From Corbicula japonica (lineage: Eukaryota > Mollusca > Bivalvia > Venerida > Cyrenidae): a stretch of 64,000 nt of DNA. A program made the position numbers and the translations under genes. Positions within the stretch are counted from its first letter, which is position 1; each line of letters begins with the position of its first letter. The notes beneath the pieces were generated by a model. The model saw only the letters and a program-made list of their open reading frames with translations. It searched no databases and was not told where the DNA came from. Positions 1-64,000 of this stretch are shown here, one piece after another. The stretch covers positions 2,976,001 to 3,040,000 of the forward strand of contig JAZAYU010000005.1 in NCBI GenBank assembly GCA_038501625.1, read 5' to 3'.

Positions 1-465
1 TAGTTCGCCTCTACCAAACGAGATATAGGCATGAAATTGCTTTCATTTATTTTCCTGATATGTTATTTCTGCAAACAAGCCACAAACAGGCCGATTTCTA
101 ACAGTTAAGAGGCCCCCAGATGATGAGAAAAAAAGCATATTCTTAAAACGGACTTCATTCAAATGGACCACGGAGGGATACAGCGTGATTTGGTGTAATT
201 CAACCTTCAGTACTGTTAAAGCCACCTGATTATCCCTATGGTAAAGTATCGTGTGCTTTTGGAAAGACTCCGTTTAAAAATTGGGTCTGCAGTATTTTAA
301 TATTTGTCATGTTCGGTGGCTTTTAAAGTTCCTTTTTCATCTTCTATTGTTTCAGTATCACAGTAGAGTTGTTTTTGCCGTTTGGCGGACGTTAAACGTC
401 GCCCAGTACATTCAATCAGTGCTGTTATCAATTACGCTATCTGAAGGCCTTTGAGCACGATATTT
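1..465. other. Intergenic sequence with a degraded dispersed repeat
   Basis: No gene seen. Positions 270-345 are a diverged copy of the repeat described at 466-640, sharing the GCAATATTTTxATATTTGTC-like run and the CTTTTCATCT tail. Confidence 0.4.
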
Positions 466-640
466 ATATTGAATTGCACTCAATGTATTGCTAGGAGGTG
501 TGGATAGTGATACGGGAGCCCAGAGATATGGACTTCCATTACAGCTTATAAACAGGCTCAATCAAACCGAGCCTGCAATATTTTGATATTTGTCGTGTTC
601 GGGTGGTTTCAATTTTTCTTTTTAAATCTATTCAAAAGGT
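466..640 (+). repeat. Dispersed repeat, copy 1 (partner at 1279-1440)
   Basis: Both copies share a lead-in with attg.actcaa, a middle of ttccattac.gc, and a strong common block beginning acaggctcaatcaaaccgag and running through the ATATTTGTCGTGTTCG motif. They lie in the same orientation about 810 bp apart. No terminal repeats or coding capacity were identified, so the class is unknown. Confidence 0.6.
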
Positions 641-789
641 ATAACATCCACCATTTCTACGACTTCATCAGATAAGAGTGATCGTTTTACTGTGGCACAA
701 AGTGCTAATCAGGTTACCATTTGACAAAAATCTTTTCTCTCTGTCGGCTGGATGCGGCCATTCCTGATATGCATATTTGAATTTTCACT

Positions 790-915
790 TGTTTGTTTGA
801 AAAAAACACGCCTGAACCAAGAATTGAACCCGGGATCCCCCGCATGCCAGTCCGACATTGTACCACGTCGCCATAACAGCTAGCTCTATGGCAAGATGGT
901 ACAAGTGTGGTACTA
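790..915 (-). mobile_element. tRNA-derived SINE-like fragment
   Basis: On the minus strand the segment reads like a tRNA: a TGGCGACGTGG box-A-like run, then cggactggcatgcggggga, then CCCGGGTTCAATTCTTGG, which contains a box-B-like GGTTCAATTC. The overall pattern resembles tRNA-Gly. The anticodon arm does not pair cleanly, so this is a SINE head or tRNA pseudogene rather than a functional tRNA. Confidence 0.5.
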
Positions 916-1278
916 ACCCAACCATAGCCGGGTTACATTTTATAGGAATTAGATGGCTACTATGACCTAAGAGGTCATGCTTAGTAAATTGCATGCTTTT
1001 ACGGACACAATTATAGCAAGTATGTTAGAATATGCAGTACATGAAAATAGGCCCTGATGGCATATGTTAATTGATAATGACCTATAGTTTATTTGGTGTA
1101 AATGGATAGTCCAAACGCAGCTTTAAAACATATAAGTTAACCAGCTAACGTTAACCAGTTAACCAGCTAGTTAAATGGTACCAGCAATGATTTCCAGCCT
1201 TTAAAAATATACATGTCATGTTATAATAGTTTCATGCATTCCATCGTTTCGGATGGATCCAAATTGTACTATTGGTGT

Positions 1279-1440
1279 AAATATTGAGTTGCGCTCAACC
1301 TGGGGCTAGGCGGCGTGGGCAGTAATATGCATTTTCCATTACTGCCCATGAACAGGCTCAATCAAACCGAGCCTGCAATATTTTCATATTTGTCGTGTTC
1401 GTCGGCTTTCAAAGTTCCCTTTTCATCTATTACAAAAGGG
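1279..1440 (+). repeat. Dispersed repeat, copy 2 (partner at 466-640)
   Basis: Same block as copy 1, with the added phrase ggcggcgtgggcagtaat before the shared part. The two copies bracket a tRNA-like SINE fragment. Confidence 0.6.
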
Positions 1441-1754
1441 AGACTATTTACATAGGGCTTTCGCATTTACGCAGGAGAGATTGAATACCTTTATATGTTT
1501 ATTTCATGTAATTAATCATAAAAACAATATCCTTTGAAAGATTGACTGTTTCCCGTAGATATCAACAGTCAGATTTATAAACCAAAAGTAGCACAATAAA
1601 CTTAGGCGACGTGTAAAGCTAACACAATTTCCCTTTTTAGTCAAACAAACGTCAAAGGGATAAGGATAGGAGAGTGAGGGTAGAATAAAACTCATCAGTC
1701 TATCAGGATTTATAATTCTTGTCTGCAGATCATATTCTCGAAGTTTTGTGAGTA

Positions 1755-2641
1755 TACAGTGAAACCTGTCTTAGCAGCCACCTGCGAATAGCAACCACCT
1801 GTCTTAAACAGCCAGTTTGAATATGACATAAACCAACAATTTGTTCTATTTTACTGTCTTTAAGGGATTGCCTCACTCCTCCCAACTTTGTTCATCGATA
1901 AAAAGAAAATTGTCAAAATCTCAATAACGGCAAAATGCCGTTAAACGAAACTTTGCACAAATGTATGTTATTAATGTATCTTTATTTTGCAGATGGTAAG
2001 ACACGTTATAAGAGTAAAGAAAAATAGCGAGATCTAAAAATTCCCTTAACTTCTATTTACATAAATTCACAAAAACTAAACAAAACAAAACATCATTTTA
2101 AATGCCCACATGAGTAATATGATACTGACAACAATTTATTGTGTCCTCGTGACTTACATATGTAAACTTCACGAGATTTTAGTAAAAGTGTGTTTGACCT
2201 TCAATTTTCTGGACGCTTCCTGGTCGCGTAAACGGATGACAATCACTGATTTCTCTTTTAGTAGTTGACAATTTTTTACAAAGTACACAACATTTTCTTG
2301 TCAGTATCATTGCGCTCACTTGGGAATTCAAAATTATGTTTTGTATCGCTTAGTATTTGTGAATTTATGCAAATAGAATTTTAAGGAATTTTTAGGTCTA
2401 GCTTTTTTTCTTTACTTTTCTAACGTATCTTACTGTATGCAAAATAAAGATACATTAGTAACATTCATTTGTGCAAAGTTTCATTAAACGGCATTTTGCC
2501 ATTATTGAGATTTTGATAATTTTCTTTTTATCGATGAACAAAGTTGGGAGGAGTGTGGCAATCCCTTAACAGCCACCTGTCTTCAGCAGCCACTTTTTGT
2601 CACTCCCATGGGTGGCTGCTAGAGACAGGTTGGACTGAAGT
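1755..2641. mobile_element. Long foldback (inverted-repeat) element
   Basis: The left half (about 1755-2150) and the reverse complement of the right half (about 2250-2641) match over almost their whole length. They share an AACCTGTCT..GCAGCCACC tip, the AAGGGATTGCC..ACTCCTCCC block, the CAACTTTGTTCATCGATAAA block and the ATGTATCTTTATTTTGCA block. This leaves a loop of only about 100 bp. Such structures are typical of foldback or MITE-type DNA transposons. No ORF is present. Confidence 0.75.
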
Positions 2642-2737
2642 ACAAATACTTTCAAAAATTTAACAAATATAGCGTTTTAGATTAGTTATTTATATGGACA
2701 AAATTCAAACAATTATCGATTGGAAGTTACCATTCTT

Positions 2738-3105
2738 GTTGACACAAGTTTTGTGTCGCCGATGCCCATGTGTCTGCCAACTACTTCAGGCAGCAGAACA
2801 AATACTGTCCGACACTAATGATGCCCATGTGTCTGCCTACATCTTCAGGCAACAGAACAAATACTTAAAAACACTAATGATGCCCATGTGTCTGCCTACA
2901 TCTTCAGGCAACAGAACAAATACTAAACAAACACTAATGATGCCCATGTGTCTGCCTACTACTTCAGGCAACAGAACAAATACTTAAAAACACTAATGAT
3001 GCCCATGTGTCTGCCTATTTCTTCAGGCAACAGAACAAATACTTAGGGACACTAATGATGCCCATGTGTCTGCCTACTTCAGGCAACAGAACACATACTT
3101 ACGGT
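2738..3105 (+). repeat. HINE-like 5' end followed by six 59-60-bp tandem units
   Basis: The array is preceded by a perfect hairpin, GACACAA (2741-2747) with TTGTGTC (2751-2757), followed by GCC. This matches the reverse complement of the 3' end of the element at 19684-20880. Units start near 2761, 2820, 2879, 2939, 2999 and 3058 and each contains GATGCCCATGTGTCTGCC. Each unit can form a small GCCT/AGGC hairpin. The open frame across it is a by-product of the repeats. Confidence 0.65.
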
Positions 3106-5440
3106 TAACGTGAAAGATACTTTTATTCCAAACTCTGGAAGCAAACAAGCAAGCCAGACAAGAGTTCAACAAGTTTATTGCCAACCATGCCTATGTACAA
3201 GCGAATGTACACAGTACATATTAAACATAAAATCATTGATTGTACACAGTACACATGAAATTATTACACAATTTGTGTCCAATTTAATCAAATTGTTGTA
3301 AATAAGCTTATGTCAGCTTTACAGGGCTACAATTTCTGTTATCTCCAACCACTTAAAATATTATTTGCTTCCTTTATTTATATCTAATTTATCACCTAAG
3401 TAACATGAGCTTACAATTTCTTATTTAAAAACTTGTGTTTTTATCATACATTTATAAACATGTCCCTAAAACTGAAATATATAAACGTAAAATGTAAACA
3501 TAGATTTTGATTTAAAGCAGCATAAATGGCACATAAAACAATTCATGTTCAAATGAAGTCTTTGTATTTATGACAAATGCTTGCATGTTAATATTCTTGG
3601 TTTCAGATTTTGCCATCATCATGACTTCGATGTCATATGCAATATAATTTGAAAGTTTAATGAAAAAATATTAAGAAATCACAAAGTTATAGCAAATGTA
3701 AAGTCAGATAACTCCAAGGATAAATAACTCTGTCAAATGTGACATTGACCTAACGATTTCAGCATCATTCCCACTTCGATGCCATAAGCAATATAACGTA
3801 ATCACCCTAAGTCTTGGGACACCCTAATTTTTCACGAAATGTTCACTTGTCTAATGAGAGGCTATCAACCTATATGACAGGAAGGTTGCTAAACAGAACA
3901 TAACAGTAAGTTATTGGAAGATGAATAAGCAAAATTCAAATTGTAACAATTTAACTTTAACAAATTAATTTATGCAGAAAACAAATCATATATTAAAACA
4001 CTAAAAGCCACACAACTTTATTCTACCTAAATGGCATCATTCTATTTTCTCAATATGATTTTATTCTTATCAAAACTATGGCAACAGAATAATAAAAACA
4101 TGAAGAAGCACAACACAGCAAAGCAGAGTGTTTTCAATACCATAACCGGAATCTTTAGCTTAACAAAGTTATAAAGAATAGCATTAAGCAGAATTTGACA
4201 GCCACTCCCCTTACAAGAGAACAATCATCAGACAGAACACTTATAAATCTTTTTCTAAATATAATCAGAAATACATTAAATTTTAGCACAGACTCCATTT
4301 ACATCTAGGTTTGCCTTTTTTGTTTGTGGTTAATTGTACAGTAAAGATATTTATACTTATGTTAGATCTGATTAAAGAAATAAACTTTTACATAAATTTC
4401 AGTTAAGTTTTTACTTTGTACACACTCCAAACTCTCGACAGAGAGATTACTATACAAAGCATACATGTAAGACAGTAGAAGTCCTGCAGTCATCAAATTA
4501 TATCTTAAACTATCAGTCATCAGGAAGTAAAAGATAAATGTAAGTTTTTTCCAAATAGTTAATACATTAATAACTTAATTGTAAAGAAAATATTACGGAA
4601 GACACATATCCTGATCTATAACCCTTGCTATTTTCTTCAGTTTTTATTTCCAAATTCTATTTATATCAAGCAACAGTGAAAATACACCACATGCTTAACA
4701 AACCACACTGATGATCCTTAAGGTAATTTAAATATAAAAATATTAATTGTTCAAAGAACAATATCACTTAAAAACTGCGCTTAACAGTAACATTAAGTTA
4801 CAAAATAAAATTTAATGTTCTTAAGTCATGCATATACATCAAAAGAAAACATGCATTTCATTTCTGAGCCTGAAGTATTCACGGCACATCTATTGAAAAA
4901 CAGATGGCAAACAAATTGCTAATAAAACATACACAAAATTGCTAATATAACATACAAATAATTAAAGCTGCAATAAAAGATAATTATTTACAATATCAGT
5001 GCAATTCAAAAATACATACTAAAAGATGAATGAATAAAAACATGAAAAAGTAAAATTGTGGAATCAATTTATTTTGTGCAAGTTTAATTTATTTCAAGTC
5101 ACTGAAAGTTTGTGAAATCGAAATCAGTCAAAGTTAAATCAGCACATCTTAGGTAATTGTGGAAATTTAATCCTGTATAGAATGTTGTCTGCAGCGTCTG
5201 CACAGAATAAAATGATACCACAACAAATAATAAAAATTAACAAATAAAAACATAAAACAAATAAAGTCTCTGGTTTGTTGCTAAAGGCAGTAATGAGGTG
5301 GTGTAAGTTGTAAGGTAAAGATAACAACATTTACATGTTACAGAAACTTTACTGACAGCATTTCATAAAATGATTTATTTTCTCTATCTGATTTGTCTCT
5401 CCAAACAAGGGTTGAACTTGATCTGATGCTAACTGCGAGT
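3106..5440. other. AT-rich sequence without a recognisable gene
   Basis: No exon, repeat family or RNA gene was recognised. Short open frames here have no family resemblance. The sequence is very AT-rich with many short A and T runs. Confidence 0.5.
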
Positions 5441-5445
5441 GTCGT

Positions 5446-7475
5446 CTGCTGAACTCATAGAAATCTGCTGTGAACTGATCAGTTCAGTGAGTATCTGCCG
5501 AGAACTGATCTGTTCAGTGAGTGTCGTGTACTTAGCTCACAGAATCTGCCGAGATCTGATCTGTTCAGTGAGTGTCATGTGTTAAGCTCACAGAAATCTG
5601 TTGTGAACTGATCTGTTCAGCTAGTGTCATGTGCTTAGCTCACAGAAATCTGCTGTAAACTGATCTGTTCAGCTAGTGATGTGGGCTTAGCTCACAGAAA
5701 TCTGCTGTGAACTGATCTGTTCAGTGAGTATCGTGTGCTTAGCTCACAGAAATCTGCTGTGAACTGATCTGTTCAGTGAGTGTTGTGTGCTTAGCTCACA
5801 GAAATCTGCTGTGAACTGATCTGTTCAGTAAGTGTCGTGTGCGTAGCTCACAGAAATCTGCTGTGAACTGATCTGTTCAGTGAGTGTCGTGTACTAAGCT
5901 CTCAGAAATCTGCTGAGAATTGATCTGTTCAGCTAGTGTAGTGTGCTTAGCTCACTGAAATCTGCTGTGAACTGATCTGCTCAGATAGTGATGTGTGCTT
6001 AGCTCACAGAAATCTGCTGTGAACTTATCTGTTCAGTGAGTGTCGTGTGCTTAGCTCACAGAAATCTGCTGTGAACTGATCTGTTAAGCTAGTGTTGTGT
6101 GCTTAGCTCACAGAAATCTGCTTTGAACTGATATGTTCAGCTAGTGTTGTGTGCTTAGCTCACAGAAATCTGCTGTGAACTGATCTGATCAGTTAGTGTT
6201 GTGTGCTTAGCTCACAGAAATCTGCTGTGAACTGATCTGTTCAGTAAGTGTCGCGTGCTTAGTTCACTGAAATCTGCTGTCAACTGATCTGTTCAGTGAG
6301 TGTCGTGTGCTTAGCTCACAGAAATCTGCTGTGAACTGATCTGTTCAGTGGGTGTCATGTGCTTAGCTCACAGAAATCTGCTGTGAACTGATCTGTTCAG
6401 CTAGTGTCGTGTAATTAGCTCACAGAAATCTGCTGTGAACTGATCTGATCAGCTAGTGTCGTGTGCTTAGCTCACAGAAATCTGCTGTGAACTGATCTGT
6501 TCAGTGTGTGTCGTGTGCTTAGCTCACAGAAATCTGCTGTTAACTGATCTGTTCAGTGAGTGTCGTGTGCTTAGCTCACAGAAATCTGCTGTGAACTGAG
6601 CTGTTCAGTGAGTGTTGTGTGCTTAGCTCACAGAAATCTGCTGTGAACTGATCTTTTCATTGAGTGTCGTGTGCTTAGCTCACAGAAATCTGCTGTGAAC
6701 TGATCTGTTCAGTGAGTGTTGTGTGCTTAGCTCACAGAAATCTGCTGTGAACTGATCTGTTCAGTAGGTGTCATGTGCTTAGCTCACAGAAATCTGCTGT
6801 GAACTGATCTGTTCAGCTAGTGTCGTGTGCTTAGCTCACAGAAATCTGCTGTGAACTGATCTGTCAAGCTAGTGTCGTGTGCTTAGCTCACAGCAATCTG
6901 CTGTGAACTGATCTGTTCAGTGAGTGTCTTGTGCTTAGATCACAGAAATCTGCTGTGAACTGATCTGTTCAGTGAGTGTCGTGTGCTTAGCTCACAGAAA
7001 TCTGCTGTGAACTTATCTGTTAAGCTAGTGTCGTGTGCTTAGCTCACAGAAATCTGCAGTGAACTGATCTGTTCAGTGAGTGTCATGTGCTTAGCTCACA
7101 GAAATCTGCTGTGAACTGATCTGTTCAGCTAGTGTCGTGTGCTTAGCTCACAGAAATCAGCTGTGAACTGATCTGATCAGCTAGTGATGTGTGCTTAGCT
7201 CACAGAAATCTGCTGTGAACTGATCTTTTCAGTGAGTGTCATGTGCTTAGCTCACAGAAATCTGCTGTAAACTGATCCGTTCAGTGAGTGTCGTGTGCTT
7301 AGCTCACAGAAATCTGCTTTGAACTGATCTGTTCAGTGAGTGTCGTGTGCTTAGCACACAGAAATCTGCCGTGAACTGATCTGTTCAGCTAGTGATGTGT
7401 GCTTAGCTCACAGAAATCTGCTGTGAACTTATCTGTTCAGCTAGTGTCGTGTGCTTAGCTCACAGAAATCTGGTA
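5446..7475 (+). repeat. 52-bp satellite array, about 39 units
   Basis: The unit is 52 bp and centres on CACAGAAATCTGCTGTGAAC, TGATCTGTTCAGTGAGTGTC and GTGTGCTTAGCT. Each unit carries an ACTGA-TCTGT-TCAGT hairpin with a 5-bp stem. Two main variants are interspersed, with TTCAGTGAGTG or TTCAGCTAGTG, plus scattered single changes. The first units (about 5446-5640) are more diverged, with length changes. Confidence 0.95.
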
Positions 7476-8077
7476 GCAACCAGGTTCTTGTTAACTGATT
7501 TTCATGTCAATGTCATCAATGTCATTCAAACTCATCAAAATGCAAGCCTGGGCTCTATCCTACAAGCCTGGGCTCTATCCTACTTCTCTTACTTTTAACT
7601 GATGTGTTTATCCAATACTTATCATCCACAAAGGTTTTCTGTAAACTTTCTTTATCTCATCATTTCCATGTTAACATATTTAAATCTACCTGAATTAGTT
7701 GAGCGTCATATTATATCCAGTGACATGAAATAAGGGTTCATGCCTATCAATCCCATGCTGATAAATAAATAAAATATCAATGATTTTGCAATATCAGCAA
7801 ATTTCAAACACTGTATTTTTTTCAACTTTTTTTTAAATAAAACACAAGCCCTACCCCTGAATAAAAACAAATACAAACATATGTTAAGTATCTCCATAAA
7901 ACCTTACAAATTAGAAAACTTTAAACAAAGCCAATAAAATATGAAAAAAGCAAAAGTACAAAATAAGTTACATCAGCAAAACTTTGGTGTTCAGTAAACT
8001 TCAATCTTAACAATAAAGATATATAGTGAAAATATATCACACAAATACTTTTTTGATTATCTAATATACATTAAATA
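7476..8077. other. AT-rich sequence, nothing recognised
   Basis: The only structure seen is a 20-bp direct duplication, aagcctgggctctatcctac, near 7545-7582. Confidence 0.45.
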
Positions 8078-8079
8078 TA

Positions 8080-8949
8080 CAGTCCACACTCGTTGTGTCG
8101 AAGTCGTCAGGACTGTACATTTTAATTTGAGATATCCGAAGTTTGACACATCCGATTTAGTGCCAATGCACGAATATCATACTTATATGTTTCTAATGCT
8201 GACATGATCGTGAGTGCTGGAACTCGTTTATGAACATTTCAATGGATCAATTTGTTAATTAAAAACAGAACAGAAAAAATATATTAATTTGAATATATTT
8301 ATTACATGTTAAAAAACCATCATCGTTAAGTTTCGGTGTGTGTGTGTAACATGGTCATCATCATCACTTTGCGTGTTAAACTTGTCTTTCGTTATTTTTA
8401 ATGTAAACTAATTCAAATTAATATTCACCCCATAATCATGAATTTGGAGCTTTTTTGTACTTCAGTCTTGTTGGGGGAGAATTGATTACGTTTGGATTAT
8501 GTTTTTGCATGTGTTGTCCTAAACGGATGAACTCATATTTTTTGGCCTGGTTGTCACAATGTCATGATTATTATAATTAAATGTTGTTGTTTTTTAAACT
8601 GGAATTAATTGCATTTACGAATCCGAATATTTTACATCCAAATGGATTAAATAAGCGAATATTTTACTGAACAGGTGATAATCGTTAATTTTTATTAAAT
8701 AATATTATCTTGTTTGCCGACAAGTTCTCTCTTTGAAAAAGCTGCATGCATTGTTCGACTGCGGCAAGTTTCACACTTCGACTTATCCGTTGATTTTATA
8801 TAGCATAATTTAGCCGGCGGGTTCTAAATTTACTTCGACTTATGAAAACATTGTTTAAGTGGAATTCCATGTAATAAGAACACATTTTGACGGGACCGTA
8901 AAATTAATTCGAGATAACCTAACGAGTTTGACACAAGGAGTGTGGACTG
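8080..8949. mobile_element. pogo/Tigger-like MITE (copy 1)
   Basis: The termini are inverted: CAGTCCACACTCGTTGTGTC at the left and GACACAAGGAGTGTGGACTG at the right. They match in 18 of 20 positions and are flanked by TA on both sides (8078-8079, 8950-8951). CAGT starts, TA target sites and internal runs such as TTCGACTTAT resemble pogo/Tigger non-autonomous elements. No transposase frame remains. Confidence 0.8.
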
Positions 8950-8951
8950 TA

Positions 8952-10860
8952 TTTGATCCAGTCTCAATGAAAACAAAACTTAATAAATGTATCTATATAA
9001 ATTCTCACATAAGTTTCTTTAGTCTAAGAGAACACCACTAGATATAATCACTTTTAAGCTTCATTAATGGATTCAGATTAAAAATCTGAAAATTCATAAA
9101 TATTAATAAGCACTGAAAATAGAGCAAACCAGCTACTGACAAACAATTATTTGATTCAAGAAGGTAGTATAAAGTCAAACTGTTTATGTTTGCCATGTTT
9201 CAGTCACTAAGCATCTGCTAAATTTTGGAAAAAATGTTGAATTCATTTTAAACCAATAATCCTTGGTAAACATTTACTTTTCACTGAACATCCTTTGTTT
9301 TGTAAATTTACTTTTGACAAGTTTTAAAAATACTGGTTATAAGTATTTCCACATACAAACAAATATCTAAGCTAGTTACTGTAACAAGAATGTTTGACAT
9401 AACTATGATTGGATGAATACACCGGGTAGGCTATAACAGCACACAGCAGCCACAGCAACAATAACACCAGTAGTCTTCTTACACTACATAGTCTAGCAAA
9501 AATAAATAACAGTCGTTTCATACTAAGTAACTGGCAACATGTCTGATAAAAATGTCTCGTGTTAAGTTATGCTTGTTTACTGGGAAAACTCCAAAATATA
9601 AAATCTAAGTTCTTTTTAGTTTAATAATACATGTTTACCAAACATTTTTGAAAATAAAAATTCAAAACTTTGAATGCATTCATATTGCAGGGCATAAGGT
9701 TTGTGGATGTCAGTAGACCTGCAATGTTGGTGGTTCTGAAATTCATATTTTTCAATTGTATTAAATCATATATTTTCTTCTGATGATGTATTTCACTGGG
9801 ATCTAAATTCACAGATATCAAAACTTTAACAGGTGTATAAAAGTTTTGCACAGTTGTAAAGAAGTAAAGCTTAAATTAATTGTTTTTATATTAATATTAT
9901 TGCTCTATATTTTAGAGTTTCCTGAAAGGAAAAACAATCTCTAAAACATGCTCTCTGTTATTTTTATTACAAGACAAATATTTAAATAATTTAAAAACAT
10001 TCAAATCAGACTACAAGAGACTTTTGATTTGGAAAGTTGTTATAACATAACTGCTTGCTTTAAATAGTTTATGCCTCTGGATCTGTCTGCAAGGTACTGA
10101 CACATAAATACTTAAACTCGTGTATGTAATACTGTTTACATACTGGCAGCTTTTGAACTAAGTATTTCCTATAAAAGTTCTTGGAATAAAATATTCCACA
10201 AATTTATCAATAGCAATAAAATGTTTCGTGTAAAAACAATTTCGGATTCTATGTGGAACTATTTTAACTGAATTTTACACTTGATTACGGTAGTTTTGCA
10301 TATACATTAATGACATATTATGTAAGCACTGTATTCCAAGCAGCAGGGTCACAGAACAGTCAAAATCAATGTGAAACACTACACAGTTCACACTTAATAA
10401 CTGACAAAAATCTAACCGGCCATTTCTCAATCAAATGCATGATTTTTACAATTCATTTTTGAAATAATCAGTTCTTAAATTATTGATAAATTGTTTGAAC
10501 AATGTTAATAACATTTTTTCTTCAGCAAATGAGGCTATGAGCCATGATATTTTCAGTTTTTAGTTTGGAATACTCTCAAAATGTTTTTACTTTTTCATTT
10601 CATGCAATTTGATAAACAAAGCCAACTGATGATCAAAACAAGGCTATTTTGACTTCAGTAACAATATGGTGATGTTCATATTTGGACATTAAGAACAATG
10701 CTGTAGTTATGGCTAGAAAATCTAGACCTATCTAGATTCCTGATATCTGCCACCGTTTAATAAGTGGGCCCCACTTATTATTACATAATAAAATAAATAA
10801 AAATAGTAAAATATAATAAAAAGAATTAAAATAGAAACTTGAAAAAAAGGTGAAATATGC
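8952..10860. other. AT-rich sequence without a recognisable gene
   Basis: No exon, repeat or RNA gene could be supported. Open frames are short and low in complexity. Confidence 0.45.
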
Positions 10861-10864
10861 ATAT

Positions 10865-10985
10865 AAGGAATCGCCACATTCAGAAAAAACAGCCTCCCCA
10901 CACAGTCAAGAAGAAGAGAGGGGGAGAGCATGGTTAATAAAATGATCAGTTTCAAAAAAGACACCACTAACAATAAACAAAAATG
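10865..10985. repeat. Dispersed repeat shared with 51104-51200
   Basis: The block CAGCCTCCCCACACAGTCAA followed by gaagaagagaggg.gagagca and ttaataaaatgatcagtttc is nearly identical at 51104-51200. It explains the similar peptide frames on the minus strand at both places. Confidence 0.7.
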
Positions 10986-10989
10986 AGAA

Positions 10990-12625
10990 ATTTTATAGAT
11001 TTAGTCTTAATAATATTTTCTATATGGTATTGGTAAAATTTAAGTTTATCAGACTTCTTTGTTTGACAATATTATTGCTTAAGGGTATTTGGTTTATTTT
11101 TGACAGACTAAGTAAATTATCTGTGGAACTTATAGCAATTAATATACAAAGAAATTTCCTTCTGTCACTTTTATGGTTTTATCAGCTTGGCTGCAAAATG
11201 ATAGCTATTTGATTAATTATTGATAAGTGTCAAGCCACAGTCTGATTAGGGTTTTAGGGGTTTTATATTTGCATATTTGTTACATTGAATTTTATTGGTT
11301 TAAAGTATAATTAGTTTTCTAATTTCATTGGTTGTTTAAGAAAACCTTAATTTTGATATAGAATGATTTTGGATAATTTAAGACAGTCTTGATAGAACAT
11401 TAATAAGGAAACAACTTGGAAATTTGTAACTTCATTTTAAGTCTTCAGAACAACTATTGAAATATTACTTGGACATTACAATACAATTTATTTGGTTATT
11501 TTGGAATTTGGATACATAAAGAATTTACAAGAACTATTTGCTGTGTTGTGTTTGACATTGTAAAGCAACTTAAAAGGTACTGCAGTGAACCCCTGGACCG
11601 AACGAATGAATGTTACAGAGGTGTGTCTACATTAGGGCATTGAGCTAATTAATTCCCCAACTCGCCGGTCAGCTCTAATGCTGAAGTTGACCCAGTGTAG
11701 ACTACACAAGTAAACAGACAACAGACAAACAATTCATACATTTCATTACGGTCGCATATCACCAACTTATGGATATGTTGGCATTTTTAAAACAATAAAA
11801 TACACCTGAGCTCAGCGAACAATTACTCCTCTTGCCAGCATAACATTTTTACTACCTGATAAAAACCCATTTTGTGTCTAAATTCTCAAGTGCATGCTCA
11901 GTGAATCTGTCTCTTGTGTGAACTTTAGGTGAACATTTCAACAAGTTAATTCTTTGATTGCCTTTCAATATATATATATATTAAATTACAAAACCAGTTG
12001 TAGTGATAATTTTTCATTGTCTGGAATAATATTTACCAGTGTTAAATGAAAGACATCACTATGATGTTGGAAAGAAACATGATGGTACGCTGGTACTCTC
12101 CATACATAGACCTGATCACAGTAGCTGTTTCATGTACACATGCTACATTGAACACACACAGAATAAACATATATCTAGGTCACACATCCTTGAAATACTC
12201 TGCCCTATTTGTCACAGGTAACTGTTGGATGGTTTAGTGTACAAACATTATGTAATCCATGTAAGGTTTTTCTCACCCACCCTCTTCCGCTATTCTCGGA
12301 GGATGCAAGTGTTCTAGCTGCAAGACCTTCCATCTATTTCCCAGTTACAAAGCTACTTTAACATTTTATTTCACACTATGTGATTAACTATATACTTTAC
12401 ATGGATACAGCTTGAATTTTCTAAAATCTAATTGGTCAAATCTAGGTGTTTGGCTATACATCAATAAAACAAAAACTTTACTAAAAAGTAATACTTTTCA
12501 CCTTTTATAAAGCAAAGGTATTTAAAGGTTGTTTGTAAAATGATCAGTACAGCAAGTTGTGCATCAAATAAATACTGTGCAGTGTGCACTTGTCTGATCT
12601 GAACAACAACTCAGACAAAATACAC
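10990..12625. other. Sequence without a recognisable gene
   Basis: AT-rich throughout. The short frames near 12039-12237 overlap in two frames and show no family features. A slightly GC-richer patch at 11585-11710 has no recognisable content. Confidence 0.4.
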
Positions 12626-12975
12626 TATAGCAGGTTATTTCTGCAGGTGCCAAATTTCTGCGTTTCTGCGGTCTTTGTACATAATATCAGAAATACATCC
12701 AGCAGAAAAAAAAACACCAGCAGAAATTTAAATCGCAAAATATTATCTCATTTTCGAACGAAAATCACCGGAGTCGCCATGACGTCCGAGATAATCCATT
12801 TAACAATACAGACAGGGTAAAATTATTACGATCAATTACCGCAAATCATTATCGTATAGGCATAGTATAAAGGCGACATTTGCTCAAACATTTCTCAACA
12901 TTCAATTCAATTGAATAGTTGTTTGAGAGTTGTTATTCATCGATAAATAATATCTTAGTAATTTTTTGATAAAGT

Positions 12976-13105
12976 AAATTGAGTAACAGGTATTAACCCA
13001 TGAAGAAAATATTAAATTGTATACAGTATGTACTAAGTGTAAATTGAGTAACAGGTATTAACCCATGAAGAAAATATTAAATTGTATACAGTATGTACTA
13101 AGTGT
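12976..13105 (+). repeat. Perfect 65-bp tandem duplication
   Basis: Positions 12976-13040 and 13041-13105 are identical, beginning AAATTGAGTAACAGGTATTA and ending GTATGTACTAAGTGT. Perfect identity implies a recent event. It lies directly upstream of the ORF at 13141. Confidence 0.93.
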
Positions 13106-13140
13106 TGACTAATACAAAATTGTATATCGACGAAACAAAC

Positions 13141-13434
13141 ATGAGTATCCTACGATTTCTCAAGAAAAAGGATTCTTCGATAGTTCCGGAAAATGATAGT
13201 GAATTGACGGATTTATTTGGCGAAAGTGTACTTAAGGAGGTTAATGATAAAATCAAGGATGTTATTACTACTCCATCAACCCAAGGGACATCTGGAACGC
13301 CTAAATCAAAGGGGAAATATGCAGTATATTCTCCTGCTGATCGCGCTAGCATAGGCAAATACTGTGCCAAGAATGGTCCTGCATCTACTGATGAAAATTC
13401 AAATCTAATTTCCCCGGATGATTGTCTCCCTTAG
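13141..13434 (+). CDS. 97-residue ORF, probable N-terminal remnant of a transposon gene
   Basis: The ATG at 13141 begins MSILRFLKKKDSSIVPENDS. The frame stays open to TAG at 13432-13434. It has a charged, helix-prone first half (LTDLFGESVLKEVNDKIKDV), a low-complexity TPSTQGTSGTPKSKG linker and then KYAVYSPADRASIGKYCAKNG. The last motif resembles the Y(S/T)P..RA.IGKYA.ENG motif common at the start of transposase-like proteins of invertebrates, where a helix-turn-helix region normally follows. Here the frame stops 20 residues later, so it is either truncated or an exon. It lies inside the TIR element at 12628-14807, which supports a transposon origin. Family assignment is from memory of the motif and is tentative. 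Confidence 0.5.
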   Translation: MSILRFLKKKDSSIVPENDSELTDLFGESVLKEVNDKIKDVITTPSTQGTSGTPKSKGKYAVYSPADRASIGKYCAKNGPASTDENSNLISPDDCLP

Positions 13435-13529
13435 TATGTTTATATCACAGTTGTGTTATTCTAACGACACCTTACCCAATATGAACCGCAGAAATTTATC
13501 CTTCATGGGAACCGAAAACGCAGAAATAA

Positions 13530-14729
13530 ACTAGAATTATCACTGAAAGTGATTAAAATACCCCCACATGTGTGCTTGATACTTGATGCTTCGAATCAAT
13601 GGCATAATGTGCCCCACCTTCAATCCAAAGTGTCGTCTTCACAGTAGCCACATATACAGCAAGTTTCATCAAAATATCTCATTCCTTCTAAATTAGTTAG
13701 CATAAATGGTTTGAATATGTTAGTAACAGTGACCTTTACTTAACTTTTATCAAACAACTGTGTGCCAAAAAATTGTTTATATTTGTGAAGCTTTTCATTA
13801 GAAATCAACCAGAAACCAGTTTTCTATTTTTAGTAACAGTAAACAGTGACCTTGACCCCATCAGGCCCAATTTCAATACCAAGTTTCGTCTTCACAGACA
13901 CTACCTATATAGCAATTTTCATCACAATATCTCATGCCAAACCAAAGTTATTTAGCATATATAGTTCTTTTTCTATTTTTAGTAACAGTGACCTTGACCC
14001 CCACAGGCCTTACTTTGAATCCCAAAAGTCATCTTCACAAAAACCACCAATACACCAAATTTCATTTAAGAATCTCATTCCAAGCTATAGTTACTATGGG
14101 GAAATGAAGTTTTATATAACAGTGACCTTGACCTTGAACCCACAGGCCCAAAAGTTAAACCTAACCTGTATCTTGTTATGTTACATCTGTGTCCTAAAAA
14201 ATAATTAAATCTATGAAGTATTTCATGAGTTATCGTCCAGAAACAATTTTTCAGTAACAGTAACCTTGACATTGACCCCACAGGCCCCAGTCGAACTGGA
14301 CCTGTATCTTCTGATGTTACATCTATTTACCAAAAAAGGATTTAATCTGTGAAGTGTTTCATGAGTTATCATCCGGAAACCATTTTTCTATTTTTAGTAA
14401 AACTGACCTTGACAGTGACCCCACCAGCCCCAAATTCGAACTTGACCTGTATCTTGTGATGTTACACCTGTGTACCAAAATTTTTTAAAATAGTTGATAC
14501 CTTTCAGGAGTTAAAGTCCGGAAAGCATTTTTCTATTTTTAGTAACAGTGACCTTGACACTGACCCCACCAGCCCCAAAATCGAACTTGACCTGTATCTT
14601 ATGACGATATACCTGTGTACCAAAAATTATTTAATTCTGTCAAGCCTTTCATGAGTTATCATCTGGAAACGAATAATCCAACCGACCGACAAGCTCACTC
14701 CTATATACGAAGTTTGAGGGGGTATAAAA
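13530..14729 (+). mobile_element. HINE/pearl-like element inside the TIR transposon
   Basis: The 5' end ACTAGAATT leads into a perfect hairpin ATCACT (13539-13544) / AGTGAT (13548-13553), then ATACCCCC (13558-13565). The 3' end has GGGGGTAT (14718-14725), the exact reverse complement, followed by AAAA and preceded by accgaccgac. The core is about six units of roughly 140 bp, each with a CAGTGACCTTGAC-type motif. It interrupts the host transposon after CGCAGAAATAA. Confidence 0.75.
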
Positions 14730-14811
14730 GTATAAAAATGCAGAAATTTTTGCATACATTTTTGAGGGCAAAACGCAGAAATTTATGACCGCAGAAATAA
14801 CCCGCTATACA

Positions 14812-15590
14812 GTAACTCTATTGGATGACAGACATGAAGCAAATATTTCCACAAGCATGTTCCATGAGGTTCTGTAACAAACATCACTCATCAACTTTCA
14901 CGACAATTTAAATAAAACAGATCTTACTTACCTTTCAGGATTATTCTTTTCCTAACATTCTCATCAAAATATTAGAAATCAAAAACAAACTAAAATTCAG
15001 TGCTAGCACTGTTTGACTGACTACAGATCAGTGCATTAGTTCGCTACAACAATACTCCCAGCAGGATATGTCCTACAGACCTGGAAAATCTCTATCTTGA
15101 ACAGTTTCACCTATTTAGAGACCTCCAAGCAAACTCCAAGCATCAGTTACCTCCCTTGACAGCAGAACTCATCACTGCCTTTACAAAATGTTCCATTTTA
15201 GCTAAACAATTGTTTCAATTGTTGATTTTTCCTGATAGCTTTCTTTAAAACAGATTCATACTGAGCTTTCTTATGTGATATTATTGTTATGTTTGTTGTG
15301 GCACTGATCTGTCCATGTGAAGTTTAAGATCCAAGTAGTATTTAACTCTACTACTGAAAAGCTTATAACCTCTATCAGTTCAATCAATTTGCCAATTTTC
15401 AGAAGTTAATCTGTCTGAAAAACTTTCTAAAATCTAACATGGAGTTTAGTCATTCTTTGACAGGAATTTTAAAACCTTCATTTGAAATTTGTTTTTCTTC
15501 AGTTTGGCATACTGGGATAATGAAAATCTCCATTGTCTTCAGCATGAAACATGGTAAATAAATACATACATATTTCTTTATAATTTTTTC
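14812..15590. other. Flank downstream of the hexosaminidase stop codon (possible 3' UTR)
   Basis: In minus-strand sense this follows the TAG of exon K, so part of it may be 3' untranslated sequence. No canonical poly(A) signal was recognised. No other gene seen. Confidence 0.35.
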
Positions 15591-15591
15591 A

Positions 15592-15840
15592 CTATGAGTG
15601 TACATTTGAACTAATTCTCTTTTCAAATGATCCTTTGAATTCCATAGCTTGCATCCATATTGTTGTGTAACACATAAAATATACTAAAATCAGTGTTATA
15701 AACACCATTAAAATAGTTTTATTTTTACACATTCTAACTGGTGCTATTTTCTTCTTGGTAAAGGTCAAGGTCACTGCTATGGCAGCCAGAATTAAGAGAA
15801 TGGTGATCAAGGTCAACTGGCCCCCAGCATGCAGCACTGC
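15592..15840 (-). CDS. Hexosaminidase terminal exon 'K' encoding two hydrophobic segments
   Basis: This is an 83-codon exon including the TAG at 15592-15594. The acceptor is tattgtatttcag and the start phase is 0, which matches exon J. It reads [20 protein letters not shown] then [11 protein letters not shown] (first hydrophobic run of about 19 residues), a basic loop with KKK and RMCKNK, then [20 protein letters not shown] (second run) and a 19-residue tail. Soluble lysosomal hexosaminidases have no such tail. The link to exon J is inferred from phase, strand, splice sites and the lack of any other gene nearby. It could alternatively belong to a separate small membrane-protein gene. No clear AATAAA was found just downstream. 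Confidence 0.68.
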   Translation of the reverse strand, partial: AVLHAGGQLTLITILLILAAIAVTLTFTKKKIAPVRMCKNKTILMVFITLILVYFMCYTTIWMQAMEFKGSFEKRISSNVHS

Positions 15841-18800
15841 CTGAAATACAATAATACAACTGTTAGCAAAATGTAAATACATTTTATGTGCCATGAAAAA
15901 ATAGCTTTAAAAAAGTAACATTGCCTGTATGGTACAGCTGTAATGGCTTGAGGGAAAATGCTGTTCAGAAAATATGTTTAACTCTTTAACACTTAAAAAG
16001 CATATGTTTTGTCACATTTGTTGACAGTGTAGATCAGACTGCAAATCACAGCCTGATCAGGGTCTCCAATGTTAACTATTCAGTCTATATCTTTCAGCAA
16101 ACAACCCTATGAACAATGACTGGACTGACTTGACATGTGATCAGATATCAAGGACAATCCTTCAGAAGGATAAAGTGGCAATATTTTAAATAAAACTTTA
16201 GTCTAAGCGGGAGATTTACCATGAATAAGGAAGAGAGTTTTGATTGAAAATCAATGTAGACAAAAAAGACCACTTGCACCCCCACCTCAAAAACAAAATT
16301 TAATGTTTAATACAGTCGAGTCGCGATTTTACGAATCGCGATTTTACGAAATAACGGTATACTACGAATATGGCGGCCGGTCCCGTCCGTATTCCTTCTT
16401 CATTCAATATAAAAAAGATGCGATCGAACGAATCTCGATTTAACGAAAAATGCGATTTAGCGAATAATTATGACAGTCCCTTAAGCTTATTTACAATGTA
16501 TTAAAGATGCAATTTTACGAATTTCGGTCAGGCAGGTGATTTTCACACCTTTTCGAGCGATATCCGTTTCTTTGTATTGAGCAATTATCGACACCAGCAG
16601 TATTGACACGAAATGCTCTGTAAACAACCATCGGGCGTGTTTGGTTGTAACAAACAGTTTGAGTGATTAAATGTCAAATGTTAAAATTGTATAAAATCTG
16701 AAACACGTGAATTGCTTGTCATTCTACTTCTGACAATTCATTATGCAAAATCTTAATACCACGGCGAGTAATAATTCAGTAACTGATATCGGCATTCTGA
16801 GAAATTCAGTGAAGGGCCCGTATTTTCAGGGGAGGATAGCTGAATCTTAATTTTAATTATTAATGATAACATGTAAATTTACAATAAAAATAACTAATGC
16901 GAACATTTCTTTTCTTTGTATTTTTATTTATTGACATTGACATATCACATCAATAACACATTACGTCAAATAACGACGATTTGCGGCGGTAAACATACAA
17001 AACTATCAAAAATGCGATACTACGAAAAATGCGATTTTACGAATAATCGGCTTGGTCCAAAGCCTATTCGTAAAATCGCGACTGGACTGTATTTTTCATT
17101 TTATGCCAAATCATATATTACAGAAATTGTGGTCTTCAGAATTTGGGATAATCCTTACAACAGTGGGAGCAAGCATGTTACTGAGGGCTGCACTCAAGAC
17201 TGTTGTAACAACATTGCAATAAAAAACAGTTACAGCAGTCTTGCATGCAACCCTTGTACAATGTTTAACATCAGTCACATCTGTCACATCCTCACAGTTT
17301 AAGCTCTACACTGTTTGCTATTTAGATAGTAGACTTCTGTGAAACAATTCATTGAATGGACTGGCTTAAAAACTGACTACTACATTAGTGGATTAAAGTA
17401 TTAAAATAAGTAATTATCTTAACTGTAAAAAAACAACTTGACCAAGCCTATATTTATGAAACAAAAATCAATTTAAACTTGTTATGTGCTCATCAGTGTA
17501 TTGAATAGCGGTTTTTCTACTTGTATTATATTGTCTATTAGAAACGGCTAGATGTCTTCATCAGGCTATATGACAGTTCTCCTTTAACACATGAAAAGCA
17601 ATAGATTTCATGCTTATAACAAGCTCAGAACAGTTAAAAATGCCCAAACATGAATAAAAAACAACAAAGAATGAAGCATCCCTCTAACACTTACTCCATG
17701 GATTTGGGTTATATCTTATGTGGGACCTGTGTGCATTCAGATCATCAATGCACACTGATCGGAATCTACACGATTTGCATTAAGATTCATTCAATTAATA
17801 TTTAAGACCAAGAAGAAGCCAGGGTAGATCCAAATCTTACTTGTATCTGAAATCTTATTTGGATCTATACTGGTCACAGGTATGCTGTGTGGGAATTGAT
17901 TAAGTAGAGTGCAATACAGCAAGTCACAGTAAATGCCAAACTGTTAATACCAAAGTATCTCATTGTCTGCTCCTATAAACCTAAAAACTGGTATCTTATC
18001 TGCAATGTGCACTGTCTGCTGTCTATAACTAGCAGCAATTGTCAGACTATATACATGTAATGTTATATCCATGTTTACAACAAGCTGTAGAATGACGGTA
18101 AAATGTCCAAAAATGTTTGTCTACTTGGAAACTAGTTACAGTTAACTCGCTTAAAACACTCCTCTGTTTCATTGATAATGGTTGCAGCCTTTACACTGAA
18201 ATTTTGGTAATTTTTTTTTTCAGAATTTCACTTTCATTAACTCCTGTGCAGCCCAGTCACAAGCAGTGAGGATTTACCCAGACATAAGTTTGTACTGGCT
18301 TACTGCAAGGATCAGCTGATTTACCCAGACATATGTTTGTACTGGCTGACTGCTTGGGTCAGCTGATTTACCCAGACATATGTTTGTACTGGCTGACTGC
18401 TTGGGTCAGCTGATTTACCCAGACATATGTTTGTACTGGCTGACTGCTAGGGTCAGCTGATTTACCCAGACATATGTTTGTACTGGCTTACTGCAAGGAT
18501 CAGCTGATTTACCCAGACATATGTTTGTACTGGCTGACTGCTAGGGTCAGCTGATTTACCCAGACATATGTTTGTACTGGCTTACTGCAAGGATCAGCTG
18601 ATTTACCCAGATATATGTTTGTACTGGCTGACTGCTTGGGTCAGCTGATTTACCCAGACATATGTTTGTACTGGCTGACTGCTAGGGTCAGCTGATTTAC
18701 CCAGATATATGTTTGTACTGGCTTACTGCAAGGATCAGCTGATTTACCCAGACATATGTTTGTACTGGCTGACTGCTTGGGTCAGCTGATTTACCCAGAC

Positions 18801-21800
18801 ATATGTTTGTACTGGCTGACTGCTAGGGTCAGCTGATTTACCCAGACATATGTTTGTACTGGCTGACTGCTTGGGTCAGCTGATTTACCCAGACATATGT
18901 TTGTACTGGCTGACTGCTAGGGTCAGCTGATTTACCCAGACATATGTTTGTACTGGCTGACTGCTAGGGTCAGCTGATTTACCCAGACATATGTTTGTAC
19001 TGGCTGACTGCTAGGGTAAGCAGATTTACCCAGACATATGTTTATACTGGCTGACTGCTAGGGTCAGCTGATTTACCCAGACATATGTTTGTACTGGCTG
19101 ACTGCTTGGGTCAGCTGATTTACCCAGACATATGTTTGTACTGGCTGACTGCTAGGGTCAGCTGATTTACCCAGACATATGTTTGTACTGGCTGACTGCT
19201 AGGGTCAGCTGATTTACCCAGACATATGTTTGTACTGGCTTACTGCAAGGATCAGCTGATTTACCCAGACATATGTTTGTACTGGCTTACTGCAAGGATC
19301 AGCTGATTTACCCAGATGTATGTTTGTACTGGCTTACTGCAAGGATCAGCTGATTTACCCAGACATATGTTTGTACTGGCTGACTGCTAGGGTCAGCTGA
19401 TTTACCCAGACATATGTTTGTACTGGCTGACTGCTTGGGTCAGCTGATTTACCCAGACATATGTTTGTACTGGCTGACTGCTAGGGTCAGCTGATTTACC
19501 CAGACATATGTTTGTACTGGCTGACTGCTAGGGTCAGCAGATTTACCCAGACATATGTTTGTACTGGCTGACTGCTAGGGTCAGCTGATTTACCCAGACA
19601 TATGTTTGTACTGGCTGACTGCTAGGGTCAGCTGATTTACCCATACATATGTTTGGGAAAAGTGTTATTATTATGATAGTAATACTAGAATGTTGTGTTC
19701 CGCAGAACACATGTGTTGCCTGCATGGAAAAGTTGAAATGTGGGCCTATGTTTAATCATATATAATAAAAATATTTTATTTAAGGTGATTTCAATACTAC
19801 ACCACAGAACCCATGTGTCATCTAAATTGCATTTAAAAGGGGAATAACTAAAATAATGGTGAAACCTGAGTTATCATCTTCAAAAATTGGTTTGTAAATG
19901 CAGATGAGTTATTCAAAGTATTAAGTGAATTGAACAAGTACTTTCCATTTTACAGGCAACACTAAGTTTCATGTTAAAGTTGCATTTGAAAGGGACATAA
20001 CTCATAAAATATTGAAACTGGAGTTATCATTCTTGTCGTCACAGATGGCATTGTTCATGCTGATGATATATTCCAAGTATGAAGTGAATAGGACAAGTAC
20101 TTTGAAAGTTATAGGCAACATTAAGTTTCAGGTTAAAGTTGCATTTGAAAGGGGCATAACTCAAAAAATATTGAAACAGGAGTTATCATTCTTGTCGTCA
20201 CAGATGGCATTGTTCATGCTGATGATATCTTCCAAGAATGAAGGGAATAGGACAAGTACTTTCAAAGTTAAAGTCAACATTAAGTTTCATGTTAAAGTTG
20301 CATTTGAAAGGGGCATAACTCAAAAAATATTGAAACTGGAGTTATCTTTCTTGTCGTCACAGATGGCATTGTTCATGCTGGTGATATATTCCAAGTATAA
20401 AGTGAATAGGACAAGTACTTTCAAAGTTTTAGGCAACATAAGTTTCAGGTTAAAGTTGCATTTGAAAGGGGCATAACTCAAAAAATATTGAAACTGGAGT
20501 TATCTTTCTTGTTGTCACAGATGGCATTGTTCATGCTGATGATATATTCCAAGTATGAAGTGAATAGGACAAGTACTTTCAAAGTTAAAGTCAACATTAA
20601 GTTTCATGTTAAAGTTGCATTTGAAAGGGGCATAACTAAAAAACATAACAAAATTGAGTTATCATTCTTGTCGTCACAGATGGCATTGTTCGTGCTGATG
20701 ATATATTCCAAGTATGAAGTGAATAGGACAAGTACTTTCAAAGTTATAGGCAACATTAAGTTTCAGGTTAAAGTTGGGGGACTACCGGACAATGGCACCG
20801 ACGACGACGATGAAGCCGCCGCCGCCGCCAGACAATAGGATCCCTATGTGTCTACCTGCTATCGCAGGCGACACAAAAAGGAAGAGGTTCAATTTTGGTC
20901 AGATTTCGGTCGGATTCTGGTTGAAATATGGTTGGATTTCGGTTGGAATCCGATGTCAATCCAATGTTGGCTAATGACGTCTAAAAAATTTCATTTCAAA
21001 GCAAAATCCAATGTTGATCCAACGTCATGGTCTGACATCAATCCAACATCTTTGTCTTTTTGATATCAAATGTTTCCTGGGATGGTTGTTGGAACACACA
21101 GCACAATTTTTTAAACAACAAAGGGCAAAACTTGTATGATTTGCAATATATATAAAAGACTGGCTAAAACATGGCTGATGTACTGTTAAAAGTACAACAT
21201 CAACTTAAAGTTTGTTAATTAATTCAGTGACATATGGGCTGCAGTCTCAAAGTTCTCTAAAAGTCTGATTCACAAACTGTTCTTGGGAATGAGGAATGTC
21301 AAACAAGTATGCAACACTGTAGATGCAGACAAAGCACCTCTGAATTGAGCTTTAGTGTTCTGAGCACTGCATATCACAATCCTCAACAGTGTATATCCAC
21401 ATCCTATACATTCACACTGTTCAGGCTAAAAAATGGTTGCTTTTCAGTAAAACACCACTTCAAACAAATAATGGACAGGCACAAACTTATAGATAGGTGA
21501 TTACATTACATTCATGTAGCTGGTGAAGAGTTATGCTGAAGCACTTTTAGTAAAACACAAATACCTTAATACCTTTTCCAAAGTTACAACAAAGGGGCTC
21601 AGAAAGGAACAATTCTGTCACTAAGACATTTTAGCTCTACAAAACCTCTGAACAGCAAACACCATTTGACAGCTAGATATGTCAGGTTTTTTTACATTGT
21701 TGTTCTACAAGTTTAAAACTACCACTTTTCCATTCATATTAAGTGTATATCTGATCAATTCAATAACTTAACAAGAATGTTGTAATTTGCATGTGCAGCA

Positions 21801-24800
21801 CAAAATGTTTCCTCTGACATTCTGTCTTCAAATTAAATTTGACACATCTCACAACTTTTTTTTTTATCTAATATGATTTAAGATAGCATTTTTTTTCTTG
21901 ATTGTTGCAGAATAATATGACAGATACACAAACCAGCTTTTAACATTTAAAATTGTATTTTACAGTTGTAACCAAAATTTAAACTTAAATAAATGATGAA
22001 ATCAGATGTTGGTGTCTGTATAATGGAGTTGACTATCAGAGGCGTTACGATACAACAGCCACATCAAAAGTGACTTTGTTTACAAAAAAAGATTTTGTTA
22101 ATCTTGATTAATAGCATGCAGATGTAAAGCACCGAAGTAAAGAAATAATGACAGAATAATCAGAAATAAATATATAAATGACTGGATATACATAAACTGA
22201 AACTATACTGTTAGTACACAACATGTTAGTAGGTCAAACCGCTAAGCAATACCTGGGAGCAATCTGAAATGTGCCCTCCTTTTTGTTCGAACTCCACTTT
22301 TATATTTTCTACCTCAACACGGCCTTTGTCAGCAAATGCTGCACACTGTGTGTAAGTACAGTTTGATGACAATGATGTCTCATTGGCATTGTGGCGCCTC
22401 TTTCCGCGTCGCAAACAGTAATCAGGACCACTTATTTGACCAACACCTAATCCTCGACTGCAAAAAAAGTATTTTTTAGAAATGTCCTGATCTTCATGAC
22501 TGCATTCATTTTACAGGCCTGGCAAACATGTCTACTGCATGCAATGTAACAATAAAAACAAGAGCTGTCAGAGGAGACAGCATGCTCGACTATTCGAATC
22601 ATTTGAAACAAATGCAATTTGAAGATTAAAACAATAACAACTATGGCCATATATTGGTGTGAAATCAGGAAAAATATTAACAAGTGAATGGTAAGGGAGA
22701 AATTCATTTCAAATAACAGAAATAATTCCTTAATGTACCATAAATATTAAACTGAATAGGGGAATAACTATGAAATATTTCTGAATTTGTTAGAAAACAT
22801 GTTAGTAATTTTTTATGAGAGACATTTACTTTTAGTCAAATATCAATCACTTCAGTAATGTTAAAGAAAAGAACTGAAATGAAAATATAATGGAAGTTTG
22901 AAGTTGATACCTTAAGTATTTTGTGCAAAGTTATCAATGAGGTGCACTTAAGTGAAAATATAAGTGAAACTAGAAATGTGTCCATAGGACACAGATGCCC
23001 CTGCTATGCATCATTTTCAGACACTCAAGTGAAATGATGGGAATAATAGCATTTCAACGACAGTGATGTTGGAGGAATTATAAGAATATGCATAAACTTG
23101 AAGATAAGTAAATTATTTGTATTTGTGGCACTGTTGTCTTCACATTACGGAAATGTCTGCGAAGAAGTTGGTGGTAATGCAATGCAATGTCATAGCGAAC
23201 ATTTGTGCCAAGTTATTTTGAAATTTCTTCATTCATAAAAGAGTTATAGCCTGAACAAGTAAATTCAATTTAAGTAACTGTGACCTTGACCTTGGACTTA
23301 CAGGCATGGGTAATGTACGTAACACACCGCCTTGTCATGGTGAACATTTGTGCCAAGTTATTTTGAAAACCCTCCATTCAAAACAAAGTTATAGCCCTTA
23401 CAATAAAATTCTATTTTTAGTAACAGTGACCTTGACCTTCGACCTACAGGCATGGGCATGGTACGCGAGACACCGCCCTGTCATGGTGAACATTTGTGTC
23501 AAGTTATTTTGAAATCCCTCCATTTATAACAAAGTTACAGACTGGACAAGAAAATGCTATTTTTAGTAACAGTGACCTTGACCTTGGATCTACAGGCATG
23601 GGTATTGTGTGGACACACCGCCTTGTCATGGTGAACATTTGTGCCAAGTTATTTTGAAATCCCTCCATTCATAACAAAGTAACAGCCTGGACAAGAAAAT
23701 TCTATTTTTAGTAACAGTGACCTTGACCTTCGACTTACAGGCATGGGCTTGTACTTGACACACCATCTTGATATGGTGAACAATTATACCAAGTTATTTA
23801 AAAATCCAATGAGAAATAACTAAGTTAGAGAGGACAAGATTTTGCAAGAAAATTCTATTTTTGGTAACAGTGACCTTGACCTTGGACCTACAGGCATGGG
23901 TATTGAACGCGACACATCGCATTGTCATGGTGAACATTTGTGCCAAGTTATTTTGAAATCCCTCCATTCAAAACGAAGTTAAGGGCCAAGTGTATATTTT
24001 GCTTAACACTAAATGTAAGTGAAAAAGGGGCATAATTTGAAAAATATTGGAAGCAGGGTTATGGGTCTTGTTGGTTATGATGTAGATTTTGGTGGTGAAA
24101 ATATATTTCAAGTTTCAAGGCAATATCTCAAGTAGTTTTAAAGTTATGGGCAAAATGCATATTTTGCTTAACACAAAATATAAGAAAAAAGGGGCATAAC
24201 TTGAAATATATTGACAGCAGAGTTATGAGTCTTGTTGGTAATGATGTAGAATTTGATGGTGAATATATATTCCAAATTTCAAGTTGATATCTCAAGTAGT
24301 TTATAAGTTATGGACCAAAGTGCATATTTTCCTTAACGCAAAATTTAAGTGAAAAAGGGGCATAACTTGAAAAATATTTGTAGCAGAGTTATGGGTCTTG
24401 TTGGTAATGATGTAGAATTTGATGGTGAATATATATTCCAAGTTTCAAGTTGATATCATAAGTAGTTTTCAAGTTATGGACCAAAGTGCATATTTTGTTT
24501 AACGGACGCCGACGCCGACACCGGGGCGAGTAGGATAGCTCCCCTATTCTTCGAATAGTCGAGCTAAAAACAATTATATATACTGTATATTTTCAAAGTA
24601 ACTGACTTGACCTTTGACCTCTGTAGAAAAATGAAAAGTTGGGCATAATCCTGTCATAACTAAATCTGTATACAAAATTACATTATATGTACTCTTAGAG
24701 TTATTGCAGTAAAACAGAATGTATATAACATCACAGTAAGAATTCTACTATTTTAAGTAATGCTGACCTGATCTTTGACCTCTGTTGGAACATCACTTAT

Positions 24801-27800
24801 ATAGGCATTTTTTGAGAGTTTAATGGAAAACTTTAAAAAAATGGTAATAATTGGTTTAAGCAACATCATCATAAATATCTTGTTACCTGAGCATTCTACA
24901 TCTATGTTCCTGTAGCCTGGCAGCAGCCGAGTCAAGATCTCTTACATCTTTACTGCTCCACAATCTCTCTGCTGTAGCTGATGCTCGCGGCCTTAATTGA
25001 CATAATTTGTTATTTTGTGGTAATTTCAGAAAGTTTCCATTACTTCAAACAAAACACTACATATGTATGGAATATTATAACAGTATGCAGTCTGTAGGTT
25101 TGTACTTTTCGAGTTTGGTATGACGCGAGACCAAAGGTTGATGGTGATGTGCTTTACATGAATGAGTAACAAAACTAATCTACAGACTGCATATCATCAT
25201 AATGTTCCTTTTATTATATACTCTTCTCAATCAAAACAAATTAAAATACATTAAACAACAAAATTTTAGTCAACGTTGTGGTTTACATAGGAGTAGAAAT
25301 AAAAATAGTAACACCATAGTAAATTTATGAATGGCTTTAAAATATCATAACAGCTGTAGAAGAGTGATGGAACTTTCTGATTTTGGAGTTTAAGGTAGGA
25401 AAATTACAAAAACATAGTTATGACATCGCATAGAACATGGGATGCTTCAAAAATACACTATCGGAAAACCATACTGTGGGATATGGATTTATTAATGTGA
25501 CTTCTTATATCAATATTGCAGAAACATGCTGTACTATGCAAAAATCATTCATGGGTATATAATAAATAGTCTATCCCGCAACCCAAGTTTATAAATAGAA
25601 TGCAGTAACTTACTATATATCTATAAAAGTAGTTCTGGTAAAACAATTCCCACAAAATAGGAGTTCTATGATCACGAAATAATCAACTAGTTTTTGTCAA
25701 TATAAGAAGTTTTTATTGGACTTACCAGAGTGTAGTCATGAGATTTTCATTATCAATATATTCTGCCCACAAACATGCCTCTCCGCCCAGCACTTTTTTT
25801 TCATCAATGTTGAATCCTGTAAAAACAAAACAAAGATCTAAGAAATAAACATATTGCATCCATTTTAAACTTTTTTTTGCAATACATGTAATAAATAATT
25901 TGATTGATTTTCATCCACTTCCATCTTAATTATCATAGATTTAAGGTTTTCTGCACAAAACACAAAAACATGATATTTAGTATTTAAGCACCATTACATG
26001 GTATTAAACTTTGTTTGAGAATCTCGGTTCTTTTTACTATTTTGATCATAAAAATTTATTAGAAAGATAGAAACACCTTCTGCACAAATTATGGTGTTCA
26101 AAATATTTTTTCCCTAATCCAAAACATTGTGCAATTGCATGTTTTACTGGTGAGCTTCAACCAGGAAACAGCAGTGCAAGGACCAATGTTGCTGTTGGTG
26201 GGAATGAGTGCATGTGACAAAATAAACCAAAAGGAAACATTATTGTAACACATTAACGACCACTGCTTGATATCCAAGTGCACTTTTCATACTCAAGTTG
26301 TTGTCAATAACATGTCCATTGTCATCTACTTGCACTACAGGTCTGCGGACTGTGAAAACAGGAAAATATCAACCAAATCTTTAATGCTTAGTCCCGCAAC
26401 ATTACAGTTTTTACCCATATTTATATAAATATGACATTCAGATTGAGAAATTAAAATTCATAAGAAGGCTATTTCAGAAAGAATATCCTTGGGGTATATT
26501 GCAAATCAATATTAATACATGTATCAGGGCTTCTTTTCACCATTTTGGGAATATGACCCATACCCCTGGAATTGGGAAATTTATTGTCGTTTTGCCAGAA
26601 ATTAGTAATTTTTTTAGCATCATTGGGGAATAAGAAGTGTTATTGTTATCTGCTGTTTTTTTAATCATTGCCATCCATATTTAATATTGTCAATAATTCC
26701 TGGCTTAAAGAGCAAAAGATGCAGTGCTGATGCTGTTGTTTTTCATCAGAAATGTTTGTTTTGATTCAATTGGGAATTTTTCTTCTCAAATTGGGTAAAA
26801 AGTATAATATTATGTTTTGCCATTGGGAACATGACCGAATAATGGCTATAAAATCAACTGAAAAAAAGCCCTGTGTATAATATAAAATTTAACATTAATT
26901 GTTACTCTTTCTTTAATGTATAGATACTGAATAAACATCAATAAAGGTATGTTCTTGTTAGCAGGTAATATATATAATATTAAAACAGCACTGTCAAGAC
27001 AGCCTAAATGCAGACATGATAACAGCATAAAACCTCAATGTGAACCAGATTAACACCCCCACCCCATGGAAGAAACAAACATAAAAAACCACCAATGTGA
27101 TACCAGGGAACTACCCATAATTTTTTTAATAAAAAGATGGCCAATTACTCTTAAACTGTGAGCTTGAGATAAAGGCCCACCTGATAGGAATAAATCAAAT
27201 GAAAAACTAAAATGCTGGATCCAACATCATAAAGCTGAGTTAAGCTAGCTCTTAGTCAAAAGATAGAACCAGTCTATAATCTGAGTCTGGAGGAAACTGG
27301 AACCAGTGTCCAATTAACAACTGCTAACTGGATGAAACTGGAACCAGTGTCCAATTAACAACTGCTAACTGGATGAAACTGATAACAGTTTCTAATTAAC
27401 GACAGCTAACTTAATGAAACAGGACTTTAAGTCTCAAACTAACAAGGCCAGTCTCCAATCAGAAGCAAGATTGTGCTATGTCTCAGTCAGAAGCAAGATG
27501 GCGCTATTTCTCAGTTTTATGAACTTGTGCCCAGGTAAAGGATTAGAGCAGCTTGCTAAACAAGCATGTGAATTTTAGATGACCCGAACTAGTTCACAGA
27601 AAATAATGCTAAAAAACAAATTAATGTCTGCAAGAAATATCATTGAGTTTTGCAAAAGTGAGGGTATATTACTCAACTTTGAATCCCATGGATAGTTTTG
27701 ATATTAAACAGACAAGGCAGTCGAAACGACAGCAATATCCCCCACCGCAGATGTGAATGTGGGAAAGGTCATAGATGGTTAAGAACAAATTAAACAATAG

Positions 27801-30800
27801 CTCTGGGCAACAGGCAGGCAGGTGGAAGCCAATTCAAGTGCAAGGGTATGTCGTGTTCAGAGTATTTGCCTGCTCAAACACCAGAGGCATCCTTGACCTT
27901 GAGCCAGCCAGGATGGAACATGGGTTCTGCACATCAGGTTCATGAACTGAACATTTCACTAAAGTTTCATGATATTCATTCCAGGGATTCAGAAGATATG
28001 AACTGGACACAAAATGCTTGGTTCAAATCTTCAAATACCACTGGTGACCTTGACATTGAGCCGGCCATGTTGGAACATGGGTTCTGCTTGTCATCTTAAT
28101 GGGGATAACATTTGACTAAAGTTTCATGAAATTCCTTGTAAGGGTTGAAAAGTTATGGACCGGACACAAAATATGCTCAAACACCACAGGCGGCCTTGAC
28201 CTTGAACCAGCCAGGTTGGAACATGGGTTCAGCACATCATGTTCATGAACTGAACATTTCACTTAAGTTTCATGATATTCATTCCAGGGGTTCAGAGACC
28301 TCCAATTAACTTGCCAGTTTGTGACATACACTGTATACAGCTGAGACCTCTCTTAAATTTAGTCTTAACATTTTGAGAATGTGCTACAAATTTGTTGTTG
28401 TTGTTGTTGCTGTTAAACATAGTATTTACAAACAGTAAATAAAATATTCAGAAAAACCTGATTTTCAAAGTGCTATAAAGTAAGAAAGTTTATTTGGGCA
28501 GTATCCATAGAAAATGACAAAATTTACCCTATAAAATCTTCCAGAGCAAAGTTCATAATATTGCATAACACAGATCTAAACAGCAAAGTTCATTAGGTCA
28601 TTGACCAGCAACTAGAGGAATACTGATAATTCATCCTAATATCATCTTAACATTGAATCTAATATAGCTGAAGACAGGAAGAAATATTGGAATTTTGATA
28701 CTTGAAATTTTCACTCTGCTACTAAAATTTTTGTTTCAAATTTTATCACTGGACAACCAGTGAATGAATTGTTCAGGAAAGATTGAATTTTAAAATGGTA
28801 TAAAGTTTGTGTCAAACTCTGGATGATAACTGTAGAAAATCAAAGGTGAAAAACAGAATTTAAAGGAAAATTTTTTTAAAATCCCCAGGGCGGGGCCCCT
28901 GGGCATTTCAAGAACATGATTTTAATAATTTTAATAAGTAGAGATCATCAATATCAATATTCATACCAAATTTCATGACAATAGGACAAAAAATGTGACC
29001 TCTATTGCATTAACAAAATTTTTGCTTTCATCTGGGTTCTGCACGTCGTCTTGATGGGGAGAACATTTGCCTAAAGTTTCATGAAATTCCTTCTAGGGGT
29101 TGAAAAGTTATTGACCGGACACGAAATGTGCGCGCACGGAAGGACAGACGGATGGACGCTCCTACAGATGGGCATTTGTTGGGTATTTCTTTTGTTTAAA
29201 ACTACCCAACAAACGAAAAACTACCCAATAAGAGACTAACGGAATGAATGGAAAGTTCTCACAGATGGGCATTTGTTTGGTATTTTGGTACCCAACGGAC
29301 GGACAGATGGACGGACGAAGACCATTCCTATATCCCCCAGCCGCTATGCAGCGGGGGATAATAATTTAATAACTTTTTATTTCTATACCTATGATATTCT
29401 GAAAACAGCAAAATAGAAAATGTGATTCTTCAAACTTGCACCTTTAAACCAGAAATTTATAAATGCTATGTGAAATAGCTATCCTGTTTTTGTATGTTTT
29501 TTAATTCAATAATACATAACTAATGTAACAGTTTTCTGTTAAAGACAACTCTTACAGTGGAATTATTACTAGCCAACTTTGAAATGTTGGGTCATGTCAA
29601 CTTCACAAGGTTTAAAACATTTCAACTAAAACAAGAACAAGCATTAACAAATAATAAACCTTAAACAAGAAATTTGTTTGAACCATTTTACCAGTGTTTT
29701 ATGATCAAACTTGATATATACCAGATCTCCAGCTATCACACAATTGCCTGCAAAATTTAGTAAAGAAGGGCTGGTAGAGTCTTTACTTGATCTAAATTGT
29801 CTGGATGGACAGAATTTCTGCTGCAGGTACAAATCTTTTACTTCATAGATACAACATATAGGTAATGATTGGTCTGCACATCCAATCGTGATGTGTGCTA
29901 TTTGCTACAAGTATCACTAGTTATTTCTGACGAGAGAAGCAAAGCAAGCAGACATGTTCTGATCTGGATGTACATTGCTCACATATGGGATAGGAATAAA
30001 GGGCACTAGGTCCTCTTCTAATGCAATACAATCTTCACTAATTGTCCTAACAAATAAGATAAATGTTTCTTAGAGAAATAAAAAAATTAACAAAAATCAA
30101 ATAGATCAAATATGAAATTTTGATTTAAACTGGAAAGTTTTAACATGCAGCAGTATATTGCATTAAGCTGAAAAATGTCACAAAATGTTGACTAGTGCTA
30201 TCACGCTAGACACAAGAAGCAATGTAAAACAAAACTGGGTTTTATTAGAAACATAGATATATACTGCTTAGACTGAGAATAACATATGGAATATATATCC
30301 AAGGTATTAAATAGATAGGCATGATATAACTAGAAGCTTGGCAGCAAAAAGCAGTGAGGCCTGTCATTACAAATCACAAACAACAACAAATATATAATAA
30401 ATGGCTGCAGAGGCATCCATGGTTTAACCCTACAAATAACTCTACCATATCAGGATACCTTCTTTACCATCCCATGGTTTAACCCTACAAATAACTCTAC
30501 AATATCAGAAGACCTTCTCTACCACCCAATGGTTTAACAGTACCATATCAGGATACCTTCTTTACCATCCCATGGTTTAACCCTACAAATAACTACCACA
30601 TTGGATACCCAGGACATATCCCTTAACCCAACAAGTAACCTTATTATCCAAAGACATAAACCTACAATCCCAGGACATATCCCTTAACCCAACAAGTAAC
30701 CTTATTATCCAAAGACATGAACCTACAATCCCAGGACATATCCCGTAACCCAACAAGTAACCTTATTATCCAAAGACATAAACCTACAATCCCAGGACAT

Positions 30801-33800
30801 ATACTGTAACCCTACATGTAACCTTATTATCCAGACATAAACCTACAATCCCAGGACATATCCCGTAACCCTACAAGTAACTTTATTATCCAGACATAAA
30901 CCTACAATCCCAGGACATATCCCTTAACCCTACAAGTAACCTTATTATCCAGACATAAACCTACAATCCCAGGACATATCCCGTAACCCTACAAATAACC
31001 TTATTATCCAGACATAAACCTTCAATCCCAGGACATATCCCGTAACCCTACAAGTAACTTTATTATCCAGACATAAACCTACAATCCCAGGACATAATAC
31101 CGTAACCCTACAAGTAACTTTATTATCCAGACATAAACCTACAATCCAAGGACATATTACCGTAACCCTACAAGTAACTTTATTATCCAGACATAAACCT
31201 ACAATCCCAGGACACCAACAAGTAACCTTATTATCGAGAAATAATCCTACAATCCCAGGACATATCCCATAACCCTACCAGACATATTCCATAGCATCCC
31301 AGGAAATAACTTCTTTATCACAGGACTAATTCCCTACCAAGGTAAAACTGTAGATGTATTACCCTACAAACAACCCTTACATCTCACATGCTAGGATATA
31401 GTCCAAAGATACAACCATACCATGCCAGGATAGATTCAGGAGATAAACCTAACATCTAACCATATATACCACCCTAGATACAACTTAACAATCTCAGGAT
31501 GTATCTTTCCAGCATCCTAGGATATATCATATCATTCAAGTTTATACATGTATCTATATAATCCTACTTTCTGGGGATATATAATGTATTCCCCTTTCAT
31601 CCTAGAGGACATATTCTGCTACCATTCCAGGATACACAAATACTCATACATACAGCATTATAAACTTCTTCTCAAAAGTACTGAATTCAAATTGTGCCTT
31701 ATAATATGTTTTACCAATTGTAGTATTTTAACTGCTTACAGCTAAAACCATTACATGACTGTGTTATGTGACTTTTTTGCAGTTATCAAGCTTTCACTCT
31801 ATATAAATATCCCATTTTTATTTTGAGTAAAAAGCAATTTCCTTGAAGGATGGAATGCAAGATTTCCAGAAAGGGGATTCATTTGGGGCAGTCATATGGT
31901 AGTTATGTGATAATTTCCAACTTTCTGGTCTAAATCCGCATTGCTATCCCAAAAGGGTTTTCAAGCAACTCCACTAAACCACCTCTGGATCTGCCCCTGC
32001 ACTGTAAGCTTAAATAAAAATCAGTCTTATATACAATTAAGATTTTTTTTCTTTCACAATAAAGCCACATCTCCAAAGCTACTTTTTCTTATATTTGCTG
32101 GTACAAATTCCATCCCAACATTAAAGCTGTACTTCTTGATTAAGCTGCATTCCATTGTTATTTTACCCAAAGTGTTTTTCACGGGGTCACATTCGTAGCC
32201 TTTGATCCAATCTACACCGTAACGGATTTGGTCATAATACCAACATGAGGAATATATGACATTATGCCCAAGAGATATTGCATTAACCACGTCCTCTAGG
32301 CCGGTTGCTTGCCAAACCTGAATAACTGAGTCTTTAGGTAACTGAAAGTATTTATTTATATGATTACAAAAATGCTAAAGGTAGATACAGAAGAAAAATG
32401 TGACCAGAGATTATCCTGCAATGCAGAATGTCATCTTCATCTCACCCCCACCACCCAACCTCTTCCTAATCCCAGGAGTATTATTTTATATTGTCACTGC
32501 CTTGCGATTAAATGTCTGGTACACAAACACACCAACAGTAAGCAAAACTATTCTGTTTTACATTTCTGTACAGTTGCAAGAAAAGTCTCCATTCTGTACA
32601 GTAAATAGAAGAATTGCTTCCCGTCTGTACAGTAAATAGAAGAATTGCCTCCTGTCTGTACAGTAAATAGAAGAATTGCTTCCCTTCTGTACAGTAAATA
32701 GAAGAATTGCTTCCCTTCTGTACAGTAAATAGAAGAATTGCTTCCCGTCTGTACAGTAAATAGAAGAATTGCTTCCTGTCTGTACAGTAAATAGAAGAAT
32801 TGCTTCCCTTCTGTACAGTAAATAGAAGAATTGCTTCCCTTCTGTACAGTAAATAAAAGAATTGCTTCCCGTCTGTACAGTAAATAGAAGAATAGTCTTC
32901 TTTCTGTCTGGTAAACCACTAAAAATAAAATTTACCATATGTAGCATCAGCTGGATCACACTGGTAATATTTTGACCATTTGGTACCATATTCAATGAGA
33001 TCAAGGTACCAGCATGTTGAATATATGACATTTAATCCTAGCGATATAGCCCTCTCCACTTCCTCCATTCCTCCTTGCCACACTTGGATAATTGTGTCAT
33101 TTGGTAGCTAGAAAATCAAGCAAGTTATATCAATCAGTTTAGTTTTGGTATGTACTCGCTAGCTATATTATACAAGTAAATACTGTGGGATCATTTCACT
33201 CCGCAAGGACAAATTTTTCGCATAAAAACCTAAAACTGATGTAATTCACAAGATAAAATTGATGCACAAATTAATATTTACAACTAGAAATGTGTCCATA
33301 GGACACGGATGCCCCCGCTATGCATCATTTTCAGATACTAAAGTGCAATGATGGGAATAATAGCATTTCAAAGACAGTGATGTTCGAGTAATTATAAGAA
33401 TATGCATAAACTTGATGATCAAGTAAATTATTTGTATTTGTGGCACTGTTGTCTTCTCATTATGGAAATGTCTGTGAAGAAGTTGGTGGTAATGCAATGC
33501 AATGTCATAGTGAACATTTGTGCCAAGTTATTTTGAAATCCCTTCCTTCATAAAGAAGTTATAGCCCGAACAAGTAAATTCAAGTTTTAGTAACTGTGAC
33601 CTTGACCTTGGACTTACAGGCATGGTTAATGTACGCAACACACCGCCTTGTCATGGTGAACATTTGTGCCAAGTTATTTTGAAAACCCTCCATTTAAAAC
33701 AGTTATAGCCCGGACAAGGAAATTCTATTTTTAGTAACAGTGACCTTGACCTTGGACCTACAGGCATGGACATGGTGCACGACTCACCACCTTGTCATGG

Positions 33801-36800
33801 TGAACATTTCTGCCAAGTTATTTTGAAATTACTCTATTCCTAACTTAGTTACAACCCTGACAAGAAAATTCTATTTTAGTAACAGTGGCCTTGACCTTGG
33901 ACCTACAGGCATGGGCATGGTACGGGACACACCATCTTGTCATGATGAACATTTGTGTCAAGTTATTTTGAAATCAATCTATTCCTAACAAAGTTACAGC
34001 CCGGACAGGGAATTCTATTTTTAGTAACAGTGACCTTGACCTACAGGCATGGGCATGGTACGCTATACACCGCCCTGTCAGGGTGAACATTTGTGTCAAG
34101 TTATTTTGAAATCCCCTCCATTTATAATGAAGTTACAACCCAGACAAGAAAATTCTATTTTTAGTTCCAGTGACCTTGACCTTGGACCTTCAGGCTTGGG
34201 TATTGTGCGGACACACTGCCTTGTCATAGTGAACATTTGTGCAAAGTTATTTTGAAATCCCTCCATTCATAACAAAGTAACAGCCCGGACAAGAGAATTC
34301 TATTTTTAGTAACAGTGACCTTGACCTTTGACCGACAGGCATGGGCATGGTACGGGACACATCGCCCTGTCATGGTTAACATTTGTGCCAAGTTATTTTG
34401 AAATCCCTCCATTCATAACAAAGTAACAGGGCGGACAAGAAAATTCTATTTTTAGTAACAGTGACCTTGACCTTCGACCTAAAGGCTTGGGCATGTACGT
34501 GACATACCGTATTGATATGGTGAACAATTATACCAAGTTATTCAAAAATCCAATAAGAAATAACAAAGTTACAGAGCGGACAAGATTTTGCAAGAAAATT
34601 CTATTTTTAGTAACAGTGACCTTGACCTTGGACCTACAGGCATGGGTATTGTCACGACACACCGCCTTGTTATGGTGAACATTTGTGCCAAGTTATTTTG
34701 AAATCCGTCCATTCCAAACAAAGTTAAGGGCAAAGTGTATATTTTTCTTAACACAAAATGTAAGTGAAAAGGGGGCATAATTTGAAAAATATTTGAAGCA
34801 GGGTTATGGGTCTTGTTGGTTATGATGTAGATTTTGATGGTGAAAATATATTTCAAGTTTCAAGGCAGTATCTCAAGTAGTTTTAAAGTTATGGGAAAAA
34901 TGCATATTTTGCTTAACACAAAATATAAGAAACAAGATATATTCCTATTAAAACTAATGTAAATGGAAGTATCAAAGGGCAATAACTTCTGAACGGAACT
35001 TGTAAGAGCAAAACCCCACCTTTATGCACAACAACATATCAGGCCAAGCATTGCGGTAAAGTTTCATCAAATTCCCAGCAGAGGTGTAGGAGGAGTTGCG
35101 TTCACGAGATATACTCCTATTAAAACTAATGTAAATGGAAGTGATATACTCCTATTAAAACTAATGTAAATGGAAGTATCAAAGGGCCATAACTTCTGAA
35201 CGGAACATGTAAGAGCGAAACCCCACCTTTATGCACAACAACATATCAGGCCAAGCATTGTGGTCATGTTTCATTAAATTCCCACCAGTAGTGTAGGAGG
35301 AGTTGCATTCACGAGAATATCGGACGGAGAGGAGCAACTCTTAATGCCCGTCGCCATTTCATGGCGGGGGCATAAAAACAAAACATCCAGATCAATTTTT
35401 GATGATGAGTTAACTTTATGCACTTTCACTAGTATAAAACACAAAAAAAAGCCTGTACAAAATAAAGAGTCTTATATACACAGGTTACAGACCTTAAGTG
35501 TGGGTCAGGAAAACTAGCTTGGTGCCTCTTCGGCAAGTTTCAAACATGTATAGGATTTAACCAGAAGCACTTGAACACACAGGTTCTTAACAGGAAGTAT
35601 TGGTCTATTATTAACATTGGATATAACTTTGCCATTTCTCAATATTTCTTCATCAAACTTTAAAAATATATTGCTCATGACAAGATCTTCAGGTCAAGAT
35701 GAAGTTATGCCCTTTTTTGTATGTACACTTTTATTCTGACATAGTACCAGAGGGAGAAACAAGTCTTCAACTGTAAACCCATCTAGTATTTCTTCAGCAC
35801 AATGCATATTTATATCCCCAAGAAGTGGGAGGCATATTGAGATGCACGTGTCCATACATACGTCGACCCATATGTCCCCAAAACCTTGTGACATCAACTC
35901 CTCATAAACTATCAGGAAGATTTCTTTCAAACTTGCATAGATGATCAAGCAGTATGTGTTTATGATTGTAAAGAAAATATTTTTTTCCTGCTACCATTTT
36001 TACCAGTATGGAAAAATAATATTTAACATAGCCACCTTGATTTTAGTTAAGACATGCATTTATCTAAGGATCAACTAATGTTTTCATGCTCAATTCAGTC
36101 TTATTCATGTTCTAAATACCAAGCACATACTGAAACAAAAGAATAAATGTTTGGATGAGAAGTCATGGACAATATAGGAAAACAATTCATACACAAAGTA
36201 GTATATGCTAATCCACAATATGTTGTGGAAATTGTCAAAATAATGTCTCCCTTCCAGTCTACTTACAGTTTCTAGGTCAAACATTTTGCTTTACTACTTA
36301 AAATATCTGACATTATTTTGACATTTTTTTTTTTTTTTTTTTTTTTTCAGAAATACAAGTTAATCTGTGAGCTAATGCTCACTAGTGATACTTCACTTTG
36401 AGAAATATGACTTTCAAAATGTAATTTGCATTTGTCAATAAAGATGCCGTTTGGTTTATGCAATGCACCTATATTATTAATAAAGATGCCCTTTGGTTTA
36501 TTTAAAAAATTTAAAAATATTCAGTAAACAGGAAGTCGATGAGCAAGAAGCATAAAATCATTCACACCATTATGGAGCTATATGTTAAAGCTATATGCAA
36601 AATATCAGGTTGCTGCATATTATAGTTCCTTAGAAAACTAGAATATTTTGTTACCGATGGACAGAAGTACAGATGTACGAACACAAGCACACTTGTGTGA
36701 CTTTTGATTTGTATGTCATTTTTGTTTCTTATTTTCTTCTGTGTCTAGACACACAAGAGAAAATGTCAGACAAGTATAGGGTTGTACTCAAGAATTGACA

Positions 36801-39800
36801 CACACGTTTACCTGGATGAACATGTACGGATGGACGGACAAGGGTAAAACAGTAAACCCCCTCTTCTTTGGAGCGGGGGTGTAAGAAAAATCAGTTATTC
36901 CATATTTATCATCCAATATCCTTCAGAAATATCAGAATAAAAACAAGCAAATATAAATATTAAGCGCCCCCTTTCTAAAAAAGATTAACACTCCTAGGGG
37001 GCTTTTGAAAGAAATTTCACAACCTGAACCATATATAAGGAAACTTGACAGCGAATGACCTTAAATTTTGACAAATCCTTAATTTTATTTCTTCTAGAAT
37101 TAATGCTTTAACATGACAATTAAACCCAAAGCTCTGACAATTATTACCATCAAAGTAATGCCACTAGACACTTGCCCATCCATATTCGAAAAATGTTACA
37201 CTTGCATTGTAACCGTACACAAGATGATACATTATGATGTTTTTCAGTAATCCAATTTATTGTTTAATCCATTGGCCAAGGGTAATTGAAGCAGATCAAT
37301 ACAAAACAGGCCATATTTTTACAATAATCACTGTCAGTCAGGTGCTTGTTTGATTGGGCGATCCTCGGATTTCCGAGATAATGAAAATTGCCCCACAGAT
37401 GACAATTTTATTTGTTCACAAAATTTTTAAAAGTATGTGAGCATTTTGGTTATATCCGTTAGTTAATGAGGATGGGTGAAATTCCACAGTGTGAAACTTG
37501 GCATGTATTGTACAACCAACACGTAACTCAAAACTGTGTAGTAAGCCAGTATTTACCTGAACATTGTTATTCATAATTTCTTGCCAGAACACCAGTCTCA
37601 AACCATTGGGTCTTTTTGCTGCTAGGCTCTTCAAATCTTTTATTACTCTGAAAACAGCACGATTTTAAAATAAGTGAAAGCGTATTTACAAATGTTAGTA
37701 TACAAATAAATGTATTTCATACTTTATTGCATCATTGAATATTACAGTTTTAAGACAAATGCTGAAGGAAAAGTTAAAACTAAAGAAATGCTGCTATTTA
37801 TGCTGCTATTTATAAATGCTTGTATTGACAAATATTGAACTTGATACTGCTTGCAGTCAAGTTAAAACAAGCAAATTCGTTGAATTTATATCTCCCGCCA
37901 AGTACTGGTTATTACTAACACAACAGCTGAAATCATAGGGCTTTATTTAGATATTTATTATGGATGGCAAAAAAGGTGAAAAAAAAACTTCAGATGGTGA
38001 AAAGGGTTGGGCAGCTCACCAGAATATAAAAATGAGACAAAAAGTCTTCAAGTTGTTGAAATGAAGAATGCAGTAGTAAAAATATAGTGCTGTATTTAAA
38101 AGAAATCTATGCAGAAGTTGCATAGAAGTAGCATATAAACGAAAACTACTCTATATGCATAGTGCATAACTTATCAAAGGGCCATAACTCTGTGTTAAAC
38201 GGTCAGACCAGAACAGGACAACAATATGGGCATCTTGTCTTGGTATTGATGGTTTCCATAGATTCCTGCTGAGAAATAGCAAGGAAACATCTCGTCTCAG
38301 TATTGATGTTTCCCAGAAAGTTTCATTTCAATCCATCGAGAAGTTGAAAAGAAATAGAGCGGAAACAAATACTGCTCTATTATGCATAAGTCATCAAAGG
38401 GCAATAACTCTGTGTTAAACAGTCTGACTGGAACAAGACAACAATATACACATCTCTTCTTGGTATTGATGTTTTCCAGAAATTTTCATTGAAATCCATT
38501 CAGTAGTTGCAGAGCAATAGCATGGAAATGAATACTGCTATACACTGCAACTCCGTTATATCGCGATCCGTTATATCGCGATATCCAATATATCGCGCTT
38601 GGTCCGTGGATCCCAATTTTTTTGCACATTTACAATGTATATGTTTGTTCATTCTTCGTGGGTGGTAAAAAAGATCAAATGATTAAGTCAACGTTGGCAA
38701 CAAATTCACGAAACGCACGCTTTTTCCGTGTCGTATTACGTCATTATCGGCGGTGGCTGTTTATTACATTTTGTATGCAGGGATTTAAGAGGTGATGTAC
38801 ACGTTCACCAGAAGATACAATTTAACATCAAACGTACGAAAATAGATTAGAGTTGTTTTTTTTTACAATTGTTGCTTCTGATTTGACATGAAACCCCCTT
38901 TGTGACGAACAATAGGTGCGAAAAACACCAAGCTGATACGTACTGGCAGAATTTTGTTCACGAGACAAACCGCAAATTAGTGACAATTAATGCAAGTTGC
39001 TAACCATAATAGGCATGAGCAGGAAACGTCAAAACAGTATGTTGTTTTGACATTACCTGCTCATCGACATATCAAGCTGGTAAACGACGGACGAGGACGA
39101 ACTAACATCGCCTACCATGACCGACCAACAGATCGACGATCAGTTGAAAGTACCGAAAACAATAATACCGCCGTTGGAAGACGGCGATCTTTGTTTTGTA
39201 CATTTGTACAATTAATTTCTTTTTTATTAAAAATAAAACTTAATAAATTATATTTATAAAAAAGTTGTTTTAAAACATTTGTCCAGCACGGAACGTGCTC
39301 CCTGAAGTACTCGTAGATCTCACGGCGTTTTAATTACGCAACACCGCGATATACATGCATCTGACAGCAAAAACAAATGAATTCTCCTTGTTTCAGCGCG
39401 ATTATTTACTTATATCGCGCTCCGTTTATATCGCGGTTGGCGGGCTTGGACCCCGAGGTCCGCGATATAATGGAGTTGCAGTGTATATGCATAATGCATA
39501 AGTTATCAAAGGGCCATAACTCTGTGTTCAACAGTCTGACTGGAACAAAACGACAATATGCGCATCTCCTCTTGGTATTAATGGTTCTCAGAAAGATTCA
39601 TTGAAACCCATCCGCTAGTTACAGAGAAATAGTGCGGAAATGAATACTGCTCTATATGCATAATGCATAAGTAATCAAAGGGCAATAACTCTGTGTTAAA
39701 TGATCTGACCGAAACAAGACAATGATATGCGCATCTCCTCTTGGTATAGATGGTTTTAAGCAAGTTTCATTGAAACCCATCCGCTAGTTACAGAGAAATA

Positions 39801-42800
39801 GAGCGGAACAAATACTGCTCTATATGCATAATGCATAAGTTAATGAAGGGCAATAACTCTGTGTTAAATGGTCTGACCGAAACAAGACAAAGATATGCGC
39901 AACTCCTCTTTGTATAGATGGTTTTCAGCAAGTTTCATTGAAATCCATTCAGTAGTTGCAGAGAAATAGCGCGGAAACGAACACTGCTCTATATGCATAA
40001 TGCATAAGTTATCAAACGGCAATAACTCTGTGTTAAATGGTCTGACTGGAACAAGACAACGATATGCGCATCTCCTCTTGGTATTGATGGTTCTCAGAAA
40101 GATTCATTGAAATCCATCCAGTGGTTGCAGAGAAATAGCTCGGAAACGAATACTGCCCTATATACATAATGCATAAGTTATCAAAGGGCCAAAACTCTGT
40201 GTTAAATGGTCTGACCGAAACAAGACAACGATATGCGCATCTCCTCTTGGTATAGATAGTTTGCAGCAAGTTTCATTGAAATCCATTCAGTAGTTGCAGA
40301 GAAATAACGTGGAAACGAATACTGCCCTATATACATAATGCATAGGTTATCAAAGGGCCATAACTCTGTGTTAAATGGTCTGACCGGAACAAGACGACGA
40401 TATGCGCATCTCCTCTTGGTACTGAAACTTCCTACAGAGTTTCGTTGAAATCCATTCAGTAGTTGCAGAGAAATAGCGCAGAAACGAATACTGCCCTATA
40501 TACATAATGCATAAGTTATCAAAGGGCCATAACTCTGTGTTAAATGGTCTGACCAGAACAAGACGATGATATGCGCATCTCCTCTCAGTACTGATACTTC
40601 CCACAGAGTTTCGTTGAAATCCATCCAGTGGTTGCAGAGAAATAGCCCGGAAACGAATACTGCCCTATATACATAATGCATAAGTTATCAAAGGGCCATA
40701 ACTCTGTGTTAAATCGTCTGACCGGAACAAGACGACGATATGCGCATCTCCTCTTGGTACTGATACTTCCCACAGAGTTTCGTTGAAATCCATCCAGTGG
40801 TTGCAGAGAAATAGCCCGGAAACGAAATTCGGACGGACACCGTGACGACGTGACACCGTGACGGACGGACAATGCCAAAACAATATCCCCCTCCCGATTT
40901 CATCGGCGGGGGATAATAAATTCTTAACAACAACTGCATCTTCACAGCTGTTTCAGCATAAAGATAAAATCACAACAGCATCTTCATAACGACATTTTGG
41001 ACAGACTGGCAGGCAGACGGACAGGTTTAAAGACGGTGTGATTACTATATGCCTCCCTTCGGGGAATAAAAATCTCAAAATATTCAGTATACAGGAAGTT
41101 GATGAGGAAGGAGCATAAAATCACTTTACACTATAATTATGGGACTTGGATAAAGCAATATGCAAAATATCAGGCTTCTGCATGTTATACTTGCTCAGAA
41201 AACTGCGACGGAAATTTCGTTACAGATGGACAGACTGACGGACGGACAGACAGATAGAGGGACAAGGGTAAAACAGTATACCCCCTTTTTCAAATCAGGG
41301 GTATAAATATTTATTATTTTTAGCTGCCCGAAAAAAGAGTTTTTACAGTATCTGACAAAATGTTAGGAAATTGCTGTATTATAGCAAACATAAAATTTCT
41401 GAAACAGTTTAAAACAAAGTGATGCTTCAAACACTATGTATTTCACCCTACCTGGTAACATAATATTCAAGGACTTTTCTGATATCATAACTGTAGTAGT
41501 AGGGATCTGTGTTGCGAGTCTCTGATTCAGGCTTGCCTTCCAGTTTGGACAGAAACTTTGTTATCTCTTGGTTAGACTGCCTGAAATACATAAACTAGAA
41601 CATTTATTGTGAAGTATTTTAAACTAATTTTACAACAAGAGACCGGTAAACTAGAAAATTTATTGTAAAGTATTTTAAACTAATTTATTACAAGAGACTG
41701 ATAAACTAGAACATTTATTGTAAAGTATTTTAAACTAATTTATTACAAGAGACTGGTAAACTAGAACATTTATTGTAAAGTATTTTAAATTAATTTTACA
41801 ACAAGAGACCGGTAAACTAGAACATTTATTGTAAAGTATTTTAATCTAATATTACAACAAGAGACTGGTAAACTAGAACTTTTTTGTAAAGTATTTTAAA
41901 CTGATTTTACAACAAAAGACTATTACAACAAGAGACTGGTAAACTAGAGCATTTTTGTTAAGTGTTTTAAACTTAAAGTTATGGACCAGATATGATTTTG
42001 CTTCACGGTCATGCTTTGATCTTGACCTTCAAGGTAGCAATCCTAATGTTGTGCATGAAGGTCTTCTCAATATAGTGATCATTTATGTAAAATAATTTTA
42101 ACATCCAACTATAAATAACAAAAAGTATGGACCAGACACGATTTTGCTTCAAGGTCATGCTGTGACCTTGATCTTCAAGGAAGCGACCCAAATGGTGCAC
42201 ATGAACTTCAAGGTAGATACCTGAATGTTGAGCATGACATGTCATCTCAGTATGACAATCATTTCTATGAAAATTTTTTAAAATGTGACTTCAAATAACA
42301 AAGTTATGGGCCAGACATGATTTTTCTTCAAGATTACACATTGATCTTGGCCTTAATGGTAGCATCCCTAACTTTGTGCATGAAGGTCTTCTCGATATGA
42401 TGATAATTTCTGCGAAATAATTTTAAAATCCATCTACATGAATATATAACAGTTTTTGGATTTTACTGCAAGGTCATGCTGTGATCTTGACTAGTGCTGA
42501 GGCAAGTATCCGAGTACTCGGATATACACGAATCCTATCAGAAAATTGGGCACGAATATTCGCCACTTCAAAGATCATTGAATCATGATCTTCTATCAAA
42601 ATATTTATTAAGCCGGGTAATTCTATGCTAAATGTTCATGAATCATGATCCGCAAAGTAATTTTTAACAATGCTTAGTGAAGACTTGAACTGGAAATTTT
42701 ATAAATGTCACTTTTGTAGAGCTATCTATAAGGTTTTATTCGGATGCAAGTCATCAAAAAGATTTCTGTATTTACGTTTAATTTTAAATATATTTGATAA

Positions 42801-45800
42801 AAGTTATCAAAGTCTTATCGTAAAAATTAACCGTGCCATTTCAAATTCGAAAGAAATATAATTATATATCAGTTCTAGCTGACATTTATTTGTTTGTAAC
42901 AAATCGCATAGCCACTTTGGTACAAAAATCCACCTGACAGAAATATATTTACATTAAATAAATGAAATACTTCGGTATTTCCATCATTAAATGTAAGTGA
43001 ACAGAATGGAAATTTTGTCTCACGGATGAAGCATATACTGTAGACAATAAATCTGTCAAATCATATGAACAAGCCTATGGGCATTGATCCTAATTTGTCA
43101 GTTAAACCAGGATTTAGTGTGTTGCCATTTGTTGGGTACAATGCTGTTTTGGTAACTATTAAAATTGTGCATTAATTTCTAAAAATAATAATTCTTTTTA
43201 TCTTAAGACTCTAAATTATTTCAACAATTGATTTGTGGCTCGAACTGTGAATTATTAGTCATGAATGATGGATAGGATCGGATCGCCACTAGCCCAACGA
43301 TCCGCAGCCCTAACCGTAAGCTACCAAAATGTTGCATGTGACTAGTCATCTCGACATGTTGATCATTTCTGTGAAATCATTTACAAAGTTATGGGCTGGA
43401 CACGAATGCAGGACTGACAAATATACTGACAGATGGATGGACAACATGACAAGTATGCTCCCCTGAACATCATTCGGGGAGCATTACAAGTATAGTGGAA
43501 AATGCATTTTATGTTATGCAGATCAAATACATTTTTTCAGAGTGTCAAACTTGTATGATGAATGTTTATCTCACACACAGTCATCTCCCTAGAAAAAAAA
43601 ACAAGTTCTGTCTTGAAGTTCCTGCAACTAACAATAAAATAATTGCTAATGTGAACTAAGACCAGCAACTGCTAAGGAAATATACAAACACTTTTGCTTA
43701 GTCTATTTCTAATTCAATCAATAAACTAAGACAGAGATTTCTGTATTGATGCACATCTTACCAGCAAGTCATTGGGACTTCATCCCCACCCAGATGTAGA
43801 TACTGGTCCTTGAATGAGTGCAGCACATCCTTGAAGAAATTCTTGAGGAATCGGAATGTCTCGTTTTTGCTAGGGTCCATAGGACCTAAATAACCATCAA
43901 CCGGGCGGTCACCCTGGTAACACTGAGTCAACAAGTCTGGTCGACTCAATCCCCAGGAGTAGGTATGACCTGAAAATACAAGTTTTAGAAGGTCATGTCA
44001 ATCCAATTTTATGTTGATTTGTTAAGCAAAATATATTTTCCCCAAACTGCCAGAGATCCAGCACAGAAACTGGAGTCACCAATCAGGCTGAAACTGATTT
44101 CAGTCTCCTCAAACTGAAGCTAGAGAGACTTGTCTCCAATGTCTATGTCATGTTTTGACAAGTTACATTGACATGAGGACTAATTTTGCAGCAAGTTGCA
44201 GTGAGACCACAGTATTTCTAAAAAAATGCCGACTTTTTAATTTTTGATGTTTTAAATGTACTTGAAATAAACCTTGATTTAAATTTTTATAACAAAAACA
44301 TAGGCAAATAGTTTCTCTATCAGAAACACTTTTTACAAAACATTTAACGCCAATTTTTGCAAAGTTATTCAAGTAACTGTTACAGTGAAACTTGTTTTAA
44401 GACAGCTACCACCAGGTGGCACATCTGATTTAGAAAGCATGTGATGTCATTCCCAAAATTTGGTACCCAGGCAACAATGATTTTAACAAAATTATGCAGT
44501 TTCAAGTTTCATTTTTTTGACATTGTTTTTCCACCATGGGCCCGAACTACATGTACCTTAAACCATTCAGCTTAAAGAGTTTGGAGACCAGTCTCAATTT
44601 AAACCATTGAGCTTAAAGAGTTTGGAGACCAGTCTCAATTTAAACCATTGAGCTTAAAGAGTTTGGAGAACAGTCTCAATTTAAACCATTGAGCTTAAAG
44701 AGTTTGGAGACCAGTCTCAATTTAAACCATTGAGCTTAAAGAGTTTGGAGACCAGTCTCAATTTAAACCATTGAGCTTAAAGAGTTCAGAGACCAGTCAC
44801 AATTTAAACCAATGTTTACTCAGTTGTAATAATCCTATTTTGCTGTGAAAAATAGCGAACAAAATTGTTTTTCAATGTGATTGTTGATCAAGAAATGGGT
44901 ACACTTAGATAAGTTGATTTTTAGAGTGAGTTAGAAAGTTTGATCTGATTTACTACCTTCTAGTCAAGATTTAACCATTTACTCCAGGAATTTGGCTATT
45001 GGACAAACAGTTTAGATCCAGATCATATTCCATTATGACATCTGGTCAGGATCTAAACTGTTCAGTTTTTCATTGATCAGGTTATTTCTAACAGTGTAGA
45101 TCCTGATCAGAGAGAACCAATGTACTAGTGCATCTTGATCTACACTGTTTGCACACATATAAACCGAGTGAAGGGTTAAGATGTTATGGCAAAAAAAATA
45201 CATCTAAATGCCAGTTCTTACCTGGGGTATCAAACTCTGGTTGCACTCGGATCCCTCTCAGACGTGCATATTCAATGATGTCAGCAACATCCTCAGGCAT
45301 GTAGACAAAAGACGGATGGAAAGCTCCCTAGTTAGAGAACATAACAAAATTTCATTAGTTTAAAAACAAATCCACCTGATTTTTTCATTAACATTATTTG
45401 GAAAAACGACTTTGTATTTTTTGCCAGTGGAGCGGAACGAACGGGTATGACTCATGAAGCCTACTCCACATAGCCCCAGTATACAGTCCCAGTGGATCCC
45501 AGTTTGGACAGTTATAAAAAATCATGGTTTAAATATGGGTTCTGAGGTTGACTCAGCATCAACAAACCAGAATGTTACCTTGGACACAGACCATGCCGGT
45601 TTACTATGGGTTCACCAAGTGATCTTACAGTTGCGAGAAGGAAGAGCTACAGTGATGCTCAGAATGTTCATGGAATAAGCTCCTGGCGAGACGGATCATG
45701 CTGGAAGAGCTACAGTGATGCTCAGGATCTTCTTGGAATAAGCTCCTGGCGAGACGGATCATGCCAGAAGAGCTACAGTTATGCTAAGGATCTTCTTGGA

Positions 45801-46422
45801 ATAAGCTCCTGGCGAGACGGATCATGCCAGAAGGGCTACAGTGATGCTCAGGATCTTCCTGGAATAAGCTCCTGGTGAGACGGATCATGCCAGAAGAGCT
45901 ACAGTGATGCTCAGGATCTTCCTGGAATAAGCTCCTGGTGAGACGGATCATGCTGGAAGAGCTACAGTGATGCTCAGGATCTTCCTGGAATAAGCTCCTG
46001 GCGAGACGGATCATGCCAGAAGAGCTACAGTGATGCTCAGGATCTTCCTGGAATGAGCTCCTGGTGAGTCCCACTTGTGTTAAAATTTTAAACAACACTG
46101 GGGCAAAACCCTGGTGATCGCCGGTTCAACATGGTTTATCCTGATTCAATGCGGTCCTTCCTGGCATCATACCATTGTCGTCCCGGTTGGCCCATGTGTC
46201 CAAACTGAGTACACTGGGGCTGTATACCGGGACAGTGTAACCTAGGCTTTAACAAAATGTGAGTAGCAAGATCTTGAAAGATATATTAGTGTAACTTTGT
46301 GCAGATACACAATTACCTACCTTTGCACTTAGATCTGGATAGGCATTACTGTAGAATGGGAAAGACTGGTCGTCGACTATGTGCCAATGTAACACATTCA
46401 TCTTGTTCTGAGCCATCCCCTC
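15592..46422 (-). CDS. HEXB: Beta-N-acetylhexosaminidase (GH20, HEXA/HEXB type), 5'-incomplete, spliced
   Basis: Lysosomal-type hexosaminidases remove terminal beta-linked GlcNAc/GalNAc from glycoproteins, glycosaminoglycans and glycolipids. Seen: exons at 46321-46422, 45222-45327, 43762-43969, 41452-41580, 37557-37647, then either 32936-33107 or 32167-32341, then 25726-25816, 24887-24991, 22253-22457, 15592-15840, all with AG/GT borders and matching phases. Landmarks in order are [33 protein letters not shown] (the catalytic Asp-Glu pair of GH20), [25 protein letters not shown] and [14 protein letters not shown]. The order and spacing match human HEXA/HEXB to the end of the catalytic domain. 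The N-terminal domain and the exon with the substrate-binding arginine are not seen upstream of 46422. The C-terminus is longer than usual, with a basic site and two hydrophobic segments. The family call is very secure. The choice of HEXB over HEXA rests on Asp-Leu after the pocket tryptophan-tyrosine and is weak, since invertebrate genes may predate that split. Confidence 0.95.
15841..16312. other. Intron sequence with a diverged GATC-type MITE
   Basis: Positions about 15975-16180 contain gtgtagatcagactgcaaat, cctgatcagggtctcc and similar runs. They resemble the piggyBac-like MITE family at 44971-45179 and 47622-47825. Ends are too diverged to define. Confidence 0.35.
16313..17089. mobile_element. 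pogo/Tigger-like MITE (copy 2) in the J-K intron
   Basis: The left end CAGTCGAGTCGCGATTTTAC and right end GTAAAATCGCGACTGGACTG are inverted and lie between TA dinucleotides (16311-16312, 17090-17091). Inside, GCGATTTTACGAA-type runs recur, as in pogo/Tigger subterminal regions. An open frame at 16916-17302 crosses the end of the element and is not a gene. Confidence 0.82.
17092..18264. other. Intron sequence, nothing recognised
   Basis: No exon or element recognised. A short palindromic stretch around 17715-17890 with GATC-rich words may be another decayed MITE. Confidence 0.35.
18265..19650 (+). repeat. 47-bp satellite array, about 29 units
   Basis: The unit is GATTTACCCAGACATATGTT then TGTACTGGCTGACTGCTAGG and GTCAGCT, 47 bp. 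Three variants occur: GACTGCTAGGGTC, GACTGCTTGGGTC and TACTGCAAGGATC. Their order along the array is mixed (C B B A C A C B A C B A B then mostly A with three C in a row near 19220-19370). It lies in the J-K intron of the hexosaminidase gene. Confidence 0.95.
19684..20880 (+). mobile_element. HINE/pearl-like element with 159-bp core units
   Basis: The 5' end ACTAGAATGTT enters the hairpin GTGTTC (19695-19700) / GAACAC (19705-19710), then TGTGTTGCCTGC (19712-19723). The 3' end has GCAGGCGACACA (20864-20875), matching in 11 of 12 positions as reverse complement, then AAAAA. The core has about five units of 158-159 bp with starts near 20015, 20174, 20333, 20491 and 20649. 159 is a multiple of three, so long false reading frames appear at 20012-20838. 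A CGACGACGACGATGAAGCCG stretch precedes the 3' hairpin. Confidence 0.82.
20881..22225. other. Intron sequence without a recognisable gene
   Basis: Positions 20890-21060 hold interspersed short repeats of the ttggatttcggttgg / caatccaatgttg type. The rest is AT-rich with no recognised element. Confidence 0.4.
22253..22457 (-). CDS. Hexosaminidase exon 'J': domain end, basic site and C-terminal extension
   Basis: The acceptor is actttttttgcag and the donor is gtattgctta. It encodes [21 protein letters not shown] and then about 50 residues not found in the human enzymes. [15 protein letters not shown] aligns with ERGIAAQPLYAGYC, where human HEXB ends. The following RRGKRR (22394-22411) contains an R-X-K-R furin-type site. 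Next come two N-glycosylation sequons (NETS, NCTY) and an acidic/polar stretch to DCSQ. If the donor is not used the frame continues VLLSGLTY to a stop at 22226, giving a short soluble C-terminus. If spliced, phase 0 matches exon K. Confidence 0.88.
22558..24571 (+). mobile_element. HINE/pearl-like element with a second internal 5' end
   Basis: The 5' end ACAAGA leads to the hairpin GCTGTC (22564-22569) / GACAGC (22576-22581), then GCTCGACTATTCGAA (22584-22598). The 3' end has TTCGAATAGTCGAGC (24550-24564), an exact 15-bp reverse complement, followed by TAAAAAC. A second 5'-type end, ACTAGAAATG with GTGTCC/GGACAC and ATGCCCCTGC, starts near 22968. The core has about six TGACCTTGACC-type units (23280-23960) and then three 150-160-bp GGGGCATAA-type units (about 24010-24500). 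GCCGACGCCGACACC precedes the 3' hairpin. Confidence 0.82.
24887..24991 (-). CDS. Hexosaminidase exon 'I'
   Basis: This exon is 105 nt. The acceptor is gtcaattaag and the donor is gtaacaagat. It encodes [21 protein letters not shown] then [25 protein letters not shown] is the most conserved C-terminal block of GH20 hexosaminidases, and RCRML matches the RCRMV/RCELL run near the end of the human enzymes. Confidence 0.96.
24992..25725. other. H-I intron, nothing recognised
   Basis: AT-rich intron with no recognised element. Confidence 0.4.
25726..25816 (-). CDS. Hexosaminidase exon 'H'
   Basis: This exon is 91 nt. The acceptor is gtttttacag and the donor is gtaagtccaa. Start phase 1 fits both F and G. 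It encodes [20 protein letters not shown] then [17 protein letters not shown](A/G)EY is a hallmark of the family, and its Trp and Glu line the substrate pocket in human HEXA/HEXB. It ends two bases into the Trp codon completed by exon I. Confidence 0.96.
26293..26349 (-). CDS. Candidate 57-nt cassette exon of the hexosaminidase gene
   Basis: This open segment lies between exons F/G and H. It has a strong pyrimidine-rich acceptor (tattttcctgttttcacag) and a plausible donor (gtatgaaaag). Start and end phases are both 1, so its 57 nt could be included or skipped without frame change. If included it would insert about 19 residues reading [18 protein letters not shown] next to the [12 protein letters not shown] junction, a surface loop in GH20. 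Other family members do not need it. It could be a chance open stretch; transcript reads would decide. Confidence 0.42.
26350..27707. other. Intron sequence with a short tandem repeat at 27285-27420
   Basis: About 2.5 units of 55 bp contain ggaaccagtgtccaattaac and aactgctaactgga. Next to it (27445-27520) the phrase cagaagcaagat occurs twice. No gene recognised. Confidence 0.5.
27708..29362 (+). mobile_element. HINE/pearl-like element, ATATCCCCC type
   Basis: The 5' end ACAAGGCA leads to the hairpin GTCG (27720-27723) / CGAC (27727-27730), then ATATCCCCC (27735-27743). The 3' hairpin pairs TATCCCCC (29331-29338) with GGGGGATA (29353-29360), followed by ATAA. A CGGACGGACAGATGGACGGA run precedes it. 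The core contains repeated CCTTGACCTTGA..CCAGCCAGG units. A dispersed block at 28299-28610 is shared with 49381-49930. Confidence 0.78.
29363..30409. other. Intron sequence, nothing recognised
   Basis: No exon with family similarity was found. The minus-strand frame at 29644-29832 has no recognisable content. Confidence 0.4.
30410..31265 (+). repeat. Tandem array of 58-60-bp units
   Basis: About eleven units contain ACAATCCCAGGACATATCCC, GTAACCCTACAAGTAAC and TTATTATCCAGACATAAACC. The first part (30410-30600) uses a related unit with CCATGGTTTAACCCTACAAA and TCAGGATACCTTCTTTACCA. Decayed single units continue to about 31510. Confidence 0.9.
31266..32166. other. Intron sequence downstream of exon G
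   Basis: Decayed units of the preceding array run to about 31510, then AT-rich sequence. The plus-strand frame at 31941-32198 is antisense to exon G and is not a gene. Confidence 0.4.
32167..32341 (-). CDS. Hexosaminidase alternative exon 'G' (mutually exclusive with F)
   Basis: This exon is 175 nt, start phase 0, end phase 1. The acceptor is atactttcag and the donor is gtaaaataac. It encodes [40 protein letters not shown] and [18 protein letters not shown]. It keeps the VWQ Trp and the Tyr and Asp of CWYYD, so it should be functional. It differs from F in the residue after the Asp (Gln rather than Leu), has one extra residue in the QATGLED turn, and lacks the N-D-T sequon. It has no stop or frame damage, which argues against a dead duplicate. 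Confidence 0.92.
32590..32905 (-). repeat. 31-bp array between the mutually exclusive exons
   Basis: Ten units of 31 bp lie at about 32595 to 32874. In gene sense each reads TTCTTCTATTTACTGTACAG followed by acgggaagcaa or a close variant. That is a pyrimidine run ending in ACAG, similar to a 3' splice site, with a TTCTTCT word that matches binding preferences known for polypyrimidine tract-binding proteins. It starts about 30 nt after the exon F donor and fills more than half of the 594-nt F-G intron. It produces false open frames on the minus strand. Confidence 0.93.
32936..33107 (-). CDS. Hexosaminidase alternative exon 'F' (mutually exclusive with G)
   Basis: This exon is 172 nt, start phase 0, end phase 1. 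The acceptor is gattttctag and the donor is gtaaatttta. It encodes [40 protein letters not shown] and [17 protein letters not shown]. It holds the VWQ tryptophan and the CWYLD block (Tyr and Asp that contact the sugar in GH20). Asp-Leu follows, the HEXB-type pair. The N-D-T sequon may be glycosylated. It is about 60% identical by eye to exon G and has the same phases, so splicing F to G directly would break the frame. Confidence 0.93.
33283..35380 (+). mobile_element. HINE/pearl-like element, ATGCCCCCGC type
   Basis: The 5' end ACTAGAAATG leads to the hairpin GTGTCC/GGACAC, then ATGCCCCCGC (33309-33318). The 3' end has GCGGGGGCAT (35364-35373), an exact reverse complement, then AAAAA. The core has about nine TGACCTTGACC units (33590-34740), a GGGGCATAA unit, and two copies of a roughly 190-bp unit starting GATATACTCCTATTAAAACT (34935-35330). 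Its first kilobase closely matches the inner part of the element at 22558-24571. Confidence 0.82.
35500..35945 (-). mobile_element. HINE-like fragment in the opposite orientation
   Basis: The run tatatccccaagaagtgggaggcatattg and the downstream words catacgtcgacc and aactcctcataaactatcag look like a 3' hairpin region and core of a HINE read on the minus strand. It explains the long minus-strand frame at 35694-35948, which I do not regard as a gene. Confidence 0.4.
36327..36349 (+). repeat. Poly(T) run
   Basis: About 23 consecutive T residues. It could be the tail of a minus-strand retroposon, but no body was recognised. Confidence 0.8.
36480..36885 (+). mobile_element. HINE-like 3' fragment, ACCCCC type
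   Basis: The body shares ATATTCAGTAAACAGGAAGT and GATGGACAGA with 41070-41308. It ends with an ACCCCC...GGGGGT hairpin (36856-36880), preceded by acggatggacggacaagggt. No 5' end was found. Confidence 0.55.
37557..37647 (-). CDS. Hexosaminidase exon 'E'
   Basis: This exon is 91 nt. The acceptor is gctgttttcag and the donor is gtaaatactg. It encodes [21 protein letters not shown] then [10 protein letters not shown]. The tryptophan of VFWQE aligns with the active-site Trp in human VWQEVF. It ends exactly at a codon boundary (phase 0). That phase is what both downstream alternative exons require. Confidence 0.93.
37865..40918 (+). mobile_element. HINE/pearl-like element with 169-bp units, split by a pogo-like MITE
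   Basis: The 5' end AACAAGC leads to the hairpin AAATTC (37873-37878) / GAATTT (37882-37887), then ATCTCCCGCC (37890-37899). The 3' end has GGCGGGGGAT (40905-40914), matching in 9 of 10 positions as reverse complement, then AATAAA. The core is about ten units of roughly 169 bp with CAAAGGGCCATAACTCTGTG, two before and eight after the MITE at 38543-39483. Several false frames on both strands arise from the array. CGGACGGACACC precedes the 3' hairpin. Confidence 0.8.
38543..39483. mobile_element. pogo/Tigger-like MITE (copy 3) inserted in the 169-bp array
   Basis: The left end CACTGCAACTCCGTTATATC and the right end GATATAATGGAGTTGCAGTG are inverted copies. TA flanks both sides (38541-38542, 39484-39485). 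Other array units read actgctcTAtatgc at this point, so excision in silico restores the array with one mismatch and confirms a TA target site. Inside, TTATATCGCG words recur near both ends. The frame at 38990-39259 has no transposase motif. Confidence 0.87.
40960..41308 (+). mobile_element. Two HINE-like 3' ends in tandem
   Basis: One 3' end lies near 41048-41070 (TGCCTCCCTTCGGGGAATAA after a gcagacggacagg run). A second ends at about 41308 with TATACCCCC...GGGGTATAAAT, preceded by GACGGACGGACAGACAGATA. The body of the second matches 36480-36700. Confidence 0.5.
41452..41580 (-). CDS. Hexosaminidase exon 'D'
   Basis: This exon is 129 nt. The acceptor is tgtatttcag and the donor is gtagggtgaa. 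It encodes [20 protein letters not shown] then [22 protein letters not shown], corresponding to the helix after the catalytic strand (human SNPKIQDFM...FYIQKVLDI). This segment is less conserved than its neighbours, as expected for a surface region. The intron just upstream in gene sense consists of a tandem array that begins about ten bases from the acceptor. Confidence 0.9.
41590..41960 (+). repeat. 56-59-bp tandem array next to the exon D acceptor
   Basis: About six units contain AACTAGAACATTTATTGTAA and AGTATTTTAAACTAAT with acaacaagagac.ggt. The first unit begins about ten bases upstream (gene sense) of the exon D 3' splice site, so the branch-point region belongs to the array. Confidence 0.88.
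41961..43490 (+). mobile_element. HINE-like element, ATGCTCCCC type, interrupted
   Basis: Units with CAAGGTCATGCTGTGACCTTG and CTTCAAGGTAGC run from 41961 to about 42490 and resume at 43310. The 3' hairpin pairs ATGCTCCCC (43455-43463) with GGGGAGCAT (43476-43484). No 5' end was identified. The gap 42490-43310 is a separate insertion. Confidence 0.6.
42490..43315. mobile_element. Possible hAT-like insertion
   Basis: The left boundary TAGTGCTGAGGCAAGTATC and the reverse complement of the right boundary TTAGGGCTGCGGATC share TAGnGCTGnGG, which resembles hAT-type termini. It splits a HINE core. No target-site duplication could be confirmed and no transposase frame is present. Confidence 0.45.
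43762..43969 (-). CDS. Hexosaminidase exon 'C' with catalytic Asp-Glu
   Basis: This exon is 208 nt. The acceptor is tgtattttcag and the donor is gtaagatgtg. It encodes [20 protein letters not shown] through [15 protein letters not shown]. The histidine of PGHT and the DE pair of HLGGDEV are the expected GH20 active-site residues (the Asp positions the acetamido group and the Glu is the acid/base). The N-E-T sequon in PSKNETF is a possible N-glycosylation site. The exon ends two bases into the Trp codon of TCW, completed by exon D. Confidence 0.97.
43970..44555. other. B-C intron, nothing recognised
   Basis: Unique-looking AT-rich intron. A minus-strand frame at 44163-44372 has no family features. 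Confidence 0.4.
44560..44818 (+). repeat. 41-bp tandem array, about six units
   Basis: The unit is TTGAGCTTAAAGAGTTTGGA, GACCAGTCTCAATTTAAACC, A. The units are nearly identical, so the array is young. Confidence 0.93.
44971..45179. mobile_element. piggyBac-like MITE (TTAA-flanked)
   Basis: It begins TTAACCATTTACTCC and ends GAGTGAAGGGTTAA, so both ends carry TTAA. The TIR TTAACCCTTxxCTC matches other copies (46566-46640, 47622-47825, 49433-49670). Internally GTTTAGATCCAGATCA and TGATCAGGATCTAAAC are inverted, so the element folds back. TTAA targets and CCCTT tips are typical of piggyBac-derived MITEs. Confidence 0.65.
45222..45327 (-). CDS. Hexosaminidase exon 'B'
   Basis: This exon is 106 nt. 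The acceptor is ctaactag and the donor is gtaagaactg. It starts at phase 0 and ends after one base of a glycine codon. It encodes [20 protein letters not shown] then [15 protein letters not shown], the conserved [16 protein letters not shown] block. The intron toward exon A carries the 63-bp array at about 45640-46065. Confidence 0.95.
45467..46237. repeat. 63-bp array bracketed by imperfect inverted repeats
   Basis: The inverted ends CATAGCCCCAGTATACAGTC (left) and the complement of CTGTATACCGGGACAGTG (right) bracket about six units of 63 bp (45640-46065), each with GCTACAGTGATGCTCAGGAT and GGAATAAGCTCCTGGCGAGA. Because 63 is a multiple of three, both strands stay open (for example [20 protein letters not shown] repeats). 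I treat the frames as artefacts of the array. It lies in the A-B intron. Confidence 0.7.
46321..46422 (-). CDS. Hexosaminidase exon 'A' (first recognised exon)
   Basis: This exon is 102 nt, 34 codons, phase 0 at both ends. The acceptor is ...aattttag and the donor is gtaggtaatt. It encodes [20 protein letters not shown] followed by [14 protein letters not shown], matching the strand-3/strand-4 region of the GH20 barrel with the conserved HIVDDQSFP block. Because it starts at phase 0 inside the domain, at least two or three upstream exons must exist. None was recognised in 46423-64000. Confidence 0.93.
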
Positions 46423-47282
46423 CTAAAATTTTAATATAGCTTCTTATAAAATACTATAAATATTTTTGTTACAGTTAATAGCTTACGTGAAGTTTTAACA
46501 ATTAAGAATCCTAAGTTCTTGAGCGTAGAAAGATCATCAGGTTTTCTTAATTGTTAAATGTCACTTAACCCTTTCCTCCATAGATACACCTTTATTGCAA
46601 GGGCGAACAGTTTAGATCCAGATCAGCCGGCACATCCATGTAAGTTTGAAAGTTTGATGAAGAATTTCTTCAGAAATATTAAGAAATGGTAAAGTACTAC
46701 AATGTTAGTATAATTCGGAAGTTTGATGAAGAAATATTTAGAAATGCCAATGTCAAGTTTTCGTGATGGACAGATGGACAAAGCCATCCCTATGTATCTT
46801 CAAAAGGGCATCACCAAAATGTGTTTAAACCAAAAATGATTTAACAAAACAAGAAGCACTGCAATGCAACAAAACCAGGATTTCAATGACTAAGTATATA
46901 AACAAATAAAGGAAGACAAACTCCAATATTTCACTAAGCGTTTGGAGTTTGTTTGACTCTTCTTCAGTTGAATGTTATTGTATCAACATCTCTTATAAAC
47001 ATGTCATATTTTGGCGTAAAATTATGATGTTATGTTAATTCACTAAACAAACGTCACCATTTGGCATAAAAAGACGTCACATAGTAATATAACCGACATC
47101 AACTTTGGCACAAAAAGAAGTTGCACATTATTTTGCACAAAACAATTTAAAATTAAAATAATGGAAACATATGTAAAATCACAGGATTCTTTTCGCCAAG
47201 AATAATATAATGGTGATAAAAATAGGAAATACATAGTTTATGTAAGAAGTACAGGATCTTACAGATTCAACAGTCACTGGTA
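46423..47282. other. Intron sequence upstream of exon A
   Basis: A half copy of the TTAACCCTTTCCTCC MITE lies at 46566-46640. No further hexosaminidase exon was recognised. Confidence 0.4.
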
Positions 47283-47420
47283 GAAAACAAGAGGGCCAAT
47301 AGCCCTATCGCTCACCAGATTCTTGGATTCATGAAATGAAAGGTAGAAAATTATTCAAGAAAATAACAAATACACAGCTGACTTTGCAACAATTTAAATA
47401 ACGGGCCTTATAGCATCACA
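47283..47420 (+). mobile_element. Solo HINE-like 5' end, GCTCACC type
   Basis: AACAAG is followed by the AGGGC-caata-GCCCT hairpin and ATCGCTCACC, as at 60934. No matching GGTGAGC 3' end lies downstream before another element starts. Confidence 0.55.
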
Positions 47421-47621
47421 CAAAGATGTGTTTTCACAATGTCATAAGATGACGATTCTACTTCATTTGCTGGTGTATTATAGCATTTCATACTGTCACA
47501 ATTGTGTTTAATTCCAAGAAGCCTCTCAGTCTTCAATCCATTACATAAATGCAAATAATCTGTTTTCTGAGGCAGTAGTTTGGTTGGAATTAATAGAATA
47601 TACCTTTTCCTACAAAAATGC

Positions 47622-47825
47622 TTAACCCTTTCCTCCATATATATACCTTTATTGCGTGGACAAACAGTGTAGATCCAGATCAGCCAGCATATCCCTACCA
47701 TCTAAACAAAATCTACACTGTTAACTTTTTTATTTGTTCAGTTACTTCGGACTAAAATGCAACCAGTGCAGATCCTGAACAGACGACACAAATGAGTCAG
47801 CTGATCCGGATCTACACTGTTGGCA
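47622..47825. mobile_element. piggyBac-like MITE, right end cut by a HINE
   Basis: It starts TTAACCCTTTCCTCCATATA. Internal inverted arms are GTGTAGATCCAGATCAGC and GCTGATCCGGATCTACAC. The right terminus is missing because the HINE at 47832 begins there. Confidence 0.6.
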
Positions 47826-47831
47826 TTGCAT

Positions 47832-49229
47832 AACAAGATATTGGTGGACCTGATGGATGCTCCCCGGGGTAATTATGGGGACACATTAATGGTGCTATTT
47901 TAAACTATAACAAGAAAATTCAATTTTTAGTAACAGTGACCTTGACCTTGAACCAACAGGCATGGGTATTGTACTCTACACACTGCCTTGTCATAGTTAA
48001 CATTTGTGCCAAGTTATTTTGAAATCCAATGAGTAATAACAATTTTACAGCCAAGGCAAGATTTTTCTATTTTTAGTAACAGTGACCTAGTTTTTGACTC
48101 CAAATGACCCATATTCGAACTGTTCCAATGATTACTGGGACATACATCCTGACCAAGTTTTGTGACAATCGGGGCAAAAATGTGACCACTAGAATGTTTA
48201 CAAGAAAATTCTATTTTTAGCAACTTTGACCTTGACCTTGGACCAACAGGCATGGGTATTGTACTCGACACACTGCGTTGTCATGTTGAACATTTGTGCC
48301 AAGTTATTTTGAAATATAATGAGAAATAACAAATTTACAGCCAAGACAAGATAATTCTATTTTTAGTAACAGTGATCTAGTTTTTGGACCCAGATGACCC
48401 ATATTTGAAATCGTCCGAGAAATTACAGTGAGAGACATCCTGACCAAGTGTCATGACAATCGGAGCAAAAATGTGACCGCTAGAGTGTTAACAGTGACCT
48501 AGTTTTTGGACCGAGATGATCCATATTCAAACTAGTCCAAGAAATCATTGGGACAAACATCCTGACCAAGTTTCTTGACAATCGGAGCAAAAATGTGACC
48601 ACTAGAATGTTAACAAGAAAATTCTATTTTTAGTAACAGTGACCTAGTTTTTGGACCAAGATGACCCATATTCAAACTCGTCCAAGAAATCATTGGGACA
48701 AACATCCTGACCAAGTTTCATGACAATCAGAGCAAAAATGTTACCGCAAGAGTGTTAACAAGAAAATTCTATTTTTAGTAACAGTGACCTAGTTTTTGGA
48801 CCCAGATGACCCATATTCAAACTCGTCCGAGAAATTACTGGGACAGACATCCTGACCAAGTTTCATGACAATCGGAGCAAAAATGTGACCGCTAGAGTGT
48901 TAACAAGAAAATTCTATTTTTAGTAACAGTGACCTAGTTTTTGGACCCAGATGACCCATATTAGAACTTGTCCAAGAAATCATTGGGACAAACATCCTGA
49001 CCAAGTTTCATGACAATCGGAGCAAAAATGTGACAGCTCGAGTGTTAACAAGAAAATTCTATGTAGTAACAGTGACCTAGTTTTTCGACCCAGATGACCC
49101 ATATTCAAACTCGTCCGAGAAATCATTGGGACAAAACATCCTGACCAAGTTTCAAAACAATCGAGGCAAACATGTGAACACTAGAGTGTTAACGAACTAA
49201 GGCGGGAATTTCTTCGGGGAGCATAAAAA
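47832..49229 (+). mobile_element. HINE/pearl-like element, ATGCTCCCCG type
   Basis: AACAAGA starts the element. ATGCTCCCCG (47857-47866) is the exact reverse complement of CGGGGAGCAT (49215-49224), which is followed by AAAA. The core has about eight units of 145 bp with AACAAGAAAATTCTATTTTT and GTGACCTAGTTTTTGGACCC, the same unit as in the element at 60934-63646. Confidence 0.75.
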
Positions 49230-49380
49230 TGTGTATATATGGAGGTAAGGGTTAAAGACTGCTTTGGTCAAGATCAGGGCCAAAGACAATAAAACTGAGA
49301 CTAGAGACCATACTCAATTCTCAAGCATCTGACTGCCAAAAACTGATCCTAGTCTTAGAAAAAAATCAAATGCATGAGTT

Positions 49381-49930
49381 CTGAGACCTCCTTAATTTGC
49401 CAGTTTGTTTACATACACTGTGTACAGCTGAGACCCTTTCCTCCATATATACCCATTTTTACGCATCTGCGACAAGTGTAGATCCAGATCAGCCGGCACA
49501 ATTGTGCCGTCTGATCAGGATCTACACTAGTCCCATTTTGGTCAGAAATAACCTAATGAATCAAAAAGCGAACACTGTGTAGATCCTGATAAGATGGCAT
49601 GGATGTGCCGGCTGATCTGGATCTACACTGTTCGTCCACGTAATAAAGTTGTGTCTTTGAAGGAAAGGGTATATATATATATATATATATATAGTCTGAA
49701 CATTTTTAGAATGTGCTTCAAATTTGTTGTAGTTGTTGTTTTACTTACAAACAGTGAATAAAATATTAAGAAAAGCCTTATATTCAAAAAGCTATAAAGT
49801 AAGAATGTTTATTTGGTCAGTTTCCATAGAAAATGACAAAATTTACCTTATAAAAACTTCCAGAGCAAAGTTCTTAATATTGCATAACACAGATCTAAGC
49901 AGGAAAGTTCACACAATAAGTTTGGTGTCA
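49381..49930 (+). repeat. Dispersed repeat shared with 28299-28610, carrying a nested MITE
   Basis: The blocks gagacctcc..aatttgccagtttgt and agaatgtgct.caaatttgtt through gcaaagttc.taatattgcataac match 28299-28610. In this copy a foldback MITE (49433-49670: CCCTTTCCTCC...GGAAAGGG with CAGATCAGCCGGCAC/GTGCCGGCTGATCTG arms) and a TA microsatellite (49671-49694) are inserted after ctgaga. Confidence 0.72.
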
Positions 49931-49949
49931 ATAGGTCACAGCCAACTCA

Positions 49950-50250
49950 TTTAATAATTACACAGAAACTGAATTTCTATTATTTCATCAATAAGCCAAA
50001 GCAAACTTAAGCAAACTCAGGTTATTGAGCGGAAAGTGAATTTCTATTTCTAGAAACAGTGACCTTGACATTGAGCACAGACACCTTGGTAGCAATTCCA
50101 AGCTGCCTCTTGATATAAGCTACTCATAAACCAAGTTTGGCATCAACAGGCCAAAGCAAACTCAAGTTATTGAGCGGAACCAAAAGTCAACACCAACCCG
50201 CCTGCCTGCCGACTTCAGCACTACAATTACCAGCTGGTTAAAAAGCAATT
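49950..50250 (+). mobile_element. HINE-like remnant
   Basis: One CAGTGACCTTGACATTGAGC unit is followed by GCCTGCCTGCCGAC and a CCAGCTGG palindrome with TTAAAAA. This is like the 3' part of the HINE group but too short to define. Confidence 0.35.
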
Positions 50251-50352
50251 GAGTGAACAGTTATGCCAATCCCTTATGCTTGTAAAACAGTGAAATAAAC
50301 ATGCAATTTACCATAATGCTTGTATTTTGTTAAATTGAGCAATTATCATTAG

Positions 50353-52707
50353 CACTGTATATAAACCGACTGTATCATCTACCGGATATAGCGAACTGAT
50401 TGTCATAAAAACATAGTAAACAGTTTAAAAACGAGGAGATTTTGTATGTATTGTAATGAGTTATCCCATCGACAAATACATGTTCAACAGGTCATTCTCG
50501 TAGCACTTGTTATGAAAGACGTTGTTACCTTTTTTATGCAATATACTTTAAAAAAATTGCTTAAATCACTCACACAAAGTACCGTTTGCACTGTGTACTG
50601 TTATAAAATCAGCGTAAATGTTTATGTTTTAACAGGTTTTGATAGGTATTCTCTTGCTAGCGATGATTAAACATATCATTTTTATTCTTACAATAATAAG
50701 AACACCATATCTGATCAATTAAACAACAAAACATTAGACCAAACATGCATGTAGCTTCGACACAGACTGTATCATCTATTGAACATGTTATCTCAATCAT
50801 TTGTATGTTTCTAGTGATCTATGTGTATCAGTTATGGCGATTTTTTAAAGATGATTTTAGTATATTTTTCGGATTTAAGAACAACGGCTTACTGTAAAAA
50901 CATGTATTGAAAGTGCTTCGTACAGAACTATGATACGTTATAAAATATAAGGGCCTCGGTGCCTTTATATATACTGCGGCGACATGAAACAATAATGGAT
51001 CTACCTGACTTCATTTGTTAACACACATGCTGCTCTGAGAACTACAATTTCCAACAAGCGATAATTAATGTCTTCCCAAAATGTTTTGGAATCGCCACTT
51101 TCAGAAAAAAACAGCCTCCCCACACAGTCAAGAAGAAGAGAGGGAGAGAGCATGATTAATAAAATGATCAGTTTCAAAAGGGACTCCACTAGCAATTAAA
51201 AAAAGTGAGACCCGAGGGGTTACCGCCTTGGAACGGTCAGTGGCAAATCAAATTGCCACTGGGGGTTTAAACCAGGTTCTAGGGTGCACCAACCTCACAC
51301 TTGCCCCAACAGGTTCTCAGATCACAAAACAAATACAAGTTGTCTTGGTGAAACAACTCCAACCCACTTATCGTCTAAGGTTTTTTAAAAGTAATAGTTT
51401 CGAAACTCAAGGTTCACAATTATAAATACATAAGCAGGTAGGCGTGACATACAAATTCTGAGGAAACGCATGTTATTTAAATACTGATATTTTAAGCTGA
51501 TAATAAACAATTTACTCAATGTATGACCAATGTAGATCATGTCATTTGATCGGAATATACAATGTTCACTTGTTTTCAGAAATATTCTAATAAATGTAAT
51601 AGCAAACAGTGTACAGCAAAAACAACGTACTCCATATCCCATCGAGTAAAGGGTCAAATGGAACTTTAGCAAAGGAATCAATGTCTTGTTTTCCGCCTAA
51701 GGATTGACTATCACAAAGGTCTTCCCTTGAAAGTCAGGTATGTTCCCATGCTGATTTCAGTTAAAGGAATTAACGAATTCGCTTTCTAACATATTCTCAT
51801 AATACATTTATACTAGCCATTAAAATACTGGTTTGACAACTGATTTGTGTAAACTATGTGTATGCCAATTTATCAGTTACAAAAACAGTTTATAGTTTAT
51901 TTCGAGGTTTGTATTGAAAATTAAATGGTCGCCCAGCTGCGTTGGGCCTGACAGTTTTATTTTTATACAAACTAACAAATAACAATAACCTATAGTCAAT
52001 ATTGTTGTATCCTTCTGTTTTATTATTTTAAAGTTCTTCTCTTCGTGTTTTTGTATGCCATGATTTATTATTTCACCAAATATACCCGATTTGTATAGAC
52101 AATATATGTAGATGAACTCCTCCATCTTACCTAAAAGCATAAACTTGATAAAATCAGCAAATGTGCATCGCCATAAGTGATACAGATTATTGGAAAATCA
52201 TTCAAAGAAAATCACACTAAATGATACAACAGAAATGGATGTGTTTGCTATAAATGACAGTATGATAATGCTATAGATGATACAGTCATTACGAAACACA
52301 CCCCTCAAACATTTTAATAATTTACACTATCTATACATTTAAAGCAATATTGTAATGTAATAATCTTTATTTTAATGTCATAGAGCCATATTACTAGTAT
52401 GTATTCGTGCATCAGAGCGTTTATTTGTAAAGAATAACAGTATTTTGATACAATAATGTGGGGTTTTTGCCAGACTTCTTGTGATTAAATGCAATTTTGC
52501 AATTTTTTATCCCTATATATGCGCTAAACAAATGTTACTACAACCAATAAGGACTATGCAAAATATAACGTACTTGGTTTTGTTGAAGGTACTTAAAATG
52601 ATCCTAATAATTCTATTTTCAATGTGTTATTTACGAATTGTTTATAATGCAGCCATGCAATCAGATTGCTATATCCGGCATATGATACAGTCGGTTTATA
52701 TACAGTG
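50353..52707. mobile_element. TIR DNA transposon, long copy (partner at 57289-58595)
   Basis: The left tip CACTGTATATAAACCGACTG and right tip CAGTCGGTTTATATACAGTG are perfect inverted copies. Homology continues for about 40 bp through the CCGGATATAGC arm. The element is flanked by ATTAG on both sides (50348-50352, 52708-52712). Relative to the short copy it has an insert at about 51092-51375 that includes the repeat shared with 10865-10985 and a GGGTTTAAACCAGGTTC box-B-like run. No transposase frame was recognised. Confidence 0.85.
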
Positions 52708-52712
52708 ATTAG

Positions 52713-53247
52713 GGAATGTGTGGACAGACACAGTCACCAATCCTACAGTTCACAAGACAAGCAGTCACTGAATCTGCATCACAAGTGTCCTTCCTCTTCT
52801 GCTGGTCACACTATACAGTAACTATGGGAATTTATGACTGTATATCATTTTCTCTAACTTTAAAAAATGTGCTAATGTCTGTGTTGATTCATAATTTTGT
52901 TATTTCTAATGTTGTACCCATTTTACAATAATATATGAATGTACATTTGTATGTATTTTTTTTACATTAATACTTGTATATCTCTCCATAAACCAGTCTT
53001 AAACAGAAAGAGCAAGTCTAGTTTGACACAAACCCAGTGTTTAGGTATTCTACAGACACATATATCATGATGAAATGGGCACAATAATACTAAATGTCTC
53101 ATCTGGTATTCTTTGAAGATAACCTATCCCTGTAAAATGGGAATATCATTTAAAGACCAAGTCAAATTGTTATAATCAATATATTAAATCCGACATCAGG
53201 CACATATATCAAGTGTTGCATGCATACTATTTGTCAGCTGAAGTGTA
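52713..53247. other. Sequence without a recognisable gene
   Basis: AT-rich; no element recognised. Confidence 0.4.
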
Positions 53248-53900
53248 ACAAGGCAGTCTGAAGGACAGCAATATCCCCCACTGCATGAGGGAATGTTAAA
53301 AGGTTATGAATGCTTAAGATTTTAGAACTGTAATAAATATTTCTTTACATTAGATCAATTTCATATTCGCATTTATTTTTATTTGATATATTTATTTATA
53401 ATGTCATAATCTCAAGAAACACGGTACAGTGTAGAATCCAAAAATTTACTAAAAATAGTATCAACTGGCAACATTCAAATGGGATGTTTGTCGGAAATAA
53501 TACAGTTCTCAAACCTTAAAATGAAATTTTATGTAAAAATTTATTCAATTTTTGTATGACAACTGTTCAAATTACCAAAACCTTTGACTTCCGCTTGTGA
53601 TCTTTACCTTTAAGCAGCACAGTCGAAGCATATGCTTGGCAAATTGTCTCAATGAGGTGAACATTTTAACAAAGTTTCATGAAATTCCTTAAAGGGTTTT
53701 AAGTTATGGAAAGGTCAGGAAATACCTAGCTCAAACCTACGACCCCCGCTAGAGATTTTGGCCATAAACCAGCACATTTGATACATTCAGGTATTGCACA
53801 ATAAGATTAACATTTGATAAAAGTTTCATAAAATTCCTTTCAGGGGTTAAGAAGATATGGAACAGACACGAAGTACATGGTTCAAATCTTGAAACACTGA
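53248..53900 (+). mobile_element. HINE-like 5' end and partial core, 3' end missing
   Basis: ACAAGGCAGTC..GGACAGCAATATCCCCCACTGC closely matches the 5' end at 27708 and keeps the short hairpin with different bases. Core-like phrases (aaagtttcatgaaattcctt, atggaacagacacgaagtac) follow to about 53890, with no GGGGGATA end. Confidence 0.6.
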
Positions 53901-54289
53901 TATTTCAAACAGTATATGCCATTCATGCATACCATGCTATCACCAGTGATAGAATAATTTCATGTATTATGAAGTAAAACTTTAACAACATTTTTTGAAG
54001 TTTTTTTCTTCATAATAATCAAAAATTATATTCTTGGAATCTGGACTTTATTCCCAATTCTTTATGAATTTACTGATGAGTTAACAGCACATGTTCTGAA
54101 ATTGGTTGCTATGCCACTAACATTTTTATGTCATAACAACTTGTATGTCTTTGACAAATTATTACCAGACAGACAGTCATAACAAACAGTTATATAAATA
54201 AGAGGGATGGGAAGTCTAGAAGACAATGTCATTAAAGGACATTCAATGTGTAATCAGTAATAATAAGAGACAGAATTTAAAATAAGAAA

Positions 54290-55160
54290 ATTGGCCACAC
54301 AACGAAACCAGGTTTTCAATACTTTAACAGTCTACCTCAAAACTGCAGTTATTAAGCAATTTTGGCCCATTTAAATCCAATCCCAAACTAGGTTTTCATG
54401 CAAGCTTGCTATATCCAAAGTTTCAGCAAGATTGGTTTATCTGAACTGAAGTTATTGACCAGAAATTGTTTTTCTATTTTTAGCAAGTGTCTTTGACACG
54501 ACTGAACACTATTCTAATTCTAAGCTAAGTTTACACATATACAACCTGAACACAAAACTTAAGCAAAATACTTCCATTTGAACATAAAGCAGAAACTGTT
54601 TTTCTACTTTAAGAAATAGTGACCTCGACCTGACTGACCCCAAATCAAATCCCAAACTAGGTCATCATGCAAGCTAGCTTTAACCAAAAGTTTAGCAAGA
54701 TTTGGTTTATCCAAACTGAAATAACTGGGCAAAAACTGTTTTTCTATTTTTAGTTACAGTGACCTTAACCATGAACATACTGGCCCCCAATGCAATCTCA
54801 AGCTAAGTTTGCACATAATCTACCTACAAACAAAATTTCAGCAAAAAACCTCCATTTTAATAAAAATTATTCAGCAGAAACTGTTTTTTTCTATTTTTAG
54901 TAACAGTGACCTTGGTCCAACTGGTCCCAAATACATTCAAAACTAGATCTTCATACAAGCTTGCTATATGCAAAGTTTCAACAAGATTTGTTTAATTAAC
55001 CTGAAGTTATTGACCAGAAACTGTTTTTCTATTTTCAGTAACAGGGACCTTGACCTAGGCCCGACTGGCCTTAAATGCAATCCAAAACTAGGTCTTCATG
55101 CAAGATTGCTATATGCAAAGTTTCGGCAAAATTGGTTTGTAAGAAATGAAGTTATTGACA
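54290..55160 (+). repeat. HINE-type core array without recognised ends
   Basis: About six units of roughly 140-150 bp share AGAAACTGTTTTTCTATTTTTAG, CAGTGACCTTG, CAAACTAGGTCTTCATGCAAG and CAAAGTTTCAGCAAGATTGG. Neither a 5' hairpin nor a 3' hairpin was found. Confidence 0.6.
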
Positions 55161-55846
55161 GGCGGTTCTTAGGCCTGCAGTTTGTTACTATTGGGACGGT
55201 TTCAGCGCTTGTGTGTGCACTTTTTGTCCCTTTGTTGTTGTTGTTCCCTTTTGTTAAGGGAACCACAGGGACTTGGGGCTTTCGGTAGAGTCAGCTGGTA
55301 CCGGTTGGGAAGCAGCAGCTGGATAGAGGGGAATTAGGCTTTAGCCCCAATGTCAAATTTTGCACGAAGACGGTTCCAACAGCTCCCTGCTTTTACTCAG
55401 TTTGGTATATTAAGCAGAGTGCAGGTATCAAAGTTCCAACAAAGTTCTGAGTTTGACGACTTTTGATTAGTTTCCTTAAATCAAATCACTTTAGTTAGAA
55501 CACTTCCAAATAAGCATAATAAATCTTCAAATAGCAATATAAGACTGATTCCAGAAATTAAGTTCCAACTCAACACTTAGAACATTCAAAGACTTAACAA
55601 TGAAGTCATAGTCCAACGTTCACTTCCAAAGCTAAACACAACTGAATGCTTTGAAAACTAAATCAAGACTGAATAGTTCTTGTAAAACAATGTTTTTAAG
55701 TTTCTCAATGTAAAATTCTAGTAACAGTCTGTAACCAATGAAATTCTAAAAGTAATTATTATTTTAACCAATAGAAAAGTATGTTACAAAAGGTGAAACC
55801 CTTAACTTAATATTTAAGAGTAAATTAGCTACTGCATTAGGGTTTC
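55161..55846. other. Sequence without a recognisable gene
   Basis: Somewhat GC-richer at 55180-55420 (for example gtcagctggtaccggttggg) but without motifs I recognise. Confidence 0.4.
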
Positions 55847-56014
55847 ACACCTAATCAACAAAAAAAAAAAAAAAAAAATATTTAAAGATTTTTTAATTCA
55901 TGCACAATTGAAATCAGAACACCGTGATTACAATCATTTTTCAAAAAAATGTAACAGACGCTGTTGCTCACATGTAAACACATTATTGAAAATGCCCATT
56001 TTGACAGTTTTAAT

Positions 56015-56374
56015 ACTTCTTAGACTTTTAAACTGAGGTCCTCTACAGACTGTACATCTAACGATGTAATTTATCTTATTAACTGTAAAAAATGTAATAT
56101 GCAATATGTTGGTCAAACCAATCAGCAAGTATCGAAACGCATGAACAGTTATCGTTTTGATATTAATAATTTTAGCATAAATTCGTATTATTCGACCAAT
56201 GTTGCTACACATTATAATACGAATCAGCATTCGTTGGACGATTTTTCGTTCATTCCTATTGATGTGGTACGCGGAGAGATGAACAGACTATGCAAAGAAA
56301 CATACTGGATCCATAAACTTGGTACTTTGCATCCGATGGGAATGAACACGAAAATCGTCTACGATCTGAAATAA
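56015..56374 (+). pseudogene. Penelope-like element C-terminus, GIY-YIG endonuclease fragment
   Basis: The frame is open from about 56015 to the TAA at 56372-56374. It reads KLRSSTDCTSNDVIYLINCK then KCNMQYVGQTNQQVSKRMNS and later HSLDDFSFIPIDVV and KETYWIHKLGTLHPMGMN. The C-x2-C pair before QYVGQT (the YIG-type motif), the arginine/lysine-rich helix, the N-H-SLDDF segment and the E..WI.KL.T..P.G.N block are the standard order at the end of PLE proteins. PLEs use this nuclease with an upstream reverse transcriptase for target-primed insertion. The upstream frame has a stop near 56010 and no RT motifs, so this is a 5'-truncated copy, although the visible GIY-YIG part itself is uninterrupted. 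Confidence 0.88.
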
Positions 56375-56626
56375 TGTTTTATGTAATTTTGTGTAAGGAA
56401 AATCACTATTATGATAGTAAAATATTGTTAGTTTCTTTTTTCAATTTTCTGTTCTTCTATGTAGAAACTGCTAGTATCGTTTAGATCCAATGTTTTATTT
56501 TATCATATTTTGGGTTTGCTTTGTGTATAAATTTACATAATTTAATATATGTTTTTTCTGCTATTTTGTGGCAGCGTCAAAGTGGCATTTACACGCCGTT
56601 TTGACGACGTCACGCAATTGATGTTG

Positions 56627-56667
56627 TTATTCCCTGATGAAGATTATAAATCGAAACGTCGGAATAA
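56627..56667 (+). ncRNA. Minimal type I hammerhead ribozyme in the PLE 3' region
   Basis: Stem I pairs TTATTCC (56627-56633) with GGAATAA (56661-56667), 7 bp. The core is CTGATGA (56634-56640). Stem II pairs GATT (56642-56645) with AATC (56649-56652) around an ATA loop, with one extra A before it. GAA follows (56653-56655). Stem III is the self-complementary ACGT (56656-56659), and cleavage is expected after C56660. A palindromic short stem III is characteristic of PLE hammerheads, which act as dimers. The position just after the GIY-YIG frame fits. Confidence 0.82.
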
Positions 56668-56739
56668 AAATATTAACAACAATTATTTCGTGTTAGTGCA
56701 GATTTCTTCCCCAATTTAACACCTAATCAACAAAATATG

Positions 56740-57282
56740 CAAAGTGATTATTTCAACAATTACAAGGTCCAAGCTGTTAAAATCTAAATCTGCTTTTAAG
56801 TTACACCTTCTTTGTTTTTGGTGATGAAAAGAACACATGCCATATTCTGACAAAAATGAGAATGATTTAAGTACCATATGTCAATATAATAGAATTGCAC
56901 AAAATAAACAAATTGTCTAAATCAGACTGTTGTTACTAAAATACAAAATTTACATCCATTATTATAACTTTAAAGTTGAAATTTTAACCCTGACCCTTGG
57001 TGGCACTATTCTTAGACCAGTTGAGGCTGTCAAGAGTCAGAAAACTGATAACTCAGGGTATGCTGACCCCAATATTTCGCTAATGTTGACTTTGATTTTC
57101 TAAAATCTTTCTTTAATGGTACCAACATATGTATTCCTTGTTCTAATGTTTCTAGTGCCTGCAACATACTTTCAATGTGTAGACTGAGATCAGCTTACAT
57201 CATCAATGCAGTCTGCTCAGAATAGGGATCTACACTGTTTGGTATAGTCAATAAACAGGTGCAAAACACGCTCATACGAACC
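56740..57282. other. Sequence without a recognisable gene
   Basis: A weak GATC-type MITE trace occurs at 57170-57245 (gtgtagactgagatcag...gggatctacactgtt). Nothing else seen. Confidence 0.35.
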
Positions 57283-57288
57283 AGGAAT

Positions 57289-58595
57289 CACTGTATATAA
57301 ACTGATTGTATCAACTACCGGATATAGCTCACTGATTGTCACAAAAACATAGTAAACAGTTCAAAAATGAGGAGATTTTGTATGTATTGTAATGAGAAAT
57401 TCTATCAATTAATACAAGTTCAACAGGCGATTCTCATAGCACTTGTTATGAAAGACGTTGTTACCTTTTTTATGCAATATACTTTTAAAAAATCGCTTAA
57501 ATCACTCACACAAAGTACCATTTGAACTGTGTACTGTTATAAAATCAGCATAAATGTTTATGTTTTAACAGGTTTTGAGAGGTATTTTCATGCTAGCGAT
57601 AATAAAACATCATTTTTATTCTTACAATAATAAGAATACCATGGCTGATCAATTAAACATCAAAACATTAGACCAAACATGCATGTTACTAAGCTTCAAC
57701 CCAGACTGTATCACTTATTGAACATGTTGATTCAATCATTTGTATGTTTCTAGTGAATTATGTGTATCAGTTATGGTGATTTTTTAAAGATGATTTTAGT
57801 ACATTTTTCGGATTTAAAAACAACGGCTTGATGTAAAAACATGTATTAAAAGTGCTTCGTATAGAAATATGATACGTTATGAAATATAAGGGCCTCGGTG
57901 CCTTTGTATACTGTTGATTCAATCATTTGTATGTTTCTAGAGATCTATGTGTCTCAGTTATGGTGATCTTTTAAAGATGATTTTAGTATATTTTTCGGAT
58001 TTAAAAACAACGGCTTGATGTAAAAACATGTATTAAAAGTGCTTCGTATAGAAATATGATACGTTATGAAATATAAGGGCCTCGGTGCCTTTGTATACTG
58101 CGGCGACACTAAACAATTGGATCTACCCGACTTCATTAGTTAACACCCAGGCCGCTCTGAGAACTACAATTTACAACAAGCGATAATTAATGTCGTCCCA
58201 AAATGTTTTGGATTTGATAAACATAGTCTAAGTTTTTTTTAAGTAATAGTTTCGAAACTCAAGGTTCACGATTATAAATACATAAGCAGGTAGGCGTGAC
58301 ATACAAATTATGAGGCAAAGCAAGTTATTTAAATACTGATATTTTAAGCTGATGATAAATCCTTTACTCAATGTACGACCAATGTAGATCATTTTTATCT
58401 CTATATATGCGCATAACAAATGGTATTACAACCAATAAAGACTATACAAAATATAACGTACTTGTTTTTGTTGAATGTACTTAAAATGATCCTAATAATT
58501 CCATTTTCAATGTGTTATTTATGAATTGTTTAAATCGCAGCCATGCAATCAGCTTACTATATCTGGCATATGATACAATCGGTTTATATACAGTG
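57289..58595. mobile_element. TIR DNA transposon, short copy (partner at 50353-52707)
   Basis: Tips CACTGTATATAAACTGATTG and CAATCGGTTTATATACAGTG match the long copy. Flanks are AGGAAT on both sides (57283-57288, 58596-58601). About 1 kb of the long copy is deleted. A stretch of about 185 bp containing TTGATTCAATCATTTGTATG and AAGGGCCTCGGTGCCTTTGT is tandemly duplicated here (about 57727-57912 and 57913-58095). Confidence 0.85.
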
Positions 58596-58639
58596 AGGAA
58601 TAGAATCCCCTAAATTTTAAGAATGCTGTGTCCATTATT

Positions 58640-59030
58640 ATTTACAGCTGGGATAAATGCTTTGTCCAATACACACACAGCTGGGCTAAACACTGTGTAT
58701 TACACATAGAGAAGGGCTAAATGCTTTGTCCAATACACACACAGACAAGAGCTAAATGCTTTGTCCATTACACACACAACTGGGCTAAACAGTTATATAT
58801 TACACACAGAGAAGGGCTAAATTCTTTGTCCATTACACACACAGCTGGGCTAAACACTGTGTATTACACACAGAGAAGGCTAAATGCTTTGTCCATTACA
58901 CACACAGCTGGGCTAAACACTGTGTATTACACATAGAGAAGGGCTAAATGCTTTGTCCATTACACACACAGAGAAGAGCTGAATGCTTTGTCCATTACAC
59001 ACAAAACTGGGCTAAACAGTTGTGTATTTA
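58640..59030 (+). repeat. 31-32-bp array, first part
   Basis: Two alternating units are used: GGGCTAAACACTGTGTATTA with cacacagagaa, and GGGCTAAATGCTTTGTCCAT with tacacacacag. The array continues at 59920 after an inserted segment. Confidence 0.9.
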
Positions 59031-59035
59031 TTATG

Positions 59036-59918
59036 CTGCAAAATATTCTATTTTTTTGCATTTCAAATATTTGACATAAACTCTTCAAAATGTTTATCAT
59101 ATTTAAAAATGGAATTTATTTTACAGCCTAATTGATTATAATTGATACACTTTAGGGCTTGGTCAGCAAGAGACTTCTTTGACACTTTGTTTATTTAATC
59201 AGTATAAAGAAGATTGTAAATGTCACAGCAACTTTATGCAAATCAGACAAGCTCTGGACTCCTTAATTGTATATCTTACAATAATCTTTATGGCATGACA
59301 GCTAGAAATCTCTTTGTGTCATTGTTTCTAAAAAGACTTAATTGCATTATCTTTACTTAGTGTAGATGTCAAAACTTTTGGCAACTAATTATTACGTCTG
59401 TGTGAACTCACAATCTGATTCCATAGTAATTTATATTGTACTATGTCACTTGTATGTCATTTATGCAAATTATATCACAATGGCCTTAAGCCCCACCTTC
59501 TTACTTTGATTACAATAAAAGGGACAGATTGATAACATGATTATTAAGAAAGAAAAATCTATGTGATGATTATGAATCTATGTGATATTTAGAAAATCAG
59601 TGACATTATAACCTTTGTGGATAAAAACTAAGTGACACTTTTAAATTCTGGACTAAGTGAATTTATTTAATTATCTTTGTGACTCAAGTATTTGATCTTG
59701 GTGATTTATACCATTTATTAAGAACGAAATATTATTCTTATTTATAACTTTGTGAACTATATAGTACTCGGTGTATGAATTATTATTGTTAAAGCTGGAC
59801 TATTAAATATATTGAAAACGACTTTGTGTCATTATAAGAACTCAGTGTTCTCAAATACCACACCTCCTGGCACAACAACTACAACAAACCATAACAACAA
59901 AATCTACATCGTTAAATA
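59036..59918. mobile_element. Insert of about 880 bp splitting the 31-bp array
   Basis: Array units on either side would join if this segment were removed, with TATT at both junctions. No terminal repeats, ORF or poly(A) could be established. The composition and a late CCACACCTCCTGGCACA run make a solo LTR conceivable but unproven. Confidence 0.45.
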
Positions 59919-59919
59919 T

Positions 59920-60568
59920 TACCCACAGAGAAGTGCTAAATGCTTTGTCCATTACACACACAGAGAAGAGCTAAATGTCCATGTCCATTACACACATAAC
60001 TGGGCTAAACACTGTGTATTACACACAGAGAAGAGCTTAATGCTTTGTCAAATATACACACCTTTGTCAAATACACACACAGCTGGGCTAAACACTGTGT
60101 ATTACACACACAGCAGGGCTAAATGGTTTGTCCATTACACTCACAACTGGGCTAAACACTGTGTCTTACAAACAGAGAAGAGCTAAATGCTTTGTCCATT
60201 ACAAACACAGCTATGCTAAACACTGTGTATTACACACAGAGAAGAGCTGAATGACAGCAGGGCTTAGAACATTGTGTATTACACACAGAGAAGAGGTAAA
60301 TGCTTTGTCCATTACACACACAGATGGGCTAAATGCTTTGTCCATTACACAAACAGCAGGGCTAAATTCTGTGTCAATTACACACAGAGAAGAGGTAAAC
60401 GATGTATCCATTACACACACAGCAGGGCTAAATGCTTTATCCATTACACACACAGCAGGGCTAAATGCTGTGTCAATTACACAGCTGGGCTAAACACTGT
60501 GTATTACACACAGAGAAGAGTTATATGCTTTGTCCATTACACACACAGCTGGCCTAAACACTGTGTAC
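59920..60568 (+). repeat. 31-32-bp array, second part
   Basis: Same units as 58640-59030, plus variants with CAGCAGGGCTAAATGC. About 20 units. Open frames on both strands arise from the repeats. Confidence 0.9.
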
Positions 60569-60569
60569 T

Positions 60570-63500
60570 GTGGTATCATTTAATTTCGCTGGCACCAAAT
60601 TTAACGCAATCGCCGAAAAAGACTGTTATGCGCGGACGTAAATTCGCGCCAATCCAATTTTTCAACAAAAAAAATTATTATCGATATTTTTCGGACCCGT
60701 TATCAATACCTATTGTTTATTTGAACACGCGAGCTAATCATGTGTCAGTTGGACCCCTGTCAATTACCACTTCCTTTGTTAGTCAATTATTGGACCGCTG
60801 TTCATTCGGCGCGGCTAATTGACACGGGACCCGTTTGATCCATCTATCTGGACCATTCATATCATAATTGGCATGTTAAATTTCAAACCCGTTTTATGGT
60901 CTAAAGTGTCCATTAATTGCAAAACAGTTACTCAAACAAGAGGGCCATGATGGCCCTTTATCGCTCACCTGAGTACAACAAAGTTATTTTTAGTAACAGT
61001 GACCAAGACCCAGATGACCCATATTTGAACTCATCAGAGAAATCATTGGGACAAACATCCTGACCAAGTTTCATGACAATCGGAGCAAAAATGTGACCTC
61101 TAGAGTGTTAACTAGAAAATTCTATTTTTAGTAACACTGACCTAGTTTTTGGACCTAAATGACCCATATTTGAACTCGTCCAAGAAATCATTGGGACAAA
61201 CATCCTGACCATGTTTCATGACAATCGAGGCAAAAATGTGACCGCTAGAGTATTAACAAGAAAATTCTATTTTTAGTAACAGTGACCTAGTTTTTGGACC
61301 CATATTCGAACTCGTCCGAGAAATTATTGGGACAAACATCCTGACCAAGTTTCATGACAATCAGAGCAAAAATGTGACTGCTAGATTGTTAACAAGAAAG
61401 TTCTATTTTTAGTAACAGTGACCTAGTTTTTGGACCCAAATTACCCATTTCCGAACTCGTCCGAGAAAGCACTGGGACAACATCCTGACCAAGTTTCATG
61501 ACAATCAGAGCAAAAATGTGACCGCTAGAGTGTTAACAAGAAAATTCTATTTTTAGTAACTGTGACCTAGCTTTTGGACTCAGATGACCCATATTCGAAC
61601 TCGTCCGAGAAATCATTACGACAAACATCCTGACCAAGTTTCATGACAATCAGAGCAAAATTGTGACCGCTAGAGTGTTAACAAGAAAATTCTTTTTTTA
61701 GCAACAGTGACCTAGTTTTTGGACCCAGATGACCCATATTCGAACTCGTCTGAGAAATTATTGGGACAAAAATCCTGACCAAGTTTCATGACAATCGGAG
61801 CAAAAATGTGACCGCTAGAGTGTTAACAAGAAAATTCTATTTATAGTAATGGTGACCTAGTTTTAGGACCAGATGACCCATATTCGAACTCGTCCGAGAA
61901 ATCATTGGGACAAACATCCTGACCAAGTTTCATGACAATCGGAGCAAAAATGTGACAGCTAGAGTGTTAACAAGAAAATTCTTTTTTTAGTAACAGTGAC
62001 CTAGTTTTTGGACCCAGTTGACCCATATTCGAACTCGTCCGAGAAATCATTGGGACAAACATCCTGACCAAGTTTCATGACAATCGGAGCAAAAATGTGA
62101 CAGCTAGAGTGTTAACAAGAAAATTCTATTTTTAGCAACAGTGACCTAGTTTTTGGACCCAGATTACCCATATTCGAACTCATCCAAGAAATCATTGGGA
62201 CAAACATCCTGACCAAGTTTCATGACAATCGGAGCAAAAATGTGACAGCTAAAGTGTTAACAAGAAAATTCTATTTTTAGTAACAGTGACCTAGTTTTTG
62301 GACCCAGATGACCCATATTTGAACTTGTCCAAGAAATCATTGGGACAAACATCCTGACCATGTTTCATGACAATCAGAGCAAAATTGTGACCACTAGAGT
62401 GTTAACAAGAAAATTCTTTTTTTAGCAACAGTGACCTAGTTTTTGGACCCAGATGACACATATTCTAACTCGTCTGAGAAATTATTGGGACAAAAATCCT
62501 GACCAAGTTTCATGACAATCGGAGCAAAAATGTGACCGCTAGAGTGTTAACAAGAAAATTCTATTTATAGTAATGGTGACCTAGTTTTAGGACCAGATGA
62601 CCCATATTCGAACTCGTCCGAGAAATCATTGGGACAAACATCCTGACCAAGTTTCATGACAATCGGAGCAAAAATTTGACCGCTAGAGTGTTAACAAGAA
62701 AATTCTTTTTTTAGTAACAGTGACCTAGTTTTTGGACCCAGTTGACCCATATTCGAACTCGTCCGAGAAATCATTGGGACAAACATCCTGACCAAGTTTC
62801 ATGACAATCGGAGCAAAAATGTGACAGCTAGAGTGTTAACAAGAAAATTCTATTTTTAGCAACAGTGACCTAGTTTTTGGACCCAGATTACCCATATTCG
62901 AACTCATCCAAGAAATCATTGGGACAAACATCCTGACCAAGTTTCATGACAATCGGAGCAAAAATGTGACAGCTAGAGTGTTAACAAGAAAATTCTATTT
63001 TTAGTAACAGTGACCTAGTTTTTGGACCCAGATGACCCATATTCGAACTTGTCCAAGAAATCATTGGGACAAACATCCTGACCAAGTTTCATGACAATCG
63101 GAGCAAAAATGTGACCGCTAGAGTGTTAACAAGAAAATTCTATTTTTAGTAACAGTGACCTAGTTTTTGGACCCAGATGACCCATATTTGAACTCATCAG
63201 AGAAATCATTGGGACAAACATCCTGACCAAGTTTCATGACAATCGGAGCAAAAATGTGACCTCTAGAGTGTTAACTAGAAAATTCTATTTTTAGTAACAC
63301 TGACCTAGTTTTTGGACCCAAATGACCCATATTTGAACTCGTCCAAGAAATCATTGGGACAAACATCCTGACCATGTTTCATGACAATCGAGGCAAAAAT
63401 GTGACCGCTAGAGTATTAACAAGAAAATTCTATTTTTAGTAACAGTGACCTAGTTTTTGGACCCAGATGACCCATATTCGAACTCGTCCGAGAAATCATT

Positions 63501-64000
63501 GGGACAAACATCCTGACCAAGTTTCATGACAATCGGAGCAAAAATGTGACCGCTAGAGTGTTAACGAACTAAGTGTGGACGGACGACTGACAACGGACAT
63601 TCATCGATCCTAATAGCTCACCCTGAATCAGCTCAGGTGAGCAAAAAAGTGTTGATAAATTTAAAATGAGATGACTGTTTTGTAAAACGTGACCTGACCT
63701 AAATGTGCAGACTAAATTGTAGTTCAAGTTTTGAAGTAACATTAAACATTCCAAAAGAAATTCGACAGTTATAACTTATTTCATTTTCTTTATTAACATA
63801 ATTATTCGATACTTCAAATTTATATCAAATAGCGATATGGGAAACTATATATATAAAGTGTAGGTCCAATCGGACATGGCACATTTCGGATACATATGTG
63901 GAACTTTTTGGTTAAATTTTAGCTTAGGTTTTAAATTCGAGCACTGGCCCGAGTGCGTAATACGCGAAAATTAAGCCATCGCTAAATAAAATGATACCAC
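60570..64000. mobile_element. TIR element holding a HINE; right end at window edge
   Basis: The left end GTGGTATCATTTAATTTCGC and the reverse complement of the last bases of the window, GTGGTATCATTTTATTTAGC, match in 18 of 20 positions and continue with GGC..AATTTTCGCG-like sequence. Without the HINE at 60934-63646 the element is about 720 bp. The right target site lies outside the window. Confidence 0.72.
60934..63646 (+). mobile_element. HINE/pearl-like element with about 17 units of 145 bp
   Basis: The 5' end AACAAG leads to an AGGGCCA/TGGCCCT hairpin, then GCTCACCTGAG (60963-60973). The 3' end has CTCAGGTGAGC (63632-63642), an exact 11-bp reverse complement, followed by AAAAAA. A GTGGACGGACGACTGACAAC run precedes it. 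The core units contain AACAAGAAAATTCTATTTTT, GTGACCTAGTTTTTGGACCC and CATCCTGACCAAGTTTCATG. Units are arranged in a higher-order pattern (see findings). Confidence 0.85.

Follow-up and report, generated by a model that had tools for sequence, protein, structure and literature searches.

The window, a stretch of 64 000 nucleotides of Corbicula japonica DNA (C5:2976001-3040000), carries on its minus strand the exons of a predicted hexosaminidase gene, among which two adjacent exons (F and G) occupy what appears to be a single slot. The features of the gene are as follows.

Approximately C5:3064267-3064380, 3068396-3068515 and 3070222-3070551: three 5′ exon regions, outside the window on the same contig
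46422-46321, minus strand: exon B
45327-45222, minus strand: exon C, GH20 barrel
43969-43762, minus strand: exon D, containing GGDEV
41580-41452, minus strand: exon between D and E, 129 nt, matching Mytilus HEXA_B
37647-37557, minus strand: exon E, 91 nt, the upstream partner, ending at phase 0
33107-32936, minus strand: exon F, 172 nt, phase 0 to 1, with the beta-type pocket WYLDLIEYG
32342..32935, minus strand: F-G intron, 594 nt
32341-32167, minus strand: exon G, 175 nt, phase 0 to 1, a homologue of F, reading WYYDQIRYG
25816-25726, minus strand: exon H, 91 nt, the downstream partner, beginning at phase 1
24991-24887, minus strand: exon I
About 22459-22241, minus strand: exon J region, GH20 end and linker, matching Mytilus HEXA_B (edges approximate)
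About 15813-15604, minus strand: C-terminal exon region with two hydrophobic stretches (edges approximate)

Both spliced products score as Glyco_hydro_20 (PF00728), at 249.8 and 245.4 bits against a cut-off of 22.3, and the gene encodes a GH20 beta-N-acetylhexosaminidase whose activity is predicted. We take the GGDEV of exon D to be the catalytic Asp-Glu pair; the catalytic roles of this pair and of the pocket Trp, Tyr and Asp in the present gene are presumed from general knowledge. Mytilus edulis HEXA_B is the nearest protein among the matches listed, at 76% over the whole query, against only 48% for the canonical Mytilus protein P0018. Other matches of the gene likewise have C-terminal hydrophobic stretches. 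The hydrophobic pair of the window gene (15604-15813, minus strand) aligns with its counterparts in the proteins of Mytilus and Candidula, which makes a membrane tether probable and points to a molluscan hexosaminidase type. Plain HEXA or HEXB do not appear as closest relatives among the matches listed, and a tree of the block encoded by the F/G slot sets the window type apart (99/82). The gene is accordingly classed with the membrane-tethered paralogues of molluscs, and not as the plain counterpart of HEXA or HEXB.

Exons F and G are adjacent and homologous, lying in one gene on one strand with equal phases and the common outer partners E and H. The coordinates, lengths and phases given for them in the original prediction are correct to the base. 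The encoded block comprises 57 or 58 residues of the catalytic barrel, of which 35/57 aligned residues (61%) are identical between the two (BLASTP E 4e-25, single comparison), and human HEXB structures are found with either exon by itself (best E 1.3e-10 with F and 2.1e-6 with G). Exon F has the acceptor ...gattttctag and donor gtaaat, exon G the acceptor ...tactttcag and donor gtaaaa, and the splice sites of E, F, G and H are all GT-AG. Translation and alignment confirm that both exons are free of stop codons and retain the pocket Trp, Tyr and Asp. Two tandem arrays lie nearby, one of a 31-bp unit (9.7 copies, 32593-32893) within the F-G intron and one of a 59-bp unit (11.4 copies, 30608-31278) within the G-H intron. 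Elsewhere in the window there is an open frame with a GIY-YIG domain (56024-56371, plus strand; PF01541, E 1.9e-5); such domains occur in Penelope-like elements.

One exon has been duplicated here, and not the whole gene, because the Mytilus ortholog matches the F/G slot twice and every other matched exon once, and F and G are the sole matches above noise within the window for a profile built on 225 slot sequences (next matches E 0.48 or worse). A cryptic second gene copy was rejected, the other Mytilus-matched exons being single.

The reading frame allows exactly one of the two exons, as had been proposed. The joins E+F+H+I and E+G+H+I are open, while inclusion of both exons (E+F+G+H+I) leads to a stop at residue 91 of the reconstructed stretch, and skipping of both (E+H+I) to a stop at residue 58. 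A steric block between F and G was rejected, as the 594-nt intron is too long, and minor-type splice sites were rejected as an exclusion device, all four exons being GT-AG. The region around the pair contains zero inverted repeats of 14 bases or more that could form hairpins.

How widely is the slot duplicated? We examined 211 public proteins, taken from the best 120 of 4525 and the best 120 of 7856 matches to the two spliced queries. In several bivalves annotated models differ only, or almost only, in the slot, with four alternatives in Mya, two in Pecten and two in oyster. The Mya arenaria HEXB-like isoforms X1-X4 have identical flanks (408/408 and 83/83) with 35-38/58 identities in the slot; Pecten X1/X2 are likewise identical outside it (403/403 and 86/86) and share 38/58 within it; and Crassostrea (Magallana) gigas X4/X2 have flanks of 385/389 and 88/89 with 27/58 in the slot. 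The slot of F and G is common to the Mya gene, which is a plain secreted/lysosomal-type paralogue lacking the C-terminal hydrophobic stretches and offers more alternatives. The original prediction knew of no such arrangement for HEXA/HEXB genes; that remark needs extending, as public HEX protein models of bivalves and teleosts show the arrangement, apparently without its having been pointed out.

A second example is found in the same genome. Exon F has 13 matches in the assembly, namely F, G, three within 1.2 kb on contig C46 and eight at other loci; exon G has 11, among which there are zero new G-like blocks. The eight other loci (C338, C809 twice, C724 twice, C68, C264 and C550) each have one block within the fetched stretch by profile search. 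They are further hexosaminidases of the type of Sinanodonta P0007, at least some of them in tandem. The C46 gene is a paralogous hexosaminidase resembling Mytilus, Dreissena and Mercenaria hexosaminidase proteins. Its copies 1-3 lie at L010 1600-1771, 2393-2561 and 2607-2775 (span C46:385600-386775), with lengths of 172, 169 and 169 nt, all running from phase 0 to 1 and separated by introns of 621 nt (copies 1/2) and 45 nt (copies 2/3). Any one copy by itself reads in frame into the next exon, and the joint inclusions tried were out of frame. Published work sets a steric threshold of ~50 nt for the distance from 5′ splice site to branch point (PMC7969005); the 45-nt gap lies below it, and therefore probably forbids the joining of copies 2 and 3. 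Two contigs contain full-length spliced proteins and are therefore probably cDNA: one of 1,693 bases, from a close relative, encodes the paralogue with a copy-2-like block (P0123), and one of 1,850 bases has a copy-1-like block (P0126).

These paralogues bear on whether the choice between F and G is strict. The two exons could be alternative without being exclusive, double inclusion or skipping acting as an unproductive switch, linked to decay, that sets the amount of enzyme. Both faulty joins do lead to early stops, and the 594-nt intron holds nothing that would forbid splicing from F to G. Yet the annotated isoforms of the Mya and Pecten paralogues carry exactly one block each, and the short C46 gap would be expected to block the joining of copies 2 and 3. 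We consider such a switch unlikely, and prefer mutually exclusive use of F and G, which is consistent with the frame, with constraint on both proteins and with the one-block isoforms of Mya and Pecten.

The constraint is evident from pairwise comparison of F with G (NG86), giving pS of 0.77, which is saturated, with pN of 0.26 and dN of 0.32. When F was randomly mutated to the observed nucleotide divergence, 624/20000 sequences were stop-free and 0/20000 were equally alike in protein. As silent sites are saturated while protein change has been restrained, both exons appear to be under protein-level constraint and neither looks dead. This argues against G being a relic or a copy that was never used, with F alone present in working mRNA. 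It is F, and not G, that resembles the block of the membrane-type proteins of Mytilus, Lottia, Pomacea and Candidula (72% identity with that of the Mytilus edulis ortholog), and the window-gene orthologs found among the matches listed have an F-like block. The branch leading to G is also long (1.02 compared with 0.3 for F in a first block tree, and 1.1 compared with 0.26 in a second). No G-like block came to light in a transcript or protein; the protein search with the G block gave two candidates and no match, but was insensitive, missing the Mytilus ortholog too. Nevertheless G has remained stop-free with both splice sites intact, has kept 61% of its residues despite silent-site saturation, and at the near-invariant columns of the block still has Trp, Gly, Trp, Tyr, Trp, Tyr and Pro; a relic is accordingly an improbable reading. 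That the pair reflects misassembly, allelism or the border of a second copy of the gene is scarcely credible: tandem hexosaminidase loci are present in this genome, but saturation at silent sites means that F and G are not alleles, and within the window the other Mytilus-matched exons are single and the slot profile finds only these two.

Duplicated blocks extend beyond the molluscs. At least 14 of the 211 models examined have two blocks in one protein, comprising nine teleost HEXB-type models, Mya P0129, Holothuria P0152 and three apparent fusions of two GH20 units (two from Holotrichia and one from Coryphaenoides), in which the blocks are more than 300 residues apart. In all nine teleost models (P0028, P0027, P0037, P0041, P0080, P0113, P0158, P0161 and P0162) the first block is beta-type, reading D-Y or D-W at the two pocket positions, and the second is alpha-type, reading N-R. 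Gene predictors have probably joined mutually exclusive exons in these models. P0056 from Lates, which the filter used did not count among the 14, has a partial second block. Among teleost entries picked by eye for the annotation labels X2 or 2, D-Y or D-W is found in 26/27 and N-R in one; two teleost entries labelled X1 in the annotation read N-R, and the non-teleost Huso X1 reads D-Y. The sea cucumber protein P0152 (Holothuria leucospilota) has its two blocks 71 residues apart, reading N-Y and S-Q. The hexb gene is listed, without exon or type of event, among those differentially spliced in a reef fish during a heatwave (PMC8933327). Vertebrate Hex1 and Hex2 have been described as having 14 exons, in a study that worked with the longest isoforms (PMC2492878).

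The two positions that differ between these blocks are of known functional importance. In the human enzymes N423-R424 of the alpha subunit, corresponding to D452-L453 of beta, sets the preference for negatively charged substrates, and the difference between alpha R424 and beta D452 has been tied to the handling of 6-sulfated and sialylated substrates (PMC3587417, PMC8162980). We compared the columns of the block in seven sets of alternatives (14 pairs) with background pairs of similar divergence. The difference exceeds the background most at the R424/L453 column (0.93 compared with 0.48 in the background), followed by the column two residues beyond it (0.67 compared with 0.32), while the Asp/Asn column shows little excess (0.69 compared with 0.56). 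Little weight can be put on the pair statistic (14/14, compared with 77% of the 3000 background pairs), since the pairs are not independent. We read the alternatives at this slot as a possible splicing-based tuning of the -1 subsite.

In the window gene the pocket pairs are D-L for F and D-Q for G, and those of C46 copies 1-3 are N-Y, D-Y and S-D. The charge-setting Asp is identical in F and G, so that the fish-type charge switch is absent from this pair. Exon G has Tyr before the Asp, at a column where 217/230 slots read Leu, Gln after it, and Arg two residues past the Gln. The two forms may differ in substrate or pH preference, although the effect of the changes in G is a guess.

The history of the block was examined with trees of 58-59 columns only, in which many forks are open, and the clades tested were chosen after the first tree. 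In that tree F and G group with the membrane-type blocks of Mytilus, Lottia, Pomacea and Candidula and are separated from blocks of the plain type, and the teleost D-type and N-R blocks form separate groups. F and G as a clade are neither shown nor rejected (p-AU 0.35), and G may have split before or after the Mytilus line; the grouping of F with Mytilus is weak (100/69 in the first tree and 68/55 in the second). Copy 1 of C46 groups with Mya X2 (98/86, second tree) and a single clade of the three copies is rejected (p-AU 0.0013), and the C46 cluster is thus judged from these trees to be older than the split from Mya. A single origin of the S-D type blocks (C46 copy 3, Mya X3 and oyster X4) is neither established nor clearly rejected (p-AU 0.077). 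The oyster pair forms a clade in the second tree (96/93) but not in the first, and may be an independent duplication.

Human hexosaminidase specificity is the textbook two-gene case, known through Tay-Sachs and Sandhoff diseases. Human HEXA and HEXB have the GH20 fold and the block in common with the window gene, but place their pocket types on two genes; the teleost HEXB models have both in one, and the window gene combines D-L with D-Q. The N-R positions of the teleost alpha-type block recur in the engineered human beta-alpha hybrid (D452N, L453R and loop changes; PMC3587417, PMC3243693), which was mutated for therapy studies, whereas the fish version is a predicted alternative exon. The best PDB match of the teleost alpha-type block is 5bro_A, a HEXB chain reading WYLNRISYG, suggesting that 5bro may be the engineered hybrid. 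Exons 4a/4b of OGDH are likewise an ancient duplicated exon in an enzyme gene that alters a ligand-responsive property (PMC7969005); there it is a Ca2+ motif with distant branch points, in contrast to the catalytic pocket block of a glycosidase with a 594-nt intron and no evident exclusion device. The homologous exon pairs of PKM and PFKP also differ at a ligand-binding residue (PMC9741552), in an allosteric site and not in the substrate pocket. HEXA and HEXB are absent from the main text of PMC9741552, which deals with human events. No paper describing the present pair was found in the searched literature, itself mostly without subscription papers. Mutually exclusive exons are a known kind of element; their repeated use at the hexosaminidase slot is apparently undescribed there.

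Our analysis makes it probable that F and G are mutually exclusive, tandem-duplicated exons of a membrane-tethered GH20 gene that retune its pocket. They would have arisen by tandem duplication of one exon, and E would be spliced to one of the two, which in turn would be joined to H. One gene would thereby give two enzymes differing solely in the 57/58-residue block of the catalytic barrel, which holds the pocket Trp, Tyr and Asp together with neighbours that set the preference for neutral or negatively charged sugars in the human enzymes. In Corbicula japonica both exons would be spliced into mRNA under a regulated choice, and wrong splice products would be cleared by nonsense-mediated decay. 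We lean, with rather less assurance, towards a broader view, that the charge-determinant exon has been a recurrent target of duplication in bivalves, teleosts and a sea cucumber, such that splicing switches specificity, the teleost HEXB alternatives reproduce the human alpha/beta difference, and F/G is an independent instance.

If the teleost HEXB switch is true, the engineered beta-alpha hybrid has an equivalent in nature. If one gene toggles these residues by splicing, the rule relating sequence to specificity becomes testable with closely matched natural isoforms, and annotations that count one hexosaminidase per gene would undercount activities. The slot is a place to study why one exon duplicates repeatedly, and a single gene probably can yield enzymes that differ in substrate preference.
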